Source of the DNA: Candidatus Binatus sp.
GTDB taxonomy: Bacteria > Desulfobacterota > Binatia > Binatales > Binataceae
DNA length: 64,000 bases
Direction: 5' to 3'
Assembly (NCBI RefSeq): GCF_030646925.1
Contig: NZ_JAUSKL010000063.1
Span: 1 to 64,000 of the forward strand
Shown here one piece after another: positions 1 through 64,000 of the stretch (position 1 is the stretch's first letter; every line of letters begins with the position of its first letter). The notes beneath the pieces are model-generated. The model had not been told where the DNA came from. It was given only the letters and a program-made list of their open reading frames with translations, and searched no databases. Made by a program: the position numbers and the translations under genes.

Positions 1-195
1 GCCACTACGAACCAGGGGACCTCCACAAGATTTTTCGTCCTGGCACCGAATCTGATCGCGGCAGAGACGATGGACGGCAAATTGGCGGAATCGACGATTT
101 GCCGCAATCTCCGCTGCCACGAGCTGCGCGAAATTGGCCGCAGAAGCGCAGATTTCGATACCTTGTGGCCAAACCGTAAGGGGAGAAGGACTCGG

Positions 196-287
<92 letters not shown>

Positions 288-631
288 GCTTGAGAAATCA
301 ATAACTTACGCGTTTGTCGCCGGGATTCCAGCCCCGCGATATCCAATTATTGTCCTTGTTCGATTCGCATTTCCGACCAGGCCCATCGAGATGCTCTTTT
401 CTTAAGAACCTTCAGTCTCGCTTCCGCCCAGGCTATTTCGCCTTGCGCACTAGCAGCCCGCGCGCCGTGACAGTCAGTGACCATGCAAGCATCCTCCACC
501 TGATCGCAATGGACTTCTGAAGGTCCCAAGCTTGCGCCGTCTACTGTATAGGTGATGAGACTTATCGGAGACGCGTGGGTTTGCGGTAGTTTAGCCGAAT
601 CCGCGTGATCCACTGTTCAAAGAGAGACCAG
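288..631. other. Intergenic region, no gene recognised
   Basis: These 344 bases between tRNA-Ser and the stress-protein gene hold no frame that resembles a protein family and no clear hairpin or repeat. A promoter for the downstream gene is expected here, but I see no convincing -35/-10 pair. Confidence 0.5.
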
Positions 632-1102
632 ATGGCGCAATTCAAGAAAATTCTCTGCCCGGTTGACTTCGACGAGAGCTCGCTTCTGGCGCTTCGACTC
701 GCCGCCGAACTGGCGCAGGAGCGCAAAGCAAATCTCTATCTGCTTCATGTAGTGGCGATACCTCCCGGACCCGAGGTGGCGCTACCGTTCGGCAAGATGG
801 AGGCCGCCGCGCGCACCAGGCTCGAGCGGCTGGCGCGCCAAAAAGTAAAGGGTAAAGCCCGCTACGAAATCGAAGTCATGATGGGCGATCCGGGCGTCGA
901 GGTTCTGCAAGCAGCGAAACGATTGGGCGCCGATCTGATCGTGATGGCAACCCATGGCCGGAAGGGACTCCGTCGTCTCGTTCTCGGAAGCGTGGCCGAA
1001 TATGTCGTCCGAGAAGCGCCGTGCCCGGTGCTCACGGTCAAACCGAAAGGGCCAGCGCCGAAATCAGCGCCGAGCCGCCCAGCGAAAAAGCAGCAGGCTT
1101 GA
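632..1102 (+). CDS. Universal stress protein, UspA family
   Basis: A 156-residue single-domain universal stress protein. It begins MAQFKKILCPVDFDESS, the usual first beta strand with the Asp that contacts adenine. It ends with the glycine-rich phosphate loop THGRKGLRRLVLGS, followed by the APCPVLTV strand. These features place it among ATP-binding Usp proteins, which are cytoplasmic dimers induced by growth arrest and stress. The ATG at 632 is preferred over an in-frame GTG at 605 because AGAGAGA lies just before it and the family start aligns there. The Ala/Pro/Lys-rich tail (about 15 residues) is unlikely to be structured. It is monocistronic; no operon partner is seen. Confidence 0.9.
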   Translation: MAQFKKILCPVDFDESSLLALRLAAELAQERKANLYLLHVVAIPPGPEVALPFGKMEAAARTRLERLARQKVKGKARYEIEVMMGDPGVEVLQAAKRLGADLIVMATHGRKGLRRLVLGSVAEYVVREAPCPVLTVKPKGPAPKSAPSRPAKKQQA

Positions 1103-1203
1103 GGGGAGACTCCCGTCTAGAGCCCGGTCCCGTTGGCGAAGCGCCGGGTGAATTTTGCTAGCGGCAGAGAGAGCGAGGACGGAAAAGAGGCAGTAAAATA
1201 GAA

Positions 1204-1272
1204 TAGCTATTAGCTAATCTTAATAGCTATAAACTTTTTCGATACGTCAAATAGCTAATCCATTAGCTATTT
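1204..1272. repeat. Cluster of five TAGCTA motifs with a perfect 24-bp palindrome
   Basis: TAGCTA occurs at 1204, 1211, 1224, 1252 and 1264 inside an AT-rich pocket of otherwise GC-rich DNA. The last two form AAATAGCTAAT-CC-ATTAGCTATTT (1249-1272), an 11-bp perfect inverted repeat. It overlaps the stop codon of the minus-strand methyltransferase gene. It could be a transcript-end hairpin or a protein-binding cluster. No T-run follows, so a standard terminator is not clear. Confidence 0.7.
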
Positions 1273-2076
1273 CGGGCGGCGCGATTTGCGCATCGCACGG
1301 CGCGCGCGGCGGCGATGCTTCCGCGCGAGCAGGAAATCGTCGTAGATGAGCTTGCGGATCGCAAAGCCGGGGGTGGGGAATCGCACCGACGAATCTGTGG
1401 GCGAGCGCCGGTAGCGGAAAACCTGCACGCCGTTCCACCATGTCGGCGAGTGATTGCGCCCAGTGCGCAGATCGAGGATCAGTTCGAAGCCGGGGATCGC
1501 GCGCGCGATCAGATTGTTCGCGCTGCGAGCCTCGCGCTTGTTGGTGTCGTCGATGATGACGAGCGCGTCGTCGGCGAGATGCGGCAGCGCGAGCGCGACG
1601 CCCTCGTACTGATCGCGAAACGAATGGCCGCCGTCGTAGAAGTACGCGCCGATGCGGGCTGGACGCCACGGCGCGGCGCGCATGAAATCGTGGAAGTCCA
1701 TGTCGCAGAAGGTGACTTGGCCGGGCGCGGTGTGCGCGTCGAGGGTGCGGCGGAGCGCTTCCGCGGCGCCGTCGAACTGCGAGAAATTGTCGCAGGCAAA
1801 GATGCGCGCGCGCGGATTGCCGGTCGCGGCGCCGACGATGCTTGCGCCTTGGTAGCATCCGACTTCGACGTAAACTTCGTCGTCGGCGAGCGCGGCGACG
1901 GCGCAGTTGAGGAGCTTGAGCTTGTTCTCGGTCGCCATCCCGGGGATTCGGCTGAGGAGCGATTCGAGCGAGCGGTCGGCGGGATGGAGCGAGCGCGCGA
2001 GGCGGGAAGGATCGGAGAACTCAGGCCATTCGCGGCGGCATCGCGCGATGAAGGCGTCGAATTTCATTTCAGGCAT
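1267..2076 (-). CDS. Class I SAM-dependent methyltransferase (MDMPI/CmcI-like)
   Basis: A protein of about 269 residues with a Rossmann methyltransferase core. VYVEVGCYQGASIVGA resembles motif I (E/DxGxxxG). A later acidic strand is followed by YFYDGGHSFRDQYEG and DDALVIIDDTN. The YDGGH...IIDD pattern is typical of the Methyltransf_24/CmcI-like group, whose members methylate small molecules or sugars; the substrate cannot be inferred. The upstream frame runs through tRNA-Phe, so the start must lie downstream of it. ATG at 2076 or 2067 are the candidates and neither has a strong ribosome site. The C-terminus is rich in Arg/Lys. Confidence 0.75.
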   Translation of the reverse strand: MPEMKFDAFIARCRREWPEFSDPSRLARSLHPADRSLESLLSRIPGMATENKLKLLNCAVAALADDEVYVEVGCYQGASIVGAATGNPRARIFACDNFSQFDGAAEALRRTLDAHTAPGQVTFCDMDFHDFMRAAPWRPARIGAYFYDGGHSFRDQYEGVALALPHLADDALVIIDDTNKREARSANNLIARAIPGFELILDLRTGRNHSPTWWNGVQVFRYRRSPTDSSVRFPTPGFAIRKLIYDDFLLARKHRRRARRAMRKSRRPK

Positions 2077-2108
2077 CGAGGCAAGCACCGCAGCGGGATT
2101 GGTGGTGG

Positions 2109-2181
2109 TGGGCAGGGACAGAATCGAACTGTCGACACAAGGATTTTCAGTCCTTTGCTCTACCGACTGAGCTACCTGCCC
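2109..2181 (-). tRNA. tRNA-Phe (anticodon GAA)
   Basis: The minus strand gives a 73-nt cloverleaf. The acceptor is GGGCAGG/CCTGCCC with discriminator A, the D arm is GCTC...GAGC, the anticodon stem AAGGA/TCCTT encloses CTGAAAA, and the T arm is GACAG/CTGTC. The anticodon GAA assigns phenylalanine. CCA is not encoded. Confidence 0.95.
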
Positions 2182-2289
2182 ACCGCGGCGGCTTGCTGAC
2201 GGCGCACGATTGTTGCGCGGCGCAAATCGATCGTGCGGAACCATCATTCGTACAGATGATCGAAGCCGCTTGCAACGGATTGCGGGGCG

Positions 2290-3249
2290 TCAGCGCATCA
2301 GGGTGGCGACCCGGGATTCGACGAAATCGATCACCGTCGCTTCGAGATTGGCGTGGTCGAGGCGATCGATCTCTTGGACGCCGGTCGGGCTCGTCACGTT
2401 CACCTCGGTCAGGTAATCGCCGATGATGTCGAGGCCGACGAAGTACAGCCCGTCGCGTTCGAGGCGCGGCTTGAGCATCCGGCAGATCGCGCGATCGCGC
2501 TCGGTCACCGGCGCCTTCACGCAGGTGCCGCCGACGTGGATATTGCCGCGATGCTCGTCTTCGCGCGGCACGCGCAGCATGCATCCGAGCGGCTCGCCGT
2601 TGAGCACGATGAGGCGCTTGTCGCCGTTGCGGATTTCCGGGATGTAGCGCTGCGCCATGATCGGCTGCGTTTCGTATTGCGTGACCGATTCGAGAATCGC
2701 GCCGAGGTTGCGGTCCTTTTGGCCGACGAGGAACACGCCCGCGCCGCCGTGTCCGTCGAGCGGCTTGACGATCATCTCGCCGCCTTGCTCGCTCAGGAAC
2801 TTTTTCAGAATCGGCACTTCGTAGGTGACGAGCGTCGGCGGAATCGCGTCGGGGAAATTTAGTGCGTAGAGTTTTTCGTTCGCCTCGCGGAGACCGGAGG
2901 GCTTGTTCAAGACAAAGGTGCGGCGGATGTCGGCGAGGCTGAGCAGCATCGTGGCGTACAGATACGGCGCGTCGGCGGGCGGATCCTTGCGCATGAAAAC
3001 CGCGTCGAAATGCTCGAGCGGATAATCGCCGCCGTCGTCGAGGAAACGAAAATGCGGATTCGCGCGCGTCACTTCGCATCGGCGGGCGTGTGCGAACGCC
3101 TGCGGTCCGCGCGCGTACAAATCGCGCAGCCCGAGAAAATAAATCTGATGGCCGCGGCCGAGCGCCTCGAGCATGAAGACGAAAGTGGTGTCCTTGTCGA
3201 CCAGGACTTTTTCCAGCGGATCCATCACGAACGCGAATTTGTACGCCAC
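2290..3249 (-). CDS. gshB: Glutathione synthetase
   Basis: A 319-residue enzyme of the ATP-grasp family that joins gamma-glutamylcysteine and glycine. The N-terminal domain contains FDAVFMRKDPPAD, the signature of prokaryotic GshB, and the ATP-grasp part has VKPLDGHGGAGVF. The C-terminal LYFVGLDIIGDYLTEVN holds the metal ligands (D, E, N), and the end reads NVTSPTGVQEID, as expected. The start is a GTG at 3249 (VAYKFAFVMDP), nine bases after AGGAGG; earlier frame residues do not align with the family. It is third in a prmA-rsmE-gshB operon, 19 nt after rsmE. Two GST-family genes lie near 41-42 kb, consistent with glutathione use. Confidence 0.95.
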   Translation of the reverse strand: MAYKFAFVMDPLEKVLVDKDTTFVFMLEALGRGHQIYFLGLRDLYARGPQAFAHARRCEVTRANPHFRFLDDGGDYPLEHFDAVFMRKDPPADAPYLYATMLLSLADIRRTFVLNKPSGLREANEKLYALNFPDAIPPTLVTYEVPILKKFLSEQGGEMIVKPLDGHGGAGVFLVGQKDRNLGAILESVTQYETQPIMAQRYIPEIRNGDKRLIVLNGEPLGCMLRVPREDEHRGNIHVGGTCVKAPVTERDRAICRMLKPRLERDGLYFVGLDIIGDYLTEVNVTSPTGVQEIDRLDHANLEATVIDFVESRVATLMR

Positions 3250-3268
3250 TGCTCGATGCCTCCTGTGT

Positions 3269-3997
3269 TCAGCGCGCCGCGAGATCGATCGCATTCGCCG
3301 CGATACTCAGCGCCGCGATCGCGGCGGTCTCGCTGCGGAGCCGATTCGACCCGAGTCCTGCCGCAACGAATCCGGCCGCGTGCGCCGCCGCGCGCTCGCC
3401 GGGATCGAAATCGCCTTCCGGCCCAGTCGCGATCAGTATCGCACGCGGCGCGAGGCGACGAATCACCTCGCCGAGCGGCTCGCATCCGCGCTCGCAAATT
3501 ATCGCGAGGGTGTCTGCTGGCACGCTGCGAATCAAGTCGGCGAACGCGATCGGCGTGCGGACTTCCATCGGACGCGGCGTGAGACTCTGCTTGGCCGCAG
3601 CGAGCGCCAGCCGGCGCCATCGGGCGAGCCGCTCGACGCCGGGCGATTTCACGAGTCCGTGCGCGCAGACGGTGGGCCATAGCTCGCTCGCGCCGAGTTC
3701 GGCGGCCTTCTCGACGACGAGGTCCATCCGCGGACCCTTGATAATCGCGGCGGCGAGGATCAAGCGGGTCGCGAGCGGCGACCTCGACGCCGTGATGCGG
3801 ACGAACGCCTGCGAGCGATCGTAGCGATCGATTACGCCCAAGTGCTCGCGTCCGTCGCGATCGAGCAGCGCGACTTCGTCGCCGGCGTGAAGGCGCATCA
3901 CGTCGCGCATGTGATGCAGTTCCGCGCCTTCGACGATCGCCACGTCGCGCGCGTCGGGCGGCGAGAGAATCGAAAAACGCGGCGGCAAACTATCCAT
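3269..3997 (-). CDS. rsmE: 16S rRNA m3U1498 methyltransferase RsmE
   Basis: A 242-residue SPOUT-fold methyltransferase that methylates N3 of U1498 in 16S rRNA. The N-terminal PUA-like part contains HHMRDVMRLHAGDEV. The knotted C-terminal domain carries the family motifs: KGPRMDLVVEKAAELG, the SAM-loop GPEGDF and LGSNRLRSETAA. The ATG at 3997 is chosen because everything upstream in frame overlaps the end of prmA. It follows prmA by 20 nt, and this prmA-rsmE pairing is widespread in bacteria. Confidence 0.95.
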   Translation of the reverse strand: MDSLPPRFSILSPPDARDVAIVEGAELHHMRDVMRLHAGDEVALLDRDGREHLGVIDRYDRSQAFVRITASRSPLATRLILAAAIIKGPRMDLVVEKAAELGASELWPTVCAHGLVKSPGVERLARWRRLALAAAKQSLTPRPMEVRTPIAFADLIRSVPADTLAIICERGCEPLGEVIRRLAPRAILIATGPEGDFDPGERAAAHAAGFVAAGLGSNRLRSETAAIAALSIAANAIDLAAR

Positions 3998-4017
3998 TTT
4001 GCGGCTGCGCCTCTCCG

Positions 4018-4908
4018 TCACTGCGGCTTCGCCATCACCAGCGTCGTCCATCCGCGATGCGTCTTGCGGCTGACGCATCGGAGCGGGCGATAGTGAGTTA
4101 GCAATGCGCCGGTTTCATCGGCGAGGAAGCCGCCGAGGACGAGGCGGCCGTTCGGCGCGAGGATGCGCTTCAGATGAGGCGCGAGTTCGATCAGCGTGTG
4201 GCTCAGGATGTTGGCGACGATCAGATCGAAGCGGCGCCTGATCGAAGTGACGGGAATCGAGGAAAAGCGAATCGACTTTTCGACGTTGTTGAGGCGCGCG
4301 TTCACGACGGCATTTTCGATGGCGATCGGGTCGATATCAATCGCGACGATATCGCGGATGCCGGTCAGCGCCATCGCGATCGCGAGCACGCCCGAACCGG
4401 TTCCCGCGTCGAGCACCGAATTCGGCTTGCGCGACGCCGCGATGTTTTCGAGCGCGCGCAGCGCGCCGGCGGTGGTCGGATGATGGCCGGTACCGAAGGC
4501 CTGGGCTGGCTCGATCACGATCGTCACGCGCGAGGGTTGGCTCTCGCGATGCCACGGCGGCGCGATCAGGAATCGGCGTCCGACGCGGAACGGTCCGAAG
4601 CGCTTCATCCACATCGTGGACCAGCCGGGATCGACGATTCGCCGCGGCGCTTCGATGCGCGAGTCGGGGGCGAGCATTCCGGCGCCGGCCAGCATGATTT
4701 GCAAGCGCGACAGTTCGCGCGGCGTGATTCGATCGAACCAGGCCTCGAGCGCGACGGTTTTAGGCGCTCGCGCGTGCGGCTTCGCCATCCCCGCGAGGCT
4801 GCATCCGAGCGCGCCGCTCGCGACGAGCATCCCGGCGGCTTCGTCGGCGAGATTCGCCGGCGTGTGGAAGGTGACTTTCGAGTACGATTGTTTGGGTGAT
4901 GGCGGCAT
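4018..4908 (-). CDS. prmA: Ribosomal protein L11 methyltransferase PrmA
   Basis: A 296-residue PrmA, which trimethylates ribosomal protein L11. It shows QAFGTGHHPTT, the hallmark PrmA loop, then motif I LDAGTGSGVLAIA and motif IV DLIVANILSHTLIEL. The open frame extends back to 5181, but that part translates a dispersed palindromic repeat (5037-5059) and low-complexity sequence. The ATG at 4908 (MPPSPKQSYSKV), aligning with the start of the PrmA N-terminal domain, is therefore preferred. First gene of the prmA-rsmE-gshB operon. Confidence 0.93.
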   Translation of the reverse strand: MPPSPKQSYSKVTFHTPANLADEAAGMLVASGALGCSLAGMAKPHARAPKTVALEAWFDRITPRELSRLQIMLAGAGMLAPDSRIEAPRRIVDPGWSTMWMKRFGPFRVGRRFLIAPPWHRESQPSRVTIVIEPAQAFGTGHHPTTAGALRALENIAASRKPNSVLDAGTGSGVLAIAMALTGIRDIVAIDIDPIAIENAVVNARLNNVEKSIRFSSIPVTSIRRRFDLIVANILSHTLIELAPHLKRILAPNGRLVLGGFLADETGALLTHYRPLRCVSRKTHRGWTTLVMAKPQ

Positions 4909-5036
4909 TTTTGTCGTCGTGACGACTTTGGCATCAGAGAGGGCGCGTTTCGAGACGGGCGCTTCGTGAGAGTTTGCCGGGGCTTGGTTGTGCACGAGTT
5001 CGGGTCGTTCTGCACCCTCACCCGCGCCGTTCGCAT

Positions 5037-5059
5037 CCACAGGCTGAAGCCTGTGCCAC
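5037..5059. repeat. REP-type palindrome CCACAGGCTGAAGCCTGTG
   Basis: An imperfect hairpin, CACAGGCT-GA-AGCCTGTG, flanked by CCAC, lies upstream of prmA. The same unit with TA or AA in the loop occurs as a cluster at 23162-23327, so it is a dispersed repeat and not part of prmA. Confidence 0.85.
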
Positions 5060-5201
5060 AGTACAATCCCGCCAAAAGCGGGCGAGGTATTTTGGACGGC
5101 GGCGCTGAGAATTGAGCGCTGTTGAGAATTGAGTGAGGTGGGTTTGCGCGTGGCGCGACTGACCGCGTAAGCTTGGTGCATTATTTACGCTCGATGTGCA
5201 G

Positions 5202-5924
5202 ATGGTGGCGAGGCGGGCTGTGCTTAACATCGCCCATCGCGGGGCCAGCGGTACCTTTCCTGAAAATACGCTAGGCAGTCTTCGCGCCGCGATCGACGCG
5301 GGCGCCGACATGTGCGAACTCGACGTTCAGCTTACGCGCGATCGCAAGGTGGTGGTGATTCACGACGACACGGTCGAGCGGACGACGGAGGGGCGGGGCG
5401 CGGTTGCGGCGATGACGCTCGATGAATTGCAGCGGCTCGATGCGGGCGCGCGATTCCAGGAAGGAGCGCATCGCGGCGAGCGCATCCCGACGCTCGACGA
5501 AGTGTTCGACGTGACGGCTGGCCGATGCGGCCTCAATATCGAGCTGAAGGCGGGCGGCGTCGAGGCGCAGGTCGCACAAATAATGAACGCGCGCAACGCC
5601 TTCGCGGACAGTATCGTGTCGAGCTTCGAGTGGGATTCACTGAAAAACATTCAACAGATCAATTTCAAAATTCGAATCGGGCTGCTCGCGGAGGAAAAGC
5701 CGGTCGAGCTGATTGCGGCGGCGATCGCGATGCGCGCGTACGCGATCAATCCGCGCTGGGACATGGTCAACGCCGATTTGTGCGAGGCGGCGCATACGCG
5801 CGGGCTGAAGGTGTTCACCTGGACCGTCGATTCGGACTCGCGGATGCGCGCGCTGATTGCATCCGGCGTTGACGGTATCATGACGAACTATCCGGAGCGG
5901 TTGCGGCAGGTGCTCGGCGGCTGA
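5202..5924 (+). CDS. Glycerophosphodiester phosphodiesterase
   Basis: A 240-residue GDPD-family TIM barrel that hydrolyses glycerophosphodiesters to glycerol-3-phosphate and an alcohol. Motifs in order are NIAHRGASGTFPENT (catalytic His and Arg), CELDVQLTRD (metal-binding Glu/Asp) and VVIHDDTVERTTEGRG (second catalytic His). The C-terminal part has VFTWTVDSDSRMRAL and GVDGIMTNYPERL, both standard. There is no signal peptide, so a cytoplasmic UgpQ-like role is likely. Start ATG 5202 is a choice among close ATG/GTG codons. Its stop overlaps the dnaG start (TGATG). Confidence 0.9.
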   Translation: MVARRAVLNIAHRGASGTFPENTLGSLRAAIDAGADMCELDVQLTRDRKVVVIHDDTVERTTEGRGAVAAMTLDELQRLDAGARFQEGAHRGERIPTLDEVFDVTAGRCGLNIELKAGGVEAQVAQIMNARNAFADSIVSSFEWDSLKNIQQINFKIRIGLLAEEKPVELIAAAIAMRAYAINPRWDMVNADLCEAAHTRGLKVFTWTVDSDSRMRALIASGVDGIMTNYPERLRQVLGG

Positions 5925-7741
5925 TGGGACGTTTCGGCGACGACAAAATCGAAGAAGTCCGCACTCGCGCGGATATCGTGGAGATTGTCGGCGCGCACGT
6001 GCGGCTCCGTCGGGCGGGGCGCAATTTCGTCGGGCTCTGTCCTTTCCACAATGAAAAGACACCGTCGTTTTCGGTCAATGCCGAGCGCGGATTTTTTCAT
6101 TGCTTCGGCTGCGGCGCGGGCGGCAGCGTTTTTAATTTCATCATGCGGGTCGAGGGCCTGAATTTTCCCGAGGCGGTCAGGTCGTTCGCGAAAAAATACG
6201 GAGTCGCGCTGCCGGAGCGCGATGAAGCGGGGCCTAAGTCGGGCGAGCGCGAGACGATGCGCCAGGCCAATCAGGTCGCGGCGGATTTTTACGCGCACGT
6301 GCTGTGGAACACGACGCATGGGGCGCTCGCACGCGATTATCTGAAGTCGCGCGGGATCGCTTCCGAAACGGCGCGCGCTTTCATGATTGGATTTGCGCCG
6401 GGCCGTCCCGCCGAACTCGCTAAAGCGCTGGAGAAGCGGGGGCTTCGCGACGCGGGCCTCAAGACCGGCCTGCTGAAGCGCGATGCGTCGGACGTGTACG
6501 ACATGTTTCGCGCGCGCGTGATGTTCCCGATTCGCGACGCGCAGGGGCAAACGATCGCGTTCGGCGGACGCGTGCTCGACGCGCGGATGCCTAAGTACAT
6601 CAACTCGCCCGAGTCGCCGCTCTACTCGAAGACGCGCACGCTTTACGGACTCTGCGAAGCGCGCCAGGCGATCTCGTCGAGCGCATCGACGTCGACGTCC
6701 GTCGGCAAGGATCGCGCAATTCTGGTCGAGGGCTACTTCGACGTGATCGCGCTCTGGCAAGCGGGCTTCAAGGAGGCAGTCGCGGGCTGCGGCACGGCGC
6801 TGACGGTCGAGCAACTGCGGGTGCTGAGCCGCTACACGAAAAATGTGATCGCGTGTTTCGACGGCGATACGGCTGGACGCAAGGCCTCGATGCGCGCGCT
6901 CGAGATTTTTCTGCAGGCTGGATTGCTGGGCCGCGGCATCTTCATTCCGCCCGGCTACGATCCCGACACGTTCGTTCGCGAACGCGGCGCGGAAGCGTTT
7001 GCTGAACTGGCCGACAACGCGGGATTGCTGATCGATTACTTTTTGAGCGAGCAGGCGGAAGAGGCGCGCGGCTCGATCGATGCGCGCGCGCGAGCGGCGG
7101 CGCGAATCGCCGAGACGCTGAAACTGGTCCACGATCCATTTCAATTCGATCTGCTAGCGCGGAAAGCCGCCGACCTGGTCGGTATCGGCGAGGAGGTGTT
7201 GCGCAAGCAATCGCGAGAAACCGTATCTCGCGCGGGACGGCCGCGTTCGGCGCAGATGCCGGCCGAGCGGATCGCCGCCTCCTCGGGCGACGCGGGCGCG
7301 AAAGCTGAAATCGGGCTGGTCGCGCTGGCGTTGCTGCGGCCAGAACTGCGCACGGAAATCGCGGCGTCGAACGTAGCGGCAATTTTCGAGAATGAGCGCC
7401 TCGCATCCGTGCTTGCCGATCTGTGCGGCACTGACGAGACGCATACCGCGCTCGAGCAATGGATTGCGGATCGATTGACGCCCGAGGATCAGAGCAGGCT
7501 GAGCGCGCTTGCGGTCGGCCCGCTCACTGACGACGTCGAAGAGGATTCGAACGACCTCGAGAAAGCGCGTGCGCTGGCCAAGGATTACATCACGGCGCTC
7601 GAACGGCGGCATAACCTGCGCGAAGTCGATTCGCTGCGCCGCAGCGCGGTCGAGAAAGCTCGTCATCATTCCGATCCCGATGAAGCCGCGGCGGCGGCGC
7701 AAGCGGTGATCACGCTTCGGCGACAGCGGCGCGGCGCATGA
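5924..7741 (+). CDS. dnaG: DNA primase DnaG
   Basis: A 605-residue replication primase. The CHC2 zinc-binding domain has C39-P-F-H42 and C60-F-G-C63. The catalytic core follows with the RNAP-basic motif region (FGGRVLDARMPKYINSPES) and the TOPRIM segment ILVEGYFDVIAL plus CFDGDTAGRKA, carrying the acidic metal ligands. The C-terminal portion is helical, as expected for the DnaB-interacting domain. It overlaps the preceding GDPD gene by one base. The usual downstream partner rpoD is not present; a tRNA follows instead. Confidence 0.97.
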   Translation: MGRFGDDKIEEVRTRADIVEIVGAHVRLRRAGRNFVGLCPFHNEKTPSFSVNAERGFFHCFGCGAGGSVFNFIMRVEGLNFPEAVRSFAKKYGVALPERDEAGPKSGERETMRQANQVAADFYAHVLWNTTHGALARDYLKSRGIASETARAFMIGFAPGRPAELAKALEKRGLRDAGLKTGLLKRDASDVYDMFRARVMFPIRDAQGQTIAFGGRVLDARMPKYINSPESPLYSKTRTLYGLCEARQAISSSASTSTSVGKDRAILVEGYFDVIALWQAGFKEAVAGCGTALTVEQLRVLSRYTKNVIACFDGDTAGRKASMRALEIFLQAGLLGRGIFIPPGYDPDTFVRERGAEAFAELADNAGLLIDYFLSEQAEEARGSIDARARAAARIAETLKLVHDPFQFDLLARKAADLVGIGEEVLRKQSRETVSRAGRPRSAQMPAERIAASSGDAGAKAEIGLVALALLRPELRTEIAASNVAAIFENERLASVLADLCGTDETHTALEQWIADRLTPEDQSRLSALAVGPLTDDVEEDSNDLEKARALAKDYITALERRHNLREVDSLRRSAVEKARHHSDPDEAAAAAQAVITLRRQRRGA

Positions 7742-7858
7742 TTGTGATCGAAAGCACAAACCTCGATTGGCGCAAACAACTTGAACGCGCGCCCGCATTT
7801 CAGCCCTTAATTCCGCGCGGCGAAATTGCTAAGATCATAAAGATAGATGCGCTTTGAC

Positions 7859-7934
7859 GGGCCCATAGCTCAGCCAGGTTTAGAGCTGCCGGCTCATAAC
7901 CGGCTGGTCCCAGGTTCAAATCCTGGTGGGCCCA
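7859..7934 (+). tRNA. tRNA with CAU anticodon (elongator Met or Ile2)
   Basis: A 76-nt cloverleaf: acceptor GGGCCCA/TGGGCCC, D arm GCTC...GAGC, anticodon stem GCCGG/CCGGC around CTCATAA, T arm CCAGG/CCTGG, discriminator A. The acceptor starts with a G-C pair and the D loop is not initiator-like, so it is not tRNA-fMet. CAU can be methionine or lysidine-modified isoleucine; sequence alone does not settle this. Confidence 0.93.
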
Positions 7935-8021
7935 TCTTAATACCAGCGCGACAAAACCGCGCCGCTCAAACATGAAAATAAAAACCTTGAACGCGATGCG
8001 CACAACACAGTGGAGGTCGAA

Positions 8022-8726
8022 TTGCGTGAAGAGATAAACCGGCTGATGGAACTGCAGACCATCGACCGGCAATTGAAGGAACTCGAAGAATCGCTGTCGT
8101 CGATTGCAGGGCAGGTGGTTCTGCTTCGCGAACAGTTGGAGGGCAACCAGCAAGAGCTTGACCGGCTGACCGAACAGGACGCCGAGATAATCGCATCGCG
8201 AAAAAAGGCCGAGCGCGAGCTGGCCGAAGGCGAAGTTCGAATCCGCAACAAGCGGATGCGGCTGACGCTGATTCGCAACGAAAAGGAACTGCAGGCGCTG
8301 TCGCATGAAATCGAAACGCTGAAGGACACCAATCAGCGAATCGAAGCGGAACTGCTGGCGACACTCGAAGGCGCCGACGAGCGGACCGCGAAAATCAAGG
8401 AGCTGACCCAGGCGATCGCCAAGGGACGCGCCGAACTCGCCAAGGCCGAAAAAGAAATCGCGGCGGAAGTCGAACAACTGAAGGCGTCGATCGAGAAGCA
8501 CAATCGATCGCGCGAGCAAGTCGCCGCCGCGGTCGAACCGAATCTGCTCTCGCGCTACAAGATGATCTTCAACCGCCGCGCGGGCGTTGCAGTCGCGCTG
8601 GCCAAGGGCGGGACTTGCCAGGGATGCCGGATGCGTCTGCCGCCGCAGCTATACAACGAGATCCAGAAGCATCTGCAGATTCACTTTTGCCCGAACTGCC
8701 AGCGCGTCCTGTACTACGAGGGCTGA
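8022..8726 (+). CDS. C4-type zinc-ribbon coiled-coil protein (COG1579)
   Basis: A 234-residue protein with a long coiled coil (residues about 5-170, rich in E, K, L, Q heptads) followed by a zinc ribbon, CQGC...CPNC, near residues 205-230. This is the COG1579/DUF164 architecture, conserved but of poorly defined function; family members have been linked to nucleic-acid binding. The start appears to be TTG at 8022, five bases after GGAGG. It lies between the CAU tRNA and rnpB. Confidence 0.88.
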   Translation: MREEINRLMELQTIDRQLKELEESLSSIAGQVVLLREQLEGNQQELDRLTEQDAEIIASRKKAERELAEGEVRIRNKRMRLTLIRNEKELQALSHEIETLKDTNQRIEAELLATLEGADERTAKIKELTQAIAKGRAELAKAEKEIAAEVEQLKASIEKHNRSREQVAAAVEPNLLSRYKMIFNRRAGVAVALAKGGTCQGCRMRLPPQLYNEIQKHLQIHFCPNCQRVLYYEG

Positions 8727-8825
8727 CGTTCTCCGCTTCCCCTGGGGCTAGGGGCGCATCGGCGATCTCGATCTCGGGCGCGATGATGTCGGGCAATCGC
8801 GCGTCGTCGTGCTACAGTCGAGGCG

Positions 8826-9167
<342 letters not shown>

Positions 9168-9178
9168 CTTCTTTCAGG

Positions 9179-9416
9179 GGCTGTTCGCGGACTGGAATCG
9201 AGCACGATCCGGCTTCGCGGCCGCAATGGACGATTGGTGGTTGCGACATTGCGGGACTGTTCGCGGATGGCATCGCGCGCCATTCGGCATCGCGCCCGCA
9301 ATTGGCGCTTGGTGATTGCGATCGTAATGCAATCGCGCAGGTTCGTGTCATTTCGAGCGCAGCGAGAAATCCCGAATCCGGGTTCCCTCGTCGCAAGGCT
9401 CACTCGGGATGACACG
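9179..9416. repeat. Degenerate 75-bp tandem duplication and a palindrome-ended repeat after rnpB
   Basis: The gap 9168-9516 has no gene. It contains two diverged tandem copies (about 9179-9253 and 9254-9330), both with CTGTTCGCGGA, TCGCGxCCGCAAT and TTGGTGxTTGCGA in the same order. After them, 9348-9416 starts TGTCATTTCGAGCGCAGCGA and ends GGGATGACAC, so its ends are inverted. That unit belongs to the dispersed family also seen near 16588 and 27530. Confidence 0.65.
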
Positions 9417-9516
9417 AACGTCCTCCGTCGAACAATTCAAATACGTCTAGCGGCTCAACATCGCCAGGTGGATTTCACCGCCCTGCAATCTGGTCGCTGC
9501 GCTCTGGCTCTCAATC

Positions 9517-10785
9517 TCAGTGGCGCGGGGCGTGATGCGTCGCCGCGGCGCGCGCGCGTGCGCGCAGTTTCGCCGCAGCATGCTCGAGCGGTTTCAGAAT
9601 CGCGGTGCCCGAGGTCATAAACTCTGCGATTCGCGACAACGCCGCCAGATCGCCCACGCCCGTCTCGATTTCCGGCGCGATCGCGAGCGTGATTCCAGCC
9701 GGCAGATCGCGCGCAAAGCTCGCGACGCGCTCGATCTCGTCGAGCGTGCGACGCCGATAATTCTCGAAATAGTCGATCAGGCGGAAGACGCCGCCGCGCT
9801 TAACGACTCCGTCACGAACGTTCGATCGCAACTCCGCAACCTCTGCCAGATGGCCCAGCGGATCGCCGCTCGAATTCGCGACCGCCGACCAGGTGCGCTC
9901 GTCGAGGAAGCGATTGATCACGATCGCCGACAGCGTGAGCTTCTCAGCGCGCATCTCGGCGATCAGCTCGCGCGCCTGGCGCAATCGATCCGCCTCGGCC
10001 GTCGTCACCAGCACGAATCGCACGACTGGCGAATGCAGCAACGCTTCGGTCTTGCGCAAACGATCGACGATGCCGTCGATGCTGTCGGCCATCGCGGCAA
10101 AAAAATCCGTAATGGTCGAGAGCACCGTGCTGCCCGCGAATCGCTCGAGCTCGCGGACCACGAACCGCGCGGCCTCGCTGGCGAGGCGAATCGCGATGCG
10201 CGATGCCGACAGCGACGGCGTGAAAAGCCATCGCGCGGTGCGCGAATCGAGCAGCCGGATCATCCGCGCCGGGGTCTGCAGAAATTCGAAAGCGTGCGAA
10301 GCGGGCGGCGTATCGACGATCTCTAGTTCGAAGGCCGCGGTCTGATGCAGATCGTAGAGCTGTTGCAGCGCCGCGAATGCCTCCGATCCCGCAAATTCCG
10401 CCGTCAGGCTTTGGTAGAACGGATTTTCGAGAATCCTGGCCAGCCGCGCCGGGTCCGTGACGAAGCGCTCGACGATCGCGTCCCACGCGCCCTTCACGTC
10501 GAGCATCATCGCCGATAGCTGGAGCGTATTGCTGAGGCCCGCGGCGCGCAGTTGCCGTTCGCCGATTCGAGTCGGATGCCCGCCGAGGCGCGCAAGACCC
10601 AAGGCGTCGCGGAGCCGCCGCGACGGATCGACGGTGATCAGCGCGGTGCTCAGATTGGCCGACGCGCCCGCAATTCCGAGCGCCGCCGCGACCGTCGTCT
10701 TACCGACGCCGCCGGTGCCGAGCAGTATCGGGATCGATCCCCTGGTGAGCAGGTCTTTCAAATGCGGCTCCGAACGATCGTGCAC
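9517..10785 (-). CDS. ArsA/Get3-like P-loop ATPase with altered signature
   Basis: A protein of about 422 residues in the ArsA/Get3 branch of SIMIBI ATPases. The Walker A reads LLGTGGVGKTTVAAALG, followed by switch I-like ITVDPSRRLRDALG. The later EIVDTPPASHAFEFL corresponds to the DTAPTGHTLR signal loop of ArsA. The first signature lysine (KGGVGKT in canonical ArsA/MinD) is Thr here, and the DTxPxGH motif is altered. No arsenic genes are nearby, so arsenite transport should not be assumed. The start is uncertain: GTG 10785 gives a family-like N-terminus, while TTG 10845 adds 20 residues. Confidence 0.75.
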   Translation of the reverse strand: MHDRSEPHLKDLLTRGSIPILLGTGGVGKTTVAAALGIAGASANLSTALITVDPSRRLRDALGLARLGGHPTRIGERQLRAAGLSNTLQLSAMMLDVKGAWDAIVERFVTDPARLARILENPFYQSLTAEFAGSEAFAALQQLYDLHQTAAFELEIVDTPPASHAFEFLQTPARMIRLLDSRTARWLFTPSLSASRIAIRLASEAARFVVRELERFAGSTVLSTITDFFAAMADSIDGIVDRLRKTEALLHSPVVRFVLVTTAEADRLRQARELIAEMRAEKLTLSAIVINRFLDERTWSAVANSSGDPLGHLAEVAELRSNVRDGVVKRGGVFRLIDYFENYRRRTLDEIERVASFARDLPAGITLAIAPEIETGVGDLAALSRIAEFMTSGTAILKPLEHAAAKLRARARAAATHHAPRH

Positions 10786-10920
10786 GATAGCAGGAGCCGC
10801 GCCGCGAAGTCTTGCGCCAACGGTTGTCGCGACCGGCTGATACAAATTGCATCTCGATCGGACGTATCGATTAGACGATGCTGCGCCGAGGGCATAGGAT
10901 TTTCGCGCGGGGAAATCAGG

Positions 10921-12255
10921 ATGGAATGGATTGCTGCATTGATTGCCGGAGTGGCGATTGGAGCGCTGATCGGATGGCTCTTTGCGCGCGCAAACGCCGC
11001 CGGCGCGATCGCAACGGCGGTGCAGGAACGCGCCCAGCGCGAAGAACTTGCTAAGGCTCTCACCGAACTGCGCGACAAATTGGCGATAGCGCAGTCAGAA
11101 AAAGTCACAGCAGACACAGAGCTCAAAAACGCAAAAGAGAGAATTGAGCAGGAACGCGCGCTGCTCGATGACGCAGAAAAGAGACTGACCGATACGTTCA
11201 AGTCACTTGCGGCCGATGCGCTGCGTACCACATCGGACGATTTTATCAAGCGCGCGGACGAGAAATTCCGCGCCGAGCGCGAAACGGCGGGGAAGGATTT
11301 CGAAGCGCGGCAAAAGTCGATCGATGAACTCGTGAAGCCGGCACGTGAGTCGCTGACCAAGCTCGACGGCGAACTGCGCAGAATCGAGAAGGACCGGAGC
11401 GAATCGCAGGGGAATATCAAGTCTCAGCTTGAATCGCTCGGCGCACAGACGGGCAGGTTGGTGGACGCTCTCAAGACGCCTGTGGTCCGAGGCCGGTGGG
11501 GCGAAGTTCAGCTTCGCAACGTGGCGGAGATCGCCGGTATGACCGATCATTGCGACTTCTTTGAGCAGGAAAGCGTCACGACAGATGACGGGCGGCTGCG
11601 CCCCGATATGGTTGTGCGCCTGCCCGGTGGAAAGATTGTGGTGGTCGATTCGAAGGTACCGCTCAAAGCTTACCTGGAAGCACTGGAGGTGGCGGACGAC
11701 GAGGCACGCAGGGTTAAGCTCAAGGAGCACGCTGCGCAGATCCGCAAGCACGTTGACCAGCTTAGCTCGAAATCGTACCAGGAGGCGCTGAAGCCGACGC
11801 CGGAATTCGTCGTTCTGTTCCTGCCGGGCGAGATGTTCTTCAGCGCCGCGCTGCAACAGGATCCTGCGTTAATCGAGGACGCTGCCTTGAAGAAGGTCGT
11901 GCTCGCCTCGCCGACGACCCTGATCGCCGTACTTAAGGCGGTGGCCTACGGATGGCGTCAGGAACAGCTCGCGGAGAACGCGCAACGCATCGCCGAGCTT
12001 GGCAAAGATTTGTATGAACGCGTGAGCACCATGGCAGAACACATCGAAGATATTGGTGGCGATCTCAACAAAGCTGTCGGCTCGTACAACAAGGCCGTCG
12101 GTTCACTGGAACGAATGGTTCTTCCCGCGGCGCGCCGGTTCAAGGAACTCGGCGTTGGCGGCAATAAGGATATACCTGAACTGAATCCGGTCGATAACGT
12201 CCCGCGCCAGTTGACCTTGACAGCGCTGCCGGAGACCGAGCGCCACGACGACTAG
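10921..12255 (+). CDS. rmuC: DNA recombination protein RmuC
   Basis: A 444-residue RmuC-family protein. It has an N-terminal hydrophobic segment (about residues 3-22, AALIAGVAIGALIGWLF), then a coiled coil to about residue 170. The conserved RmuC domain follows, with VRGRWGEVQLRNVAEIAGM, LPGGKIVVVDSKVPLKAYL and SPTTLIAVLKAVAYGWRQE. RmuC limits inversions at short inverted repeats and has a predicted nuclease-like fold. The ATG at 10921 follows AGG and places the membrane anchor at the start. Monocistronic, divergent from the ArsA-like gene. Confidence 0.95.
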   Translation: MEWIAALIAGVAIGALIGWLFARANAAGAIATAVQERAQREELAKALTELRDKLAIAQSEKVTADTELKNAKERIEQERALLDDAEKRLTDTFKSLAADALRTTSDDFIKRADEKFRAERETAGKDFEARQKSIDELVKPARESLTKLDGELRRIEKDRSESQGNIKSQLESLGAQTGRLVDALKTPVVRGRWGEVQLRNVAEIAGMTDHCDFFEQESVTTDDGRLRPDMVVRLPGGKIVVVDSKVPLKAYLEALEVADDEARRVKLKEHAAQIRKHVDQLSSKSYQEALKPTPEFVVLFLPGEMFFSAALQQDPALIEDAALKKVVLASPTTLIAVLKAVAYGWRQEQLAENAQRIAELGKDLYERVSTMAEHIEDIGGDLNKAVGSYNKAVGSLERMVLPAARRFKELGVGGNKDIPELNPVDNVPRQLTLTALPETERHDD

Positions 12256-12270
12256 GCGTGCGCCTAGCGT

Positions 12271-13461
12271 CTATTCGGTTTCCTGGTCCGACGGCGGTGG
12301 CGGTTTTAGCTGACTGCGCTCATTGCCGGCGACGATCCATCGCTCGACTTCGGCGCGTTCGCGTTTCAGAAACGATCCGATCGCGTTGCGCAATCCCGGA
12401 TGCGCGATGTAATGCGTGCTGCGCGTGAGCGCCGGATCGAAACCGCGGAGCCATTTGTATTCGCCGCCGGCGCCCGGCTCGTAGCGCTGAATGCCGCGCG
12501 CGATCGCGTGCTCGATTCCCGCGTAGTAGCACACGTTGAAGTGAAGAAATCTGACGTCGCGGAAGCATCCCCAGTAGCGCCCGTACATCACGTTCGCCTT
12601 CGCGAGATTCACCGCGCCTGCGATCAGTTCGCGGCCGTCGTACGCGCCGATGAACACCATGTTGCGTTTGAAGCGCTCGCGGATGATGCCGAAAAATTTC
12701 TCGGTGAGATACTGCCGCCCCCAGTAGAGCTTTTCGATTGTCGAGCAGTAGATCGCGTACATCTGCGCGAAAGTGCGATCGGGAATTTCCTCGCCCGCGA
12801 GCACGCGAATCTCGACGCCCTGCTCGATCATCGCGTTGCGCTCGTGACGCACCGCGGTGCGGCGCTTGTGCTTCAGCCGGTTCAGGTAATCGTCGAAGGT
12901 CGCGAAGTTCGTGTTGTGCCAGTGATATTGGTAGCCGAGCCGCTCCATGAATCCGATCGGTTCGAGCGCCGCCGATTCGTCCGGCTCGCAAAAATTGATA
13001 TGCACCGACGAGAGCTTGTTGTCCTCGCAGATCGACGCGAGCGCGAGCCCGATCAATTTCACCAGGCCGGCGCGGTCGCTGCCCGGCGCAGTCAGAAATC
13101 GCCGGCCAGTATGCGGCGTGAACGGCACGCCGACCATCATTTTCGGGAAGTAGCGAATGCCCGATCGATCGGCGGCGTCGGCCCAGCCGTGATCGAACAC
13201 GAACTCGCCCATGCTGTGCGTCTTCAAATAGAGCGGGCAGGCTGCGACGATGCGCTTCTTCGGCCCTTCGCGGACGACCAGATGATAGGGCGCCCAGCCG
13301 GTTTTGCGCGTCGCCGAGCCGGATTGCTCCATCGCGTTCAGCCAGTCCCATTCGACGAACGGCGAATCGTCGGGCGCGAGCAGGCCGTCCCACGCGTCGC
13401 GCGGAATTTTGTCGATGCCCTCGACGATGCCCGCTTCGACGCGCGGCGCGGAATCATTCAT
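12271..13461 (-). CDS. COG3146 N-acyltransferase (GNAT/FemAB-like)
   Basis: A 396-residue member of the COG3146/DUF482 family, often named peptidoglycan biosynthesis protein or predicted N-acyltransferase. Characteristic stretches include SPFVEWDWLNAMEQSGSA, YLKTHSMGEFVFDHGWA, the central LKHKRRTAVRHERN and the C-terminal YEPGAGGEYKWLRGFDP. The fold is a double GNAT as in FemX-type aminoacyl transferases. The substrate is unknown. It converges on rmuC with a 15-nt gap. Confidence 0.85.
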   Translation of the reverse strand: MNDSAPRVEAGIVEGIDKIPRDAWDGLLAPDDSPFVEWDWLNAMEQSGSATRKTGWAPYHLVVREGPKKRIVAACPLYLKTHSMGEFVFDHGWADAADRSGIRYFPKMMVGVPFTPHTGRRFLTAPGSDRAGLVKLIGLALASICEDNKLSSVHINFCEPDESAALEPIGFMERLGYQYHWHNTNFATFDDYLNRLKHKRRTAVRHERNAMIEQGVEIRVLAGEEIPDRTFAQMYAIYCSTIEKLYWGRQYLTEKFFGIIRERFKRNMVFIGAYDGRELIAGAVNLAKANVMYGRYWGCFRDVRFLHFNVCYYAGIEHAIARGIQRYEPGAGGEYKWLRGFDPALTRSTHYIAHPGLRNAIGSFLKRERAEVERWIVAGNERSQLKPPPPSDQETE

Positions 13462-13627
13462 TTAGTGTTGGTCCCTCGGTTCGATCGCTCATCGAAATCA
13501 TACACGACGATTCAGATTAACAAGGTCGGCGTCGCGCAGAAATACGGACTCGCGCAACGCCGCAAAAATTTGCCACAATACTCACCTCAACTCCGCGGAT
13601 TTGCTATTCTGTTGAGGCGGGGGGAGC

Positions 13628-14029
13628 GTGCCCTCGAATGATGAGATGATCGATTACCTATTGAAGAACATCATCAGTGCTCGCAGCACCGACGGCGATG
13701 GCGACGATGCGGGCGGCCGCTCCGGCAATGGCGACATTGTTACCGAGCGCAAGACGCGGACCAAATCCAAAACCGCCAAGCCGCCGTTGTACAAGGTGAT
13801 CCTGCTCAACGACGACTACACGCCGATGGAATTCGTGGTCGAAATTTTGAAGGCGGTTTTTCACAAACAACACGCCGAGGCTACCCGGATCATGCTGCAC
13901 GTGCATCAGAACGGGATGGGAATCGCGGGCGTCTACCCGTACGAAGTCGCGGAAACCAAAGTGCATACGGTGGAGGAACTCGCGCGCGAGGCGCTGTATC
14001 CGCTGAAGTGCGTGATGGAAAAGGAGTAG
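13628..14029 (+). CDS. clpS: ATP-dependent Clp protease adaptor ClpS
   Basis: A 133-residue N-end-rule adaptor that hands substrates to ClpA. The conserved domain begins with [20 protein letters not shown], where the NDDYTPMEF loop lines the N-degron pocket, and continues to [14 protein letters not shown]. The first 50 residues are a charged, low-complexity extension. The start is a GTG at 13628 directly after a GGGGGAG ribosome site; an in-frame ATG at 13646 is the alternative. clpA starts 21 nt downstream, so the two are probably co-transcribed. Confidence 0.95.
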
Positions 14030-14050
14030 AGGCCGGCCGGCCGATCTTGG

Positions 14051-16396
14051 ATGGCTTCATCGAACAACAACATTATGATTAGCCGCGAACTACAGGTCAC
14101 GCTTCAGCTTGCGATGACCGAGGCCGTCAATCGCCGTCACGAATTCGTCTGCCTCGAGCATCTGCTGTTCGCGATGCTGCACGACGTGACGAGCACCACG
14201 ATTCTGAAAAACTGCGGCGCCGATCTCGACGCGTTGCGGCGCAAGCTCGGGCATTACCTTGACGACCAGGTCGAGCGGATGCCCAAGGGCGAGGAAATCT
14301 CGCCGCGTTATGCGGTCGGCGTGCAGCGCGCGTTGCAGCGCGCCGCGCTGCACGTGCAATCGGCGGGCCGCCAGGAAATCACCGGCGGCAACGTGCTGGT
14401 CGCGATGTTCCACGAGACTGAATCGCCCGCGATTTTTTTCCTGCAAGAGCAGGGCGTCACGCGCTTCGACGTGATCAACTATCTCTCGCACGGCGTATCG
14501 AAGCTCCCCGCCGAAGAACCCGAAGACAAGGACGACGAATCGAGCGAGCACGACGAGCACGAAAGCAGCCACGATCACGACGGCGGCGACGAAGAGGGCG
14601 AGCGAAAAATGTCTCCGTCGAAGGCGCTCAACACTTACGCGATCAATCTCGCCACGCGCGCCGCCGAAGGCAAAATCGATCCGCTGGTCGGGCGCAAGAA
14701 GGAACTCGAGCGCGCCGTGCACGTGCTGCTCCGCCGGCGCAAGAACAATCCGGTGTTCGTCGGCGAAGCCGGCGTCGGCAAGACGGCGCTCGCGGAAGGA
14801 CTCGCGCTCGCGATTCACAACGGCGACGTGCCCGACGCGCTGAAAGGCGTCGAGATCTACGCGCTCGACATGGGCGCGCTGCTCGCGGGCACGCGCTTTC
14901 GCGGCGACTTCGAGCAACGCCTGAAGGCCGTGATCAAGGCGGTGCTTGGCAACAGCAAGCGAATCCTCTTCATCGACGAGATTCACACGATCGTCGGCGC
15001 CGGCGCCGCGTCGGGCGGCACCATGGACGCCTCGAATCTGCTGAAACCGGCGCTCGCGTCGGGCGACTTGCGATGTATCGGATCGACGACCTACCAGGAG
15101 TACAAGCGCTCGTTCGACAAGGACAAGGCGCTCGCGCGGCGCTTCCAGCGGATCGACGTGGTCGAGCCGACGCAGGACGAGGCGGTGCAAATCCTCGCGG
15201 GAATCAAGTCGTACTACGAAAAGCATCACAACGTCCGCTACACCAGTTCGTCGATCAAGGCGGCGGTCGAACTTTCCGCGCGCTATGTGAACGATCGCTT
15301 CCTGCCGGACAAGGCAATCGACGTGATGGACGAGGCGGGCGTCGCGGGGCATCTCCGCAGCGCCGGCAGCACAGAGCCGGTGACCGTCGGCACTCGCGAC
15401 ATGGAACGCACGGTCGCACGGATGGCGAAAATTCCGGAGCGCACGGTGTCCGCGACCGATCGCGGCCGCCTGCAGACGCTCGACGAAGACATGAAGCTCG
15501 CCGTGTTCGGCCAGGACGAGGCGATCAACTCGGTCGCTCGCGCGATCAAGCTCGCGCGCTCGGGGCTGTCGCATCCGGACAAGCCGGTCGGCGCATTCCT
15601 GTTCGCCGGTCCCACCGGCGTCGGCAAAACCGAAGTCGCGAAGCAACTCGCCAAAGTGATGGGCGTCGAGTTCATCCGCTTCGACATGAGCGAGTACATG
15701 GAGCGGCACACGGTGTCGCGGCTGATCGGCGCGCCGCCGGGCTACGTCGGCTTCGATCAGGGCGGGCTCTTGACCGACGCGATCAACAAGACGCCGCACT
15801 GCGTCCTGCTGCTCGACGAGATCGAAAAAGCGCATCCCGACCTGTTCAACATCCTGCTGCAAGTGATGGATCACGCGACGCTCACCGACAACAACGGGCG
15901 CAAGGCGGACTTCCGCAACGTGATCCTCGTGATGACGACCAATGCGGGCGCGCAGGAATTGTCGCGCGCGATGATCGGATTCCACGGCGGCCTCGGGCAG
16001 GGCAATCCGAAGAGCGTGATCGAGCGGATGTTCGCGCCGGAATTCCGCAACCGGCTGTCGGCGACGATCGATTTCGCGGCGCTCAGTCCGCCCGTGATGG
16101 TGCGCGTGGTCGATAAGTTCCTCGCCGAGTTGCAGGAGCGCCTCGACAAGCAGAAGGTCACGCTGAACGTCACCGCCGAGGCGAAAAAATGGCTCGCGGA
16201 GCACGGTCACGATCCGCGCTTCGGCGCGCGTCCGCTCGGGCGCCTGATCGAAAACGAGATCTCGCGCGTGCTCGCGGACGAGGTGCTGTTCGGCAAGCTG
16301 ACCAAGGGCGGCAAGGCTAACGTCGATCTCGACGGAGACAAGTTGAGCTTCGCGTACGAGCCGAACCCGTCGCGGCAACCCGCGTCAGTCGCGTAG
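14051..16396 (+). CDS. clpA: ATP-dependent Clp protease ATP-binding subunit ClpA
   Basis: A 781-residue AAA+ unfoldase with two ATPase modules that feeds substrates to ClpP. The N-domain (1-140) contains [15 protein letters not shown]1 has Walker [14 protein letters not shown] and Walker [12 protein letters not shown]2 has [13 protein letters not shown] and [13 protein letters not shown], then the C-terminal [14 protein letters not shown]. No coiled-coil middle domain is present, which separates it from ClpB. Between the N domain and D1 lies an unusual Asp/Glu/His-rich linker (about residues 153-187). clpP is not in the window. Confidence 0.97.
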
Positions 16397-16769
16397 AGGG
16401 GAGATCGAAACCGCAGATTACGCTGATTACGCCGATTAAGATCGGCGCGACTCTGCAGCGGACGACGGCCTTACTGTTCCGTCATCCCGAGCGAAGGCTG
16501 CCGGAGAGGTGGATCTCGATCGAGCAGCGCGACAGTTCGCCCCGCCTGAGCGATCCCACCCAAAGAGCGCTTCAGAAAAGTTTGTCATTCAGAGCGCAGC
16601 GAAGAATCCCGGATCTTATTCCTTGACTAGTGTTCACCCGACGACTGCACCCTCACCGCCTCGTCGCTCAGGCGCCTCGGCCGCCTCTCCCGCAACGGAG
16701 CGGGCGAGGCATTCGAAGGCAGCCTCCGGGATGATGGAGGAGGACTGCGGAATCTGCGGTTAGTTTTTT
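16397..16769. repeat. Intergenic region made of dispersed repeats
   Basis: No gene is seen. The span begins with CCGCAGATTACGCTGATTACG and contains GTCATTCAGAGCGCAGCGAA with GAATCCCGGATC (16588-16618). It then holds a long unit at about 16647-16735: CACCCTCACC...CCTCTCCCGCAACGGAGCGG, then GCGAGG and GGCAGCCTCCGGG. The last two belong to families repeated near 27419, 27530, 27607 and 35190-35450. Confidence 0.75.
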
Positions 16770-18395
16770 TTACAGCGGCTTTTGCAGCACGGTCGGATGC
16801 ACCCATTCGGGGCCGCCAGTCTCAGGGTGATCGATATTGTAGTGCAGGCCGCGCGATTCATGCCGGCTCATCGCGGAGCGCACGATCAACTCGGCCACCT
16901 TGGCGAGGTTGCGCAACTCGATCGTGTCCGCATCGAGCAGATGGTCCCAGTAGTAGCTGTGGATTTCTTCCTTCACCAATTCGATTCTGCGTAGCGCGCG
17001 TTCGAGCCGCCGATCGCTGCGCACGATTCCGACGTAGTTCCACATCAGGCGCCGAATCTCGTCCCAGCTTTGCGTGATCATCACGCGTTCTTCGCTGCGA
17101 ATCGCGCGCCCGGGATCCCACTCCGGAAATTCCGGCGGCGCGCCCGCGCCCGACGCGACCAGTTCCCGCGCCGAGGCACATCCGCGGCGCCCCATCACCG
17201 CCGCTTCGAGCAGTGAGTTCGACGCGAGGCGATTCGCGCCGTGCAGTCCGGTCATCGCGACTTCGCCCGCCGCATACAGGCGCGGGATCGTGGTGCGGCC
17301 GTCGAGATCGGTCGCGACGCCGCCGCACATATAATGAGCCGCCGGCACTACCGGGATTGGGCCCTGGGTCAGATCATAGCCAAAGCTCAAGCATCGCTTG
17401 AAGATATTCGGGAAGCGGCGCTTGATGAAATCCGCGTCGCGATGACTCAAATCGAGGTGCACGTACTCGAGTCCGTGGCGCTTCATCTCGGCGTCGATTG
17501 CGCGCGCGACGACGTCCCTTGGCGCCAGTTCCGCGTCGGGATGATAGCGCTTCATGAACGGGGCGCCGTCGGGCAGTTTCAGGATCGCGCCCTCGCCGCG
17601 CAGCGCCTCTGAGATCAGGAATGACTTTGCCGCCGGATGAAACAGGCAGGTTGGATGGAACTGGTAGAACTCCAGATTCGCGACCGCCGCGCCCGCGCGG
17701 TATGCCATCGCGACGCCGTCGCCCGACGCGATATCCGGGTTGGTGGTGTAAAGATAGACTTTGCCGGCGCCGCCGGTCGCGAGCATCGTGGCGCGCGAAA
17801 TCACCTTGCGAATCTCATGCGTATCGTGATCGAGCGCATACACGCCCCAGCAGGCGCCCGGCTTGCCCGCCGCCGGCGTCTCGACCAGCAGATTCACCGC
17901 GACGTGATTCTCGAGCGTGCGGATATTCGGGATGCGCGCCGCGGCCTCGGTCAGCGCGCGCATGATCTCGCGCCCGGTTAGATCCTGCGCATGCAGCACG
18001 CGGCGATGACTATGCCCGCCCTCCTGTCCGAGGTCGTATTCGACTTCGGTGTCGTCGGTAGCAGCAGTCTCGACCCTGGTGAAGCGCGTGCCGAGCCGAA
18101 TCAGCTCGCGAATAGTCTCCGGCCCTTCGCGCACGATGGTCTCGACCGCGGCGCGATCGCAAAGACCCGCGCCGGCGCGCAGCGTGTCCTCGACGTGCGA
18201 CTCGAAGGAATCATCGACGCTCCACACGCTCGCGATACCGCCTTGCGCATACGCGGTGTTGGCTTCCGAACTGCCCGCCTTGGTCAGCACCGTGACGGTG
18301 CCGAATTCCGCCGCCTTGATCGCGAAAGTGAGGCCCGCGATTCCGCCGCCGATTACCAGGAAGTCGCTGAACAGTTGCGGATTTTGTTTCGCCAT
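16770..18395 (-). CDS. nadB: L-aspartate oxidase
   Basis: A 541-residue FAD enzyme that oxidises L-aspartate to iminoaspartate, the first step of NAD synthesis. It has the dinucleotide fold FLVIGGGIAGLTFAIKAA at the N-terminus, NTAYAQGGIA, the active-site region EFYQFHPTCLFHP, the C-terminal FAD contact PRLYAAGEVAMTGLHGANR and a succinate-dehydrogenase-like helical C-domain. The ATG at 18395 is preceded by GAGGCTCC. nadA and nadC are not adjacent. Confidence 0.95.
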   Translation of the reverse strand: MAKQNPQLFSDFLVIGGGIAGLTFAIKAAEFGTVTVLTKAGSSEANTAYAQGGIASVWSVDDSFESHVEDTLRAGAGLCDRAAVETIVREGPETIRELIRLGTRFTRVETAATDDTEVEYDLGQEGGHSHRRVLHAQDLTGREIMRALTEAAARIPNIRTLENHVAVNLLVETPAAGKPGACWGVYALDHDTHEIRKVISRATMLATGGAGKVYLYTTNPDIASGDGVAMAYRAGAAVANLEFYQFHPTCLFHPAAKSFLISEALRGEGAILKLPDGAPFMKRYHPDAELAPRDVVARAIDAEMKRHGLEYVHLDLSHRDADFIKRRFPNIFKRCLSFGYDLTQGPIPVVPAAHYMCGGVATDLDGRTTIPRLYAAGEVAMTGLHGANRLASNSLLEAAVMGRRGCASARELVASGAGAPPEFPEWDPGRAIRSEERVMITQSWDEIRRLMWNYVGIVRSDRRLERALRRIELVKEEIHSYYWDHLLDADTIELRNLAKVAELIVRSAMSRHESRGLHYNIDHPETGGPEWVHPTVLQKPL

Positions 18396-18533
18396 CAAGG
18401 AGCCTCGATCAGGCGCATGCGGAGCGCGAAGCGGATCAAATTGGTTGCGTCATTTTGACGCTACTCGCCTCGAACGCAACCAGTCAAGCGCGACCCACCG
18501 GATCGCTGACTCATTCGGCTCTTCGACCTTGAA

Positions 18534-19862
18534 CTAGTGCGGATCGTAGCCTTGCGCTTTGGGATTGAAGATGTGGTTCGTCGGCGGGTCCGAGTCGAGC
18601 ACATTCGGTTCCTCTTCCATGTTCAGAGAAAGAAAAAACAGCGGCCGATCGCCCGTGACATAGAAGTCGTCGGCCAGCACCATCGAGGTTTCGTCGTTGG
18701 GCAGAGTCTGCCGGTTCCACATCGGCAGCAGACCGTCGGGGGTCGCCTCTCGATAGAACTGCGCGCCCAGGAAAAGGTAAGTCTCCTTGTCGAGATATAA
18801 TTTGGCGGGAAGGATATTCTCCGGCGCGGCCCGCGGCGTCATCTCGAGAACATAGGCCGGCCTGACCTCGCAATCGACGTGGCCAAGCCGTGTCGCGCTC
18901 AGATTCCGCTGGATTCCTGCCCGCCCGCCCTTCGCGTCCAGGCACGCCAGCAGCGGCTGCTCGCCGAGCAATTTGTACGTGTATGCCTCCGTCTTGGGCG
19001 GCACGTATTCCCACCAGAACTGGGCGCACGCGTAGGTGCACGACTGATGCGGATAGCCGCCCCGCAATTTCATCCGCCGCCAGCGCCTCACCGCGATCGG
19101 GAAATACCACGAGTCGCTGCTCCGCGCCGGATCGAGGTATTGAATCATGATGTAGGCGTTCGGCTCGGGGCCGCAGTAGTTGCCGCGTTGCTTGTACTCG
19201 ACCGGGGAATCGCGATGGTGCGAGTCGGCCAACTCCCGCATCGTATGCATGTAGCGCACGATCACGATCTGCTCGCAGCTCCCCTCATTGCGGACATCGC
19301 GATGAGCGTCATCTTCGACCAGTTGCCCGGGATGCGCGGCGTCAACTATCCACGCTCTCGTTTTCTGCATCGCAAGCAGCGTCACCTGCGGCGGGATGAA
19401 TGGGCCCCAATGCCAGTTGTACGCGATCTTGACCGCCGCCTTGGGGTCGGCGCGCTCGATAACCGGGAAGGGCAGCCCGGCGACGTAATTTTGGATCACA
19501 TCCTCGGAATCCAGGCGCACCTGCCCCGAGTACTGCTCCGTCGCCTGTTGATATGCGCGCGGCCATGCGATGCGCCGTGCTGGCACCACATCCACCGTCA
19601 GGCCGTGTTCGATCAGGAAGCCCATCGCCGGCGGGATCAGCGAAGCAAACTTGCTCATGTTGCCGCGATCGATCGTCGTTCCAGGCGGCGCGGATGAAGA
19701 CGCTGCCGCCGCGGCAATCTCGCTTGATGGTTTCGACTCGCCCGCGGCGATACCCGCCACCGCAAGCAGGTACGCGATCAGAACCATGGCAGCGAAGCGA
19801 TTCGACGCACGAGCGCGCGCATCGTACACGGTGAAGGTTCGATTCCTCACGCGGTGGAGCAT
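18534..19862 (-). CDS. Exported DUF1329-family protein
   Basis: A 442-residue protein with a hydrophobic stretch at residues 24-40 (AAMVLIAYLLAVAGIAAG), probably a signal peptide. The mature part contains PRAYQQATEQYSGQVRLD, NYVAGLPFPVIERADP, AVKIAYNWHW and, near the end, a run of beta-strand sequence. These match the DUF1329 family (LolB/outer-membrane-sorting-like proteins) as I recall it. Function is unknown; family members are often next to lipid-export or degradation genes. Carbonic anhydrase follows upstream in the same direction. The start could instead be a GTG at 19850. Confidence 0.7.
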   Translation of the reverse strand: MLHRVRNRTFTVYDARARASNRFAAMVLIAYLLAVAGIAAGESKPSSEIAAAAASSSAPPGTTIDRGNMSKFASLIPPAMGFLIEHGLTVDVVPARRIAWPRAYQQATEQYSGQVRLDSEDVIQNYVAGLPFPVIERADPKAAVKIAYNWHWGPFIPPQVTLLAMQKTRAWIVDAAHPGQLVEDDAHRDVRNEGSCEQIVIVRYMHTMRELADSHHRDSPVEYKQRGNYCGPEPNAYIMIQYLDPARSSDSWYFPIAVRRWRRMKLRGGYPHQSCTYACAQFWWEYVPPKTEAYTYKLLGEQPLLACLDAKGGRAGIQRNLSATRLGHVDCEVRPAYVLEMTPRAAPENILPAKLYLDKETYLFLGAQFYREATPDGLLPMWNRQTLPNDETSMVLADDFYVTGDRPLFFLSLNMEEEPNVLDSDPPTNHIFNPKAQGYDPH

Positions 19863-19947
19863 CGTCGATACGGCCTACGCCGCGCAACTGCGGACCCGGA
19901 ATTTTTTCACCTCGAAGACCAGGAATGACGGAGTGGCGGCTCGAAAC

Positions 19948-20619
19948 CTACGGGAGCATCTCGATCTTGCCCGAGTCGAGATCGTAGATGCCGCCGACCA
20001 CCTTCAGCTCGCGAGATTTCACCATCGCAGATAGCTCGGGCGAGTCGGCGAGTTTCGTCACGACCAGCTTGACGTTTTCGCGAATCGCATTTTCGACCGG
20101 GTCGCCCGGCTCGCCCTTCGACGCTTCGACCGCGGGGCGCAACTCGGACAGCATCGGGCCGACGTCGCCCGGCTCGTCATGACCGATCACCGCGGCGGTG
20201 ACGGCGCCGCATCGCCGATGACCCAGTATCATCATGAGCCGCACGCCGAGATGCTTCACCGCATAGTCGAGGCTCTCGATCACGACCTGGTCCGCGACGT
20301 TGCCCGCGACGCGCGCGACGAAGATGTCACCGAGGCCGCGATCGAAAAGTATCTCGGGCGCGGTGCGCGAGTCCGAGCAGGCGAGGATCGCGGCAAACGG
20401 ATGCTGCCCCCTGACAAGCTCGACGCGCCGCGCCGTGGTCTGATCGGGATGCGTCATTTTGCCGCTGATGAAACGCTGATTGCCTTCCAGCAGCATCCGC
20501 AAGCTCTCGGACGCGCTGACGCCGGGAGGATGTTCGTCGGCTCTGAGAGCAGTGCCGGAAATTATTGCGAACGCGATCGCAGTCAGTAGAAGAAGCTTCA
20601 GATCAGGCTTTCGTCTCAT
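19948..20619 (-). CDS. Exported beta-class carbonic anhydrase
   Basis: A 223-residue beta-carbonic anhydrase, interconverting CO2 and bicarbonate. The zinc ligands are visible as C81-S-D83-S-R85 and H134-R-R-C137-G. Residues 1-27 form a signal peptide (KLLLLTAIAFAIISGTALRA), predicting a periplasmic enzyme. The ATG at 20619 is chosen because it begins the signal peptide; the open frame continues upstream into an opposing gene. The length is normal for the class. Confidence 0.9.
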   Translation of the reverse strand: MRRKPDLKLLLLTAIAFAIISGTALRADEHPPGVSASESLRMLLEGNQRFISGKMTHPDQTTARRVELVRGQHPFAAILACSDSRTAPEILFDRGLGDIFVARVAGNVADQVVIESLDYAVKHLGVRLMMILGHRRCGAVTAAVIGHDEPGDVGPMLSELRPAVEASKGEPGDPVENAIRENVKLVVTKLADSPELSAMVKSRELKVVGGIYDLDSGKIEMLP

Positions 20620-20691
20620 GTTGTGCAGTTCTCCGCCGGATGATTCTCGCATGGCATTGACACCGCATACACATCCGCCAGTATTTAGACA

Positions 20692-21195
20692 ATGCGCAAT
20701 CGCAAGCTGATCGCCCGCGCTCTTCCGCCGCTCGCTGCCGCTCTCGCCGCGATATTGCTGACTCGATGCGGCGACAGTCAAATCGAAGCCAACAAGCAAC
20801 TGGTGCAGCAGCAGCAAACTCAGATCGAGCAGATGCAGCAGCAAATCGAGGCGCTTAAGGCCGGTCAAGCGGCGGGCTACACGCCCGGAGTCGCGAGCAA
20901 CTCGACTGGATGCGACAAGGGCGTCGAGACGACCGCGACTCAGCGCGGCGGCGAACGCTTTGCGGCCGGCGATTTCGGCAAGGCGCTCGGCTACTACCAG
21001 GATGCGCTGACGGCGTGCCCCACCGACGAGCGCGCTGAGTTGAACGTCGCGCGCGCGTACGAGGCGCTGGGCGACAACGCGTCGGCGGTCAAGCATTATC
21101 GCAAGGTGGCGAACGCCAACACCGTCACCGTCAGCAACGCGCAAACGCAGGCGCAAGACGCGCTGGTGCGATTACAAGCGTCGCGGCTGCCCTGA
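20692..21195 (+). CDS. Exported or lipid-anchored TPR protein
   Basis: A 167-residue protein. Residues 1-26 form a hydrophobic export signal ending LLTRCGDS; Cys26 resembles a lipobox Cys but Arg at -1 is atypical. A Gln-rich coiled segment follows (residues 35-58, KQLVQQQQTQIEQMQQQ). Then come TPR-like helices with GERFAAGDFGKALGYYQDAL and ARAYEALGDNASAVKHYRKV. It may be a small periplasmic scaffold. No named family can be assigned. Confidence 0.7.
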   Translation: MRNRKLIARALPPLAAALAAILLTRCGDSQIEANKQLVQQQQTQIEQMQQQIEALKAGQAAGYTPGVASNSTGCDKGVETTATQRGGERFAAGDFGKALGYYQDALTACPTDERAELNVARAYEALGDNASAVKHYRKVANANTVTVSNAQTQAQDALVRLQASRLP

Positions 21196-21311
21196 CGAAT
21201 CGAGCGCCGCGCCGACGCGCCGGTTGGTTCAGGTCGGCTATCTGGTTAGATTCGAGATCGCATCGATCGCCGCGCGATTCGCGATGCAACATTCCAGATG
21301 CGATTTTCCCG

Positions 21312-22346
21312 ATGAACGACGAGCAGGAAAACGAAGCCGCCTCAATCGATGGCGCCGACGCCAGCGCGACTGCAGCGAGCGGCCCGATCGGTATTCTGAC
21401 CGCGGGTGGCGACGCGCCCGGGATGAACGCCGCGATCCGCGCGGTGGTGCGCGCGGCCGTCAACGCGGAAATCTACGTGTTCGGCTTCCGCCGCGGCTAC
21501 GACGGCCTGATCAAGGATCTCGCGGAACCGCTGAGCGGCCGCTCGGTCGCCAATATCGTGCAGCGCGGCGGAACCTTTCTCGAGACCTCGCGCTCGGATG
21601 ATTTCCGCTCGCGCGAGGGCCGCGCACGCGCCGCCAACAATCTCAAGCGGCGCGGAATCAGTGCGCTGATCGTGATCGGCGGCGAGGGATCGATCGTCGG
21701 CGCCACCGTCTTCGCCAATGAAACCGGCGTGCGCGTGTTCGCGGTGCCCGCCTCGATCGATAACGATATCCCGGCGACAGATTTTTCGATCGGCTTCGAC
21801 ACCGCGGTGAATACCGCGCTCGAGGCGATCGACCGCATCCGCGATACCGCCTTCGCCTACGAGCGGGTCTTTTGCATCGAGGTGATGGGCCGCGATTCGG
21901 GCTTTATCGCGCTCGAAGTGGCGATTGGCGGCGGCGCCGAGGCGGTCGTCGTGCCGGAGATCCCGGTAAATCTCGACGACATCTGCAATCGCGTCGAGGA
22001 GAGTCATCGCCGCGGCAAGCGCTCGTCGATAATCGTCGTTTCGGAGGGTCCCAGGACGGGCGGCGTGATGCCGGTCGCGGCGGCGCTCACCGAGCGATTG
22101 AAAGTGAATGCGCGCGTCGTGGTGCTCGGCCACGTGCAACGCGGCGGCGCGCCGACCGCGCGCGATCGCCTGCTCGCGAGCCGCATGGGTATCGAAGCAG
22201 TTAAAGCGATACTTGAAGGCGAGGCGTCGAGCCTGATTGCCGAGACGCGCGGCGAAATCGTACGGATTCCGCTGGCCGAAGCCGCCGCCCGCGAGCGCAA
22301 GCTCGATTCGTCGCTGATCGATTTGGTGCATCAGCTATCCACTTGA
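21312..22346 (+). CDS. pfkA: 6-phosphofructokinase, PfkA superfamily
   Basis: A 344-residue phosphofructokinase. It shows ILTAGGDAPGMNAAIRAVVR (nucleotide loop), IGGEGSIVGA, SIDNDIPATDFSIGFDTA (catalytic Asp in IDND), VFCIEVMGRDSGF and VLGHVQRGG. Gly after the acidic residue in GGEGS favours ATP over pyrophosphate (GGDD/GGED in PPi enzymes). The usual metal-site Asp of GGDG is Glu here, and PGTIDND reads PASIDND. The first 23 residues are an extra acidic leader. No operon partner. Confidence 0.9.
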   Translation: MNDEQENEAASIDGADASATAASGPIGILTAGGDAPGMNAAIRAVVRAAVNAEIYVFGFRRGYDGLIKDLAEPLSGRSVANIVQRGGTFLETSRSDDFRSREGRARAANNLKRRGISALIVIGGEGSIVGATVFANETGVRVFAVPASIDNDIPATDFSIGFDTAVNTALEAIDRIRDTAFAYERVFCIEVMGRDSGFIALEVAIGGGAEAVVVPEIPVNLDDICNRVEESHRRGKRSSIIVVSEGPRTGGVMPVAAALTERLKVNARVVVLGHVQRGGAPTARDRLLASRMGIEAVKAILEGEASSLIAETRGEIVRIPLAEAAARERKLDSSLIDLVHQLST

Positions 22347-22389
22347 TTTCGGATTTCCAGCCGGATTCCCTCGACTCTGTTTCAGTCGC

Positions 22390-22489
22390 GACTCGGCCCC
22401 TTGGCCCGAGGTCGGCTTCGCGTCCGTTCCGCCTCGGGGCTCTTAATTAAACTGCGATTCGGCGCTCCGGCCCGAATCGGCTCCGCTGC
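22390..22489. repeat. Two copies of a GATTCGGC...GCCCGAA palindromic repeat
   Basis: The gap 22347-22688 has no gene. It holds GCGACTCGGCCCCTTGGC then CCGAGGTCGGCTTCGCG (about 22388-22433) and GCGATTCGGCGCTCCGGC then CCGAATCGGCTCCGC (22454-22489). The same family recurs inverted at 27311-27348 and direct at 60614-60650. The inner part is a hairpin (TTCGGCC/GGCCGAA). Confidence 0.75.
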
Positions 22490-22688
22490 GCTCGCGCGTC
22501 GCGAAAGCTCCGCCTGATCGTACCGTGTTCTCGGGTAAACTGAGCCGCACCGGCGGACTGCGGGAACAAATTGCGGGGCTCGATGGTTATCTCGACGTCT
22601 GGGGAATTATTCTCATCGCGGACGATGAGGTCTCGCGGGGGGCATCGATGCTCCGCGCGCGACGTTAGCATCCCCGTGGGCGTTGGAC

Positions 22689-23138
22689 ATGTCTGAAGGC
22701 TTCCAGCTTAGTTCCGACATCGCCGTCGAGCGCGCGGTCGGCCTGAACCAGATTCTCCCGTGCCAATACTTCGACCTTTCCGGGGGCCATCGCCTGACCG
22801 GGGAACAGCGCCTGATGCTGGCCCTGCTCGCGGATGCGATCAACGTCTATCAACAAGGCGTAATGTCGCGAAGTACGCGAAAACGCATGCTTTATGTCGA
22901 TGCCGAGCGCTGGATAATGGCGGGCCCAGGCGCGCCGCATCCGTTCAGCTTCGAGACGGTCTGCGACGCGCTGGAAATCAATCCGGGAGTGCTGCGGCGC
23001 CGGATGGTCCTGTGGAAGCACGGGATGAGCCGCGACGCCGGACCGCGCGCCACCCCGCATTTGAGGCTCAAGATCACGCCCCGCGACAAGCATATGAGTC
23101 ATCGCCGCCGTCGCGCATCGAACTCGATCCCCGCGTAA
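22689..23138 (+). CDS. Uncharacterised protein, QYFD/PFSFE family member A
   Basis: A 149-residue cytoplasmic-looking protein. It contains LPCQYFDL, an L-x-GEQRLMLALLADAINVY helix, a basic linker, ERWIMAG, then HPFSFETVCDALEINPGVLRRR. The same order of motifs occurs in the minus-strand gene at 48319-48855 (VPVQYFDL, GETRLVFAVLEDAVRCY, PFSFEYVCDVLGIEPVALRER), so the two are paralogues. The C-terminal third resembles a small helix-turn-helix-like segment and the tail is basic (HRRRR). Nucleic-acid binding is possible but unproven. The start could also be TTG 22683. Confidence 0.7.
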   Translation: MSEGFQLSSDIAVERAVGLNQILPCQYFDLSGGHRLTGEQRLMLALLADAINVYQQGVMSRSTRKRMLYVDAERWIMAGPGAPHPFSFETVCDALEINPGVLRRRMVLWKHGMSRDAGPRATPHLRLKITPRDKHMSHRRRRASNSIPA

Positions 23139-23161
23139 GTACGACGTTGCCGATCCAGTCT

Positions 23162-23327
23162 CCACAGGCTAAAGCCTGTGCCACAAGAATCCACAGGCTA
23201 AAGCCTGTGCCACACGATCCAGCTTGCACAGGATAAAGCCTGTGCCATACGGACTGTCTCAGAGGAGGCACAGTGCCTTAGCCTGTGTTCGGACTCAGAG
23301 GTGGCACAGGCTTTAGCCTGTGTTTTT
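23162..23327. repeat. Array of five REP palindromes
   Basis: Five copies of CACAGGCTwAAGCCTGTG-type hairpins lie in 166 bp: 23162-23184, 23191-23213, 23226-23247, an inverted degenerate copy at about 23267-23288, and 23301-23327. A single copy is upstream of prmA (5037-5059). Spacing is irregular and units are palindromic, so this is not a CRISPR array. The rest of the gap 23139-23478 shows only the ribosome site of the next gene. Confidence 0.85.
23305..23327 (+). terminator. REP copy resembling a rho-independent terminator
   Basis: CACAGGCT-TT-AGCCTGTG followed directly by TTTTT. The 8-bp perfect stem and T-run fit an intrinsic terminator for transcripts coming from 22689-23138. Confidence 0.6.
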
Positions 23328-23478
23328 CCTGACCAAGCTCGACAGCCCGATTCTTCGCATCCCCGCGAAATCACAGATATAGTCGCTGCGGGATCGCCGC
23401 TGCGCCAGTCCGACTCGAATCGGCGCTATCATTCAGCACGCGATCCATGAACGAGCACGTCCAGGAGGAACTCTCATC

Positions 23479-24255
23479 TTGAAAGATCCATTTAGCGTCG
23501 AAGGCAACGTCACTATCGTGACCGGCGGCGGCACCGGAATCGGCGAATCGATCGCCCGGGAGTTCGCCGCGCGCGGCGCGCAGGTGCTGATCGCGAGCCG
23601 CAAGGTCGAAAACCTGGAGCGCGTGCGCGACGAGATTCGCGCCGCCGGCGGCAAATGCGAGATGGCGCAATGCGACGTGCGCGACGCCGCTCAGTGCGAT
23701 CAGATGGTTGCGGCGGCGGTCACCCATTTCGGCCGCATCGATACGCTCATCAACAATCACGGCGCGAGCATCACGACCCCGACGATGCAACTCTCTCCCA
23801 ACGGATGGCGCGCGGTGGTGGCGATCAATCTCGACGGCGTTTTCTTCTGTTCGAAGTCGGCGGCGCGCCAGTTTATCGAGCAGAAAAGCGGCGGCGCGAT
23901 TATCAACATCTCATCGACCGCGGGCGTGCACGGCTCGGCCACGATGCTGCCGTACGGCGCGTCGAAAGCCGGCGTGATCAACCTCACGGTGTCGCATGCG
24001 AGCGAGTGGGGCTCGAAAGGCATCCGCGTGAATTGTATCGCGCCCGGGCCGATCGATACGGAAGGCGCGGCGCCGCGCGTGTGGCCGAATCCGAAGGTCA
24101 AGGAGATGGTGGCGAGGTCGCGCGCGCTGGGGCGATTCGGCACGGTCGAGGAGATCGCGTATCCGTGCATTTTCCTGGCGTCGGCGGCGTCGAGTTACAT
24201 CACGGGCGCGCTGCTGATCGTCGATGGCGGCCAGGCCCCCGCCGCCTCCGAGTAG
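23479..24255 (+). CDS. SDR-family oxidoreductase (FabG-like)
   Basis: A 258-residue classical short-chain dehydrogenase. The cofactor loop is TGGGTGIG; Arg in IASRKVENL after strand 2 favours NADP(H). The structural motif reads NNHG instead of NNAG. The catalytic Ser lies in INISSTAG, and Tyr and Lys in YGASKAG. The C-terminal YITGALLIVDGGQ is standard. The start is a TTG at 23479, with AGGAGGA ten bases upstream. The substrate is unknown: FabG, acetoacetyl-CoA reductase and dienoyl-CoA-reductase-like roles are all possible. The REP array lies just upstream. Confidence 0.88.
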   Translation: MKDPFSVEGNVTIVTGGGTGIGESIAREFAARGAQVLIASRKVENLERVRDEIRAAGGKCEMAQCDVRDAAQCDQMVAAAVTHFGRIDTLINNHGASITTPTMQLSPNGWRAVVAINLDGVFFCSKSAARQFIEQKSGGAIINISSTAGVHGSATMLPYGASKAGVINLTVSHASEWGSKGIRVNCIAPGPIDTEGAAPRVWPNPKVKEMVARSRALGRFGTVEEIAYPCIFLASAASSYITGALLIVDGGQAPAASE

Positions 24256-24387
24256 AGCTGAGGCTTAGCTGAGAGTCTGTGAATTGTTGTCGCCGCGGCC
24301 GTCTGTCATTCCCGCGCGTGGCTGCCGCGCGAGGAATCCCGGCTCCTGTTTTCTTCTTCTGCTCGCTCTCCGTCATTCTGGGCGAGT

Positions 24388-24651
24388 TCAGCGTGGAAGC
24401 TGGGCTCGCTCGGCGGGCTTGGGAGTTTCGAACTGCGCAGCACACCGGCCGCATTCGAAGGTAGTCTTTGGTTTGTGATCGGGCAGATTCAGAGTGTCAT
24501 AGGGCATTTCAGATTCCCAATCGACTTCGCCCGCATCGTAGTCTTCAGGCTCGCCCGTCTCGCTCCATTTGCTGACGCGGTTGGTTACGACGCAGAGCGA
24601 AAGTTCGTTGATGTCGGCGTACCCGCATTTCGGACAAACAAATAAAATCAT
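24388..24651 (-). CDS. Small zinc-ribbon protein
   Basis: An 87-residue protein beginning MILFVCPKCGYADI and ending with ECGRCAAQFETP. The two CxxC pairs, about 55 residues apart, would bind one zinc ion. The middle is acidic. The ATG at 24651 follows AAGGAG by about nine bases; an upstream ATG (24696) has no such site. No family is recognised. It points away from the DndB-like gene across a 274-bp AT-richer gap that contains the latter's promoter. Confidence 0.6.
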   Translation of the reverse strand: MILFVCPKCGYADINELSLCVVTNRVSKWSETGEPEDYDAGEVDWESEMPYDTLNLPDHKPKTTFECGRCAAQFETPKPAERAQLPR

Positions 24652-24844
24652 TGGCGATTCTCCTTGCTCGGACGGCGGATTAAGACACGCGACCATCCAT
24701 ATATCTGACTTGTAGCAGTTTTACAATCGACTACTAGGGTCTCAGATGCGCATATAAATTATGACTCTAGATTCATTTCAGCATCTGAATCGTGGTTTGA
24801 CTGTAAAAATAGTGCCTCGAGTGAAGATTTTGCCAACTCGGGGC

Positions 24845-24874
24845 TTGACATTAGGGCGTTGGGTTCGATATAAG
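24845..24874 (+). promoter_or_regulatory. Sigma-70-like promoter for the DndB-like gene
   Basis: TTGACA at 24845-24850 and TATAAG at 24869-24874 are separated by 18 bp, about 50 bp upstream of the ATG at 24926, whose ribosome site is AAAGGGA. Confidence 0.6.
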
Positions 24875-24925
24875 CCCTTCAGTGCATGGAAACGCCTAAA
24901 TAACATTGCTGAAAGGGAGAATCAG

Positions 24926-26137
24926 ATGCCAGAAGAATCTCAAACACTTCAAACCGGCGCAGACAGCAAGCTCAACGAGACGGATGGTCACATGGTCGCG
25001 GGCGTTAAGTTGGATGACGTTCGCTTCTTGGGTCGAGTACGAGCATCGCAGCTTTTCCAAATTGCACCAGATCCGCGCGAGACCGAAAACCGGAAGCGCG
25101 TAGATGGGAGCAAGGAATTGCAGGTGCTGGCACAAGTGCGCTCAGAGGTTCAGAGGATGTTTGTCGGTGCGAAGGCCAAGAACGTGCCCAGCTACGCGCG
25201 CTATATCGTCGGCGTCAGCAAACTCAATCAGGACGGACTAACTCCTCCTATCGTCCTCTATTCTGAAGAACCGTTGAAGACGCAAATCGACAGCAGGGGG
25301 ATGGGCTTCATCCAAATTCCGTGGGAGCAACGATTAGTCGCGATCGATGGAGAGACACAACTCGCTGCGCGCTACGAGGCTGCCAATATTGATCCGGATA
25401 CCAAGAAAGATTTCGTGCCAGTTTACATTTGCCATGGGCGCGATCACGTTTGGGCGTCTCAGTGTTTTCACGATCTCAACGCGCTTGCCGTTCAACCCAA
25501 CGCGGCTCTGATAATTGCCATGGACTCGCACGACCCGTTGACCCAGATAACTCGTGAAATCGAAGTGGCGGTCCCCTTCTTCAAGGGACGGGTAAACAAA
25601 GTGCGACGACAGTTGGGGAAGAACGATTATGAAGTCGTGACGATCACTGCTTTGAGAGGTGCATGCATTACATTGGCTGAAGGGATCCGCGGCGTACAGT
25701 ATGGCACGAGACCCGTGCCAGTGGATGAGAAACTAATTCCAGCAATCAGGGAAGTTGCGACGGAATGGCTGCGCGAGGTGACGTCCGCGATCGGACCCGC
25801 GATGGAGGATCCGCAGAGCTTGGCATCCGCTCCCGCAGTGCTCGCTGCAATCGGCGCAGTTGGTCATGAATTGCTTAACTTGGATGCAGCCGAACGCGCC
25901 TCGAAGAGGCAGTTGCTGATTGAGCGTTTGAGCGGTGTAGATTGGACGCGGGGCAAACAGTGGGAAGGCATCGCGGGAAAGTTCACGCCGAAAGGCAATT
26001 TCTCAGTTGGCGGAAGCAAGGAAACGGCGTACGCCGTTTACTCTGCGCTCAACGATCCTAATTCGTTAGGCTACAAAAGAATTCGTCATCAGGCCGTAGA
26101 CTCTGTCATCTCGGACGAGATACAAGCACAGCCATAA
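24926..26137 (+). CDS. DndB/DGQHR-like protein, orphan
   Basis: A 403-residue protein. The central LVAIDGETQLAARYEA (residues 137-152) matches the DGQHR-type motif (DGQxR/Q-xLAA) of DndB and related phosphorothioation-associated proteins. A conserved-looking HDLNALAVQPN follows, matching the post-motif region of these proteins. DndB represses dnd genes and is linked to DNA sulfur modification. No dndACDE or restriction dndFGH genes are nearby, so this copy is solitary. Codon usage is less GC-biased than in its neighbours, suggesting transfer. Start ATG 24926 is supported by AAAGGGA. Family assignment is by motif memory only. Confidence 0.55.
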   Translation: MPEESQTLQTGADSKLNETDGHMVAGVKLDDVRFLGRVRASQLFQIAPDPRETENRKRVDGSKELQVLAQVRSEVQRMFVGAKAKNVPSYARYIVGVSKLNQDGLTPPIVLYSEEPLKTQIDSRGMGFIQIPWEQRLVAIDGETQLAARYEAANIDPDTKKDFVPVYICHGRDHVWASQCFHDLNALAVQPNAALIIAMDSHDPLTQITREIEVAVPFFKGRVNKVRRQLGKNDYEVVTITALRGACITLAEGIRGVQYGTRPVPVDEKLIPAIREVATEWLREVTSAIGPAMEDPQSLASAPAVLAAIGAVGHELLNLDAAERASKRQLLIERLSGVDWTRGKQWEGIAGKFTPKGNFSVGGSKETAYAVYSALNDPNSLGYKRIRHQAVDSVISDEIQAQP

Positions 26138-26159
26138 CGCCGCCTACATCAGTTACGCC

Positions 26160-26191
26160 AAAGAGCCCGGGCCTCTCAGCTCGGGCTCTTT
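26160..26191 (+). terminator. Intrinsic terminator-like hairpin after the DndB-like gene
   Basis: AAAGAGCCCG pairs perfectly with CGGGCTCTTT (10 bp) across a 12-nt loop, starting 22 nt after the stop codon. The TTT at the end of the stem gives a short U-tract. Confidence 0.75.
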
Positions 26192-26339
26192 GCATTTCAC
26201 AGAGAGAATCGTTATTCGGTCGCGATGAGCTTGTCGCCAGAGGGCGGGGCGTGGTACGCCGAAAACTCCGATAGCGTGAAGAACGCGCGAAAGAGAAGAG
26301 ACGAAGCCCGAAAAAGCGAAAAAGAGAGGAAATACCCAG

Positions 26340-26798
26340 ATGCCAGATAAAAGTGTGATCGGCAAGACCGGCAAACCATTTACGATGCACGTCGATTGGA
26401 GCAAGGTGCGCGAGTTCGCCCGCGCGATCAAGGATCCCAATCCGCTCTACTTCGATCAGGAACTGGCGAAGAAGGAACTCGGCGGAGTGCCGGTGCCGGT
26501 CACCTTCCTGCAGACCAGCGCGTTCTGGACTGACGAGACTTCGAGCCCCGGCTTCGGCGGCTTCGATCTCAGGCGCATCCTGCACGGCGAGCAGGACTTC
26601 GAATTCTTCAAGCCGATCTTCGTCGGCGATACGCTGACCGGCGTGACCAAAATCGCCGACCTGTTCGAGAAGGAAGGCGGACGCGGCGGCAAGATGACGT
26701 TTCTCGTCACCGAAACCACTTACACCAATCAGAAGGGCGAAAAAGTCGCCACCGCGCGCGCGACGCTGATCGAAACCGGACAAGCGGTGAAGGCATAG
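26340..26798 (+). CDS. MaoC-like dehydratase subunit (HadA/HadC type)
   Basis: A 152-residue hot-dog protein of the FAS1-like/MaoC N-terminal type. It begins with VIGKTGKPFTMHVDWSKV, then FARAIKDPNPLYFD and VPVPVTFLQTSAFW, and ends in QKGEKVATARATLIE. Such subunits lack the catalytic Asp-His and pair with a partner carrying them. The partner is the next gene, 39 nt downstream. Together they should form a heteromeric (R)-3-hydroxyacyl dehydratase/hydratase like HadAB. It could serve fatty-acid degradation or a steroid-like pathway. Confidence 0.82.
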   Translation: MPDKSVIGKTGKPFTMHVDWSKVREFARAIKDPNPLYFDQELAKKELGGVPVPVTFLQTSAFWTDETSSPGFGGFDLRRILHGEQDFEFFKPIFVGDTLTGVTKIADLFEKEGGRGGKMTFLVTETTYTNQKGEKVATARATLIETGQAVKA

Positions 26799-26837
26799 CG
26801 GCGGATCGGCAAACACACCTTCAAGCGGAGAAATAAA

Positions 26838-27260
26838 ATGGCGGCAAAGCTGAAATTTGAATCGGTCAAGGTTGGCGACGAGATTCCAAAAATCGTGATC
26901 GAGGGCGTGACGCGTCCCGATTTCGTGCGCTATGCGGGCGCATCGGGCGATTTCGTGCCACTGCACTACGATCAGACGTTCGTCGAGACGGCGGGAATCC
27001 CGACCGTGTTCGCGCAGGGGATGTACACCGCGGGGCTGCTGTCGAAGGCGGTCACCGACTACGTGGGCGTCGGCAACGTGCGCCGCTTCCAGGTGCGGTT
27101 TGCGACGCGCGTATGGCCCGGCGACGTCGTGACCTTGACCGGCAAGGTCACCGGCAAGACCGAGGCGAACGGCGAGAAGCAGATCGAAGGCGACCTGATC
27201 GTGCTGAATCAGAAAGGCGAGCCCGCGATCAGAGGCAGCTTCCGCGCCGCGTGCGCCTAG
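26838..27260 (+). CDS. MaoC-like dehydratase, catalytic subunit (HadB type)
   Basis: A 140-residue hot-dog hydratase. RYAGASGDFVPLHYDQTF contains the catalytic Asp and His of the hydratase-2 motif. It continues with FAQGMYTAGLLSKAVTDYVG and RFATRVWPGDVVTLTGKV, all conserved in HadB/MaoC enzymes. The reaction is reversible hydration of trans-2-enoyl thioesters. It is expected to heterodimerise with the product of 26340-26798. ATG 26838 is preceded by GCGGAGAAA. Confidence 0.88.
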   Translation: MAAKLKFESVKVGDEIPKIVIEGVTRPDFVRYAGASGDFVPLHYDQTFVETAGIPTVFAQGMYTAGLLSKAVTDYVGVGNVRRFQVRFATRVWPGDVVTLTGKVTGKTEANGEKQIEGDLIVLNQKGEPAIRGSFRAACA

Positions 27261-27721
27261 AGAGATAAGCGGGCAGAAGAAAAGGAAAAGAGAAGAATTT
27301 CCGAAACCTCAACGCGAAGCTGACTTCGGGCCGGAGGGCCGAATCGCATTAAAATTAAGATGGGGCTTCCCCCGGGAATGAAGTTGCGCGCCACGCGCTG
27401 TCAGTAAAGGGGGCGAGAAGATCGCTCCGAACACCTCGCCCGCTTGGTTGCGGGAGAGGTCGCCGAAGCGCGTCAGCGATGAGGCGGGTGAGGGTGTAGT
27501 CGGCAGATGAACAAAGCCAGCAAAAAGATCCGGGATTCTTCGCTTCGCTCAGAGTCACAGAAATAATTTGCCGACAGAGATCTTTTCGACTTGTGCGAGT
27601 GGCGACTGCACCCTCACCCGCGCCCGGCTTTCCGCCGTGCGCGACCTCTCCCGCAACCAAGCGGGCGAGGGAAAGAAAGGCAGCCTTCGCTCAAAAAAAT
27701 TCTCAGACTCTGCGCGTCGCC
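27261..27721. repeat. Intergenic block of dispersed repeats
   Basis: No gene is seen in 461 bp. An inverted copy of the GATTCGGC family lies at 27311-27348. Two copies of the CACCCTCACC...CGGGCGAGG unit face each other at about 27430-27508 (minus) and 27607-27688 (plus). Between them, 27528-27560 holds an inverted GAATCCCGGATCTT/GCGAAG unit. The arrangement makes a large imperfect palindrome between convergent genes. Confidence 0.75.
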
Positions 27722-29203
27722 TCACTTGCTCTTTTTCGGCGTGAATGCGTGGTCGAACACCCAATCGCCGACCTTGCGGCCCTGCGCGATACCCTCAGTC
27801 TTGTCGAAGCGCCAGTGGATGCCGAGATAAATCCGGCTCTGGCCGTTTTCCTCCTCGGCTTGCGACAGCGATCCGTAACGGCGGGTAACCTTGGGCCGCG
27901 GCACACCGTTATGATCCTTGGTGACGCCGTTGAATTCATCGGACATGAACCGGAAGGCAATCTGGTCTGTTCCATAAAAGTGGCGCAGAGTCTCGAACAG
28001 CGCGCCGCCAAAGCCAGCATGCCCTGACGGGTAGGCAGGGAAGGGCGGCGTGAAGTTCACCGCAATCAGATTGCTGGCGGGCGCGCCTAGAGGCGACCAT
28101 GCCGGATCGCCGATCGTGGCCGGATTGCCGTCGCCCAGCCCGGTCGGACCGGTGCCCGGGTCCGACTCCTGGATGCCGGCGACCGGACGCCAGTACTGGT
28201 AGAAGTACTTCGATTCCCAAATCGCGATGCCCGCGTCGGCCATCGACGTATTGACCAGCGCGAGCAGTCGCGAGAACTGCACGACGTCGGCACTGGTGCC
28301 AATCTGGTCGGCGATATGCACCGTGATCTGATTGTACAGGCGCGGCGGCGCGCAGAGGCTCGGCGTGCCGTCGTAGGCCCAGAAGGTGCCGATCACGGTC
28401 TGCTCGGGAGTGCGCACGGTCGGAGTGCCGATCCCGTCGCCGCCGATGCTCTTCTCCTCGTCGTATGCGGAGGTGTATTCGGCGCTGGTCAGCGCGGGCG
28501 GAACCGGTGCGCGAAACTGGCTCGATGAAGCGAGCACGAAGGGCTGGACGTCGCCCCAGTACGCGCCCAGCGCTAGCCCTAGCAGGCTGATCGGATCCTG
28601 GCGCCACATCCCGGGCAGGAGGCTCGGGATGAAATCGACACCCATGTGCGGTTCGGGAATCTGCGAGCCGTCGTTGGCGCGCATCCCGAGGATCGCGCTG
28701 GCCGCACGATGGCCCAAGGCGATGCCCTTTGCTTTGGCGTTGCGCTGGCCCGGCCGCATCGTGGTCAAGTCTTGGACCAGCAGGGTGTCGAACGTCGGCG
28801 CCTGCGAGGGGAACAGCGCAGACAGCGTGTCATGCGCGGCCTGCACGATCGCGGAATCCATCGAGGCTGCGGGCGCGCGGTGAATTCCAGTGTAGGTCCG
28901 GCACTTGCCGCTGATCGCGTTGATCGCGTCGAACATCGCAATATGAACGATCGCCATCGCGCGGCTCGCGCGGCCGGGGCCGATCTGCTCACCGAACAAC
29001 CGGGTCTCGCCCGGCGCCGGCGGAGTGTGATCGAGGCCGCTCGCGTCGATCGCGATCTGGTTCCAGCGCCGGAGCAGCGCCACTCCGCTCGAATGATGAG
29101 CGCCAGAAGCCTTCGCCTCCCCGCGATATCCAGTCAGTCCAATTGAAAGAACGACGATAGCCAGCGCAACCAGACGCGGCCTGCGCCTCGAGATACCGAT
29201 CAT
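27722..29203 (-). CDS. Secreted vanadium-dependent haloperoxidase
   Basis: A 493-residue exported enzyme. Residues 1-33 are a signal peptide with an Arg-rich head (ISRRRPRLVALAIVVL). The complete vanadate-binding pattern is present: K332-x6-R339-P340, then P392-S-G-H395, then S456-R457-x5-H463. In this PAP2-type fold, H463 ligates vanadium and H395 is the acid-base residue. The enzyme would oxidise halides with H2O2, or act as an acid phosphatase if vanadium is absent. Spacing between motifs fits bacterial haloperoxidases. ATG 29203 follows GGGGGAC. No partner gene; downstream are dispersed repeats. Confidence 0.88.
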   Translation of the reverse strand: MIGISRRRPRLVALAIVVLSIGLTGYRGEAKASGAHHSSGVALLRRWNQIAIDASGLDHTPPAPGETRLFGEQIGPGRASRAMAIVHIAMFDAINAISGKCRTYTGIHRAPAASMDSAIVQAAHDTLSALFPSQAPTFDTLLVQDLTTMRPGQRNAKAKGIALGHRAASAILGMRANDGSQIPEPHMGVDFIPSLLPGMWRQDPISLLGLALGAYWGDVQPFVLASSSQFRAPVPPALTSAEYTSAYDEEKSIGGDGIGTPTVRTPEQTVIGTFWAYDGTPSLCAPPRLYNQITVHIADQIGTSADVVQFSRLLALVNTSMADAGIAIWESKYFYQYWRPVAGIQESDPGTGPTGLGDGNPATIGDPAWSPLGAPASNLIAVNFTPPFPAYPSGHAGFGGALFETLRHFYGTDQIAFRFMSDEFNGVTKDHNGVPRPKVTRRYGSLSQAEEENGQSRIYLGIHWRFDKTEGIAQGRKVGDWVFDHAFTPKKSK

Positions 29204-29536
29204 CACAGTTGTCCCCCGCTGCGAGAATGAAACTTCGCCTGCGACGCCTTCTCGTAACCCGAACGGCGCACGCATGACAAGCGGAACTCGCTCTTCGCAC
29301 GAAAACGAGCTTCCGAGCGTCAGACGACTTGAATAGATAGATTCAACTCTGGCGGGGCCTTGTCCTATTGTGTAAAAGCAAGATTCGTCTGACAGCGTCA
29401 TCCGCGGGATGGCTGTTGAGCGCGATTTTCCTCGCCGGCGTGACCGGCTTGATCCGCAACGACTGAGCGATTTCGCCGCAAAATCGGGAGCTTAGGCTCT
29501 TCAAACGGACCCTCCCGATGCTCCACCTCGTTTCTG

Positions 29537-29551
29537 TTGAAGAATCTTCAA
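29537..29551. promoter_or_regulatory. 15-bp palindrome between divergent genes
   Basis: TTGAAGA-A-TCTTCAA is a perfect inverted repeat in the 466-bp region between the haloperoxidase (minus) and GH57 (plus) genes, and may be an operator. I see nothing else in this gap (29204-29669). Confidence 0.4.
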
Positions 29552-29669
29552 ACAATCTTTCGTTCCGCTTGATTAGTTAGGCAGAATCAGTCAAACAAGT
29601 GCGGTCAGTAGCCAAGTTAGGCATTGATTGCCTCGCAGCGCGTGGCGGAGGAGCATCAAACACATTCCG

Positions 29670-31124
29670 ATGAGCGAACCCCGGTACGTTATAATCCACG
29701 GCCATTTCTATCAGCCGCCACGGGAAAGTCCGTGGACCGGCCTGATCGCGCCCGAGCATGGCGCCGCGCCCTTCCAGAACTGGAATGAGCTGATACTCAG
29801 CGAATGCTACACCGCCAATGCCCACGCGCACACGATGGAAGGGCCGGTGGTTCACGTCCGCAACAACTATGAGGCGCTCAGCTTCGACTTCGGGCCGACG
29901 CTGGCAGGATGGCTGGAGACGCACGGCAAGGCGGCCTATCGCGCCATAAAGCGCGGCGACAGTCTTTCGAGCGAGCATCGCGGCGGCCACGGCAATGCGC
30001 TCGCGCATCCGTACATTCATTCGATTCTGCCGCTGCTGCCGGCGCGCGATCGCGAGCTGCAGATTCACTGGGGAATCGAGGACTTTGTTTTTCGATTCGG
30101 GCGCCGGCCGATGGGGATGTGGTTGCCCGAGTGCGCAGCCGATGACGATACGCTGGCCTCGATCGCGGCGGCGGGCCTGAAATTCGTCATTCTCGCCGCC
30201 GACCAGGGAAGGTGGCATGGCCCGGAGGCAGACAGCCGCTCGGGCGGGCCGTTTCTGTGGCGCGGCGGCGATTTGAGCCTCACGATCTTCCGTTCCGATC
30301 GCGAGCTTTCAGGAACAATTTCGTTTGGCGAGGGATTGGCGGACGGCGCGCGCCTTGCCGAATGGATCGCCGTAACCGCGCTCAGCCTGCAACCCGGCGC
30401 GGCGCTGGTGATTGCGACGGACGGGGAGACGTTTGGGCATCATAATAAGCACGGCGCGGCAGAACTCGCGCGCGCGCTGATTCTGCTCGAACGGCGCGAG
30501 GATGTGATCCTAACCAACTGCGCCGAGTACCTCGAGCATCATCCGGCGCGCGGCGCGTTCGAGATCGCGAGCGCGTCGTCGTGGAGCTGTCCGCATGGCG
30601 TGGAGCGATGGCGCTCGGATTGCGGATGCCGGCTCGATACCAACACGTCGCAGGAGTGGCGCGAGCCGTTTCGCGCCGCGATGGAGTTCGTGAAGAATCA
30701 CACCGAGGCAGTTTACGATCGCTTTGCGCCGGCGATCGTGAAAGAGCATCGCGCGGCGCTGTGCGACGGAATCCGCCTGCTGATCGATCGCAATCCCGCG
30801 ATTCACGACGAATTTTTCACCCGCTACCAGGTGCTCAACGAGTCCAATCGCGAGACGCTGCTCCGGCTGTTCGAGATGATCCGCGCAGGGCAGGCGTCGC
30901 TCACGAGTTGCGGGTGGTTCTTCGACGATTTCAGCGGGCATGAAGGGCGCTGCACGCTGCGTTGGGCCGCGCGCGCGGTCGAACTTGCGGCAGAGCACAG
31001 CGCGAGTATCGAGTTCGAGTTGCTCGAGCGGCTGCGCGAAATAAATTCGGGCATCCACGACAATAGCAACGCCGCAAGTCTGTACCTCAGCCTCAAAACG
31101 CGCGAAGCTCGGGGGCGAGTTTAA
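29670..31124 (+). CDS. Glycoside hydrolase family 57 protein with DUF3536-type tail
   Basis: A 484-residue protein. The start YVIIHGHFYQPPRESPW is the GH57 strand-1 His motif. GMWLPECAADDDT carries the expected nucleophile Glu, and ALVIATDGETFGHHNK carries the acid/base Asp. The C-terminal half, with CGWFFDDFSGHEG and EINSGIHDNSN, matches the DUF3536 extension seen in alpha-amylase-like GH57 proteins. It probably acts on alpha-1,4-glucans in the cytoplasm, since no signal peptide is seen. ATG 29670 sits after GGAGGAG. acs follows 35 nt downstream. Confidence 0.88.
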   Translation: MSEPRYVIIHGHFYQPPRESPWTGLIAPEHGAAPFQNWNELILSECYTANAHAHTMEGPVVHVRNNYEALSFDFGPTLAGWLETHGKAAYRAIKRGDSLSSEHRGGHGNALAHPYIHSILPLLPARDRELQIHWGIEDFVFRFGRRPMGMWLPECAADDDTLASIAAAGLKFVILAADQGRWHGPEADSRSGGPFLWRGGDLSLTIFRSDRELSGTISFGEGLADGARLAEWIAVTALSLQPGAALVIATDGETFGHHNKHGAAELARALILLERREDVILTNCAEYLEHHPARGAFEIASASSWSCPHGVERWRSDCGCRLDTNTSQEWREPFRAAMEFVKNHTEAVYDRFAPAIVKEHRAALCDGIRLLIDRNPAIHDEFFTRYQVLNESNRETLLRLFEMIRAGQASLTSCGWFFDDFSGHEGRCTLRWAARAVELAAEHSASIEFELLERLREINSGIHDNSNAASLYLSLKTREARGRV

Positions 31125-31159
31125 CTTTGCGGCAGGTCTAATTTTTCGGATCAATCAAA

Positions 31160-33118
<1,959 letters not shown>

Positions 33119-33281
33119 TCGGCGCGCCGCGGTCCTATCCCTCGCCCGTTCTTTAGGCGAGTATGTTAGGCTTGACACTCATCGTAAAGAGTACTGGCGG
33201 CGGCCTCAGCGCAGTGACAAGGCCAGCCCAACTACTTGTTGATAAAGGTGGTCAATATCGATTGCGATTAGGTGAGAAGTC

Positions 33282-33446
33282 ATGCCAAAAGCGAAACCGG
33301 TTTCATTGCATCCATTGACGTTCCATGAAGCGATTAAAGCCTTGGTCGGTGTTGATCCTGATAGCGTCGGCATTAGTTCTAAGCGCCGTAAAAAACGCAA
33401 ACGCGCAATCACCAAACCCAAGCCCACATCCAGCACAAAAAAGTAA
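33282..33446 (+). CDS. Small basic protein, 54 residues
   Basis: ATG 33282 follows AGGTGAGAAG and opens MPKAKPVSLHPLTFHEAIKA, then LVGVDPDSVGI, then a Lys/Arg-rich tail ending SSTKK. The LHPLxFxEAIxALVxVDP core followed by a basic tail resembles small proteins I have seen beside unknown genes in many soil bacteria, but I cannot name a family. It overlaps the first 122 nt of the next gene in another frame. Function unknown. If real, the upstream promoter would be near the left inverted repeat. Confidence 0.55.
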   Translation: MPKAKPVSLHPLTFHEAIKALVGVDPDSVGISSKRRKKRKRAITKPKPTSSTKK

Positions 33447-34224
33447 ACGCACCGCAGCACACCGCGAGGCATCCACCAGCCCAATATCGACGCCTAGCAA
33501 TCAAGGCGGTTCCAAACCAACCCCCGCAACCACCAATAATTATTCCTACAGCTACAATTACTACCGTCCATCCTCTGAAAGCCCGCCTGTTCCATTTCAA
33601 ATAGCCACCACTGTCATTTTGCTGCTTTTTACTGGTGGCCTGTGGTGGACTTCCATTCAACAATGGCGGGCTATCAAGCAATCGATAACCACCGATCGAC
33701 CATACTTGTTCGTCAGCGTTTTGAATTTTGGCGATAAGGCGTTTCATTTCAGCGTGCGTCTGCAAGATGACGAAGACTCTCCGATTGTGCGACAGGTTCC
33801 CGTCCCCATAGTTACCTTTACGAATTACGGACGAACGCCAGCGGTCATAAAGAGAGTCTTGCTCAGCTTCGAACCGTTCGAATGTTCCGACTACTCGCCG
33901 GGCAGGCATGAGCGGCACGGTGGATGGGACGATAGACTTTTTGAAGAACCCCTCGAACGACAGGGCGTCCCTGCTAATGGGAGCGTGCAATTCGAGGTTC
34001 TTAGTAAATTCAGCAAAGGCTTTGACGTATCGACTACCTTGTACAAAGAACTGATTAGCCTTGAAAAAGTCTTGGTTGCATACGGACGAATTGAGTATCG
34101 AGACGTTTTCAACGTGGAGTCGTTTTACACCACAAATTTTTGTTGGATTCTCGATATTACGAGCATGGAAAACATGGAAAACAGACTGTTTGTCGGTCCA
34201 TTGACCCACAACAGCCATACCTAA
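33325..34224 (+). CDS. Uncharacterised membrane-anchored protein
   Basis: A 299-residue protein as drawn. Residues 1-27 resemble a signal sequence (VLILIASALVLSAV, then NANA/Q). A Ser/Pro/Thr-rich spacer is followed by a membrane helix at 91-108 (FQIATTVILLLFTGGLWW), then a soluble domain with TDRPYLFVSV, VTFTNYGRTPA and VAYGRIEYRDVFN. The NYGxTxA and GxIxYxDxF elements also occur in the gene at 34461-35117, so both belong to one type. The small gene at 33282 overlaps its start, so the true N-terminus could differ. Function unknown. Confidence 0.6.
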   Translation: MKRLKPWSVLILIASALVLSAVKNANAQSPNPSPHPAQKSKRTAAHREASTSPISTPSNQGGSKPTPATTNNYSYSYNYYRPSSESPPVPFQIATTVILLLFTGGLWWTSIQQWRAIKQSITTDRPYLFVSVLNFGDKAFHFSVRLQDDEDSPIVRQVPVPIVTFTNYGRTPAVIKRVLLSFEPFECSDYSPGRHERHGGWDDRLFEEPLERQGVPANGSVQFEVLSKFSKGFDVSTTLYKELISLEKVLVAYGRIEYRDVFNVESFYTTNFCWILDITSMENMENRLFVGPLTHNSHT

Positions 34225-34493
34225 GCGCGAACGTATGTTGTTTTCGAGCCGCGCGAGAGAACAATGTTCGGACGTGAACTCATGTCGCGGGAATACCTAC
34301 TTGTCACAACGCAGATGCAATATGAAGCCCATAGCCACATAACCAACCAGCCAAAGATGAGCAGCAATCCACCAACGCCATTTTTGCGGTCAGTAAGCAA
34401 AATAGAGCCCCAGAGAAGAAGCGCCACCCAAACTATCGCGAGCGCGATACAAATAACCCGATGAGATGCTCGTTGACTTGGCCAAGTGCTCAA
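34221..34493 (-). CDS. Possible small two-helix membrane protein
   Basis: A 90-residue frame from TTG 34493 with two convincing membrane helices, VICIALAIVWVALLLWGSIL and VGGLLLIFGWLVMWLWASY, joined by a charged DRKNG turn. It lies in the gap between the two plus-strand island genes and meets the first tail to tail. It overlaps the start of 34461-35117 by 33 nt and has no strong ribosome site. It could be an antisense shadow of non-coding sequence. Confidence 0.35.
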   Translation of the reverse strand: MSTWPSQRASHRVICIALAIVWVALLLWGSILLTDRKNGVGGLLLIFGWLVMWLWASYCICVVTSRYSRDMSSRPNIVLSRGSKTTYVRA

Positions 34494-35117
34494 GCATGGA
34501 CGAACTTTTTCATAGCCGGGTTTACCGGCCTGCTCATGCTTTTCACGTTGTGGCAGTATCAGTTGGGCGTAAGCACGCAGCGTGCGGCGGTATATCTCGG
34601 GTTGCCGAACGGGCAAGTTGCGGATTTTGTCGGGGAAAAAGACACCGATCAACTGGTGCTCTATTTTCGCAACTACGGCGCTTCCACCGCCGAAAACACC
34701 GTGATCGAATTTTGGCCAGTGGTCGCAGAAATCGGCGATACCGTCCAACAATGCGTACCTAAATTTCAGGGCTTTAATCGGCGAGAACGGCATCTTCCGG
34801 GGATACAGATACCTCCCGGTTTCCCTTACGCCGCGTATATTGCTTTTCCTCACAATGATCGCGAGCGGATCGATGCGGGACAGGCTATTTTTAATATTAT
34901 AGGTCGAATTAGTTACACCGACGCGTTTGGGCAGTACTGTCAAACGTTCGCTATTCAACACCAGCACAGTCCGACCGCGTTCACGATTTCCACAGAGCCC
35001 AGTCCCGATTTTTGCGACACCGCAAAGGGACACGCCATGATCTTCATGTCCGTGAAAACTTCCCCAACTGAACGCACCGAATCGAAGCCCCTCACACTTC
35101 GTCGCTGTCCGCCTTAG
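34461..35117 (+). CDS. Uncharacterised membrane-anchored protein, related to 33325-34224
   Basis: A 218-residue protein with one N-terminal membrane helix (about residues 15-34, FFIAGFTGLLMLFTLWQYQ). A soluble domain follows with QRAAVYLGLPN, LVLYFRNYGASTAEN and GRISYTDAFGQYCQTF. The order helix - strand - NYGxTxA - GxIxYxDxF mirrors the other island protein. Small Cys-containing loops (C in QYCQTF and PDFCDTA) are present near the end. No known domain is recognised. It ends 46 nt before the right terminal repeat. Confidence 0.6.
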   Translation: MRCSLTWPSAQAWTNFFIAGFTGLLMLFTLWQYQLGVSTQRAAVYLGLPNGQVADFVGEKDTDQLVLYFRNYGASTAENTVIEFWPVVAEIGDTVQQCVPKFQGFNRRERHLPGIQIPPGFPYAAYIAFPHNDRERIDAGQAIFNIIGRISYTDAFGQYCQTFAIQHQHSPTAFTISTEPSPDFCDTAKGHAMIFMSVKTSPTERTESKPLTLRRCPP

Positions 35118-35184
35118 TTCGGAGTAACACCGGCCTGTCGCCCACATGTGGCCGACCAGCACCATGAGTGTCAAGCCTAACATA

Positions 35185-35452
35185 ATCCCGTTATTTTACG
35201 GGAGAGGGCGCCGAAGTCGCGGAACGCGACGAGGCAGGTGAGGGTGCTGGATCGCGCGGTAATGCACTCTCGTGTCGGATTCTCCATGACTAGCCGCCTA
35301 AGCCGGTGGCAGCGAAATCGCAGATGAATAGAGTCTTGGGTTGGTGCACTTGCAGGCGATCCGGCACCCTCACCTACCCGCCGCAAGAGCGGCGGGCCTC
35401 CTCTCCCGTAAAATAACGGGCGAGGTATCGGACGGCAGGCTCCGCTCAAGAT
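35185..35452. repeat. Two opposed copies of the CACCCTCACC...ACGGGCGAGG repeat
   Basis: The gap 35118-35480 has no gene. A minus-strand copy spans about 35187-35250 and ends at the island repeat. A plus-strand copy spans about 35362-35450 with CTCTCCCGTAAAATAACGGG and GCGAGGTATCGGACGGCAGG. They form an imperfect palindrome about 265 bp long. Confidence 0.75.
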
Positions 35453-35480
35453 GACGGAAAATACAAAGCAGCGGCAGGAA

Positions 35481-36638
35481 TCAGAGGCGGATGCGGAGGT
35501 GATCGATCATTCGATCGTGGTGCGGCGCGGGGGACATCACCTCGACGGCGTGGCCATTGCCCGGCCCCGGCGGACCCTGATGCGGATTGTCTTCCGGCAG
35601 ATGCAGTGAAATCGGCATCGGGCTGAACGTCACGATGAACAGCGCGATCGTCGCCCACGCCGCGATCGTGCGGCGCGAATCGAGCGGCGTGTCGCGATCG
35701 GCCGTCGAAGGATGCCCCACGCCGAGCGCGACCGACAGGATCGCCCACAGCATCCATCCCCACCAGGGATTGCGGCCTAGTGCCAGCGGCACCAGCACCA
35801 GCAGGATCAGCGTGATCACGAACAGGATCGAGATGGTGCGATGACGCCGCGGGAAGAGCGCATAGGTGACGTGGCCGCCGTCGAGCTGGCCGACCGGCAG
35901 CAGGTTGATCGAAGTGACCAGCAACCCGAGCCATCCCGCGAAAGCCGCAGGATGCAGGTTCACGTTGACCGTGTTCGGGTCGAGGCCGAGCACCAACCGC
36001 GAAAGGCCGAGGAACAGAAGCGAGTTGCCGAGTTCATACCCGCCTTGCGATTTGTCGAGCGGCGTCACGTCGGAGAGATAGAGTCCGATGATGAGCGCGG
36101 GAATCGCGACCAGCACGCCCGCCCACGGACCGGCGGCGCCAATATCGAACATCGCGCGCCGCGTGCGCGGATTCGATCTCATCCGGATGAAGGCGCCGAA
36201 GGTGCCGGTGATGAATGGCAACGGCGGCGCGGGGATAAAATATGGCAGCGTCGTATCGACGAGATGATTGCGCGCGGTGAGGTAATGACCCATCTCATGC
36301 GCGAGCAGAATCGCCATCAGCGGAATCGAAAAGGTGAGCCCGTTGCCGAGCGCTGAGAGGGTCGCGAACGGATGCCCGAACAGTGCGACGATCGTCAAAA
36401 TCGGATGCAGCAGCAGCGCGACCGTCAGAGCGATCGGATGCGCCAACATGAAGTCTTCGCCATCCATCATTGCGCCCGCCATCGTGGTGGTCAGCATCGT
36501 CAGCAGGAACAGCACGGTGATCAGCGGCGGGATGCGCGGAGGCCCGATCGATCGATCCACGGCCGCGGTCGGCGCCGCATAGCGCGGTATTTCAACCAGT
36601 ACCGCGGATGATCGTTTGGGTGAGGCGACTTCGTCCAT
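35481..36638 (-). CDS. Site-2 protease-like M50 metalloprotease
   Basis: A 385-residue integral membrane protein with about eight hydrophobic segments. ILLAHEMGHYLTARN holds the HExxH zinc site (H114, E115, H118). LLPVGQLDGGHV, near residue 255, supplies the third ligand (LDG motif). This arrangement, with a preceding YFIPAPPLPFITGTFGAFI loop, is the EGY1/plastid-type S2P group. The enzyme cleaves substrates inside the membrane. There is no PDZ domain. It starts 14 nt after the SAM hydrolase gene, so co-transcription is likely. Confidence 0.9.
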   Translation of the reverse strand: MDEVASPKRSSAVLVEIPRYAAPTAAVDRSIGPPRIPPLITVLFLLTMLTTTMAGAMMDGEDFMLAHPIALTVALLLHPILTIVALFGHPFATLSALGNGLTFSIPLMAILLAHEMGHYLTARNHLVDTTLPYFIPAPPLPFITGTFGAFIRMRSNPRTRRAMFDIGAAGPWAGVLVAIPALIIGLYLSDVTPLDKSQGGYELGNSLLFLGLSRLVLGLDPNTVNVNLHPAAFAGWLGLLVTSINLLPVGQLDGGHVTYALFPRRHRTISILFVITLILLVLVPLALGRNPWWGWMLWAILSVALGVGHPSTADRDTPLDSRRTIAAWATIALFIVTFSPMPISLHLPEDNPHQGPPGPGNGHAVEVMSPAPHHDRMIDHLRIRL

Positions 36639-36652
36639 CGTTGATAGTGGCG

Positions 36653-37483
36653 TTACTTGCGCCTGGCGGAGACGGCCAGAATCACCCCGGCGCCCGGCTT
36701 TGCATCGAAATGCTGAGCGGCATTGCCGTCGCGGAGGGCGATTTCGAGCAGATTGAAGCTACCAAATATCGCGAGAGGAGCACCTTTGGGCGCAAGCGCG
36801 TAGCTATCAATTATTCTAATCGCCGCACCACGATTGATCCTAACGGAAACCTTCTGGGTGGGAAAGCAAGCGGCGAATCGCGCGACCGTTTCCCGATCGA
36901 GATTCGTCACCAGGTTGCCGTAGGTATCGACGTAAATGACCTCGCCGCTGAGGCGCGAATCCGATTCGACGGGACGCGGCAGTTCGAGTTGATGCCATGA
37001 TTTGAGCTCCGGACCGAGCGCCGTCAGCGGCACTCCGTTCCAGATATGCGCGGCGGCCGGCGCGAACACGTCGCGGCCGTGAAAAGTGGGACTGAGATTC
37101 GGTAGTCGGTACCGCGTTGACGTCAACCGCACGGCGCGCTTGATCTCGCCGGCTGTCGCGGCGAGCGACAGCAAGCCATTGTCGGGACCGACGAAGCGAG
37201 CGCCAGTGCGAGTCTCGAGCGCGATCGCGTCGCGGCTCGTTCCGACGCCCGGATCGACCACCGCAAGGAACACGCTGCGCGCCGGAAAATATTCCTGACT
37301 CTGCGCCAGCGCGAGCGCGCCGGCCGTCACCGACTGCGGCGGGATGCCGTGAGTAAGATCGATGACGCTAGCGTCGGGAGCGATCTTCGCGATCACTCCT
37401 TTCATCACGCCGGCGTAATGATCGCGATAGCCGAAGTCGGTGAGAATTACGATCGGAGAGCGGGCAGGTTTGCGCGGCGGCAT
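36653..37483 (-). CDS. SAM hydrolase (DUF62, SAM hydroxide adenosyltransferase)
   Basis: A 276-residue member of the fluorinase/chlorinase/DUF62 family. It begins IVILTDFGYRDHYAGVMKGV and contains DLTHGIPPQ, VVDPGVGTSR, FVGPDNGLLS and TFHGRDVFAP. The Asp-Arg-His set typical of SAM hydrolases appears retained. Members split S-adenosylmethionine to adenosine and methionine using water; the fluorinase-specific loop is not evident. Physiological purpose is unclear. First gene of a two-gene operon with the M50 protease. Confidence 0.88.
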   Translation of the reverse strand: MPPRKPARSPIVILTDFGYRDHYAGVMKGVIAKIAPDASVIDLTHGIPPQSVTAGALALAQSQEYFPARSVFLAVVDPGVGTSRDAIALETRTGARFVGPDNGLLSLAATAGEIKRAVRLTSTRYRLPNLSPTFHGRDVFAPAAAHIWNGVPLTALGPELKSWHQLELPRPVESDSRLSGEVIYVDTYGNLVTNLDRETVARFAACFPTQKVSVRINRGAAIRIIDSYALAPKGAPLAIFGSFNLLEIALRDGNAAQHFDAKPGAGVILAVSARRK

Positions 37484-37638
37484 TGCGGTAGTAAACCGCT
37501 AACGCGATCACCGCGCAATTTGGATCGTCGAGCGAACGCCGACGAGTTTGCGGCGTCACTCGAGTGGATAATTTCAATCGGCCAACGCTCGGCCATCAAA
37601 TTCGATTCCGGTTGCGAAACTTCAGCCACGAATTGCCC

Positions 37639-37836
37639 TTAGGATTCGAACAGCACTCGCATCGTTCCGCCGAAGCGGCCCTTCAGCCACATCACGACGC
37701 TGACGGCATCCGCGGTGTCGGCCCACGGGAGCGCTTTCCACTGATCCGCGATGGCCATCGACCACGCGTGCGCGGTTTCATCACGTTTGAGGCGAATCAC
37801 TTTCTGAGGTTCGATATTTGCGGTTTCCATATTCAT
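37639..37836 (-). CDS. Small uncharacterised protein, 65 residues
   Basis: MNMETANIEPQKVIRLKRDE leads into ETAHAWSMAIADQWKALPW and ends GRFGGTMRVLFES. The ATG at 37836 follows CCGGAG. It is Trp-rich for its size and has no membrane helix. No family is recognised. It lies in the same direction as the SAM hydrolase, 155 bp upstream. Confidence 0.5.
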   Translation of the reverse strand: MNMETANIEPQKVIRLKRDETAHAWSMAIADQWKALPWADTADAVSVVMWLKGRFGGTMRVLFES

Positions 37837-38163
37837 GCTCCGGTTTCAGACTGGTGGTGGCTCAAGTTTGATGCCCTTTTTTCGTTCGGTCTCTGCCTTG
37901 TAAAGCATCGGCCGTGCCAACGTCGGCGCGCTGGCATTCGCGAAAATTCCGGAGATTTTCAAAGGTTGGCACCGCAGTTGCTGACGGTCGGGTGTGCGCG
38001 GCGTGACCGAAACCGCAACTCGGCGGTGCGGATTTGAGACATCCGATGACCCCCGAGCAAATTTTACTGGTTGCGGATCCGATGCGCACGACCTGACTTG
38101 CTCGATCGAATGCATACGCCGGGGTTTGATGACTAATCGGGGAAGGGAGCCAGTCGCTGTGAG
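37837..38163. other. Intergenic region, no gene recognised
   Basis: 327 bp between the 65-residue gene and mpg. Reading frames here have no family-like features, and no repeat or hairpin stands out. Confidence 0.45.
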
Positions 38164-38757
38164 TCAGTCGCGCGGTGGGACGGATACGTAGCGATTGCCG
38201 CGCTCGTGAAATCGCCATCGTTTGGCGGCCCACACTCCCGCGTAATCGACGTTGATCCGTGCCGAGCGGCCGATCGCCTTGACGCGATAATCCGAATGCT
38301 CGAGGAACAGTTCATCACCGCACAGATCGCGGCCGTAATCATCGCCGGTGATTGCCAATGCCTGCGTCAGTTTCCCCGGTCCATTGGTCAGTTCGCGCGA
38401 GATGACTGCTTTCTGCCGCCGATACGCCATCAATTCGAGGCCACGCGTCGGCTCGAGCGCGCGAATCAGCACTGCGTGCGGATCTCCTTCTGACGCGACT
38501 ACCAGGTTCATCGCCCAACTAATTCCGTAGAGCCGAAACACGTAAGCGTGGCCCGGCGGACCGTACATTGCGGCGGTGCGCCGAGTGCGGCCTCGCGAAC
38601 TGTGCGCCGCGAGATCGCGGGGGCCGCGATACGCCTCGGATTCGACGATGCGGCCTGCGGTTTCGCCGTCGGGCGTCCGATGCACCAAAATTTTACCGAT
38701 GCACTCGCGCGCGACGACCAGCACCGATCGAGCGTAAAAGTCGCGCGTCACTTTCAT
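38164..38757 (-). CDS. 3-methyladenine DNA glycosylase (Mpg/AAG family)
   Basis: A 197-residue DNA-repair glycosylase that removes alkylated purines. The start is MKVTRDFYARSVLVVARECI, followed by IVESEAYRGPRDLAAHSSRGRT with the catalytic Glu in SEAY and the AAHS segment. MYGPPGHAYVFRLYGISWAMN and ELTNGPGKLTQALAI are both signatures of the AAG family. ATG 38757 is set by the family N-terminus; the open frame upstream runs antiparallel through the MFS gene. It is 23 nt from the MFS gene and in the same direction. Confidence 0.93.
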   Translation of the reverse strand: MKVTRDFYARSVLVVARECIGKILVHRTPDGETAGRIVESEAYRGPRDLAAHSSRGRTRRTAAMYGPPGHAYVFRLYGISWAMNLVVASEGDPHAVLIRALEPTRGLELMAYRRQKAVISRELTNGPGKLTQALAITGDDYGRDLCGDELFLEHSDYRVKAIGRSARINVDYAGVWAAKRWRFHERGNRYVSVPPRD

Positions 38758-38780
38758 CGGTAAAAATAAATGCCGGGTCC

Positions 38781-40040
38781 TTAAATTCGAGCGGGCGAGG
38801 CGGCGGAAGCGGCTCCGGCGGCGAGGCGCGAACGCTCTTCGTCGAGCGGCAAACAGGCGAGAATCGCAAGTGCGCAGACTACCGAAACTCCGATGAAGGC
38901 GATGATCGCGAACGAGTAGCTGCCGGTCACGTCGAAAATTAGTCCCATGACAATCGGCCCCGTCGCGAAACCGACGGTCGCAAAAATCCCGGTGATTCCC
39001 ATGATCGAGCCGAGCCGGCGCACGCCGAGCGACTCGACGATCACCAGGGGCATCAGCACGCCGGTGGCGCCTAACGCGAGACCGAAGAAGGCGACGAAGG
39101 CGCCGAGCGCAATTGAGTGCGACGCCGCGAGCATCAGGAACATCCCGGCGATCCACGCGACGAAAAGTCCGGCGAGAGTATGTTTCGCGCCAAGCCGATC
39201 GACCAGCGGACCGATCGCGAGCGTGCCAATCGTGACGAACACGAAGAACACGCCGAACACCTTGGCCGAAACTAGCGGCGTGTAGCCGAGGCCGATCAGG
39301 TAGGCAACGAAGTGTGCCAGGACACCGGTGCTCGCGACCGCCGACAGGAACTGCGCCACCCCGATCAGCCATAGCGAGCGGGTGTGAAACGCCTCGCTCA
39401 GTTCGAGTCCGGGAACTTCGGGCATCGCGCTCACTTCCGACGGGTCGGGGATTCGCGGCTGGTCGTCAGGATGAGTTCGTACGGCGATCAGCAGGAATGG
39501 CACCGCGACGATTATCATCGGCAGGCCCAGCATGAAGTAGCCGGTGCGCCATCCACCGTATGCGATCGCGTAACTCGCCAGCACGCTCATCGCGGTGCCG
39601 CCGAGTGACGCGCCCGAATAGGTGATACCGAGCGCGGTGCCGCGCCGTCCGCCGAACCAGTTGGCGACCACCAGCGAAGTGGGAATCACGGTGGAAGCGG
39701 TGATACCGACGCCGACCACGATGTTGATCAGGATGAACTGCGCGAACGAATTCGCGAGGCTGAGACTCATCAGGCCGAGCGCGACGGTCATTACGCCGCC
39801 GACCATAATTTTGCGCGCGTCGATTCTATCGAGCATCCAGCCGACGATCGGACCGCTCGCGCCGGCCGCGAGCGCCGCCGCACCGCCGAGCATCGAGACT
39901 CTCGCGCGGCTCCATCCGTAGGCCTTGATCAGCGCCGGGAGAAAGACGGCGGCGGCGTTCACCGAGCCGCCCCATACCATGAACATCGTGACGAAGAGCG
40001 CCGCGACGACGTACCATCCCTGTTTTTCGCGTTGCGACAT
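38781..40040 (-). CDS. MFS transporter (OFA/monocarboxylate-type)
   Basis: A 419-residue permease with twelve hydrophobic segments. The MFS loop 2-3 motif appears as GPIVGWMLDRIDARKIM, and the symmetric one as GPLVDRLGAKHTLAGLF. The early WGGSVNAAAVFLPALIKAYGWS stretch and the loop sequence resemble oxalate/formate or monocarboxylate transporters. The substrate is unknown. The start is ATG 40040; a GTG precedes it directly. Probably co-transcribed with mpg. Confidence 0.85.
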   Translation of the reverse strand: MSQREKQGWYVVAALFVTMFMVWGGSVNAAAVFLPALIKAYGWSRARVSMLGGAAALAAGASGPIVGWMLDRIDARKIMVGGVMTVALGLMSLSLANSFAQFILINIVVGVGITASTVIPTSLVVANWFGGRRGTALGITYSGASLGGTAMSVLASYAIAYGGWRTGYFMLGLPMIIVAVPFLLIAVRTHPDDQPRIPDPSEVSAMPEVPGLELSEAFHTRSLWLIGVAQFLSAVASTGVLAHFVAYLIGLGYTPLVSAKVFGVFFVFVTIGTLAIGPLVDRLGAKHTLAGLFVAWIAGMFLMLAASHSIALGAFVAFFGLALGATGVLMPLVIVESLGVRRLGSIMGITGIFATVGFATGPIVMGLIFDVTGSYSFAIIAFIGVSVVCALAILACLPLDEERSRLAAGAASAASPARI

Positions 40041-40220
40041 CACGCACAGACCTCAAAAATCGGCGAGCAATAGTCAATCCAGCAGCAGAACGTCCCGGCA
40101 ACTATTTCATAGATCAGGAAGCAGATCGAAATGGCGGATTTGGCGAGGCGAGCAGTGTTACGTCGCGAGCGGGATCGCGATTTGACAGTGCTGCGATTTC
40201 GCATCTAGACTTGAGCGAGA

Positions 40221-40295
40221 GCGGGTGTAATTCAGTGGTAGAATGCTAGCTTCCCAAGCTAGATGTCGCGGGTTCGACCCCCGCCGCCCGCTCCA
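40221..40295 (+). tRNA. tRNA-Gly (anticodon CCC)
   Basis: A 75-nt sequence: acceptor GCGGGTG/CGCCCGC, D arm ATTC...GAAT, anticodon stem CTAGC/GCTAG around TTCCCAA, T arm with GGTTCGACCCC, discriminator T and an encoded CCA. The anticodon CCC assigns glycine. Confidence 0.95.
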
Positions 40296-40351
40296 AATCC
40301 CAATCGTCGATAATAAGGAAAAGATCGCTCGATTTGAGTGATCGCGTCTGC

Positions 40352-40372
40352 TGTGATTACTTCGTAATCACA
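40352..40372. promoter_or_regulatory. Perfect 9-bp inverted repeat upstream of the AbrB/MazE-like gene
   Basis: TGTGATTAC-TTC-GTAATCACA lies 20 bp before the ATG at 40393 and just before AAGGGTGA. A dyad here is the expected place for autoregulation by a MazE/AbrB-type dimer. It could also be a hairpin in the leader RNA. Confidence 0.6.
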
Positions 40373-40392
40373 AAGGGTGAATGGTTCAAGCC

Positions 40393-40698
40393 ATGAAAGC
40401 ACGTATTGTGCGTATCGGTAACTCCCGAGGTGTCCGTCTGCCGAAGCCGCTGATTGTGGAGGCCGGCCTCTCAGAGGATGTTGAGCTCTCCGCGCGGAAT
40501 GGCGCGATCGTCATCTCTCGCGCGTCACGTCCCCGAGCCGGTTGGCGCGACGCGGCACGGCGCGTCCGTGAGACCGACGGCGATCGACTGCTCGATGAGC
40601 CTACCCGGACCCGCTTCGACGATGAGGAGTGGGAATGGTATGGGCGCGAATATCGAGGCTCTTCTGCGGTTCACATGTCGAGCGGCAGCTCGAGATAA
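40393..40698 (+). CDS. MazE/AbrB-family DNA-binding protein without a toxin partner
   Basis: A 101-residue protein. The SpoVT/AbrB swapped-hairpin domain is clear: MKARIVRIGNSRGVRLPKPL, ELSARNGAIVISR. It is followed by an acidic antitoxin-like tail, RFDDEEWEWYG. MazE relatives often end near EEWEW with mazF overlapping the stop. Here translation continues 15 residues into sequence that overlaps the 3' end of the GST gene, and no MazF frame follows. This suggests an orphan antitoxin or stand-alone regulator. The ATG at 40393 matches the domain start; ATG 40381 is an alternative. Confidence 0.75.
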   Translation: MKARIVRIGNSRGVRLPKPLIVEAGLSEDVELSARNGAIVISRASRPRAGWRDAARRVRETDGDRLLDEPTRTRFDDEEWEWYGREYRGSSAVHMSSGSSR

Positions 40699-41450
40699 TT
40701 CTGATAGATGAAATCGCGATGCGCCAGTAATTCCGGCGCGAGTGCGGCGCGCACGACCGGGTCGGTGCAGTGATAGCCGCGGCGGAATCCGGGCGCCATC
40801 TTGCACACCTCGTCGGGCAGCGGATCGATCAGCGCCGCGAATGCTGCCCAGTAAATATCCAGCGCCGACAGCGCGTCGCCGACCAGAAAGCGCGAGCCGC
40901 GCGATTGCTGATTCTTCAACTGGGCGCTGAGCCGTTCGACGATCGCGGCGACGCGGCGCGGCGCCGCTTCGGCGAGAATCGCGTCGTAGCCGTATTTTTG
41001 GCCGAGAAACTCCGACGGCTTGCGCGCTTGCTCCGGCGCCTTGGGACTGGTCAGGGTGGCGTGAATGAGCATCAGGCGCCGCTGCCAGCCGAAGCCGTTC
41101 TCACCGCATAGCTCGTTGCTGAGACCGAACATCAGCACGCGATCGTCGATCGGGTCAGGAATCAGCGGCGGATTCGGCGCGAGCCGCTCGCAAAGATAAA
41201 GTTGATCGATCCAGAGGCTGCGCGGCCGCTCGTCCTCGAACACAAACGCGGGCGCGGTGGTTTGCGCGGTCCATTTGAGCAGCGCGAGATTATCGCCGGC
41301 GAGTTCCTGGCGCACTCTCACATACGGAATTTTCTTGACGTAGAGGATTCCCTTGGCGGCTTCGCTCCACGGGCCCGGCACTCCGGGTGACAGGACCACG
41401 CGGAGCCCGCGCATCGCGATTGCCTCTTCGACTTCGACGTAACTGGCCAT
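40671..41450 (-). CDS. Glutathione S-transferase-like protein
   Basis: A 259-residue protein with a thioredoxin-like N-terminal half (GPWSEAAKGILYVKKIPYVRV, TAPAFVFEDERP) and an all-helical C-terminal half with LVGDALSALDIYWAA, matching the GST N-cap region. The active-site residue is not obvious, so catalysis is uncertain. It overlaps the AbrB-like gene tail to tail by 28 nt. A second, clearer GST lies upstream in the same direction. Confidence 0.75.
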   Translation of the reverse strand: MASYVEVEEAIAMRGLRVVLSPGVPGPWSEAAKGILYVKKIPYVRVRQELAGDNLALLKWTAQTTAPAFVFEDERPRSLWIDQLYLCERLAPNPPLIPDPIDDRVLMFGLSNELCGENGFGWQRRLMLIHATLTSPKAPEQARKPSEFLGQKYGYDAILAEAAPRRVAAIVERLSAQLKNQQSRGSRFLVGDALSALDIYWAAFAALIDPLPDEVCKMAPGFRRGYHCTDPVVRAALAPELLAHRDFIYQNYLELPLDM

Positions 41451-41560
41451 GATTTATCTCCCGACGAACGTCCCTGCTCGATCGCCGCGGCGCGATCGGC
41501 GACGATGCCGCCGATCGCGCGCCTCATTTCGTATCGTGGACGCACCGCATCGCGGCGTGC

Positions 41561-42166
41561 TTACGGCAGTTTGCGCACCTTCGCGTTGGCTTCGCGGCCG
41601 AGGCATTTCTGCAGCCACGCCTGCGCCGTCGGCGTCGCCGATTGATCGAGCCGAATCATCGCCGCCCAGCTCAGGACCGACGCAACGTTCAAATCCGCGA
41701 TCGTGAAACTGTTGCCGAGCAGGTACTCGCGCCCTTGCAGCGATTGGTCGAGCACCTTGAACGGCGCCTTCAGGGCTTCGACCGCCGCCAGCGCCGCATT
41801 CTCATCGCGCTTGTCGGGCGGGTTCATGACCCGATTGCGCAGAATCGACATCAGATGCGGTTCGGCCTCGGTCATCCCGAAAAAGCTCCACTTGTAGGCG
41901 GCGGCGTGGCCTGCGAGATCCGACGGCCAGAGCGAATTCTTGCCGTACTTTTCGGCGAGGTAGAGATTGATCGCCATCGATTCCCACACGACGATGCCGT
42001 CGTCCTCGAGCACCGGGACGTGGCCGTTGGGATTGCGCTTCAGATTGTCCGCCGACTTGGCCTCGGCAGGCGCGACCGGAACGTGATCGTACTTGACGCC
42101 GAGTTCTTCGAGCGCCCAGAGCGAACGGGCCGCGCGCGACTTCGAACTTCCATAGAGTGTGGTCAT
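41561..42166 (-). CDS. Glutathione S-transferase
   Basis: A 201-residue GST. The N-terminal domain has TLYGSSKSRAARSLWALEEL with the Ser/Arg active-site pair, NGHVPVLEDDGIVVWES (cis-Pro and ES glutathione motif) and AINLYLAEKYG. The C-terminal domain has FTIADLNVASVLSW, the N-capping box. It would conjugate glutathione to electrophiles. gshB is in the same window (2290-3249). ATG 42166. Confidence 0.92.
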   Translation of the reverse strand: MTTLYGSSKSRAARSLWALEELGVKYDHVPVAPAEAKSADNLKRNPNGHVPVLEDDGIVVWESMAINLYLAEKYGKNSLWPSDLAGHAAAYKWSFFGMTEAEPHLMSILRNRVMNPPDKRDENAALAAVEALKAPFKVLDQSLQGREYLLGNSFTIADLNVASVLSWAAMIRLDQSATPTAQAWLQKCLGREANAKVRKLP

Positions 42167-42191
42167 AGTGAAATCATTCCTCCGTTGGTCA

Positions 42192-42221
42192 GCTAGTTGT
42201 AGTACGGCTAGTTGTAGTACG
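42192..42221. repeat. Perfect 2 x 15-bp tandem repeat
   Basis: GCTAGTTGTAGTACG is repeated twice without a gap, 26 bp upstream of the GST start, in the region between the divergent GST and YceI genes. It could be a small duplication or a paired binding site. Confidence 0.7.
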
Positions 42222-42330
42222 AACTCGATGCGTTTGCATCTCCGGGAGAACGTAGGAGTCGCGCGGTGAGGAACCGCGGATACGTTACCTGAAAAACGAA
42301 CCGTTACCAGAGCTGATGGAGGGAACAGAC

Positions 42331-42927
42331 TTGAAGCACTCGATTACCCGGACCTTGTTTGCGGCGGTCATTTCGATCGCGATTCCGATCCTCGCGCAGG
42401 CCGACACGTGGCAGATCGATCCGATGCATACCAGCGTCGAATTCACCGTTCGCCACATGATGATCTCGAACGTCAAAGGTACTTTCGAAAAAACTTCGGG
42501 CACGATCACCACCGCCGGCGAAGTTCCTGCGACGGTCGTGATCGACGCGACGATTGAAGCGGCATCGATTAACACGCGGGTCGAGAAGCGCGACGGTCAT
42601 CTGAAGTCGCCGGAATTTTTCGACGTCGCGAAGTTCCCCTCGATCACGTTCAAGTCCACCAGGATCGAGCAGGCGGGAACGGCGAAATGGAAAGTGACCG
42701 GCAATCTGACCCTGCACGGCGTAACCAAGGAAGTCATACTCGACGTCGATGGGCCAACCGCACCGGTCAAGGATCCGTTCGGCAACATGCGATCGGGCGC
42801 ATCGGCGACGAGCAAGATCGATCGGCGAGACTTCGGGCTGACGTTTAACAAGGCGCTCGAAACGGGTGGCGTACTGGTCGGCGATGAAGTCGCGATTTCG
42901 ATCGACGTCGAGGCGATCAAGAAGTAG
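42331..42927 (+). CDS. Periplasmic YceI-family protein
   Basis: A 198-residue lipocalin-like YceI protein. The signal peptide is KHSITRTLFAAVISIAIPIL ending AQA. The mature chain begins DTWQIDPMHTSVEFTVRHMM and has SINTRVEKRDGHLKSPEFF and NLTLHGVTKEV, the YceI hallmarks. These proteins bind isoprenoid lipids in the periplasm. The start is taken as TTG 42331, six bases after GGAGGGA, because it begins the signal peptide; the ATG at 42316 would precede the ribosome site. Confidence 0.92.
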   Translation: MKHSITRTLFAAVISIAIPILAQADTWQIDPMHTSVEFTVRHMMISNVKGTFEKTSGTITTAGEVPATVVIDATIEAASINTRVEKRDGHLKSPEFFDVAKFPSITFKSTRIEQAGTAKWKVTGNLTLHGVTKEVILDVDGPTAPVKDPFGNMRSGASATSKIDRRDFGLTFNKALETGGVLVGDEVAISIDVEAIKK

Positions 42928-42939
42928 CCGGCAGCGAGC

Positions 42940-45360
42940 CTAGCGGCGGGAGCCCGCATTGCCGGAAGAGCTGGCGTCGTCGGGCGTCGCGGACTGGTCA
43001 GACGATCCGGTGGTGGCGCTGGCAGCGTAGCGGGCCGACGACTGCGGCGAGCCTTGGACGATCACGACGCATCGCTTGCCGTCGGAGAACGCGTCGCGCG
43101 CCATGCCTAGCCGGTCGGCGAGATTGCTCGCGACGATCACCATGCCGGGTGTCTGCTTTGCCAACTGCGCGGCGGTGGGCGCGGTCAACACGTCGGTCGG
43201 GACGCGGCGGCCGAGCGCGCGGCTGGCGTCGCGAATCAGATCGAGCAACTGCGAGTCCTCGGCGTGATCGCTATGACCGGGCATCACGACGGCGTGGAGA
43301 TTGGCCTTCTTGCGCTGGGCCACGCGCAACGCGAGGTCGAGCGCGGCGCGGCCGTCGGGGCCATGATCGATCACTGCGAACACGCGTTCGAGCGGACGCT
43401 GGCCACCGTGGATCAGCACCGCGACGTGCACCGGCAGCGACCGTATCTTGTCGAGAATTTCACGCACGACGCCGCCCATAAAATCGGAGCCGAAGACGCT
43501 GCGATGAGACCCGAGCAGCAGCCATCCGATTTGCGGCTCGCGCGCGAAGGCCAGGATGTCGCTAGCGGGATCGTTGCTCCACACCGCCTGCGGCGTGATC
43601 GTGCTGCCGCGCGCGAGCGCGAGATCGAGCGCCGCGGCGAGCGCGAGCGAGCGGGGCGGGACGCGTTGCTCGGCTTCGCGCAGCCCTGAGCGCACGCCGC
43701 CCGGCGGAATTTTCACCAGCGCGAGCACCCGCGGCGGCGGCGCATCATGCGGCGTCGCCGCCAGCGCCAATTCGACCAGATCGGGCACGCCCTCCGGATT
43801 CGATACCGGCACCAGGATCGCGCTGCGCTCGGTGCCGACCAGGATCGGTCGTGGCATCGCAGTTTGTCGAACGACAGCGGGCTCGAGCTGACGAATCGGG
43901 ACTTGCGGCGCGCTGGCCAGTTCGAGCGCTGGAACGCCGGCTTCCTCGGGAATCGCCTCGGCCTCCGGTTCCATGCGGCGCGTGATGAAATGCAGGATCG
44001 GCGTGGTCGCGAAGGTCGTCACCAGCGCCATGATCACCAGCATCGCGAACAGCGTTGGCGAGATGACTTTCATCTCGAGCCCGATATTCAGTACGATCAG
44101 TTCCATCAGGCCGCGCGTGTTCATCAACACGCCGAGTGCGCTCGAGTCGCGCCAGTTGAGTCCGGTGAAGCGCGCCGCGATCGCGCTGCCGCCGAATTTT
44201 CCGATCGACGCGACTGCCACGATCAGCGCGCAGATTCCCCATTCCTCGAGGCCGCTTACGAGGCCGATCTGGGTGCGCAGTCCGGTGTAGGCGAAAAACG
44301 CCGGCAGCAGCAGCACGATCACGATGTCTTCGAGGCGGTCGGTGAGATCGCGCGCCATCCCGCTGTCATGCGGAATCACTGCGCCGAGTGCGAATGCGCC
44401 GAACACGGCGTGGATGCCGATCATCTCGGTGGCCGACGCCGACAGCAGCAGCGCGACGAACACCGAGGCCATCACGCCTTGCGTCAGCCGTCCGCGATTG
44501 CCGTAGAGCAGCGACAGGCGAACCATCCCGGGCCGCACCAGCAGCACCATCACCGCGATAAACGCGAGCGCCATCCCGATCGTCATCAGCGCGCCGCTGG
44601 CTTGCGCACGCGCGACGCTCACGACGAATGCGAGCAGGCACCACGCCGTGACGTCATCGACGGCGGCGCAGGTCAGAGCAATCGCGCCCATGCGGGTCTT
44701 GTGGATGCCGCGATCGGTGAGGATGCGCGCGAGCACCGGAAACGCCGTCACCGACATCGAGACGCCGAGGAACAGCGAGAAGCAGGTGAACGGCACGTCG
44801 CTGGTCGAGAGCCGCGGATAAAGTATCAGAGCGATCGCGGCGCCGAGCAGAAATGGCGCGATGATGCTCGCGTGGGAAATCGCGACCGTCGTATGTCCGC
44901 GTTTGCGGAGCAGCGCCGGGTCGAGCTCGAGGCCGACCAGGAACATGTAGAGAATGACGCCGACCTGCGACAGCATATTGAGAAACGGCGCAACGCCGGC
45001 CGGGAATACATACGCAGAAACGCCCGGCGCGATGCGGCCGAGCAGCGACGGTCCGAGCAGGATCCCGGCGATAATTTCGCCGATCACGGGCGGCTGATGC
45101 ACGCTGCGAAAAATCGAGCCCAACACGCGCGCGGTCGCGATCACGACGATCAGAGCAATCAGGAAATGGAGCAGATCGCCGGTGATGGCGCGCGATGCGG
45201 CGGAGCCGAAAATCGCGGCGGTCGCGGGCGCAGGAGCGGCCAGCGTGTCGCCGAGCGATCGAATCGGCAGGTAAATCAGGATCAACGCGACGAGCATCGC
45301 GGTGTAAGCCGCGGCCGCCTTCAATCCTGCGGGCGTAATTCGAGGCTGCGATTCAGCCAT
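42940..45360 (-). CDS. CPA2-type cation/proton antiporter with stress-protein-like C-terminus
   Basis: An 806-residue membrane protein. The first 460 residues hold about twelve helices of the Kef/NhaA-like antiporter: GEIIAGILLGPSLLG, VGLELDPALLRKRG, SVTAFPVLARIL, AAVDDVTAWCLLA (the Asp-Asp pair that suggests electrogenic exchange) and VLMNTRGLMELIVLNIGL. After a Pro/Glu-rich linker, residues about 515-770 read as two UspA-like domains. The pair with the CBS gene upstream suggests an ion-homeostasis unit. Which cation is moved (Na+ or K+) cannot be read. Confidence 0.88.
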   Translation of the reverse strand: MAESQPRITPAGLKAAAAYTAMLVALILIYLPIRSLGDTLAAPAPATAAIFGSAASRAITGDLLHFLIALIVVIATARVLGSIFRSVHQPPVIGEIIAGILLGPSLLGRIAPGVSAYVFPAGVAPFLNMLSQVGVILYMFLVGLELDPALLRKRGHTTVAISHASIIAPFLLGAAIALILYPRLSTSDVPFTCFSLFLGVSMSVTAFPVLARILTDRGIHKTRMGAIALTCAAVDDVTAWCLLAFVVSVARAQASGALMTIGMALAFIAVMVLLVRPGMVRLSLLYGNRGRLTQGVMASVFVALLLSASATEMIGIHAVFGAFALGAVIPHDSGMARDLTDRLEDIVIVLLLPAFFAYTGLRTQIGLVSGLEEWGICALIVAVASIGKFGGSAIAARFTGLNWRDSSALGVLMNTRGLMELIVLNIGLEMKVISPTLFAMLVIMALVTTFATTPILHFITRRMEPEAEAIPEEAGVPALELASAPQVPIRQLEPAVVRQTAMPRPILVGTERSAILVPVSNPEGVPDLVELALAATPHDAPPPRVLALVKIPPGGVRSGLREAEQRVPPRSLALAAALDLALARGSTITPQAVWSNDPASDILAFAREPQIGWLLLGSHRSVFGSDFMGGVVREILDKIRSLPVHVAVLIHGGQRPLERVFAVIDHGPDGRAALDLALRVAQRKKANLHAVVMPGHSDHAEDSQLLDLIRDASRALGRRVPTDVLTAPTAAQLAKQTPGMVIVASNLADRLGMARDAFSDGKRCVVIVQGSPQSSARYAASATTGSSDQSATPDDASSSGNAGSRR

Positions 45361-45429
45361 CGCTTAAAACCTAGCAGAGCGGCGCCGTTATGCGGAGAGC
45401 CGCGGAATCGACGATAAAATCGAAACGGA

Positions 45430-45999
45430 CTACGGCGATTTTCTCTTGCGCGACGACGGCTTCGCCGCGCGCGGCGCCCGCGCGATTGCCCCCGCCAGCA
45501 CCGCATCGGGCGCCGAGGGCGACGCGCCGTTCGAGGCGGCCGATACGCGCTGCCGGCAGATCGCCGTGATGGTCGCAGCAATCTCGCTCGCGTGGGAGCC
45601 GTTTTTCGAAGCGGTCGCGCGATCGACGCGCGCCGCGTTGACGATGTCGCTGAGCGATACGATTCCGGCGACGCGGTCGCCGTCATCGATCACTGGGATG
45701 CGATGGACCTCGTACACGCGCATCAGGCGATGAACCATCGCGAGATTGTCGGTGGCGGCGCAGGTGATCACCTTGGGCGACATCGCGAGCCGAATCGGAA
45801 TTTCCGCGAGCGGCCGGCCTTGCAGGTACGACGCCATGCAGATGTCGCGATCGGTGACGAGACCGATCAGTTTCTTTTCATCATCGACGACAGGAACGCC
45901 GCCGCAATCGTGATCCCACATGATCCGCGCCGCCGAGTTGAGCGAATCATGGATCGTGCAGAACATTACGTCGCGGGTCATCAAATCGGCCACGTTCAT
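45430..45999 (-). CDS. CBS-domain protein
   Basis: A 189-residue protein with tandem CBS domains: MNVADLMTRDVMFCTIHDSL with GLVTDRDICMA, then AMSPKVITCAATDNL with GIVSLSDIVNAA. Such pairs bind adenine nucleotides and sense energy charge. The C-terminal 60 residues are Ala/Ser/Arg-rich and likely disordered, ending SSRKRKSP. It is in the same direction as the antiporter, 69 bp upstream, and may regulate or share an operon with it. Confidence 0.88.
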   Translation of the reverse strand: MNVADLMTRDVMFCTIHDSLNSAARIMWDHDCGGVPVVDDEKKLIGLVTDRDICMASYLQGRPLAEIPIRLAMSPKVITCAATDNLAMVHRLMRVYEVHRIPVIDDGDRVAGIVSLSDIVNAARVDRATASKNGSHASEIAATITAICRQRVSAASNGASPSAPDAVLAGAIARAPRAAKPSSRKRKSP

Positions 46000-46092
46000 T
46001 TGGTACTCCTCAATGTGTAAAACTGCGTGAACATCGAAAACGTGGCGGCGCCGCGCGCAGGGAAAAATCGCGGATGGCCGTACAAATCGAGT

Positions 46093-46560
46093 TCACTTCC
46101 AGGTGGTAAACGGGTTCTTGATCAGGTTCGCGTTAAAATATCTCGGGTCGTCGCTGACTTCGCGATCGATCCAATCCGGCAGTTGCACTTTTTGATCCGC
46201 GTCCTTGAGCTCGACTTCCGCAGTAGTCAGTCCGCGATTCACGCCCGCAAATTCATCGACCTCCCAGGTATTGCCCGCGAACGGAATCCGGTAGCGAGTC
46301 TTTTCGATCAGCGGCTTTTCGCACAGATTATCGAGCAGCTCGGTCGCGTCCTTGAACGGGATTTCGTATTCGTACTCGGGGCGGCTGATACCGACGTTCA
46401 TGCCCTTGATAGTGAGGAAGCCCTGGTCGGCCACCGTCCTCACGCGCACCGTGCGTTCCTTCACCGTGCTGAGATAACCCTGGCGGATCGTTTTGCCGGG
46501 ACCGAGTTCGCTCCACTTTTGCGGATGAACCAGAAACTTGCGTTCGATTTCTTTAGCCAT
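46093..46560 (-). CDS. CYTH-domain protein (inorganic triphosphatase/thiamine-triphosphatase type)
   Basis: A 155-residue single CYTH domain. The signature EIERKFLV is at residues 4-11, followed by RQGYLSTVKERTVRVRTV, FLTIKGMN, EYEYEIPF, the KTRYRIPF strand and TWEVDEFAG. The alternating charged residues line a tunnel that binds triphosphates with Mg2+. Members of this size hydrolyse tripolyphosphate or nucleoside triphosphates. The upstream same-direction gene (46595-47203) may be functionally paired. Confidence 0.9.
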   Translation of the reverse strand: MAKEIERKFLVHPQKWSELGPGKTIRQGYLSTVKERTVRVRTVADQGFLTIKGMNVGISRPEYEYEIPFKDATELLDNLCEKPLIEKTRYRIPFAGNTWEVDEFAGVNRGLTTAEVELKDADQKVQLPDWIDREVSDDPRYFNANLIKNPFTTWK

Positions 46561-46594
46561 GACTGCTTGCAGGCTCGAAGGCTATTCGCGCCGC

Positions 46595-47203
46595 TCAATC
46601 GCGCGACGCCGCCGACATCCCGATCATCGCCTTCAGATGGCGGATGTAATTAACGTTGGACTGTGCGCTCAATCCCAGCCGGGCGATCACCGAATCAGCC
46701 GCCGCCGGATCTTCGGCTTCGACCTGTATCGTTTCCGAGACCGCGCCGCCTTCGATTTTGAGAATCGCAAACTCCGCGCTGCAGTTCGCCAGCTTGTAAC
46801 CGTAGCGCTGCTTGCTCACGTTGGCCGCCGCGAGATTGCGATTCGTCGCCACCACCTCGCGGATCAGTTCGTCGCGGGTGTATGCGGTCTTCGCGAGCGC
46901 GGGCGGCGCAATTTCGAGCGCCGGCAGAATCGTTTCGACGATTGCGCGCGCCTCGAGCGGGAAGCCAGCCTTGAGCGCCGGACGCCATCGCTCGAGCTGG
47001 CCCTGCTGTGCCATCAACAGCTTGATATCGAGCAGCGCGTCGCGAATTTTCACGTTCGCGGTGTCAGTCAATCTCGACAATATATAAGTCTCAATACTCT
47101 CGCGCGGCGCTGATGGCTGAGCCATCTTATCGAGGAGCGCGCGCAGATCGTTCAGATTGTCGCCCCAGATGCGGAACTCGAACCGTGCTTGTTGATCTGC
47201 CAT
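46595..47203 (-). CDS. Uncharacterised CYTH-like protein
   Basis: A 202-residue protein starting MADQQARFEFRIWGDNLNDL and containing ESIETYILSRL, NVKIRDALLDIKLLM and LERWRPALKAGFPLEA. It continues with IVEVVATNRNLAA-like helices and a C-terminal strand pair. The opening FEFRIWG and the VKIRxxLLDIK strand echo the CYTH fold, but the ExExK signature is missing. I read it as a divergent CYTH-related protein of unknown function. It lies 34 bp upstream of the canonical CYTH gene in the same direction, suggesting an operon. Confidence 0.6.
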   Translation of the reverse strand: MADQQARFEFRIWGDNLNDLRALLDKMAQPSAPRESIETYILSRLTDTANVKIRDALLDIKLLMAQQGQLERWRPALKAGFPLEARAIVETILPALEIAPPALAKTAYTRDELIREVVATNRNLAAANVSKQRYGYKLANCSAEFAILKIEGGAVSETIQVEAEDPAAADSVIARLGLSAQSNVNYIRHLKAMIGMSAASRD

Positions 47204-47286
47204 TGAAGTCCGCCCCCGGCTTGGCTTCGAGCGCAGGCCGATTATAGCAATTGGCGCGCGCGATGTGAGCAGGCGCAGCACGAAAT

Positions 47287-48186
47287 TCACGCGACGGCGG
47301 TGGCAAGCGGCGGTCGCGCTGGAACGACTGTAGCCGTGGACGCGAGCACGCTCCGAAACGCGACGCCGTTGACCGGCAGGACTGCAAGGTTGACCGGGCA
47401 TCCGGCGAGCACGCCTGAGGAAAAATCGACGTGCCCGATGTCCCCATAAAGGCGCTCGACGGCGGAGGTTTCACTGCGAGTGCCGAACGCCGAACGAATC
47501 GACGCGAAGGCCGAATAGAGTTCCGGTTCCGCGAGCATTATCAAGCTGAGCAGGGTCGATACGCGCGCGACCGTGACGAAGCTGTTCCAGAGCGCGCCGC
47601 GGCGCATCATGTCGATCGCGTCGCGATGCTCGGCGTGGCCGACGAAGCGCCGCACCGCGCGCACCGGGTCGCTCGCGGAAAGCTGCGGGCCCGGCTCGAT
47701 CCATCCGTACGAGCACTCAGGCCCGAGCGCGGCCATGCCGAGGATCACGCTTAGTTCGGGGCGCGCCTCAACCGCGCTGAACGCGAAATTGACGTGGCGC
47801 ATAAAGACGCGATCGTCGGTGAGGTCGTGGTCGGAGGGAAAAATCGCGACTGCGTTGGCCGGCGCCTGGTTCGCGATACGCATCAGGGCGAGCAGTATCG
47901 CTGGCGCCGTCCCGCGATTCGACGGCTGCGCCACGATGTTGCGCGCAAAGGGACTCGAAGCTCCGCGCGATTGCGTGCTCGGCTCGGACGCTTCTGATTC
48001 AGCCGTGACGACGAGCGTAAGCTGATCGGGCACGGAGATCGCGATTCGGCGGCGGGTCCGCGCCAGCATCTCGTCGGCGGCTGCGGCGGCGGCGAGATGC
48101 GGCGAATCGCATCCGGCCAGGATGATCGCTTGCCGCGAAGGGTTGAATCCTTGTCCGTAAATTGCGCCCATCGCCTTTGCGCTCAT
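47287..48186 (-). CDS. Mannose-1-phosphate guanylyltransferase-like protein lacking the signature loop
   Basis: A 299-residue nucleotidyltransferase-fold protein. Sequences matching the ManC/GMP group are AQPSNRGTAPAILLALMRI, AIFPSDHDLTDDRVFM, YGWIEPG and GALWNSFVTVARVSTLLSL. However, the N-terminal G-x-G-T-R-L-x-P loop is replaced by ILAGCDSPHLAAAA, and the lysine positions are unclear. It may be inactive, regulatory or use a different substrate. No mannose or polysaccharide gene is nearby. Confidence 0.7.
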   Translation of the reverse strand: MSAKAMGAIYGQGFNPSRQAIILAGCDSPHLAAAAAADEMLARTRRRIAISVPDQLTLVVTAESEASEPSTQSRGASSPFARNIVAQPSNRGTAPAILLALMRIANQAPANAVAIFPSDHDLTDDRVFMRHVNFAFSAVEARPELSVILGMAALGPECSYGWIEPGPQLSASDPVRAVRRFVGHAEHRDAIDMMRRGALWNSFVTVARVSTLLSLIMLAEPELYSAFASIRSAFGTRSETSAVERLYGDIGHVDFSSGVLAGCPVNLAVLPVNGVAFRSVLASTATVVPARPPLATAVA

Positions 48187-48318
48187 CGCCGCCGCGCCTC
48201 CGCCTCGACGCCAAAAGCTGCCGTCAATTTCCCACTGAGTGATTTCTCCGTTGGCGATTATCCGCCGACTCGATTCCTATAATGCCGAACGAACGCCAGA
48301 ACTTACGCATCGCTCGGC

Positions 48319-48855
48319 CTAGATTTTCTGCGTCGCCGAGCTGCTCTCGCGGAGCCGTAGAGGACGCGCCTCGCCGCGACGAAAACGCTTGCGCGACGCG
48401 CGTCCGGAACGCACCACTTGCCGCCGCCCGACCGAGCGCATCTGCTTGGTCGGTAGATCGTCGGTGCTCATCAGGCCGAGTCGTTCGCGCAGCGCGACCG
48501 GTTCGATCCCGAGCACATCGCAAACGTACTCGAACGAGAACGGGCTATGGGTGCCGGCCTCGGCATGGAACCATCGCTGCACTTCGGCGAATCGCGCGCG
48601 GTCGCCCGGCCGGGGCGAATTTATCGATTTCACGTAGCATCGCACCGCATCTTCCAGCACGGCGAATACGAGTCGCGTTTCGCCGTCCAGGTTCGTGCGG
48701 CGGCGGATAAGATCGAAGTATTGAACCGGAACCAGGAAATCAGGTTCGAAGCGCGCGCTCAGCCACGGGTCGGGGCTCGCGCATTCGGTCAGGACCTGGT
48801 TCTGGTTGGAAAGTCCGCTGCTGATAGTGTCGGTAGCAACTGCATTCGATGACAT
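48319..48855 (-). CDS. Uncharacterised protein, QYFD/PFSFE family member B
   Basis: A 178-residue protein. VPVQYFDLIRRRT, LDGETRLVFAVLEDAVRCY, FAEVQRWFHAE and HSPFSFEYVCDVLGIEP match the gene at 22689-23138 motif for motif. A 30-residue Ser/Thr/Asn-rich N-terminal leader and a very basic C-terminus (RRQVVRSGRASRKRFRRG) are additions. The ATG at 48855 has a strong GGAGGGAGGAG site. The basic tail suggests nucleic-acid contact; no function is known. Confidence 0.7.
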   Translation of the reverse strand: MSSNAVATDTISSGLSNQNQVLTECASPDPWLSARFEPDFLVPVQYFDLIRRRTNLDGETRLVFAVLEDAVRCYVKSINSPRPGDRARFAEVQRWFHAEAGTHSPFSFEYVCDVLGIEPVALRERLGLMSTDDLPTKQMRSVGRRQVVRSGRASRKRFRRGEARPLRLRESSSATQKI

Positions 48856-49344
48856 AGAACTCTCCTCCCTCCTTGCGGCAGGTTTGCCGTTTAGAGGGAG
48901 CATCGTCTATGCCAGCGCTCGATTCTGCGCTTTTATCCGCAAATCGTTTGAATTATTTGTGAATTCGATGCCTCGGCCCCGCTCCGTGCTGCTTAAGCAA
49001 AAGGCAACAGCGCCCAATCGCAGGCACCCGCCTGCAATCTGAAGAACAATCTCGCAATCTGAAGAACAATCTCGATCGATGAACATTATGGGAAACCATT
49101 CGTCTTGAAGATTGGTACTTGATTGGCAGAGCGCGGAAGTTCACATTAGACAGCCTCGATGGAGACGGCATCCGTCGGGGTGCGTAGCGACGCAGTGTCG
49201 ATTGTGCCATTCCGAGGGCGCGCAATTGATCGCGCGAGAGGGCCACGGCCAAGGGAACTGATTGCGCGAAGAGCGCGATTGTCGAGAGCGGCACGATCGA
49301 TGCTCGATTTGGCGCCATAGAAACGATCGATCTCGAACTTCACC
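48856..49344. other. Intergenic region with a 2 x 20-bp tandem repeat
   Basis: 489 bp lacking a recognisable gene, between divergent 48319-48855 and the DksA-like gene. GCAATCTGAAGAACAATCTC is exactly duplicated at 49034-49053 and 49054-49073. No other structure stands out. Confidence 0.6.
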
Positions 49345-49980
49345 ATGAATACCAAAAGAAAGGATCAGAAAATGAGGCAATCTGCCACGAGTGATAGCCG
49401 CCGCACCGCTGCGCTCGGCCGTCTGCTCGAGAAGCAGCGCGAAGATACCCTGGCGCGAGTCCGTGATTTCCGCCGCGGCCAGGCCGACGACGTTGCGTCG
49501 TCGCCGGGCGACGAAATGGACGTGGCGCGTTCGCTCGCCGACGTCGAGACCCACGCCGCGCTCATCGAGCGCGCGCAGGAACGCCTGAAGGCAATCGACG
49601 CCGCGATCGCGCGGCTCAGCGCGGGCGCCTACGGCAAATGCATGAACTGCGGCGAAGAGGTCCCGCTCGAGCGTCTCCAGGCGGTCCCGTTCGCGCAGTA
49701 TTGCATCGATTGCCAGGACGAGATGAACGACGACAGGCGCACCGGCCAGGGCACTATCTCGCGCGCGATGCGCCGGCGATGGACCGTGCCCGAGGAACTC
49801 GCCGAGCCCAGCGACGACGCCGACACCGAAGAGCATCCGGAATCCGCGGCGCATGTGGTCGAGGACGATCTCAACGTCAGTATCGATAGCGCGTTCGGGC
49901 CCGACGAAGATGAACCGCAGGTTATCGACGTCGAGAAGCGGCGCCGCGGCCGTCCGCCCAAGGCCAAGCAGCGCGCCTAG
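49345..49980 (+). CDS. DksA/TraR-type zinc-finger protein with AT-hook-like tail
   Basis: A 211-residue protein. A helical coiled segment (about 20-95) ends at the C4 finger C99-M-N-C102 ... C120-I-D-C123, with GKCMNCGEEVPLERLQAVP as in TraR/DksA/YteA proteins. DksA-type proteins bind the RNA polymerase secondary channel and act with ppGpp. The C-terminal 80 residues are acidic (EPSDDADTEEHPES) and end with KRRRGRPPKAKQRA, containing the RGRP core of an AT-hook. The start could be ATG 49345 or 49372. Confidence 0.85.
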   Translation: MNTKRKDQKMRQSATSDSRRTAALGRLLEKQREDTLARVRDFRRGQADDVASSPGDEMDVARSLADVETHAALIERAQERLKAIDAAIARLSAGAYGKCMNCGEEVPLERLQAVPFAQYCIDCQDEMNDDRRTGQGTISRAMRRRWTVPEELAEPSDDADTEEHPESAAHVVEDDLNVSIDSAFGPDEDEPQVIDVEKRRRGRPPKAKQRA

Positions 49981-50101
49981 CAGTCTCGTCTCGCGACAAT
50001 CCGCGCCGTCATCTGATGGCGTCGACTCGGCGTGTACTTGTCATCGCGGTGAGTTGAACTGACTACCTTTGCCGTCGGTGGAGGACTAAAGTGCCCCCTT
50101 G

Positions 50102-51529
50102 ATGGCCGAAGGATCCCACGAAATTCCAGGCTCAGCGGCGAGCGTTTCGCACACGATGCCCGTTATTCGCGGCCGCGCCGGCCGAATCGCAATCTACTAC
50201 ATAGTCGGCGGCCTGATCTGGGTCGTGATTTCGGACCGCGTGCTCTCCCTGATGCCGGCCCATTCCATCACCCTCAACCGCCTGATGTTTGTCAGCGTCA
50301 ACGCGCTGCTGCTGTTCGTCGTTGCCAGGCGCTACACCCGGACGATCAAGCTTTCGCACGCCGCGGGACTCGACGCGGTCGCGCGCGCGCGAAGTTACTT
50401 CGAGTCGTCGGTCGAGGGCATCATCACCGCCGACACCGACGGCTTGATTCATCAGATTAACCCACGCGCCGAGGAACTGTTTGGCTACGAGGAACTGGAA
50501 CTGCTCGGCAAACGAATCGAAATCCTGCTGCCGAATCGATTGCGCGAGCGCCACGCGGCGCATCGCGCGGAATTCAACGCCAATCCTCGCTCGCGAAGGA
50601 TGGGCGTCGGCATCGAAATCGTCGGACGCCGCAAGGACGGCAGCGAATTTCCAATCGACGTCAGCCTCAACGCATTCAACACGCGGCGCGGACATCAGGT
50701 GGTCGCGTTCGTTTCGGACATCACCGAGCGGCGCGCGATGGAACGCGAAGCGCGGCGCAACGAGACGCTCAATGCGCTCGGCGCAGTCGCCGCCGGAATC
50801 GCGCACGAGCTGAATAATCCGCTCGCCGTGATGGGAGCGCGAATCGAGCTGATGATGGCGCCGGACAAGGAACTCTCGCCCGAGACCCGCGCCGACCTGC
50901 TGGTCCTGCTCCGCAACGTCGTCCGCGCGAGCCGTATCTCGCGCAACATGCTGTCGCTCGCGCGGCAGCCGCCCGGCGTCCGGCAACCGATCGACATCAA
51001 CGCGACCATCGCGGACGCAATCCAGATGGCCGGCGCGGAAGAGCGCGGCTGGCCGCTCAAGATCGAGACCCGGTTCGAGCGCTCACTCGCGATGATTTCC
51101 GGCGACGCGACCTCGCTCGGCCAGGTCATCATCAACCTGGTGGTGAATGCCCGCGAAGCTGACGCAAAAACCGTGAGGATCGAAACCGCGCTCGCGCCCG
51201 ACCGGCCGGCTGCGATCACGGTTGTAATCGCCGATGACGGAGTCGGGATGGCGAGCGACACCGCCGCGAAACTGTTCGAGCCGTTCTTCACCACCAAGAG
51301 CAGCGGCACCGGACTCGGCTTATGGCTGAGCCAGCGAATCATCCGCGAGCATGGCGGCGCCATCGCGGTCGAGTCATCGCCCGGCAACGGCACGACCTTT
51401 GTCATCACGCTGCCGACGACCGAACCGGCGCCCGCCGACAAGGTCTTCGGCAAGCGGATCGAAATCCCGGCGCAGGCGCATCTGGCGTCGCAGGCGCCCG
51501 CTGCGACCGCGCGCAAGCAGGGCAATTAG
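50102..51529 (+). CDS. PAS-domain sensor histidine kinase
   Basis: A 475-residue membrane kinase. Two helices (about 28-50 and 58-78) enclose almost no periplasmic loop. A PAS domain (about 95-210) has SYFESSVEGIITADTDG and FGYEELELLGK, ending DITERR. The HisKA box is GIAHELNNPLAV with phospho-acceptor His235. The ATPase lobe shows NLVVNAREAD (N box), DDGVGM (G1) and GTGLGLWLSQ (G2). ATG 50102. The stop overlaps the GTG start of the receiver gene by one base. Confidence 0.92.
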   Translation: MAEGSHEIPGSAASVSHTMPVIRGRAGRIAIYYIVGGLIWVVISDRVLSLMPAHSITLNRLMFVSVNALLLFVVARRYTRTIKLSHAAGLDAVARARSYFESSVEGIITADTDGLIHQINPRAEELFGYEELELLGKRIEILLPNRLRERHAAHRAEFNANPRSRRMGVGIEIVGRRKDGSEFPIDVSLNAFNTRRGHQVVAFVSDITERRAMEREARRNETLNALGAVAAGIAHELNNPLAVMGARIELMMAPDKELSPETRADLLVLLRNVVRASRISRNMLSLARQPPGVRQPIDINATIADAIQMAGAEERGWPLKIETRFERSLAMISGDATSLGQVIINLVVNAREADAKTVRIETALAPDRPAAITVVIADDGVGMASDTAAKLFEPFFTTKSSGTGLGLWLSQRIIREHGGAIAVESSPGNGTTFVITLPTTEPAPADKVFGKRIEIPAQAHLASQAPAATARKQGN

Positions 51530-51897
51530 TGGGCGCGAAGATACTGCTCGTCGATGACGAGCGCGATCTGGTGGACGCCTACGTGCGGCTGTTCCAGCGC
51601 GCGGGCCTTCGATGCGTCGGGGCATTCGACGCGGCCGCCGCAATCCCGCTGATCGATTCGGAAAATCCCGACCTCATCATCACGGATTTGAGCCTCGCCG
51701 ACGTTAGCGGCCTCGAAGTGGTTCGGCATGCGCGCGCCCGGTCGGTCTCTACGCCGATCATCGTGATGACCGGCCACAACACGCCCGAGATCACCGCAAG
51801 CGCGATGGCGGCCGGCGCCAACGTATGTTTGCTGAAGCCGGTGTCAATCGTTGAATTGAACCGCGTCGTGCGCAACCTGCTCGATCGAATCATCTAA
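51529..51897 (+). CDS. Single-domain response regulator
   Basis: A 122-residue receiver with no output domain. The acidic pair D9-D10 is in ILLVDDE, the phospho-acceptor D53 in LIITDLSL, the switch T81 in IVMTGHN, and K103 in LLKPVS. GTG 51529 overlaps the kinase stop (TAGTG), so translation is coupled and the two form a two-component pair. Output must be by protein contact, as in CheY/Spo0F-type phosphorelay. Confidence 0.92.
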   Translation: MGAKILLVDDERDLVDAYVRLFQRAGLRCVGAFDAAAAIPLIDSENPDLIITDLSLADVSGLEVVRHARARSVSTPIIVMTGHNTPEITASAMAAGANVCLLKPVSIVELNRVVRNLLDRII

Positions 51898-51934
51898 GGG
51901 AGCGATCCCTTTTGCATCGCGCTTCGATGAACAT

Positions 51935-54796
51935 TCAGTCCTTGGTCAAGTGGCGCGTCATGATCATTTCTTTAACGATGACACCGTATACTTTTCGAAG
52001 CGCCTCTTCGTCTACCTCAATATCCAATGCGCGGCAGATATCTAGGTCGAAATCCATTCGTACCGCTGCCGGAGCGATATCTTGATCGAGAACGGAAAAA
52101 AGGCGGTGCTGGGCATTCAGCTTTTTGCCTGCCCAGAACTCTTCGTAGCGAAACTCGAATTTCTCGTCCATTTGTTCTCGCAAAGAGGGGAATTTCGCTA
52201 GTCGGAATTTTTCGTAAACCCTCTGGAGCTTCTCGACCGCGGCAACGCTAGGCTTTAGGAACATTTCTGCCACATCGTAAAAGCGGATATTAATCAAACG
52301 CCCGGTACTTTCCTCTTTCAGCAAAAAGAACTGCGCGAGGAAGATCGCTGAGTTCAGCAGACAGACAATGGCGCGGCCCCGAGCCGGATCTGTTTCAAGA
52401 ATGACGTTCGCTTGGTTAGATGGACTTATAGGAACATCCGAAAAAAAAGCGATCAGGTTTGTGCTAGGTGCATATGGGTTTATCCTATGACACATCAAGA
52501 CCGAGGTTTTTACTGCATTGAGTTCTCGTTGAGCTTTGGTCCAGAAGTGTTTTGGTAGCGCAGTGGTGAAACCGCACGCCCGCTGAACTCGGGTCAACTC
52601 TCCGTAGGAATCATGAGAAATGTAGTCGTGAAGACCCGTGATGTCCATCGTTTCGTAACCGATAAGCGTTCGCACAGTGGGAACAACTTCGTCTTTGTCG
52701 ATTTCGTAGTATGTGTTTGCGTGGGTCTTTGCTCTAAATCCTCCACCAGAATTTTCCGTGTCAAAAGACATGAACGCTTCGTCCGTTCGAGCCGATGTGA
52801 CGGCACGCGTAAAGAAAAGAAATTGGGAAACGCCCTTTGGTACCGGCCTATAGCCCTCCCGGAAATATGTCGCGCTTAGATGACCGAGTGCATCTTTGAA
52901 CTTTTCGGCAAATGCAACCAGCGTTTCGCGGTGGCGAAAATCGGTTACGCCGCAGAACCACATCATGTTCATCTTGCGGGCCAGCACTTCAGACAACGGA
53001 TGGCTGTCAATATCGATCGAGTCGCTACGAAGTACGGTCTCCGTTTTGATCGATGCTGCAAGACCGTCGATAGCCTCATCCGTTAGCGTTCGGAGGTTGG
53101 TCTTTACCAACGCGAATTTTACGAGATGGTCCCTGGGAGGCCGCTGATTCTTTGCGACGATGATCACGTCGCGATACTCGGCCCATTCGGAAAAGGCATA
53201 GTTGAAGGTGGGCTTAAGAACGTATTTTACGGTCCACTCCTGAAAGAGAAAGTCACGAACGTTTGCGCTTTCGCGACCCCGGAGCACGTTGATGGGAATC
53301 ACAGCTCCGCACGTACCATTCTCTTTAAGAAATTCGGCCGCAAGAAAAACAAAATGTCCCCAAAGTCCGACTTCTCCGCCGGCGAGCGGTTTGAATTTCT
53401 CCATATCAACGAAGTTCTTGATCCCCCGCTCAACCTTCGTGAAGGGCGGATTCATTAGAACCGCATCGACCTTTTTCAGCAAAAAGGTGTGCTGATCGCC
53501 GGTTCGACGTTTCCCTTTTCCGACGATCGGGAACATTCCCATTTGCAAGCCAGCGGACGCCGTCCCTGGTGCAAGCTTAATGCTGTCGCCGTGGCTGATC
53601 TGCGTATGAGCTAGCGTCTCCTCAATCGCCATCGCAGACAGATTGGCGGCAGTGAGATGGACTGCGAAAGGCATTATGTCCGACCCTAGAATCTCATCTT
53701 CACAAAACCGTTTGTGTGGAAGTCCTCCCTTTGACTCCGACCTAAAGAGTTCAACTTTTCGCCGATAGGCCGAGACTAATATCGTCCCTGACCCACACGC
53801 GGGGTCAAATATTTCCTCACCGCTCTCGTCAATCGCTAGTCGCGCAAGAAGTTCGGCCGCCTGAGGTCGAGTATAGAAGGCAGCCATGACCTTTCTGATT
53901 TCAGAAGGCATGAGTTGATGAAAAATGCGTCCGGGAAGTTCATACCTGACACGTTCAATTTCCAGACCCCATATGAGGTCGAAGGTGTCGTGAATGTACT
54001 TGTCCTCTACAGCATCAAGAACTTCGAGTTCAAAAATATCGCGATAGTTAATGTCCAGGACTTTGCGAAATGCCTTGCGGAGATGAGACCGATCAATTCT
54101 CCTCGGATCTGGTACGATGTCCGGGTGAGATGCGCGAAACAGGCGAAGGAAGAGAATCTGACTGAGCACAATGTACGCAGCCAGAAATCTGGTTACTCCC
54201 TGAAGCTCGTTTGGTTGCAAATGACCGAGATCGGTTAATAACTTCTTATCAGTAATGATATTTAGTATCTCTTTTTCTTCGAGCTTGACGCCTCTCATCG
54301 CCTCCGCGACTTGTGTTTTGAGGAGATCAACAACGAGCTGAAGGGGATAGTAACGAGAACCTCGCTTTTCCAAGAGCGGATATATTTCGTCACGGATGCG
54401 ATCGAGAACGACCGGAAACGGCCTGTCACGATATTCTTCTTTTACATCTCCTGCATCCACAATCACAGAAACGGAAGTGTTGAGGATCGCATCCAGTAAG
54501 GCTTGCTCGTTCGCTCGAACTCGCCGGATCGCTTCGGGCAGAATCAGAAGAAGACCTTGTTCAATTCTGCTTTCCTGTTTGTGCCGGAGATACTGCAAAA
54601 ACGCGTCCTTGAGCAGAGCGAGCGACTCCCCGATTTTGACCGAAAGAATCCACGGCCGACCCCTGAAGTTGAAGACAATGTCAGGGAAGGAATTGTACGA
54701 GACTTCCTGGACTCCAGAGCCTCCCTTGTCGGAGATGACTTTGAGGAGCGGTGGATAAAAAGTCCTCTCTGTTACACCTGCGCGTGCGACCGCCAT
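51935..54796 (-). CDS. Solitary N6-adenine DNA methyltransferase, type IIG-like
   Basis: A 953-residue protein. Residues 30-60 (SFPDIVFNFRGRPWILSVKIGES) resemble a PD-(D/E)xK nuclease core with Asp39 and Lys54, but Ser replaces the usual acid two before Lys. The methyltransferase has motif I DPACGSGTILVSA (331-343) and motif IV DAVLMNPPF (444-452), the N6-adenine type. The large C-terminal part is likely a target-recognition region. One polypeptide with nuclease-like, methylase and recognition parts fits a type IIG (Eco57I-like) enzyme or orphan methylase. No hsdS or McrBC lies nearby. DNA is less GC-rich than the flanks, which suggests transfer. ATG 54796 follows GGGGGAC. Confidence 0.8.
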   Translation of the reverse strand: MAVARAGVTERTFYPPLLKVISDKGGSGVQEVSYNSFPDIVFNFRGRPWILSVKIGESLALLKDAFLQYLRHKQESRIEQGLLLILPEAIRRVRANEQALLDAILNTSVSVIVDAGDVKEEYRDRPFPVVLDRIRDEIYPLLEKRGSRYYPLQLVVDLLKTQVAEAMRGVKLEEKEILNIITDKKLLTDLGHLQPNELQGVTRFLAAYIVLSQILFLRLFRASHPDIVPDPRRIDRSHLRKAFRKVLDINYRDIFELEVLDAVEDKYIHDTFDLIWGLEIERVRYELPGRIFHQLMPSEIRKVMAAFYTRPQAAELLARLAIDESGEEIFDPACGSGTILVSAYRRKVELFRSESKGGLPHKRFCEDEILGSDIMPFAVHLTAANLSAMAIEETLAHTQISHGDSIKLAPGTASAGLQMGMFPIVGKGKRRTGDQHTFLLKKVDAVLMNPPFTKVERGIKNFVDMEKFKPLAGGEVGLWGHFVFLAAEFLKENGTCGAVIPINVLRGRESANVRDFLFQEWTVKYVLKPTFNYAFSEWAEYRDVIIVAKNQRPPRDHLVKFALVKTNLRTLTDEAIDGLAASIKTETVLRSDSIDIDSHPLSEVLARKMNMMWFCGVTDFRHRETLVAFAEKFKDALGHLSATYFREGYRPVPKGVSQFLFFTRAVTSARTDEAFMSFDTENSGGGFRAKTHANTYYEIDKDEVVPTVRTLIGYETMDITGLHDYISHDSYGELTRVQRACGFTTALPKHFWTKAQRELNAVKTSVLMCHRINPYAPSTNLIAFFSDVPISPSNQANVILETDPARGRAIVCLLNSAIFLAQFFLLKEESTGRLINIRFYDVAEMFLKPSVAAVEKLQRVYEKFRLAKFPSLREQMDEKFEFRYEEFWAGKKLNAQHRLFSVLDQDIAPAAVRMDFDLDICRALDIEVDEEALRKVYGVIVKEMIMTRHLTKD

Positions 54797-54943
54797 GCGT
54801 CCCCCAATTGGTACAAGCCCTCAGGAAATATCATGCCGCGTCCGGGCGCAATGGCTTCGCGGCGACCGAAGTTCTCCAGGAAACCAACTTCTGGTCGATC
54901 TCCGCGACTTCTCGCAAGGATGAGCGTCGTGTTCAAGGCGAAG

Positions 54944-56068
54944 TTACAGGGTGCGTTTGAACGAGACGCTGGCGAGCACCAGCATGATTGCCATGAAAAT
55001 CAGGAGAAACGTGACGTCGCCTCTTACCGCGGCGAAGTCGGCGCCTTTGAACAGAATCGATTTGATTGCGCTGACTGAGTGAGTCTCAGGATTGTAGTGG
55101 GCGAAGGAGCGCAGCCACGGCGGGAAGCTTTCGACCGGGTAAATCGCGCCACTAGGAAAAAACAGGATCACGTTGAGAAAGCCCGCGAAGGTGCCGACCA
55201 GCCGCGGATGTCCCGCGCAGCCTGGCAGTGAGAACGTCATCGCGAGCAGGCCGGTCGAGCTGATGATGATGATTCCGATCAGCATCAGGAGTGCGGTCAA
55301 GCCGCCTTCGACTCGGCCACGCGTGATCAATAGCCCGAGAAAAAGCACGAAGGTGCCCGCGACGCTGGTGACAGTCACGCCGCTCGCGAGTACGCCGCCC
55401 GCGATATCCCAGCGTGAGAGCGGGGTCACGAGGTAGCACTCGGTCACGCCGAGAAATTTGTCCATCACCCAGTTGAACACCCCGGACATCAGCGAGCCCA
55501 TGAAGATCGCCATCACGATCACGCCGGGAATCAGCGAGCGATCGTAATCGACATACGGAAAGAGCCAGCTCGGGCGCAGCGAGATGGCGCTCAGCTTGGG
55601 CTCGCGCGCGGTGACGAAGCTGACGTGGACGGTCGCCGCCGCCTGCGCGAGCACGGCTTCCAGCGTGCCGGAACTGATCGCATCGACATTGTCGGTGAAG
55701 AGCCCGATCTGCGCGATACGGCCTTCCGCTACGGCGTGGCTGAAGCCCGGCGGGATCACGACGACGCCCTTGTAGCGGCCATCGCGAACGTCGTCGATCG
55801 CTGCGCCGACGTTGCTCTCGAAGGTGACGTCAACGGTCTTGGGTCCGGCTTGCAGCGCGAGCATCTGCTCGACGATTCGCCGCGCGTAGATGCCCCGATC
55901 CTGCTGCACGATGATTACCGGCAGATGCTTCAACTGGCCCTGAAACGAGTTGCCGATGATGACGAGGTAAACGATCGGCATCAGGATGGTCGAGATCAGT
56001 GTGATTGGATTGCGCGTGAGCTTCTTCAAGTCGCGCCGCATGATTGCAAGGAACTTGAGACCGAGCAT
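54944..56068 (-). CDS. ABC-2 type efflux permease
   Basis: A 374-residue membrane component. The first helix follows RRDLKKLTRNPITLISTILMP. A long extracytoplasmic domain contains VIPPGFSHAVAEGRIAQIGLF (YhgE/YbhS-like). Five helices follow, with SGVFNWVMDKFLGVTECYLVTPLS and FPSGAIYPVESFPPWLR. The family exports drugs or lipids together with an ATPase and an HlyD adaptor. It is last in the TetR-HlyD-ATPase-permease operon, 13 bp from the ATPase gene. Confidence 0.92.
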   Translation of the reverse strand: MLGLKFLAIMRRDLKKLTRNPITLISTILMPIVYLVIIGNSFQGQLKHLPVIIVQQDRGIYARRIVEQMLALQAGPKTVDVTFESNVGAAIDDVRDGRYKGVVVIPPGFSHAVAEGRIAQIGLFTDNVDAISSGTLEAVLAQAAATVHVSFVTAREPKLSAISLRPSWLFPYVDYDRSLIPGVIVMAIFMGSLMSGVFNWVMDKFLGVTECYLVTPLSRWDIAGGVLASGVTVTSVAGTFVLFLGLLITRGRVEGGLTALLMLIGIIIISSTGLLAMTFSLPGCAGHPRLVGTFAGFLNVILFFPSGAIYPVESFPPWLRSFAHYNPETHSVSAIKSILFKGADFAAVRGDVTFLLIFMAIMLVLASVSFKRTL

Positions 56069-56080
56069 CGTGATGCGACC

Positions 56081-57088
56081 TTAGCGCTGTTGCGGCATCC
56101 CGGCGCCGACCAGCAGGCTCACTTTCTTGGCTGGCTCGTCGCGCAAGGTGCGGCCGGTGAAATGGATGAAGACGTCTTCGAGCGAAAGTTTCTGCACCGT
56201 GATCGAGGTTACGCGATCGCCCGCCGCGTCCACCGCTTCGAGGATCATCGGGATAGCGTGAGCGCCGTCGTTGGCGGCAAGCTGCAATCGATTACCGCCG
56301 TCGCGATTTACCGAGCGCAGATACGGCATCGGACGCAGCATCTCGGCGATCGCGTCGGGATTGGTCTCGACTTCGAGATCGATTCGATCGGCCCCCGGCA
56401 CCATCGACTTGAGTCCGATCGGCGTATCGAGCGCGATAATCTTGCCGCCATCGACGATCGCGATTCGATCGCATAGCGACTCCGCCTCGTCCATGTAATG
56501 CGTCGTCAGCGAAATCGTGATCTCGCTTTCCTTGCGCAGCGTCTCGAGCAAATCCCACACGGCGCGGCGGCTTTGCGGATCGAGGCCGATCGTCGGTTCG
56601 TCGAGGAACAGCACCTCGGGCGAGTGAATCAGCCCGCGCGCGATCTCGAGCCGCCGGCGCATCCCGCCCGAATAAGTCGCGACCAGATCGTTGATGCGCT
56701 CGCTGAGCCCGACCAGCTTGAGCAAGCGATGGCCGCGGTCACGGCGCTCGCGCCGCGAGAGTCCGAAGAATTCGCCGTAGATATCGACGTTCTCCCATCC
56801 GGTGAGATCGAGGTCCGAGGTGAGCGCCTGCGGGATGACGCCGATTTTTTCGCGCACCTGGCGCGGATGGCGCGCGACGTCGAAGCCCGCGACGAAGCCC
56901 TGGCCCGCAGTAGGCGGCAGCAGCGTGGTGAGCATCCGCACGATCGTGGTTTTGCCGGCGCCGTTCGGACCGAGCAGGCCGAACACTTCGCCGCGGCGGA
57001 CTTCGAACGTGACCTGATCGACCGCGGTGAAACTGCCGAAGCGCTTGGTCAGGTTACTCGTGCGAATTGCGAGTGAGTCGGGTTCCAT
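56081..57088 (-). CDS. ABC transporter ATP-binding protein
   Basis: A 335-residue ATPase. Walker A is GLLGPNGAGKTTIVRML, the Q-loop is GVIPQALTSDLDL, the signature is TYSGGMRRRLEIARGL, and Walker B is EVLFLDEPTIGLDP with the H-loop in SLTTHYMDEAE. The C-terminal 110 residues are an accessory domain ending VFIHFTGRTLRDE, typical of drug-export ATPases. It overlaps the HlyD gene by 35 bp and precedes the permease. Confidence 0.95.
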   Translation of the reverse strand: MEPDSLAIRTSNLTKRFGSFTAVDQVTFEVRRGEVFGLLGPNGAGKTTIVRMLTTLLPPTAGQGFVAGFDVARHPRQVREKIGVIPQALTSDLDLTGWENVDIYGEFFGLSRRERRDRGHRLLKLVGLSERINDLVATYSGGMRRRLEIARGLIHSPEVLFLDEPTIGLDPQSRRAVWDLLETLRKESEITISLTTHYMDEAESLCDRIAIVDGGKIIALDTPIGLKSMVPGADRIDLEVETNPDAIAEMLRPMPYLRSVNRDGGNRLQLAANDGAHAIPMILEAVDAAGDRVTSITVQKLSLEDVFIHFTGRTLRDEPAKKVSLLVGAGMPQQR

Positions 57089-57932
57089 CGATCCTCGGGA
57101 AGGTGACCTCCGCCGTCATGCCGGGCTTCAATTGGCCGTCGGCCTGCAGCACCTTCACTTTGACGTAGAACGTGCGGATATCCTGGCGTCCGCGGCGCAC
57201 GTCGCGTTGCGTGGCGAACTGGCCCTCCTGGCCGATCGCGATTACCTGTCCGCTGAAAATTTGCGGCGGCTCGGTCGGCAGCGTGATCTGCGCGGACTTG
57301 CCGATATAGAGCGAGCCGAGGTCCGTTTCGCCGACGTCCACCCGCGCCCAAATCGTCGAGAGATCGTCCACCGTGAGAATCGGCGTGCCCGGCGTCACCC
57401 ATTCGCCGACCTCGAGCGCCTTGCTCACGATTACGCCGTCGGCGGGCGCCTTGATTTGCGTATCGGCGAGCTGGTCCTCGAAATATTTGAGATTGGCGCG
57501 CGCGCTGAGCACTTCAGCCTGCGATTGCTCGACGGCCGTCAGCGCGTCGTCGCGCACCTTGTTCGCGATCACGTGCTCCTGAAAGAGCTGGATGTCGCGA
57601 TTCAGATCGCGCTGGGCCTGCGCGAGGTTCGCTTCCGCATGCGCGAGTTCCGCGCTCGATTTCGCGAGCTGATTGCGCAGATCGATATCCTCGATCTGGC
57701 AGACGACTTGTCCCTTCGTGACGCGATCGCCTTCGATCAGATCGAGTTGCTTGATCCGTCCCGCGATTAGGCTCGTGATATTCACCTCGGGCGCCTCGAT
57801 CATCCCGACCACTTCGATCTTCGAGCGATCCTGCGGCGGCCACAAATAGACGCGGCCGAAAAAATAAAAGCCCACGGCAAGCCCGGCCAGAATCCCCAGC
57901 CGGACCACGCGGCGAATCAGCTTGCGAATCAT
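57054..57932 (-). CDS. HlyD-family membrane fusion protein
   Basis: A 292-residue periplasmic adaptor. An N-terminal helix anchor (IRRVVRLGILAGLAVGFYFF) is followed by the lipoyl half-motif EVNITSLIAGRIKQLDLIEGDRV. A coiled-coil hairpin (about 90-155) follows, then the second lipoyl half TQIKAPADGVIVSKALEVGEWV, then a beta-barrel with LKPGMTAEVTFPR. It links the ABC permease to an outer-membrane channel, which is not in this window. Its start overlaps the TetR stop (ATGA). Confidence 0.93.
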   Translation of the reverse strand: MIRKLIRRVVRLGILAGLAVGFYFFGRVYLWPPQDRSKIEVVGMIEAPEVNITSLIAGRIKQLDLIEGDRVTKGQVVCQIEDIDLRNQLAKSSAELAHAEANLAQAQRDLNRDIQLFQEHVIANKVRDDALTAVEQSQAEVLSARANLKYFEDQLADTQIKAPADGVIVSKALEVGEWVTPGTPILTVDDLSTIWARVDVGETDLGSLYIGKSAQITLPTEPPQIFSGQVIAIGQEGQFATQRDVRRGRQDIRTFYVKVKVLQADGQLKPGMTAEVTFPRIDGTRLTRNSHE

Positions 57933-58588
57933 TGCTGATGCATCTGCTTGAAGAAATGTGCGGGATTGATCGCCAGCGATTTCAGCATCAGGTCGCCCAG
58001 CTCGCGGCTGATCTCGGCGACCGGACGGCTGTTGCCGTAGTAGAGCAGCAGCGATCGAATCGAGCCCTGGATTGCGAGCGTTGCGACGCGCGGATCGACG
58101 GCCGCGAAAACACCGAAACGGATCCCATCCTGGATTAGCGATGCAAAGAAATTGGAGCCGCGCTCGCGCGCTTCCTCCATGATGCGATTGCGCGCCTCGG
58201 CCAGACGCGGTTCTTCGGTGGCATAAAACTGCAAGAAGTCGCGCCGGTGATCGAAAAACTCGACCGTGACCGTAATCGCGCGCCGCAGTCGCTCGACCAG
58301 TGGCAACCTGGGATCGGCGCTGGCCTGATAGGTGCGGTAAGCGCTGTCGAGGCCGTCGCTCAGGATGCCGAGATAGAGCGCGTCCTTGGACGGGAAATAG
58401 AGATAGAGGGTGCCCTTCGCGACGTTGGCGGCCTTGGCGACGCGATCCATCGTGACGGCCTGGTAAGGTTCGTGGGCGAAAAGCTTGAGCGCGGCGTTGA
58501 GGATACGCTCGCGCTTGGCGCCCTGTTCGCTGTTGAGCGGCAACGGTCGTCCATTGGTAAGTTTGGGGGTATCGAGGGTCTTTCTCAT
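57929..58588 (-). CDS. TetR/AcrR-family transcriptional regulator
   Basis: A 219-residue repressor. The helix-turn-helix lies in residues 28-70 (ILNAALKLFAHEPYQAVTMD, VAKAANVAKGTLYLYFPSKDAL). The C-terminal half is the ligand-binding helical domain. It is first in the efflux operon and presumably controls it: the operator-like repeat at 58591-58604 lies just upstream of its ATG. The ligand is unknown. Confidence 0.93.
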   Translation of the reverse strand: MRKTLDTPKLTNGRPLPLNSEQGAKRERILNAALKLFAHEPYQAVTMDRVAKAANVAKGTLYLYFPSKDALYLGILSDGLDSAYRTYQASADPRLPLVERLRRAITVTVEFFDHRRDFLQFYATEEPRLAEARNRIMEEARERGSNFFASLIQDGIRFGVFAAVDPRVATLAIQGSIRSLLLYYGNSRPVAEISRELGDLMLKSLAINPAHFFKQMHQQ

Positions 58589-58590
58589 AA

Positions 58591-58604
58591 ACTGACCAGT
58601 CAGT
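58591..58604. promoter_or_regulatory. Likely TetR-family operator
   Basis: ACTGAC-CA-GTCAGT has two perfect 6-bp half sites with a 2-bp spacer, extended by TCA on one side. It begins 2 bp from the TetR start codon, so binding would block the operon's transcription. The TGACnnGTCA form is common for AcrR-type operators. Confidence 0.7.
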
Positions 58605-58805
58605 CACTCTATTGGCGCTGACCGAAACGAGTCAATAGCTGAAGTGGTGTAGGGCACGGATTCGGCCGGGACATGACGAGTCGAATCGCGAGCGTGTTCG
58701 AATGCGGACGTCGGCGGCGATATGATGTGCAGCGCTTTCGCCGCAATGTGCACCACTTGCGCGCAGCCGATTTGGGCGTTTACACTTTCGACGCCGTCGC
58801 ATCGC

Positions 58806-58882
58806 GCGCCCGTAGCTCAACTGGATAGAGCATCAGACTTCGGATCTGAGGGTTGGGGGTTCGAATCCCTCCGGGCGCGCCA
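58806..58882 (+). tRNA. tRNA-Arg (anticodon UCG)
   Basis: A 77-nt cloverleaf: acceptor GCGCCCG/CGGGCGC, D arm GCTC...GAGC, anticodon stem TCAGA/TCTGA around CTTCGGA, T loop GGTTCGAATCC, discriminator G and an encoded CCA. The anticodon TCG assigns arginine. The second lower-GC island begins directly downstream. Confidence 0.95.
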
Positions 58883-58921
58883 AGTCGCAACGCGCACTTG
58901 GCGCGTCAGATCGCAGCAACC

Positions 58922-58994
58922 AATTCGGCCGAAACCCACACTGGGTTTCGGACTTCCTGTGACTAAAGGATGCGCGCTCCGCGCTTTCAGTAAG
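58922..58994 (+). repeat. Left inverted repeat of the 59-60.6 kb island
   Basis: The first 40 bp (58922-58961) read AATTCGGCCGAAACCCACAC and TGGGTTTCGGACTTCCTGTG. They match the inverted sequence at 60653-60692 in 37 of 40 positions. An inner part, GATGCGCGCTCCGCGCT then AGTAAG (58969-58994), also recurs inverted at 60579-60604. The core GAAACCCA/TGGGTTTC is itself a hairpin. It starts 40 bp after tRNA-Arg. Confidence 0.75.
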
Positions 58995-59174
58995 CTCGAA
59001 ATTGCTCCCTACTAAGTGATAATGTCCTCACAGTGATTTTGTGCCCGAGAGCTCACAACGTGTTAGTAGATCGCAACGCCGCAGCGATCCGCTTGTGCAG
59101 TCGCGCTGACGCGCGAAGGGCGTTTGGGCTTCAAAGGTCCCAGTCGATCCGAACGAGGTGCTCAAGGCGACGCG

Positions 59175-59333
59175 TTGCTGGAGATTTCTCTGAACGCGGC
59201 TGAGGACGAATTTGCTGATTACGAATGGATCGAGGAAGGAAAGCTTTTCCGTGAATCGCTCGTCCCCTCGAGGCTCCTAAACAAAAGAATTCTGCGCGTG
59301 CAGATCGTCGAGCGGTACGGTACAACTGCTTGA
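59175..59333 (+). CDS. Doubtful small ORF, possibly a gene remnant
   Basis: From TTG 59175 the frame gives 52 residues: an acidic segment (AAEDEFADYEWIEEGKLFRE) then SLVPSRLLNKRILRVQIVE. It is not similar to a family I know and has no clear ribosome site. It could be the end of a lost gene or chance. It lies inside the island. Confidence 0.25.
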   Translation: MLEISLNAAEDEFADYEWIEEGKLFRESLVPSRLLNKRILRVQIVERYGTTA

Positions 59334-59400
59334 ACCGGTGAACAGATTCAGGCAGGAGCGGCAGAGAACGAGTGAACGGTGTGCGAAGGGAATTGAGAGG

Positions 59401-59628
59401 ATGGACTACAAACTTGAGCACAAATGCGACCGTATCAGGGCTCCACAAGGATGGACCGCCGTGTACACGCTTAGCCACATGAAAGACGGCACATGGCACG
59501 TCCACAAGTTCGCTAACGATGAACCGACGCGCGTTTTCGCAACCGAACAGCAGGCAAAAGAGCGCAATTGGGAATTGGCGAAGGCTTGGCTCGTAGCGGA
59601 AGACCCGGATGGGCAAATTTTCGAGTAA
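59401..59628 (+). CDS. Small uncharacterised protein, 75 residues
   Basis: Starts MDYKLEHKCDRIRAPQGWTA with a GAGAGG ribosome site eight bases upstream. It continues TLSHMKDGTWHVHKFANDEP and ends with a helical EQQAKERNWELAKAWLVAED. Trp and His are frequent. No family is recognised. It ends 52 nt before the larger island gene in the same direction, so the two may be an operon. Confidence 0.55.
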   Translation: MDYKLEHKCDRIRAPQGWTAVYTLSHMKDGTWHVHKFANDEPTRVFATEQQAKERNWELAKAWLVAEDPDGQIFE

Positions 59629-59680
59629 CCTTACAGCACGTTAACTCGCGGAAAACTGCGAGCCAAAAGCAGCAGGCCAC

Positions 59681-60511
59681 ATGTCCGATTCGATCGCTGA
59701 ACCTAAAATTCCATTGCTATCTTCAATTGAGGACTTTCTGTTCGGGGCACCCCTGTACGCGGAGTATGATTTCGCCTCTGTCGCAACGGAGAGCGGCAGC
59801 ATGGCTTTCGACATGTTCGTTCAGCCTCTTGTCGTGGATGGGTACTGCCCTCACTGCCACAAGGTTGCCACTTTTAGTCGCACAGCAGGAACTATACAAA
59901 TTGGCGACCTTGAACATGCGGTTAAAAATGCTGAAGCCGTGGGTTTCGAAATTACATGTGCTCGTGACCAGAACCATACAGTCCTTTTTATACTTAGGAT
60001 CAAGAAGCCGCTAATTCAAAAAATCGGACAGTATCCCTCGCTCGCAGATATAGCCAACGACGAAAGCCGCACATATCGACAAGTTCTTAAGTCAGAGGAC
60101 GGCGCAGAACTTCATCGAGCAATCGGCTTGGCCGCTCACGGCGTTGGTGTCGGCTCTTTCGTGTATTTGCGGCGTGTATTCGAAAGGCTGATCGCGGGGC
60201 GGTTCGAAGAGTTCAAGGTGCAAGAAGGCTGGAGCGACGCTGATTTTGTTGGCAAGCGCATGGAAGAGAAAATCGAGTTTCTCAAGCACCACCTACCGGA
60301 TTTCCTTGTTCGCAACAGAAAAGTATATGCGATCTTATCGAAAGGTATGCACGAGCTTGAGGAAACTGAATGCCTCAACGCCTTTGAGATGCTGAAGCAC
60401 GCGATCTTCTATATTCTCGATGAGGATAAGCATAAGCGTGAGATGCTAGAGCGTCGGCAAAGAGCAGAAAAGGCAATTAGTACCTTTCCGGCACAGAAGG
60501 GCTCGAAATAA
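59681..60511 (+). CDS. Uncharacterised zinc-ribbon/HEPN-like protein
   Basis: A 276-residue protein. The N-terminal third has a Cys/His pair, YCPHCHKVATF, followed by CARDQNHTVLF, compatible with a zinc site. The middle GSFVYLRRVFERLI and the C-terminal AILSKGMHELEETECLNAFE, then MLKHAIFYILDED, look like the helical bundle of DUF4145/HEPN-type proteins, several of which act in nucleic-acid or phage response. The exact family is not settled. Its codon use is less GC-rich than that of the flanking genes. The HEPN RNase motif RxxxxH is not clear, so no activity is claimed. Confidence 0.5.
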   Translation: MSDSIAEPKIPLLSSIEDFLFGAPLYAEYDFASVATESGSMAFDMFVQPLVVDGYCPHCHKVATFSRTAGTIQIGDLEHAVKNAEAVGFEITCARDQNHTVLFILRIKKPLIQKIGQYPSLADIANDESRTYRQVLKSEDGAELHRAIGLAAHGVGVGSFVYLRRVFERLIAGRFEEFKVQEGWSDADFVGKRMEEKIEFLKHHLPDFLVRNRKVYAILSKGMHELEETECLNAFEMLKHAIFYILDEDKHKREMLERRQRAEKAISTFPAQKGSK

Positions 60512-60578
60512 TTCGGCCAACGCTGCAGCGTCGCGGGGCCGACGCGAGACCGCATCGCTCACTCGTTTTTCTGAACCC

Positions 60579-60692
60579 TTACTAACAGCGCGGAGCGCGC
60601 ATCTTCTTCTATAGCGATTCGGCCCTGCGGCCCGAAGTCCGCTTCGCGTTGCCACAGGAAGTCTGAAACCCAGGGTGGGTTTCAGCCGAATT
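60579..60692 (-). repeat. Right inverted repeat of the island, with an inserted palindromic unit
   Basis: Read on the minus strand, 60692-60653 matches 58922-58961 at 37 of 40 bases, and 60604-60579 matches the inner left repeat. Between them 60614-60650 is a GATTCGGCC...GAAGTCCGCTTCGCG unit of the family found at 22.4 and 27.3 kb, absent from the left copy. The rest of the gap 60512-60838 shows no gene. Confidence 0.75.
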
Positions 60693-60838
60693 TTGTTTCC
60701 TGCTGAGCGCCGGCGTGAGGGGTCGCGGATTCGCGCGGGTGAGATTGCGATAGCATTCAGAATGCACTATGCATTGCCGAGGTCTGGCCGGTCTCAGCCG
60801 TCGCGACGGATCGACGGCGAGCGCGCCGGGCGCTTGCG

Positions 60839-61765
60839 ATGAAGCGTCACAAGAACCGCAGATTCCCCGATTTTCTCGCGGTCGGTCCGCCGCGCACCGC
60901 GACCACGTGGCTTCATCGCGCGCTCATCGGACGCGTTGGATTGCCCGCGCACGTTAAGGAAACCAACTTCTTCGACGTTTGTTACGATCGCGGTATCGAT
61001 TGGTACCTCGACCATTTCCGCGATTGCCCGCCTGACCTGCCGATGGGCGAGATTAGCTGCTACTTCGGCTCCGCGCCGGCCCGCCAGCGCATCCAGCATC
61101 ACATCCCCGAGTGCAAGATCATCATCACGCTGCGCGACCCCGTCCAGCGCGCCTATTCGGCCTACAAGCTGATGCGATGCCGCGCCTACACCAGGGCCGG
61201 CTTCGAAGATTTTCTCGAGCAGCGGCCGCACGTGATCAGGGGTTCGAAATACGCCTTTCATCTGTCGGACTGGATCGCGCGCTTCGGCCGCGACCGCGTG
61301 TTCGTCAGCTTCTACGAAGAGTTGAAGGATGAGCAGGCCTACTTCGACCGGGTGTGCGCCTTTATCGGTATCGAGTCGCATCCTTTGTCGGAAGTGAAGG
61401 GCCTCCGCAATTCGCGGAACTCCTTTGCGTGCGCGCCGCGCAGCCATAAGCTCGCACAGAATGCACGCCACTTCAGGATCGGGCTAAAGCGCCGCGGCTT
61501 TTATCGCACGATGAATCTGCTCGAACGAATCGGCGTATGGGATTATTGCTTTGGCCGCGGCGATCCGTTTGCCGGACTTAGCCTCGAGCAAGATGCGCGG
61601 GTGCGCCGGCGTTTCATCCGTGAGGTCGAGGCGGTCGAGGACCTGCTACAAATGGATCTGTCCGACTGGAAGGATTCGCCGCGTGATCGCGATCAATCGG
61701 CAGCTGGCTCGCCCGACGCGTCAACCGACCGGATTCAAAGCCTCGAACTACTCTCGCGCTCCTAA
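60839..61765 (+). CDS. Sulfotransferase-family protein
   Basis: A 308-residue protein with the PAPS-dependent sulfotransferase core. DFLAVGPPRTATTWLHRAL is the 5'-phosphosulfate loop. KIIITLRDPVQRAYSAYKLM is the 3'-phosphate binding motif with Arg and Ser. RVFVSFYEELKDEQAYFDRV matches the later conserved region. The acceptor is unknown; such bacterial enzymes often modify cell-surface sugars or lipids. The C-terminal 35 residues are polar and probably disordered. An alpha/beta hydrolase follows 17 nt downstream. Confidence 0.88.
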   Translation: MKRHKNRRFPDFLAVGPPRTATTWLHRALIGRVGLPAHVKETNFFDVCYDRGIDWYLDHFRDCPPDLPMGEISCYFGSAPARQRIQHHIPECKIIITLRDPVQRAYSAYKLMRCRAYTRAGFEDFLEQRPHVIRGSKYAFHLSDWIARFGRDRVFVSFYEELKDEQAYFDRVCAFIGIESHPLSEVKGLRNSRNSFACAPRSHKLAQNARHFRIGLKRRGFYRTMNLLERIGVWDYCFGRGDPFAGLSLEQDARVRRRFIREVEAVEDLLQMDLSDWKDSPRDRDQSAAGSPDASTDRIQSLELLSRS

Positions 61766-61782
61766 GGAAAGGAGGTCGGCCG

Positions 61783-62610
61783 ATGGACGCAAGGTTGAAA
61801 GTAACTGGCGGATTCGCGCCTTCCGGCGACGGCCAGATCTACTTTGAAACCGCGGGAAGGGGCCCGGCGCTGATCTTTGTCCATGCCGGAGTTAGCGATC
61901 GCCGGATGTGGGATCCGCAGTTCGAAGCCTTTGCCGCCGAATACCAGGTTATCCGCTTGGATCTGCGCGGCTTCGGAAAGTCCAGGATGACGCAAGGTCC
62001 CTACGCGAATCGCGATGATCTCGCGAGCGTGCTCGACGCGATCGGCGTTACCAGTGCGGTGCTGGTCGGATGCTCGATGGGCGGTGCGACGGCGATCGAT
62101 TTCACGCTGGAGCATCCTGAGACGGTAAGCGCCCTGGTGCTGGTCGGCGCCGGTGTTAGTGGATGGAAAGACTGGTCGCCGCAAACCTTCAATCATTTCG
62201 GCCAAATGATGCGGTTGATCCAGCAAGGCGATTCGGCTTCTGCGCGCGATCTTGAGGCTCGATACTGGATCGACGGTCCGAGCCGCGACGCCGCCAAGGT
62301 CGATTCGGCCTATCGCGCCCGCGCCGCGGAACTTCATCGTGAAAATTTCTCGGTCGAGCGCTTTTCGCATCAGGAGCAGGAGCTTTCACCGCCGGCTATA
62401 GGACGTCTCGGGGAAATCAAATGTCCTGCAACTGTGATCATAGGGGACTCCGACGCCGACGATATCCGCGCCCTTGGCGCGCGGCTCGCGACCGAGATCG
62501 CAGGAGCGCGCCTCGTAACGATCGAGAACGGGGCTCACCTGCCCAATCTCGAGCATCCCGATCGATTCAATCGGATTCTGCGCGAGTTCTTAGCTCGGCT
62601 GGCGAATTAG
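61783..62610 (+). CDS. Alpha/beta hydrolase
   Basis: A 275-residue hydrolase. The oxyanion region is LIFVHAGVSDRRMW, then LDLRGFGKS. The nucleophile elbow is VGCSMGGATA (Ser98) and the catalytic His lies in ENGAHLPNLEHP. A lid with many Gln and Arg residues lies at about 120-200. Ribosome site AAGGAGG precedes ATG 61783. It may form an operon with the sulfotransferase. Substrate unknown; esterase, lactonase or C-C hydrolase are all possible. Confidence 0.9.
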   Translation: MDARLKVTGGFAPSGDGQIYFETAGRGPALIFVHAGVSDRRMWDPQFEAFAAEYQVIRLDLRGFGKSRMTQGPYANRDDLASVLDAIGVTSAVLVGCSMGGATAIDFTLEHPETVSALVLVGAGVSGWKDWSPQTFNHFGQMMRLIQQGDSASARDLEARYWIDGPSRDAAKVDSAYRARAAELHRENFSVERFSHQEQELSPPAIGRLGEIKCPATVIIGDSDADDIRALGARLATEIAGARLVTIENGAHLPNLEHPDRFNRILREFLARLAN

Positions 62611-62644
62611 CTAACTATTGAGAGCCCTTACTTCAAGACCCGTT

Positions 62645-64000
62645 TCATTGCTGAACCGATGGTCGCGAAGGTTTGAAGGAAGCATGCAAGCTGTTGCCGC
62701 CTGAGCGCCACGCCATTGTACGCTCCAGATCAGCAAGGCGCTCATCGAAGCTGGCTCGCGTGCGTTCGTTGCCAGCCTTCAGCTCCACGATCTGCGCTTT
62801 CAGGCTGGTCAGCTCCGCGGCCTGCCGTTCGTTGATCTTCCTTTGATCGATAACAACTGTGCGCTGCTTCTGGACTTCGTTCAAGAGCATCGGAGCGAGC
62901 ATCGAGTAGCGTACTGATTCGACGGTTCCTTTTTCGTCGCGAACCACCAGCTCCGGATAGACCTGGTTGACCTCTTCTGCTACCAGGCCATACTGCTTTG
63001 CGCCGTCACGATCGCCCTTATAAACGAAGGTGACAGGCCGCAGCTTCATCAAGGCGTCAGTTGCATCGCCCATCTCATGGATGTCGCGCTTGTAGCGCGC
63101 CGATGAGACCACCACGCCGAGTTTGCCGCTGCCGTTCACCACTACGTCGCTGCCAGTCACCGCGGTGCCCGCGATCCCCGCTATAAAAGTCTGCGTCTGC
63201 GTGCCTTGTTTGCCTATTCGGATGATCCCGGTATCGCCAGCCACACCGAGATTGGCGATATCTATGTTGTTATTGCCAGTGGTCAGGTTGAAACCCGCCT
63301 GAAAACCAAACCCAGTATTGGTTTGACCGGTGGTGTTATGAAACAGTGCCTGAACTCCGAATCCTTGGTTGAAGCTGCCGCTCGTATTGTTGAATAAAGT
63401 TTGCACTCCCTCGGCCGTATTTTGCTTGCCCGTGCTATTGTTCACCAAGGCGTTCGCGCCGGTCGCGCTGTTGCTGTTTCCCGTCTTGTTGCTGAAAAGT
63501 GCGTTGGCCCCGACCGCTACGTTATTGACGCCGGTCGTGTTTCCGAACATTGACGAGATTCCCACAGCAGTGTTGCCGGAGGCAGTTGTTGTACTCTGAA
63601 GCGCGCTCACCCCGACCGCGGTGTTCGCTCCTCCCGTGGTATTGACGTTCATCGCAAATCCACCGAGCGCCGTGTTATTGGTGCCTGTGGTGTTCTTCTG
63701 CAGCGCTATAATTCCGACCGCGGTGTTGTTTGAACCGGATGTGTTCTCCTGAAGTGTGTCAGAACCAAGCGCGGTATTGTTACTGGCAGTGTTGTGAAAG
63801 AGCGCGCCGGTTCCCACTGCGACGTTAAAGCCGCTGCTCACGTTGCTGAACAGCGCGGAATCGCCGAGAGCGGTATTGAAGCTGCCGGTTGTATTGCTCA
63901 GCAGCGTCCTGAAGCCCATCCCGGTGTTCTTGAACCCGGTGGTGTTGCTGGTCAGCGAGTTGAAGCCGAATGCGCTGCCGGCGCTTCCGGTCGTGTTGGC
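62645..64000 (-). CDS. Tail-fibre-like repeat protein with C-terminal S74-type chaperone (5' end outside window)
   Basis: The frame stays open to the window edge, so at least 452 residues of the C-terminal part are seen. It is built from repeats of about 24 residues with NTAxGxxALxxNTTG and Asn/Thr/Gly-rich turns, as in YadA-like heads and phage fibres. After these, SSARYKRDIHEMGDATDALM and GLVAEEVNQVYPELVV form the intramolecular chaperone (peptidase S74), with the Ser-Lys dyad in SxxxxK. A coiled coil (VIDQRKINERQAAELTSLKA) closes the chain. It should trimerise and may be an exported adhesin or prophage-derived fibre. No other phage gene is visible. Confidence 0.85.
   Translation of the reverse strand, partial: ANTTGSAGSAFGFNSLTSNTTGFKNTGMGFRTLLSNTTGSFNTALGDSALFSNVSSGFNVAVGTGALFHNTASNNTALGSDTLQENTSGSNNTAVGIIALQKNTTGTNNTALGGFAMNVNTTGGANTAVGVSALQSTTTASGNTAVGISSMFGNTTGVNNVAVGANALFSNKTGNSNSATGANALVNNSTGKQNTAEGVQTLFNNTSGSFNQGFGVQALFHNTTGQTNTGFGFQAGFNLTTGNNNIDIANLGVAGDTGIIRIGKQGTQTQTFIAGIAGTAVTGSDVVVNGSGKLGVVVSSARYKRDIHEMGDATDALMKLRPVTFVYKGDRDGAKQYGLVAEEVNQVYPELVVRDEKGTVESVRYSMLAPMLLNEVQKQRTVVIDQRKINERQAAELTSLKAQIVELKAGNERTRASFDERLADLERTMAWRSGGNSLHASFKPSRPSVQQ

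Follow-up and report, generated by a model that had tools for sequence, protein, structure and literature searches.

The window, a stretch of 64,000 nucleotides from Candidatus Binatus sp. that was analysed as a whole, carries an element of 2035 bp whose edges were placed at 33156 and 35190 by alignment with relatives, each uncertain by about one base. Between its inverted ends lie a small basic ORF and two genes for membrane proteins, here termed cargo 1 and cargo 2 (Table 1). The original prediction, made from the letters of the window, had singled out a lower-GC island with a perfect inverted 21-mer at both ends, related ORFs inside and no transposase, and all of these features were borne out. 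The GC content of the stretch was 0.50, compared to 0.59−0.67 in 500-base windows of the flanking genes. No transposase was found to be coded inside the window copy when its ORFs were inspected and searched by profile scan and by tblastn with the transposase of the relatives, and an Rfam scan of 33000−35600 gave no match. The two cargo proteins were related in a comparison by hhalign of the family profile of the 299-aa protein with the 218-aa protein (probability 90.5%, pairwise E 1.4e-6).

Table 1. Positions of the element, its genes and its target site in the window
Feature	Position	Strand	Remarks
Left palindrome arm	33140..33148	+	CCTCGCCCG
Left putative target duplication, decayed	33149..33155	+	TTCTTTA versus TTATTTTA
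Left terminal inverted repeat	33156..33182	+	GGCGAGTATGTTAGGCTTGACACTCAT
Approximate junction of internal deletion	33183..33193	+	Alignment with relatives
Retained segment, behind the transposase gene in relatives	33193..33281	+	Short inverted repeat half, then spacer
Small basic ORF, conserved	33282..33446	+	54 aa, MPKAKPVSLHPLTFHEAIKALVG...
Cargo protein 1	33325..34224	+	299 aa; start overlaps small ORF in +1 frame
Cargo protein 2	34461..35117	+	218 aa; membrane helix (by eye) and C-terminal domain as in cargo 1
Right terminal inverted repeat	35164..35190	-	CGGGATTATGTTAGGCTTGACACTCAT
Right putative target duplication	35191..35198	+	TTATTTTA
Right palindrome arm	35199..35207	+	CGGGAGAGG
Intact palindrome copy, empty-site reference	35400..35425	-	

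The 21-mer TATGTTAGGCTTGACACTCAT is present at 33162−33182 on the forward strand and at 35164−35184 on the reverse strand, with zero mismatches between the two inverted copies. The chance expectation of such an inverted 21-mer was 0, as determined from 100 dinucleotide shuffles with up to three mismatches allowed, and the inverted match between the ends reaches 27 bases at 93%. The left end begins GGCGAGTATG and the right end CGGGATTATG, the edge base of the latter being ambiguous with the target. In ISApl4, one member of the IS1595 family, the inverted ends start with GG, a feature that the text consulted does not give as defining the family. The search for the 21-mer in this genome and its relatives that had been proposed gave one pair of ends in the 4.58-Mb genome and like ends in relatives. 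With up to three mismatches allowed, an 18-base core of the end was located at four places in this genome, namely the two ends in the window and two others. These other matches, each with three mismatches, have no outward GATTAT-type prefix and are not on contigs carrying PF12762 loci. No exact match to the 18-mer was found in viral contigs.

The element interrupts a REP-like palindrome. When the left arm, the right copy of the loop and the right arm are joined (CCTCGCCCG-TTATTTTA-CGGGAGAGG), the result is the reverse complement of 35400−35425 at 26 of 26 positions. The dispersed repeat was indeed split at the edges of the island, as had been proposed, with these two arms as its halves; AACGGG was not the duplicated target, which would instead be the 8-base loop, of which the left copy has decayed by one substitution and one missing base relative to the right. 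Intact palindromes of the form CCTC[GT]CCCG-N8-CGGG[AC]GAGG lie in the window at 16684−16709, 27434−27459, 27645−27670 and 35400−35425. The whole genome has 94 exact copies of CCTC[GT]CCCG-N(3-10)-CGGG[AC]GAGG, and nearly all of the copies listed have an 8-base loop.

The six genomes of the same genus yielded no true empty site, as the acsA and M50 genes matched on different contigs there. The flanks available in these genomes (the acsA side in six, with only 188 bases in G004, and the M50 side in four) contain neither the element nor the palindrome. That the stretch holds vertically inherited chromosomal genes, whose flanks form an inverted repeat by chance, is scarcely credible given the same-genus flanks without the element, the zero chance expectation of the repeat and the palindrome that is restored once the element is removed. 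What speaks for such inheritance is a homologue of cargo 2, matched in three of 96 genomes including the own genome, which in the other two (G007 and G022) is found in short loci of 3.4 and 2.5 kb, respectively, that have neither such ends nor the small ORF.

The use of the palindrome as a target was analysed in the own genome for a set of 11 elements, consisting of the window element and 10 fetched PF12762 loci. Both ends were defined in eight of these. Both arms flank five of the eight (window, L073, L076, L078 and L079) and do not flank L072, L077 and L080; for L071, L074 and L075, where one end was defined, the arm was present in none. Both arms were present at 206 of 200,000 points drawn at random from the same sequence. 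Insertion into the palindrome was above chance, which classes these elements as REP-targeting in this one genome. A further end-like sequence with an arm, at 3859 of L080, was left out of the count. The duplications themselves varied. In L076 the loop is perfectly duplicated over 8 bases (TAACTTAA), and L077, whose site is not palindromic, likewise shows a perfect duplication of 8 bases (GGAGAGTT). L079 is flanked on either side by CAACAAAG provided that its right edge is shifted by one base, and L073 and L078 have no clean 8-base duplication. In some copies GGG or GGGCGAG is common to the end and the arm, so that the edges are uncertain by at least one base.

Several of these loci showed features of their own. 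A 3.0-kb IS1595-type unit with 24-base inverted ends (L078 1379−4399, G000:C36) spans the transposase and a tRNA-like match, the latter scored by Rfam as tRNA at 2121−2218 with 49 bits, while ARAGORN finds none. This locus also has an ORF that, as we take it, resembles a Panacea/SocA-type antitoxin. The IS1595-type elements L071 and L077 (G000:C46 and G000:C24) adjoin pairs of TTTCACGTGAAAC, presumably the parS motif.

The 18-base core, with up to two mismatches, was found in 13 of 96 genomes, the own genome included. In seven of the 13 (G000, G001, G004, G006, G014, G029 and G038) at least one match continued outward as an element end with a GATTAT-type prefix. The remaining six (G037, G049, G053, G060, G080 and G093) showed no outward continuation and are at chance level, because a control in which the pattern was read backward also matched six of 96 genomes. 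The genome G038 has 12 core places; the prefix is present at 11 of them, where the sequence goes on as GGGGATTAT or in a form like GGTAATTAT; the ends of its copies are mostly GGGGATTATG, and the places lie mostly near contig ends, as expected of a multicopy element. Three loci (G006:C11, G014:C51 and G038:C96) have, between such ends, the order transposase, small ORF, membrane-protein gene. The 316-aa transposase of G006 matched DDE_Tnp_IS1595 (PF12762) with 134 bits and Zn_ribbon_IS1595 (PF12760) with 38 bits, both over the cut-off, and scored 197.8 bits against the NCBIfam IS1595 model; a zinc ribbon is typical of the transposase in most groups of the IS1595 family. The G014 transposase was identified by tblastn to that of G006. 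In the G038 copy the transposase frame is broken and the target duplication matches at 7 of 8 bases. The same order was seen in L113, a 3.1-kb contig filed as Acidobacteriaceae, which has a transposase-like frame, a small ORF and a cargo-like ORF. L113 bears the sole Acidobacteria name among 10 general-contig loci, the rest being named Deltaproteobacteria, Proteobacteria or uncultured proteobacterium. In G006:C11 (L030 5264−8574), one transposase and a pair of cargo genes are enclosed by three element ends that are nearly identical, one of them inverted relative to the other two, which suggests that the target was hit twice.

The element type, which the original prediction had not recognised, can thus be recognised through the transposases of the relatives as that of the IS1595 family. 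The transposase with matching ends that it had proposed to look for was not found in the own genome, and those relatives have one between like ends. In the own genome the 10 fetched PF12762 loci were compared with the window's ends at up to three mismatches and, where defined, their ends differ. Some details of the ends could be read otherwise: GTTAGGC presumably fits the integron attC core pattern, and a shorter repeat with TA at either edge would, we assume, fit IS630. It is nevertheless highly improbable that the element is of another kind, such as an integron-type cassette or an IS630-type or Tn3-type MITE, with an accidental likeness to IS1595 ends, since it has inverted ends on both sides with a putative 8-base duplication, and IS1595 transposases occur in elements with like ends, small ORF and cargo. 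The integron cassette and the TA-duplicating IS630-type readings were dropped, as these transposases sit between like ends.

The loss of the transposase gene was examined by alignment of the region upstream of the small ORF. The window copy joins, a few bases inward from its left end, the repeat ACTGGC-GCGGCCTCAG, which in the relatives sits directly behind the transposase gene. The transposase gene was thus lost by an internal deletion, with the segment behind it kept. Other loci that lack a transposase match have different upstream junctions, for example L031 and L082, and L081 retains the last codons of a transposase. On this sequence comparison, the differing junctions and the L081 remnant argue against the spread of one deleted form. 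Matches to the small ORF numbered 19, in 12 of the 41 genomes of the family, and 12 of these loci had an E of 1e-20 or better. A transposase match at an E of 1e-3 adjoins the small ORF in three of the 12, and G012, with only 206 bases upstream, was left out of the transposase-less tally, in which eight loci were assessable. An open cargo ORF of the cargo 1 family (276−324 aa) was present in six of the eight, a count that is biased by the loci having been found via the neighbouring small ORF; of the other two, G010 has no cargo ORF and G018:C319 has a different ORF. The six open frames are suggestive of selection on the cargo, and the cargo may be of benefit to the host.

The small ORF of the window is single-copy in its own genome and exhibits 64−79% identity to six of nine relatives and 53−54% to the other three. 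Of the 17 IS1595-type loci that were examined, 14 have a small basic ORF behind the transposase; under the limits used, none was found behind L072, L073 and L074. That of L076 overlaps the end of the transposase in another frame and may be due to chance. The start of cargo 1 lies within the small ORF, 43 bases in and in its +1 frame. An ATG is present at this position in 13 of 13 sequences and opens into a cargo of the cargo 1 family in 10. In L113 a stop interrupts the leader frame and the cargo begins further on, L086 carries a different cargo and L084 has none. At two loci (G004:C198 and G012) a stop interrupts the small ORF but leaves the cargo frame open. Within the overlap, differing codon pairs were 411 synonymous to 692 not in the frame of the small ORF, 174 to 908 in the cargo frame and 35 to 1044 in the third frame. 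By its synonymous changes, the frame of the small ORF is favoured over that of the cargo, with the reservation that the pairs are not independent and that the geometry of overlapping frames contributes to the counts.

Cargo 1 has a signal-like N-terminus (by eye), a low-complexity linker, a membrane helix and a beta-sandwich. Ten relatives show 22−25% identity to the window protein, with 12 invariant columns, and share the pattern RP-x-L-x-V ... N-x-G-x-x-P-A ... G-x-I-x-Y after the membrane helix. A structure model (mean pLDDT 59.8, pTM 0.47) consists of a disordered linker and a beta-sandwich of moderate confidence. The Foldseek matches to this model were a mixed set that included many beta-sandwiches (best E 7.1e-4, query TM 0.23), and they were not used for function. 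Nothing scored over the curated cut-off when the cargo proteins were searched against Pfam, NCBIfam, PADLOC and PHROGs, and the weak library matches, the best of which was NCBIfam DnaK on the G038 cargo (E 0.0043), were taken as chance. The best match among sequences of solved structures had an E of 0.5, tblastn of both cargo proteins against plasmids gave none, and 136 pattern matches to the cargo profile in viral contigs included no relative. A second type of membrane-protein ORF, alike by eye, was seen at L073 3059−3742, in an own-genome IS1595-type element, and at L086 4703−5386, beside the small ORF of G018:C319. The cargo proteins form a family that has no name in the libraries searched, and their role is open to testing.

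One reading of these genes is that a clade of IS1595 elements has become a delivery system for exported or membrane-anchored proteins, with the +1 frame of the small ORF as a fixed export leader, a fast-changing cargo kept after the transposase decays, and insertion steered into 8-base REP loops as intergenic landing sites. We regard this as rather unlikely. In its favour are the ATG present in all 13 sequences and its open run into a cargo in 10, the lower identity of the cargo to that of the window (22−25%, versus 53−79% for the small ORF), the open cargo frames at transposase-less loci and the two loci with a stop in the small ORF alone. Against it, the conserved start may be a by-product, the overlap ATG arising from conserved His-Glu codons of the small ORF, the loci L113, L086 and L084 depart from the pattern, such a leader is missing from cargo 2 in the window, and the synonymous changes favour the frame of the small ORF.

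Based on the ends, the gene order, the junction and the target repeat, the stretch very probably derives, by internal deletion, from an insertion sequence of the IS1595 family that carried passenger genes (tIS), and it is located in a REP-like palindrome. The window copy itself has no transposase with a DDE_Tnp_IS1595 domain, and the assignment of its descent therefore rests on the relatives, which do. The ancestor would have had terminal inverted repeats of about 27 bp and an IS1595 transposase, together with the small basic ORF as an accessory and a cargo gene for a membrane protein. It would have entered the 8-base loop of the palindrome by DDE transposition, duplicating the loop. The transposase gene was removed, either before or after insertion, by a deletion that begins roughly 10 bp inside the left repeat and runs to the repeat behind the gene. 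The remnant retains the two ends together with the small ORF and a pair of cargo genes, which is the anatomy of a mobile insertion cassette. In principle, a transposase recognising its ends could mobilise it in trans.

The original prediction of a non-autonomous mobile cargo cassette within a repeat was upheld in so far as the ends are like those of relatives, the cargo lies beside IS1595 transposases there and the repeat is restored on removal; current mobility is doubtful. The ends are still identical over 21 bases despite the lost transposase, and MIC elements moved in trans are described in the available text of PMC3913671. It is nonetheless quite improbable that the cassette is still active, its cargo being mobilised in trans through a transposase that is present elsewhere in the cell or arrives by transfer. 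The ends and the small ORF are present in one copy only, the other core matches (with three mismatches) are off the PF12762 contigs, whose ends differ where defined, and the other transposase-less relatives examined have different upstream junctions. The window element is probably stranded. Because its transposase is missing and none that matches was found in the genome, it is not classed here as an IS1595 insertion sequence in its own right, and its present mobility is unlikely. An island in an uncultured bacterium that had not been recognised becomes readable as an IS1595-family element with passengers that has lost its transposase.

Among known systems, the IS1595-family tIS (such as MTnSag1/tISSag10 and tISCpe8) also combine terminal inverted repeats and a passenger gene, they have target duplications, of which the window copy has a putative one, and the relatives of the window element share their IS1595 DDE transposase. 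In the sections consulted of PMC5704250 and PMC8101967, 8 bp is the usual target duplication of the IS1595 family, and passenger genes in tIS are described. Unlike these tIS, the window copy has no transposase, its cargo is a membrane protein and it sits in the loop of a palindrome. With mobile insertion cassettes, as defined in the corresponding text of PMC3913671, where the first is MIC231 of Bacillus cereus, it shares two insertion sequence-type inverted ends, a cargo gene, a putative target duplication and the lack of a transposase. MIC231 derives from IS231 and was mobilized in trans by the IS231A transposase, whereas such movement of the window element would be hypothetical. In anatomy it is a mobile insertion cassette-like element, and by descent an IS1595-family element with passenger genes. 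The insertion into dispersed extragenic palindromes resembles that of the REP-targeting insertion sequences IS1397, ISKpn1, IS621 and ISRm22 (PMC1525189). The families named as REP-targeting in the part of that article drawn on here are IS3, IS110, IS4, IS256 and IS5, with IS1595 not among them; its table does place a few copies of IS1016, a group of the IS1595 family, at REPs of Neisseria (2 of 17 and 1 of 3). The newer aspects are the targeting of the REP loop and the overlap of the cargo start with a conserved small ORF, and the former suggests that IS1595-type elements would join the insertion sequences that use REP-like palindromes, with the length of the loop equal to that of the target duplication.
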